From NCBI GenBank assembly GCA_002348045.1, contig DDYO01000253.1, forward strand, positions 1 to 5,887: a DNA stretch of 5,887 bases, read 5' to 3'. Origin of the DNA: Anaerolineales bacterium UBA2232 (lineage in GTDB: Bacteria; Chloroflexota; Anaerolineae; UBA2200). The translations under genes and the position numbers were made by a program. Shown here piece after piece: positions 1 through 5,887 of this stretch (positions are counted from its first letter, which is position 1; each line of letters begins with the position of its first letter). The notes under the pieces were generated by a model that had not been told where the DNA came from, made no database searches, and saw only the letters and a program-made list of their open reading frames with translations.

Positions 1-1
1 G

Positions 2-832
2 CGAGTGGGAGGGATACCGGAGAAGGGCTTGCCGGCGCAGCGGGTGGAGGTACAGGGGACGAAGGGTGCGGTGTTTGGGGTGATCGGGCCGAAGAGCCAT
101 CATGCGACGTCGGCGGATGAAAAGTTCAAAGTAGTGCCGATAGAGCAGTTGTACGTGGATGTGGGAGCGCATACGAAGGCTGAGGCTTTGGAGATGGGGA
201 TCTATGTGGGGAGTCCGGTAACGTATCACGGGTTCTTCCAGGAGATGGCTGGTGGGCAGATTGCGGGCAAGGCGTTTGATAACCGCGGTGGTTGCTTTGT
301 GCTGTTGCAGGTGATGCGGATGCTGACGGCGAAGAAGATACCCGCGACAGTGTACTATGTGGGGTCGGTGCAGGAGGAGTTCAATATTCGCGGTGTGGTG
401 ACGGCTGGCTATGCCATCAAGCCGGACTTGGCCATCGGGCTGGACGGAGGGCTGACGGCCGATACGCCAGACATGAAGCAGTACTTTGACAATCACTTTG
501 GGGGTGGCCCGGTGATCAGTCACTATAGTTTCCATGGTCGTGGCACCCTGAATGGCCTGATTCCCAACCCCAAGTTGCGAGAGCACATGTACCGAGTCGC
601 GAACGAGATGGATATCCCCGTACAATCGTCAGTCTTCCTGGGTGGACTGGGGGAGACATCATACCTGACCGTGGTTGGGGAGGGCATCCCGTGCGTGGAC
701 GTTGGCTTCCCAATGCGTTACAGCCATTCGCCCGCTGAGGTTGCCTATGTGCCCGACATGGAGCGTATGATCAGCCTCCTTGCGGGAGCGATCGAACGCA
801 TGGACTCGAATCTGGACCTGACCAGGGGATAG
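2..832 (+). CDS. M42-family metal-dependent aminopeptidase/hydrolase, SgcX-like (5' end missing)
   Basis: The frame is open to the left edge, so the GTG at position 5 need not be the start. About 75 N-terminal residues are missing relative to the usual ~350 of the M42 family, including the first zinc-ligand motif (HxD). Counting from that GTG, the family's remaining dinuclear metal site is visible: bridging Asp92 in KAFDNRGG, catalytic and ligand Glu124-Glu125 in VQEE, Asp147 in GLDGG, and His241 in RYSHSP near the C-terminus. M42 enzymes are cytoplasmic, often dodecameric aminopeptidases; many are annotated as endoglucanases on weak grounds. Two motifs deviate: QEEFNIRG where QEEVGLRG is usual, and GGLGETSYL where a GGTDA-type loop is usual, so the substrate may not be a peptide. 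It is the first visible gene of an operon with BtpA-like and epimerase-like genes, a context matching E. coli sgcX. The M42 fold is near certain; the substrate is unknown. Confidence 0.9.
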   Translation, partial: RVGGIPEKGLPAQRVEVQGTKGAVFGVIGPKSHHATSADEKFKVVPIEQLYVDVGAHTKAEALEMGIYVGSPVTYHGFFQEMAGGQIAGKAFDNRGGCFVLLQVMRMLTAKKIPATVYYVGSVQEEFNIRGVVTAGYAIKPDLAIGLDGGLTADTPDMKQYFDNHFGGGPVISHYSFHGRGTLNGLIPNPKLREHMYRVANEMDIPVQSSVFLGGLGETSYLTVVGEGIPCVDVGFPMRYSHSPAEVAYVPDMERMISLLAGAIERMDSNLDLTRG

Positions 833-866
833 CCCCTTGGCCATTCGGTGGAAACGAATTCGCAGC

Positions 867-871
867 GGAGG
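867..871 (+). promoter_or_regulatory. Ribosome binding site of the BtpA-family gene
   Basis: GGAGG lies 8 nt before the ATG at 880, inside the 47-nt gap after the M42 gene. It favours ATG 880 over the out-of-frame ATG at 875. No promoter or terminator is evident in the gap, which supports cotranscription. Confidence 0.75.
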
Positions 872-879
872 ACAATGAC

Positions 880-1689
880 ATGAAGTGGTTGCAGGATACG
901 TTTGGGACCAGCCGGCCGATCATCGCTATGTGCCATTTGCACGCTTTCCCCGGTGACCCGGACTATGATGTCCGTACTGGCATGAAGGCCATCGTGGAGG
1001 CCGGGAGGGCTGACCTCAAGGCGTTGCAGGACGGGGGCGTGGATGCGGTGATGTTTTCCAATGAGTACAGCCGGCCCTACATGACCAAGGTGGAGACCGT
1101 TACCGTGGCGGCGATGGCGCGAGTCATTGGAGAGCTCCTGCCCGATGTGCGCATTCCGTTTGGAGTCAATGTGCTGTGGGATGCCCGGGCCTCCCTGGAT
1201 CTGGCCGTGGCCGTGGGTGGGTCGTTCGTCAGGGAGATCTTTAGCGGAGCCTATGCCAGCGATTTCGGCATCTGGAACACGAACTGCGGTGATACGGTGC
1301 GGCATCAGCACGCCATTTCGGCACAGCATGTGAAGCGCCTCTACAATATCTATCCGGAGGCTTCGGCGTACCTGGCACCTCGCTCCCTGGTGGAGATCGC
1401 CAAGTCCACGGTGTTCAATACGCTGCCCGACGGCCTGTGCGTGTCTGGACTCACGGCTGGCGTTGAGACGGACGCGAGCCTGCTCAAACAGGTCAAGGAC
1501 GCGCTGCCGGAGACCCCGATCTTTGCCAACACCGGCGTGCGTGTGGCCAACGTGGAGGCACAGCTCAGCATCGCCGACGGCGCTGTGGTGGGGACAACCT
1601 TCAAGAAGGACGGCTACATCTGGAACCCCGTGGACGTCCAACGCGTGAAGGATTTCATGTCCGCGGTCAAGGCCTTCCGGGACCGTTAG
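880..1689 (+). CDS. BtpA/SgcQ-family TIM-barrel protein
   Basis: The 269-residue product has the length and layout of the BtpA/SgcQ family, a (beta/alpha)8-barrel group. It was named for cyanobacterial BtpA, which affects photosystem I accumulation, but it occurs in many non-photosynthetic bacteria and archaea, where its reaction is not established. Visible family features are the first strand and loop IIAMCHLHAFPGDP (residues 14-27), GGVDAVMFSNEYSRP (52-66), GVNVLWDARASLDLAVAVGG (95-114) followed by FVREIFSGAYASDFGIW (116-132), the late strand IFANTGVRVANVEAQL (214-229), and the phosphate-site-like DGAVVGTTFKKDG (233-245). No signal peptide or membrane segment is present, so it should be cytoplasmic. 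The middle strand (residues 163-180) lacks the aspartate and lysine-histidine pattern I remember from typical members. It lies between an M42 hydrolase and an epimerase, as sgcQ lies between sgcX and sgcE, which points to carbohydrate metabolism. Family call strong; function open. Confidence 0.88.
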   Translation: MKWLQDTFGTSRPIIAMCHLHAFPGDPDYDVRTGMKAIVEAGRADLKALQDGGVDAVMFSNEYSRPYMTKVETVTVAAMARVIGELLPDVRIPFGVNVLWDARASLDLAVAVGGSFVREIFSGAYASDFGIWNTNCGDTVRHQHAISAQHVKRLYNIYPEASAYLAPRSLVEIAKSTVFNTLPDGLCVSGLTAGVETDASLLKQVKDALPETPIFANTGVRVANVEAQLSIADGAVVGTTFKKDGYIWNPVDVQRVKDFMSAVKAFRDR

Positions 1690-2361
1690 GTGCGCAACGT
1701 GATGGTACGGATCGCGCCTTCAATGGCATCAGCGCCGATGGCCTGCCTTCGGGAAGTGATAGGTCAACTGGAGGCGGGCGGAGCGGATGTTGTCCACTTT
1801 GACATCGAAGATGGCACGTTCGTTCCGATGATGACCCTAGGAACGCGGCTCATCGGACAGCTTCGACCCCTGAGCACGCTTCCGTTTGATGTGCATCTGA
1901 TGATGCAGAATCCAGAATGGCTAATCCCAGAGGTGGTTGCTTTAGGGGCTAATTGGGTCTCTGTCCATTGGGAAGCATGTCCCTACCCGCATCGTACACT
2001 GCGCCTCATTCACGAGTTAGGGGCCCGCGCTGGCCTGGCCTTTAATCCTGGGACGCCACTGCCTGACTTGAGGTACTTGGGCGGCGTGCTCGACTTTGTC
2101 CTGGTGCTGACCACCGAGCCGGAGTATCCTGACGCAGCCTTTCTTCCGGAGGTTCTGGACAAGATGCGCCAGGGACGAGCGATGCTGGGCGATGGAGTTG
2201 ACTGGGAGGTGGACGGTGGAATCCACACTGGCAACATCGGTTCGGTGGTGCGCGCTGGAGCCAGCGTAGTCGTCTCGGGTCGTAGCACCTTTCAGAATGG
2301 TTTGGTGGAAGAGAACTTGAGGGCCCTGCGCAGGGCTATTCTGATCGCCACGAGCGTCTAG
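1690..2361 (+). CDS. Ribulose-phosphate 3-epimerase-like protein (SgcE-type, divergent)
   Basis: The 223-residue TIM barrel belongs to the Rpe family, whose members epimerise C3 of ketose phosphates such as ribulose 5-phosphate or allulose 6-phosphate. Visible are IAPS (residues 8-11), metal ligands His36 and Asp38 in VVHFDIEDG (Asp38 also a catalytic acid/base), His69 in DVHLMM, NPGTP (119-123), and Asp175 in EVDGG, the second catalytic acid/base. So the metal site and catalytic pair are intact. Two regions deviate: DIEDG replaces the usual DVMDG, and LTTEPEYPDAAF (140-151) replaces the MSVNPGFGGQ-type loop that closes over the phosphate, suggesting another substrate than ribulose 5-phosphate. 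The GTG start abuts the TAG of the BtpA gene. GTG 1699 or ATG 1702 (giving MVRIAPS) are plausible alternative starts, with a weak AGG at 1688-1690. Start choice is uncertain; the fold is not. Probably the last gene of the operon. Confidence 0.88.
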   Translation: MRNVMVRIAPSMASAPMACLREVIGQLEAGGADVVHFDIEDGTFVPMMTLGTRLIGQLRPLSTLPFDVHLMMQNPEWLIPEVVALGANWVSVHWEACPYPHRTLRLIHELGARAGLAFNPGTPLPDLRYLGGVLDFVLVLTTEPEYPDAAFLPEVLDKMRQGRAMLGDGVDWEVDGGIHTGNIGSVVRAGASVVVSGRSTFQNGLVEENLRALRRAILIATSV

Positions 2362-2442
2362 AGGCAGTGGAGCGCCTGGGCCAACTGTCGCCGAAAGCCG
2401 GGGGCGAACCTCCTAGTGAGAGTTGGGGACCGACTTGAACAG

Positions 2443-2478
2443 CACAAGCGTGGGGGAAGAGAATCCCCCACGCTTGTG
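2443..2478. terminator. Perfect 15-bp inverted repeat between convergent genes, likely bidirectional terminator
   Basis: Arms 2443-2457 and 2464-2478 are perfectly complementary over 15 bp, with a 6-nt loop (AGAGAA) and five consecutive G-C pairs at the loop end. It sits 81 bp after the epimerase stop and 23 bp from the stop of the opposing gene, where a shared terminator is expected. Neither strand has a run of T directly after the stem, so it is not a textbook intrinsic terminator. It may stall polymerase, protect 3' ends or act with Rho. The rest of 2362-2501 shows nothing else I can support. Confidence 0.7.
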
Positions 2479-2501
2479 TAAATTCCCGGAATACTGCTGG
2501 G

Positions 2502-3122
2502 CTAGGCCCGTCGGTTCTTACCCTGCCCCCGACCAGCCCACATTGGACGGCCGTTGGCATCGCGTAGTACGATGGTCTCCCCCGTACTCAGGTTTTCGAT
2601 CTCAGCGGCCTTGAACTCGCCATCTTCGTGATAGCCACTGACTCGGACGCTTGCGCCACTGGACAGCTGATAGCCATTCTCGGTCCAATAGAATCCCGGT
2701 CCACCGCCAACGAGGATCTCCTCACCACCAGCCGTACGTACGACCAGGTCAGCTCCGTCGCTGATCTGAAGTGAGAGAACAGTTCCCTCGACGGTCATCC
2801 AGTCATGGTCTTCGTGCAGACCAGCCTCACCCGCGCCCTGGTCGCCTTGTCTCAAGCCGCGTTCTGGAGCTACGGCGGGCTCACCCTGTCGGTAACCCCG
2901 GCCACCGCCTTGCACAGGTGCATTTGCAGGAGGCTGCGAAAGGGTCCTCGAGTTCCTCCCATTGTATTCTGTTCGTTCCACCGATTCGGCCGCCCATCCT
3001 TGCCGGCCGCGTTCCGCGTCCGCATGAACATCGGCCGGCCGCAGCACAACGTACATGCTACCAATCAACAGGCCGACTCCCATCAGCCCGGCCATAAACA
3101 GCACCGTCTTGTCTCGCCACAT
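2502..3122 (-). CDS. Membrane-anchored extracytoplasmic protein with low-complexity linker and small beta-rich C-terminal domain
   Basis: I do not recognise a named gene. The ATG at 3122 is chosen because AGGAGG lies 7 nt upstream and the product then begins MWRDKTVLF; the longer frame to 3170 overlaps the preceding gene. In the 206-residue product, residues 5-28 form one hydrophobic helix (membrane anchor or uncleaved signal). Residues 30-105 are a Gly/Gln/Arg/Pro-rich, probably disordered linker. Residues 107-197 form a compact domain of alternating strands: MTVEGTVLSLQ, LVVRTAGGEEILVGGGPGFYW, ASVRVSGYHEDGEFKAAEIENL, then ETIVLRDANGRPMWAG. That pattern (strand, charged turn, GxVxVxGxxxxGxFxAxxI) resembles small OB-fold-like domains seen in exported bacterial proteins; this is inference from pattern only. 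It has no haem CxxCH or metal motif. It is cotranscribed with the DUF4405-like membrane gene 31 nt upstream, so the two products may act together at the membrane. Confidence 0.75.
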   Translation of the reverse strand: MWRDKTVLFMAGLMGVGLLIGSMYVVLRPADVHADAERGRQGWAAESVERTEYNGRNSRTLSQPPANAPVQGGGRGYRQGEPAVAPERGLRQGDQGAGEAGLHEDHDWMTVEGTVLSLQISDGADLVVRTAGGEEILVGGGPGFYWTENGYQLSSGASVRVSGYHEDGEFKAAEIENLSTGETIVLRDANGRPMWAGRGQGKNRRA

Positions 3123-3129
3123 GATCTGT

Positions 3130-3135
3130 CCTCCT
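3130..3135 (-). promoter_or_regulatory. Ribosome binding site setting the start of the 2502-3122 gene
   Basis: On the minus strand AGGAGG ends 7 nt before the ATG at 3122. It lies in the 31-nt gap after the stop of the DUF4405-like gene and rules against the longer frame starting at 3170. Confidence 0.8.
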
Positions 3136-3153
3136 AACCTTTCTTTCTCTTGA

Positions 3154-3483
3154 CTAGTTGGTCTCTTCAATCGGACATAGCTGCGCCGGCCTGCTGGACA
3201 GGCGCTTGCTGGAGAGCACTCCGCGGGTCATGCACAAGATCCAGTTCAGGTGCAGGGCCAGGTGCAGGCCCACTCCCGCGGTCATGACCAGGGACGACCA
3301 GGTGTGCAAGTCCCTCCAAGCGTCGTGACCGAGGAAAAGGAACGCCGTGCCGGACAAGGCATTGCGTCCGCCCTGAAAGCCTGCTGGCGCCAGAAGCAAG
3401 GCGATACCGCTCAATGCCGATAGTAGAAAGCCGATGCCGATTACCACATCTACTGCCCAGTTCGTTCTAGCTTTGCTGGACAT
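3154..3483 (-). CDS. DUF4405-like membrane protein, possible b-type cytochrome-like subunit
   Basis: The start is ATG 3483, backed by AGGAGGAG immediately upstream. The frame is open to 3672, but that extension (proline- and charge-rich, no ribosome site) looks non-coding. The 109-residue product has two clear hydrophobic segments, about residues 10-32 (WAVDVVIGIGFLLSALSGIALL) and 62-86 (WSSLVMTAGVGLHLALHLNWIL). Between them lies a polar loop with HDAWRDLHTW. The pattern D in helix 1, SGI, WRxLHxW, then HxxxHxxWI in helix 2 matches the DUF4405 group of integral membrane proteins. His60, His74 and His78 are spaced like haem ligands of cytochrome b561/FdnI-type proteins, so haem binding and electron transfer are possible but not shown. 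It is the first gene of a two-gene unit with the exported protein at 2502-3122. Family call likely; role unknown. Confidence 0.8.
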   Translation of the reverse strand: MSSKARTNWAVDVVIGIGFLLSALSGIALLLAPAGFQGGRNALSGTAFLFLGHDAWRDLHTWSSLVMTAGVGLHLALHLNWILCMTRGVLSSKRLSSRPAQLCPIEETN

Positions 3484-3491
3484 CTTGGTTA

Positions 3492-3499
3492 CTCCTCCT
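3492..3499 (-). promoter_or_regulatory. Ribosome binding site setting the start of the DUF4405-like gene
   Basis: On the minus strand AGGAGGAG ends 8 nt before ATG 3483. This strong site shortens the gene by 63 codons relative to its longest open frame. Confidence 0.8.
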
Positions 3500-3517
3500 G
3501 TAGTTCGATCTATGAAC

Positions 3518-3523
3518 ATCTTA
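3518..3523 (-). promoter_or_regulatory. Possible -10 element for the DUF4405-like two-gene unit
   Basis: TAAGAT on the minus strand lies 34 nt before ATG 3483, a sensible distance for a promoter. No convincing -35 box sits at 16-18 bp (ACATTT is the hexamer 17 bp away), so the call is weak. The rest of 3524-3730 contains no gene, RNA or repeat I can support. Confidence 0.25.
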
Positions 3524-3730
3524 CCAGGCAACTGTGCTGCAAATGTGAGGAGAAGATGGTGAGATCGTGAATTCTCTGGGCTTGAGCGGTGCTCGCAGAT
3601 ACGTGGGAAGACAGGGGACAGCCTCGGACCTGGCGTCGGGCCTGAGGGAGCAACGAGCCCAACGGCGGCCAATCGGAAACGAGGACTAGGATCGCAGAGT
3701 GCGGTAGAGAGCTTCCCGTCCTAACATAAG

Positions 3731-3763
3731 GGGAGACCTGGGCTCTTGGGCCACAGGCCTCCC
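3731..3763 (-). terminator. Likely transcription terminator of gpmA
   Basis: The arms are GGGAG-a-CCTG-GGC (3731-3743) and GCC-a-CAGG-c-CTCCC (3750-3763) around the loop TCTTGG, giving 12 base pairs with one mismatch and one bulge. It begins 19 nt beyond the gpmA stop in the transcribed direction and, on the minus strand, is followed by CTTATGTTAG, a modest T-rich tail. The position fits gpmA termination and separates it from the DUF4405 unit downstream. Confidence 0.6.
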
Positions 3764-3782
3764 GTCGTCGCGGTGGAAGGGT

Positions 3783-4532
3783 CTAGCTCTTGGTTTTCCC
3801 TTGATTGGCGACGGCCTCCATCGCCTTGCGGATCTGCTCTGGATCGCCCAGATAATAGTTCCTGATGGGCTTCAGGTCAGAGTCCAGCTCGTACACCAGA
3901 GGCATCCCGGTGGGGATGTTCAGCCCCACGATGTCCTGGTCCGAGATGTTGTCCAGGTGCTTCACCAGCGCACGCAGGCTGTTGCCATGGGCGGCAATGA
4001 CCACTTTCTGGCCTGACTTGATCACGGGAACAATCGTCTCGTGCCAGTAGGGCAGGAAGCGTGCTACGGTATCCTTCAAGCATTCGGTGGTGGGGACCTC
4101 CTCGGGCCTGAGGTCCTTGTAACGCGGGTCATTGCCGGGATAGCGTGGGTCACTGGGCTCCAGGGGTGGCGGGGGAATGTCGTAGCTTCGCCGCCAGATC
4201 AGCACCTGCTGCTCCCCGTACCGGGCTGCCATTTCGGCCTTGTTAAGCCCTTGGAGCGATCCGTAGTGTCGCTCGTTGAGCCGCCACGAGCGGTGGACTG
4301 GAATCCACATCAGGTCCATTTCATCCAGCACGATCCACAGTGAGCGAATCGCCCTCTTGAGCACGGAAGTGTACGCCACATCGAAAGAAAAACCCTCGGC
4401 CTTGAGGAGCTGCCCCCCCTTCAGGGCCTCCTCTCTGCCACGTTCAGTTAGATCTACATCGGTCCATCCGGTGAAGCGATTCTCCTTGTTCCACGTGCTT
4501 TCGCCGTGCCGGATCAAGACTACCTTGTACAT
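3783..4532 (-). CDS. gpmA: 2,3-bisphosphoglycerate-dependent phosphoglycerate mutase
   Basis: The enzyme interconverts 3-phosphoglycerate and 2-phosphoglycerate in cytoplasmic glycolysis and gluconeogenesis through a phosphohistidine. The start is ATG 4532, with GGAGG 7 nt upstream; the frame extends to 4634 but that part carries the promoter. The 249 residues match the family's usual ~250. Visible are the nucleophile in [10 protein letters not shown] (His9, Arg8), [14 protein letters not shown] (19-32), [10 protein letters not shown] (55-64, Arg60), the acid Glu87 in [15 protein letters not shown], and the second catalytic histidine His182 in [25 protein letters not shown] (206-216) and the C-terminal YYLGDPEQI (227-235) are also typical of GpmA. 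All catalytic residues are present and the gene appears intact. It has its own promoter and terminator, so it is probably monocistronic although it follows the PrsW-like gene on the same strand. Confidence 0.97.
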
Positions 4533-4539
4533 TGCAGCG

Positions 4540-4544
4540 CCTCC
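4540..4544 (-). promoter_or_regulatory. Ribosome binding site of gpmA
   Basis: GGAGG on the minus strand, 7 nt before ATG 4532. It fixes the start at [10 protein letters not shown], which aligns with GpmA proteins, and excludes the 34-codon upstream extension. Confidence 0.8.
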
Positions 4545-4605
4545 AGATTGGGTTGCCGAACAGGGACTTGTGTATGATGGCCTCACACGCAGGCCCCAAT
4601 GTGCC

Positions 4606-4634
4606 ATTATACCGTGCCTGTGGCCATCGCACAA
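4606..4634 (-). promoter_or_regulatory. Sigma-70-type promoter of gpmA
   Basis: On the minus strand a perfect TATAAT (4606-4611) is preceded, 17 bp upstream, by TTGTGC (4629-4634), which keeps the TTG core of the -35 consensus. Transcription would start near 4599, giving a leader of about 65 nt before ATG 4532. The 171-bp gap after the PrsW-like gene fits an independent promoter. Confidence 0.65.
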
Positions 4635-4651
4635 AGAGATGTTGTTCTTCC

Positions 4652-4675
4652 GATGGGGATGGGGATGCTGATGGT
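4652..4675. repeat. Four imperfect tandem hexamers (GATGGN-like)
   Basis: GATGGG, GATGGG, GATGCT and GATGGT follow each other without spacing, 17 bp upstream of the gpmA -35 element and outside any gene. It could be a small simple-sequence tract or a regulator or polymerase contact region; the function is not known. Confidence 0.45.
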
Positions 4676-4703
4676 CCGATTGCCTCTAGTGGTGCAGGGG
4701 TGG

Positions 4704-5687
4704 TCAGGCGAAAGGCGCAGGGGTACGCAGTCTGGCAATGCGCGCGCGCAGCGCATTCGCTGCTGGAAGGTCGTTCTGCTCCAGCTTGAAGGCGAGTTCG
4801 GTGGCCCACTGGGCCAGGTCTCGCAATCGACTGGCCTCTGCATGTCCGCCTCGGGCCAACGCTCGCCACTGAGCTGCCAGACGCTTGCGATATGAGCCGA
4901 CCATTTCATACTCGTCTTGCGTGAGCACCCCATTCGCTACCTCGGACAGCAGGTGAGACCTGATCCATAGCTTTTCCTTCTGCCAGGCCAGTAGGAGCAC
5001 AACCAGCATTACGACCAGGCCTGCCCAGTCACTGATCAGACTCAGAAGCAAGCTGTAGCAAGTAACATCTGCCAGAGATGCGAACAGGTTGTGCAAGATG
5101 TGCAGGACAACCGCACCACCCAATCCGAGCAGCGCCAAAGCAAAGCGCCGGAACCAGCTCCTGGTGGTACGCGCATAGCCCAGAGCGGCCCCGAAGACCG
5201 AGGAGAAGAGGGCATGGTTTAGCCCAAACAGCAGGCCGCGAAGAAGCACCAGGACAGTCAACTGCTCCATGCCTCCCGCCTGATAGCCTTGGAAGAAGTA
5301 AAGCAGGTTCTCGGTCATGGCAAAACCGAATCCGACAGTGGCCCCATAGATGATTCCATCGAGAACGTCGTCGAACTCGGAATGGAACAGGAAAAAGATG
5401 AGCACGACGGCGATGCCCTTGGCGGCCTCTTCCACTATCGGGGCAATCAGAGAGCTAAGAACCAGAGCGGAGCTTGCTTCGTCCCAGATGGTAAAGGGCT
5501 GGCCCAACAGGGTCTCGGCGACAACTGAAACGACAACCGCCGGCAGCGCTCCCCAGACAAAGGCGGATGCCAGAAGCAGCCGGGGTTCCTGCTCATAGCG
5601 ATCGAACCACCAGAGCACCCAAACGTACAGGAGTGTTGGAATGACCGCTGAAAGGACAACCAAGGCCAGTGCGGTGGTGTCGTCCAC
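4704..5687 (-). CDS. PrsW-like intramembrane metalloprotease
   Basis: The 327-residue product is a polytopic membrane protein of the PrsW family, whose founding member, B. subtilis PrsW, cleaves an anti-sigma factor within or near the membrane. Visible are the N-terminal helix ending WFDRYEQEP (27-35), glutamates of PIVEEAAKG (Glu86, Glu87), DGIIYGATVGFGFAMTEN (110-127, Glu126), His158 in LNHALFSS, and His196/His199 in LHILHN. These are the family's conserved putative zinc-site and catalytic residues. Hydrophobic segments lie near 6-27, 38-60, 74-101, 112-133, 143-170, 181-204 and 211-235. After the last one, residues 236-327 form a charged, helical, probably cytoplasmic tail. The start is GTG 5687, with AGGAG 10 nt upstream inside the end of the PHP gene, only 6 nt after that gene's stop. 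No anti-sigma factor is nearby, so the substrate is unknown. Confidence 0.9.
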   Translation of the reverse strand: MDDTTALALVVLSAVIPTLLYVWVLWWFDRYEQEPRLLLASAFVWGALPAVVVSVVAETLLGQPFTIWDEASSALVLSSLIAPIVEEAAKGIAVVLIFFLFHSEFDDVLDGIIYGATVGFGFAMTENLLYFFQGYQAGGMEQLTVLVLLRGLLFGLNHALFSSVFGAALGYARTTRSWFRRFALALLGLGGAVVLHILHNLFASLADVTCYSLLLSLISDWAGLVVMLVVLLLAWQKEKLWIRSHLLSEVANGVLTQDEYEMVGSYRKRLAAQWRALARGGHAEASRLRDLAQWATELAFKLEQNDLPAANALRARIARLRTPAPFA

Positions 5688-5693
5688 CTACCT

Positions 5694-5887
5694 CTATCTC
5701 CTCTGGAGCTTGGCCCACGTTGAGGACAGATGGACGTGTGGGGAGCTGATGCCTCCACCGATGCGCCCCGTCGCAAGCTTTAGCAGGAACTCGACCGATC
5801 CCACAAAGGGGTCCATCTCGACGTAGGCGCCGCCAATCTCATGGGCGGTATGGGCATCACTCCCCGCGCCGGCAGCGATGCCTCCGT
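5694..5887 (-). CDS. PHP-domain metal-dependent phosphoesterase (C-terminal 63 codons only)
   Basis: The gene enters from the right edge and ends at TAG 5694-5696; 63 codons are visible with no start. The fragment contains GAGSDAHTAHEIGGAYVEM, the final metal-binding motif of PHP-domain proteins (GSDAH, Asp and His as ligands, then the EIG turn). A tail with SPHVHLSSTWAKL, also seen at the end of PHP phosphoesterases, follows. The PHP group includes histidinol phosphatase, polymerase-linked domains and stand-alone phosphoesterases hydrolysing phosphate esters with two or three metal ions. Which type this is cannot be told from the fragment. It precedes the PrsW-like gene by 6 nt and carries that gene's ribosome site, so the two are probably translated as a coupled pair. 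Confidence 0.82.
   Translation of the reverse strand, partial: GGIAAGAGSDAHTAHEIGGAYVEMDPFVGSVEFLLKLATGRIGGGISSPHVHLSSTWAKLQRR
5698..5702 (-). promoter_or_regulatory. Ribosome binding site of the PrsW-like gene, inside the PHP gene
   Basis: AGGAG on the minus strand lies in the last two sense codons of the PHP gene, 10 nt before GTG 5687. A second GAGG at 5691-5694 is only 3 nt from the start and probably too close. The arrangement implies translational coupling. Confidence 0.6.

What the first reader, a model, noticed from the sequence alone, without database searches (positions are those of the whole stretch)
2..2361. sgcX-sgcQ-sgcE-like operon without PTS genes
An M42 hydrolase, a BtpA/SgcQ-family barrel and an Rpe-like epimerase follow each other on one strand with gaps of 47 and 0 nt. 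These are the three non-transport enzyme types of the E. coli sgc locus (order sgcX, then PTS genes, sgcQ, PTS gene, sgcE), whose substrate is unknown. Finding the same trio in the same order but packed together without PTS components suggests that the three proteins form a pathway for an unusual sugar or glycosyl compound and that uptake is interchangeable. A different transporter, for example ABC, may lie to the left of the window.
Basis: partly seen in the sequence, partly recalled or inferred. Interest (0 to 1): 0.7.

Follow-up and report, generated by a model that had tools for sequence, protein, structure and literature searches.

The report
End of an sgc-type sugar operon
Three neighbouring enzyme genes from an uncultured Chloroflexota-like bacterium look like the end of the same sugar-uptake operon whose substrate has never been found in E. 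coli; relatives suggest that the sugar-import genes lie just beyond the edge of the window rather than being absent.

Summary
In detail: a partial M42 hydrolase (2-832), a BtpA/SgcQ protein (880-1689) and an Rpe-like epimerase (ending at 2361) lie on one strand; a strong hairpin follows. They fall with the SgcX, SgcQ and SgcE lines, not with general M42 paralogues, photosystem BtpA or housekeeping Rpe. The epimerase shares a signature with E. coli SgcE (Glu for Met, EP[ED] for the NPGFGGQ loop, GR for GS). In 298 genomes of the class of L025 (titled Anaerolineae) this epimerase type was found 5 times, each time near an SgcQ-type BtpA and galactitol-type PTS genes. So 'without PTS genes' is probably an edge effect: the window starts inside M42, and the nearest fetched relative (L136) reads DeoR-EIIA-EIIC-EIIB-UroD-SDR-M42-BtpA-epimerase. 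Over 93 SgcQ-type loci the epimerase goes with a PTS in 15 of 16; 62 of 93 have an FGGY kinase near, only 2 of these with the epimerase; M42 (21) and M29 (32) never occur together. The loci are related, and the tree-aware test is underpowered. Substrate and SgcQ chemistry remain unknown. New member of a known, unsolved kind; the survey makes the sgc question more testable.

The parts
2..832 (+). SgcX-type M42 metallo-hydrolase, 5' end outside the window (about 90 residues missing)
   Evidence: Pfam PF05343 214.9 bits; 43% identical to E. coli SgcX; groups with BtpA-linked M42s, apart from most genome paralogues; the metal-site columns that fall in the window (D, EE, D, H) are present (roles recalled)
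866..870 (+). likely ribosome-binding site (GGAGG) of the BtpA gene
   Evidence: read from the sequence; inference
880..1689 (+). SgcQ-type BtpA family protein, phosphate-binding-type TIM barrel
   Evidence: PF03437 291.9 bits; 61% identical to SgcQ; not PSI BtpA, 136.7 bits vs cut-off 400; model pLDDT 90.6, best fold matches KDPG/KDPGal aldolases, tied with other phosphate barrels
1702..2361 (+). SgcE-type ribulose-phosphate-epimerase-like enzyme (start ATG 1702 more likely than GTG 1690)
   Evidence: PF00834 189.9 bits; below the Rpe equivalog cut-off; E40, EPE, GR signature shared with SgcE; tree
2442..2479 (+). 16-bp hairpin between the operon and the genes of the other strand; probable 3' end of the operon
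   Evidence: fold of 2425-2500: -36.3 kcal/mol, z -5.5, 0 of 200 shuffles as good; no T run, not found by the terminator scan

Best explanation
The window holds the last three genes of an sgc-type, PTS-fed catabolic operon of an uncultured Chloroflexota (Anaerolineae-like) bacterium, cut at its left edge. Upstream, unseen, there should be a DeoR-type regulator and galactitol-family PTS genes (EIIA, EIIB, EIIC), possibly a sugar dehydrogenase. Proposed working: the PTS imports and phosphorylates a polyol or sugar (or a conjugate of one); the SgcX-type M42 metallo-hydrolase cuts an amide-like bond of the imported compound; the SgcQ barrel acts on the phosphorylated sugar; the SgcE-type epimerase inverts C3 of a ketose phosphate so that the product can enter the pentose phosphate or glycolytic pool. 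Shown: family and subfamily membership, gene linkage in relatives, conserved metal-site residues, phosphate-barrel fold of the SgcQ model. Inferred: presence of the PTS in this organism, all substrates and the order of steps.
For: Nearest fetched relative L136: DeoR-EIIA-EIIC-EIIB-UroD-SDR-M42-BtpA-epimerase, its M42, BtpA and epimerase 68, 77 and 71% identical to the window's. In 298 genomes of L025's class, Rpe hits over 340 bits are 5 and the next has 234 bits; all 5 lie within 4 kb of an SgcQ-type BtpA, with an EIIC gene in the cluster. Over 93 loci without the window, epimerase and EIIC-GAT: 14 both, 2 epimerase only, 0 EIIC only, 77 neither; one of the 2 (L005) does have an EIIC-GAT by Pfam. 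All 9 epimerase-bearing genomes tested have a further Rpe-family gene, in 8 of 9 with a higher family score than the cluster copy, so this copy looks specialised. The window's BtpA sits in a clade (96) with three PTS loci. The window's M42 is not among the 120 listed protein-database hits, whose best is 70% identical, although its BtpA and epimerase are listed at 100% on an 8,304-base contig, as expected if the contig ends inside M42. Named close hits of BtpA and epimerase are mostly Anaerolineae/Chloroflexi.
Against: No PTS gene has been seen in this organism. The loci are related: on the BtpA tree only 2 independent pairs lie on well-supported branches, both mostly in agreement but too few to test; the tool counted 8 pairs on all branches, which were not tested. 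One epimerase locus (L054) has an ABC system and no PTS found. M42 is missing from 4 of the 16 epimerase loci (L005, L011, L076, L145), of which L005 is cut 1 kb downstream and L076 1.8 kb upstream of BtpA. In 4 Bacillaceae loci the epimerase is of the ordinary Rpe type. E. coli sgcC and sgcX deletions show no growth defect on the carbon sources tried (PMC13343008, passages).
Confidence: 0.78

Rival explanations
1. The operon is of the other kind: ABC importer and FGGY kinase upstream, with the epimerase as an extra.
For: M42 directly before BtpA, after an FGGY kinase, is seen in Paenibacillaceae loci L009, L042, L052, L067, L079; K1 is near in 62 of 93 loci; L054 has epimerase, M42 and an ABC system; L139 has both PTS and a xylulokinase.
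Against: Epimerase and K1 occur together in only 2 of 93 loci (L136, L139), both also with PTS, and in L136 the kinase is on the other strand. The window's M42 and BtpA are nearest to L136 and L001; the epimerase is nearest to database proteins of unknown context and then to L001 (L136 was not in that tree).
Confidence: 0.1
2. A chance row of three unrelated genes: general aminopeptidase, BtpA and housekeeping Rpe.
For: The epimerase is only 34% identical to SgcE, and M42 genes are plentiful: of 39 M42 matches in 9 genomes, 26 scored 222-324 bits, below the cluster copies.
Against: Subfamily trees and scores put all three with BtpA-linked relatives; the three families recur together in Chloroflexota, Bacillota and E. 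coli; the epimerase lacks the Rpe loop.
Confidence: 0.03
3. The trio works without its own transporter: it salvages an internal sugar phosphate (a repair or recycling module), and the PTS linkage of relatives is secondary.
For: PTS genes change place: in L001 a second EIIB-EIIC pair stands between M42 and BtpA, in L136 the PTS genes are upstream; E. coli sgc responds to nitrogen-containing, slow-growth conditions and not to a known sugar (PMC13343008, passages).
Against: All 15 non-window loci with an EIIC within 8.5 kb of SgcQ also have the epimerase, and 15 of 16 the reverse.
Confidence: 0.09

Closest known systems
Escherichia coli K-12 sgc locus (sgcX-sgcB-sgcC-sgcQ-sgcA-sgcE-sgcR)
   Same: SgcX, SgcQ and SgcE homologues in the order X, Q, E on one strand; SgcE signature residues; SgcQ 61% identical
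   Different: No PTS gene between X, Q and E; in L136 the PTS is upstream and an SDR and a UroD-family gene are added; epimerase only 34% identical
SgcQ-type BtpA clusters with an FGGY kinase, often an Rbs-type ABC importer and an M29 or M42 hydrolase (L002, L009, L020, L080 and others)
   Same: SgcQ-type BtpA; M42 next to BtpA in several
   Different: FGGY kinase in place of PTS phosphorylation; epimerase in only 2 of 62 loci with the kinase; M29 in place of M42 in many
Ribulose-phosphate 3-epimerase (Rpe) and D-allulose-6-phosphate 3-epimerase (AlsE)
   Same: Family and the residues H36, D38, H69, D175 (that they hold the metal is recalled)
   Different: Met replaced by Glu, the NPGFGGQ loop by EPE, GS (GT in AlsE) by GR; below both equivalog cut-offs
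Galactitol (gat) PTS operon
   Same: Transporter family of the relatives is EIIC-GAT
   Different: Gat has no BtpA, M42 or Rpe-type enzyme (recalled)

Membership tests
sgc-type operon | SgcQ-type BtpA | tested here: met
   61% identity to SgcQ; 482 bits to the model of the scanned BtpA loci, E. coli SgcQ itself 485
sgc-type operon | SgcE-type epimerase (signature and clade) | tested here: met
   E40, EPE, GR; window clade and SgcE clade on one side of a branch with support 96, apart from Ec_Rpe and AlsE (quick tree)
sgc-type operon | SgcX-type M42 hydrolase | tested here: met
   43% to SgcX over 262 aa; in one group with 18 BtpA-linked M42s including SgcX, support only 81 (quick tree); gene incomplete
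sgc-type operon | galactitol-type PTS EIIA, EIIB, EIIC in the operon | tested here: inconclusive
   none in the window, which starts inside M42; EIIC and EIIB present in 5 of 5 loci with this epimerase among 298 genomes
sgc-type operon | DeoR-family regulator next to the operon | tested here: inconclusive
   not in the window; present in L136, L025, L139, L145
photosystem I biogenesis BtpA | NCBIfam equivalog NF045918 cut-off 400 bits | tested here: not met
   136.7 bits
housekeeping ribulose-phosphate 3-epimerase | TIGR01163 equivalog cut-off 212.6 bits and NPGFGGQ / GS loops | tested here: not met
   181.6 bits; loops replaced; the 15 next-best Rpe loci of the class (L161-L175) all keep Met and GS (14) or GT (1)
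D-allulose-6-phosphate 3-epimerase (AlsE) | NF007266 equivalog cut-off 271 bits | tested here: not met
   114.4 bits
ABC/FGGY-kinase-type SgcQ cluster | FGGY kinase and ABC importer beside BtpA | tested here: inconclusive
   neither in the window; left side not visible
KDPG/KDPGal-type aldolases (for SgcQ) | catalytic lysine on a barrel strand (recalled) | tested here: inconclusive

The most novel reading that the evidence does not exclude
SgcQ/BtpA is the core of one catabolic module with two interchangeable front ends: PTS plus an SgcE-type epimerase of new specificity, or ABC importer plus FGGY kinase without epimerase. The mutual exclusion of two unrelated metallo-aminopeptidase folds (M42 or M29) means that the natural substrate carries an amide-linked amino acid, for example an aminoacyl- or peptidyl-polyol or sugar, which would explain why E. 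coli sgc has never been matched to a plain sugar.
Probability: 0.25. Interest if true: 0.68.

Novelty: new member of a known kind. Interest (0 to 1): 0.42.

Why it matters
The E. coli sgc operon has no known substrate: a 2026 transcriptome study still calls its function putative and found no growth defect in deletions (PMC13343008, passages). Finding that its three enzymes recur as a unit in Chloroflexota and Bacillota, that the epimerase has its own sequence signature at positions that in Rpe line the active site (recalled), and that BtpA clusters come in a PTS form and a kinase form gives concrete enzymes and contrasts with which to look for the substrate and for the reaction of the BtpA family, for which sequence searches found no solved structure.

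Tried and rejected
Ordinary-enzyme reading (general aminopeptidase, PSI BtpA, housekeeping Rpe): rejected by NCBIfam cut-offs, trees and loop residues.

A transporter gene inside the window: none found; the genes at 2502-5885 are on the other strand and of other families.

The only evidence on the contig is the protein listings.

Function of SgcQ from structure: the AlphaFold model matches many phosphate-binding TIM barrels with tied scores, so no reaction can be read off; the sequence-profile hits to solved structures are not significant or not meaningful (ribosome-recycling factor 0.004, TrpA 0.044 and weaker).

Phylogeny-aware tests: the PTS state changes 8 times on the BtpA tree (the five commonest values in 200 shuffles were 11-15), but only 2 independent pairs lie on well-supported branches, too few for a test; M42 against M29 gave 4 pairs, mostly without a difference. 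The Fisher p-values are therefore descriptive only. All trees are quick trees (SH-aLRT, no bootstrap).

A scan of 291 genomes of the class of G008 (the genome of L066, Eubacterium callanderi) added nothing: the SgcE-type epimerase stands out only in the seed genome (288.8 bits, next 231.8), and SgcQ-type BtpA was found in 3 of 291, so 2 genomes have it without a comparable epimerase hit.

My first neighbourhood HMM for EIIC missed L005; Pfam and a rebuilt HMM found it. The rebuilt HMM also gave two weak EIIC-like matches in L080 (36 and 34 bits), about 9 kb or more from its BtpA and outside the range counted. My first ORF choice hid the window's BtpA under an antisense ORF; one search corrected that.

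Literature: searches with terms for SgcQ/SgcX/SgcE, BtpA/COG0434, BtpA with FGGY and aminopeptidase, BtpA phrases, galactitol PTS with M42 and epimerase, sgc operon, BtpA with xylulokinase or PTS, and SgcE listed no title or abstract start that describes this module outside E. coli. Three listings were partial (20 of 38, 15 of 92, 15 of 854 papers). Only open-licence papers are held, so older subscription work on sgc (recalled, not seen) is not covered. PMC13343008 was read as passages (12 of 15 places); all other papers were seen only in listings.
Full report
What is there. The window (5,887 bases) carries, on the + strand, the 3' part of an M42 hydrolase gene (2-832), a complete BtpA-family gene (880-1689) and a complete Rpe-like gene ending at 2361. 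The gap of 47 nt is right; the gap of 0 nt is probably 12, because L001, L025 and most other aligned relatives begin at the methionine encoded at 1702. A 16-bp hairpin follows at 2442-2479 (z -5.5; no T run), and the next genes are on the other strand. So the operon probably ends with the epimerase, and anything missing would lie to the left. The named close database hits of BtpA and epimerase are mostly Anaerolineae or Chloroflexi.

Which subfamilies. The BtpA protein is 61% identical to E. coli SgcQ over 267 residues and far below the cut-off for photosystem BtpA (136.7 of 400 bits). The M42 fragment is 43% identical to SgcX over 262 residues. In a quick tree it joins L136 and L001 (99) and, more widely, the BtpA-linked M42s and SgcX (18 other rows, support 81), apart from most M42 paralogues of the same genomes. 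In G091 and G100, which were not used to build the M42 model, the cluster copy scores 525 and 469 bits and the best other M42 264 and 275. The epimerase is only 34% identical to SgcE and falls below the Rpe and AlsE equivalog cut-offs. Its clade stands beside the SgcE clade, on one side of a branch with support 96 from E. coli Rpe and AlsE. All 9 epimerase-bearing genomes tested have a further Rpe-family gene; in 8 of 9 one of these scores higher than the cluster copy (the exception is G009).

An epimerase signature. Window and E. coli SgcE share Glu where Rpe has Met (window residue 40), EP[ED] where Rpe has NPG of NPGFGGQ (143-145), and GR where Rpe has GS (197-198), while H36, D38, H69 and D175, which in Rpe hold the metal (recalled), are kept. 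Of the 16 non-window loci with an epimerase near SgcQ-type BtpA, 12 carry the signature; the 4 that do not (L013, L043, L044, L046, all Bacillaceae) have Ile, NPGFGGQ and GS and fall among ordinary Rpe in the tree where tested (L013 and L043). Among the best 20 epimerase-profile loci of the class of L025, the first 5 carry Glu and GR and the other 15 carry Met with GS (14) or GT (1). So an ordinary Rpe lineage seems to have been recruited separately into the same place in Bacillaceae.

Conserved neighbourhood. Within 8.5 kb of BtpA: epimerase 16, EIIC-GAT 14, FGGY kinase 62, Rbs-type permease 28, MalF-type permease 14, M42 21, M29 32, M42 and M29 together 0. Epimerase and EIIC: 14 both, 2 epimerase only, 0 EIIC only, 77 neither. 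L005, one of the 2, has an EIIC-GAT gene by Pfam and by a rebuilt model, so 15 of 16. The exception is L054 (Hungatella), with an ABC permease. Epimerase and FGGY kinase meet in 2 loci, L136 and L139. Epimerase, M42 and BtpA meet in 12 of 93; M42 is missing from L005, L011, L076 and L145, two of which are cut close to BtpA. Not all loci show 8.5 kb on both sides; among 64 with more than 6 kb on each side the epimerase/EIIC counts are 13, 1, 0, 50.

One class in depth. In 298 genomes of the class of G002 (the genome of L025, titled Anaerolineae; an even draw), SgcQ-type BtpA over 430 bits occurs at 17 places and the SgcE-type epimerase over 340 bits at 5 (G001, G002, G026, G091, G100); the next Rpe hit has 234 bits. 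Sequences of G001 and G002 were in the query alignment; the other three were not knowingly included. All 5 lie within 4 kb of an SgcQ-type BtpA and have EIIC-GAT and EIIB genes in the cluster (EIIC of L001 and L136 also by Pfam). M42 is in 4 of these 5 clusters; in G026 the best M42 (400 bits) is on a separate 3.8-kb contig.

What lies to the left. Of the five loci compared, L136 is nearest by BtpA (77%) and M42 (68%) and second by epimerase (71%; L001 72%). Its order is DeoR-EIIA-EIIC-EIIB-UroD-SDR-M42-BtpA-epimerase, with the last three about as tightly packed as in the window. L001 has a further EIIB-EIIC pair between M42 and BtpA; L025 has DeoR and EIIC upstream and EIIA, EIIB downstream. 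I therefore expect PTS genes just beyond the left edge. The window's BtpA and epimerase are in the protein database on an 8,304-base contig, but its M42 is not among the 120 listed hits, whose best is 70% identical, as would happen if the contig ends inside M42; this is inference.

Limits. The loci are related to one another: on the BtpA tree the PTS state changes 8 times, but only 2 independent pairs are on well-supported branches. The neighbourhood models were built from the same loci, and a family found near need not be in one operon. The scan of the class of G008 was uninformative. E. coli sgc has no growth phenotype in the study read (PMC13343008, passages).

Verdict. Observation confirmed; interpretation partly supported. 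It is a new member, in a Chloroflexota-like organism, of the known but unsolved sgc kind of operon. The absence of PTS genes is most likely an edge effect.

Noticed in passing
L151 (G001:C12:236839-255839), 8526-10967: A second BtpA of another subfamily (236 bits to the SgcQ-type model) packed with EIIB, EIIA and an Rpe of near-ordinary signature (Met, PGFGGQ, GT): the BtpA-PTS-Rpe link exists outside the SgcQ line.
   Followed up: partly
G001:C22:78227-82468; G091:C7:14538-18802; G100:C113:2817-5907: Tandem arrays of four, four and three M42 genes in genomes of the class of L025.
   Followed up: no
L034: A contig titled Bacteroidetes shares neighbours with Chloroflexota loci L029 and L049 and sits with them in the BtpA tree; probably misbinned.
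   Followed up: no
window 2502-5885, - strand: Unknown protein (2502-3170), DUF4405 protein (3154-3672), phosphoglycerate mutase GpmA over cut-off (3783-4634), PrsW-like protein (4704-5687), end of a PHP-associated protein (5694-5885).
   Followed up: partly
L139 13873-15372: A xylulokinase over its cut-off ends a PTS-BtpA-epimerase cluster that also has two EIIC and two EIIB genes.
   Followed up: no
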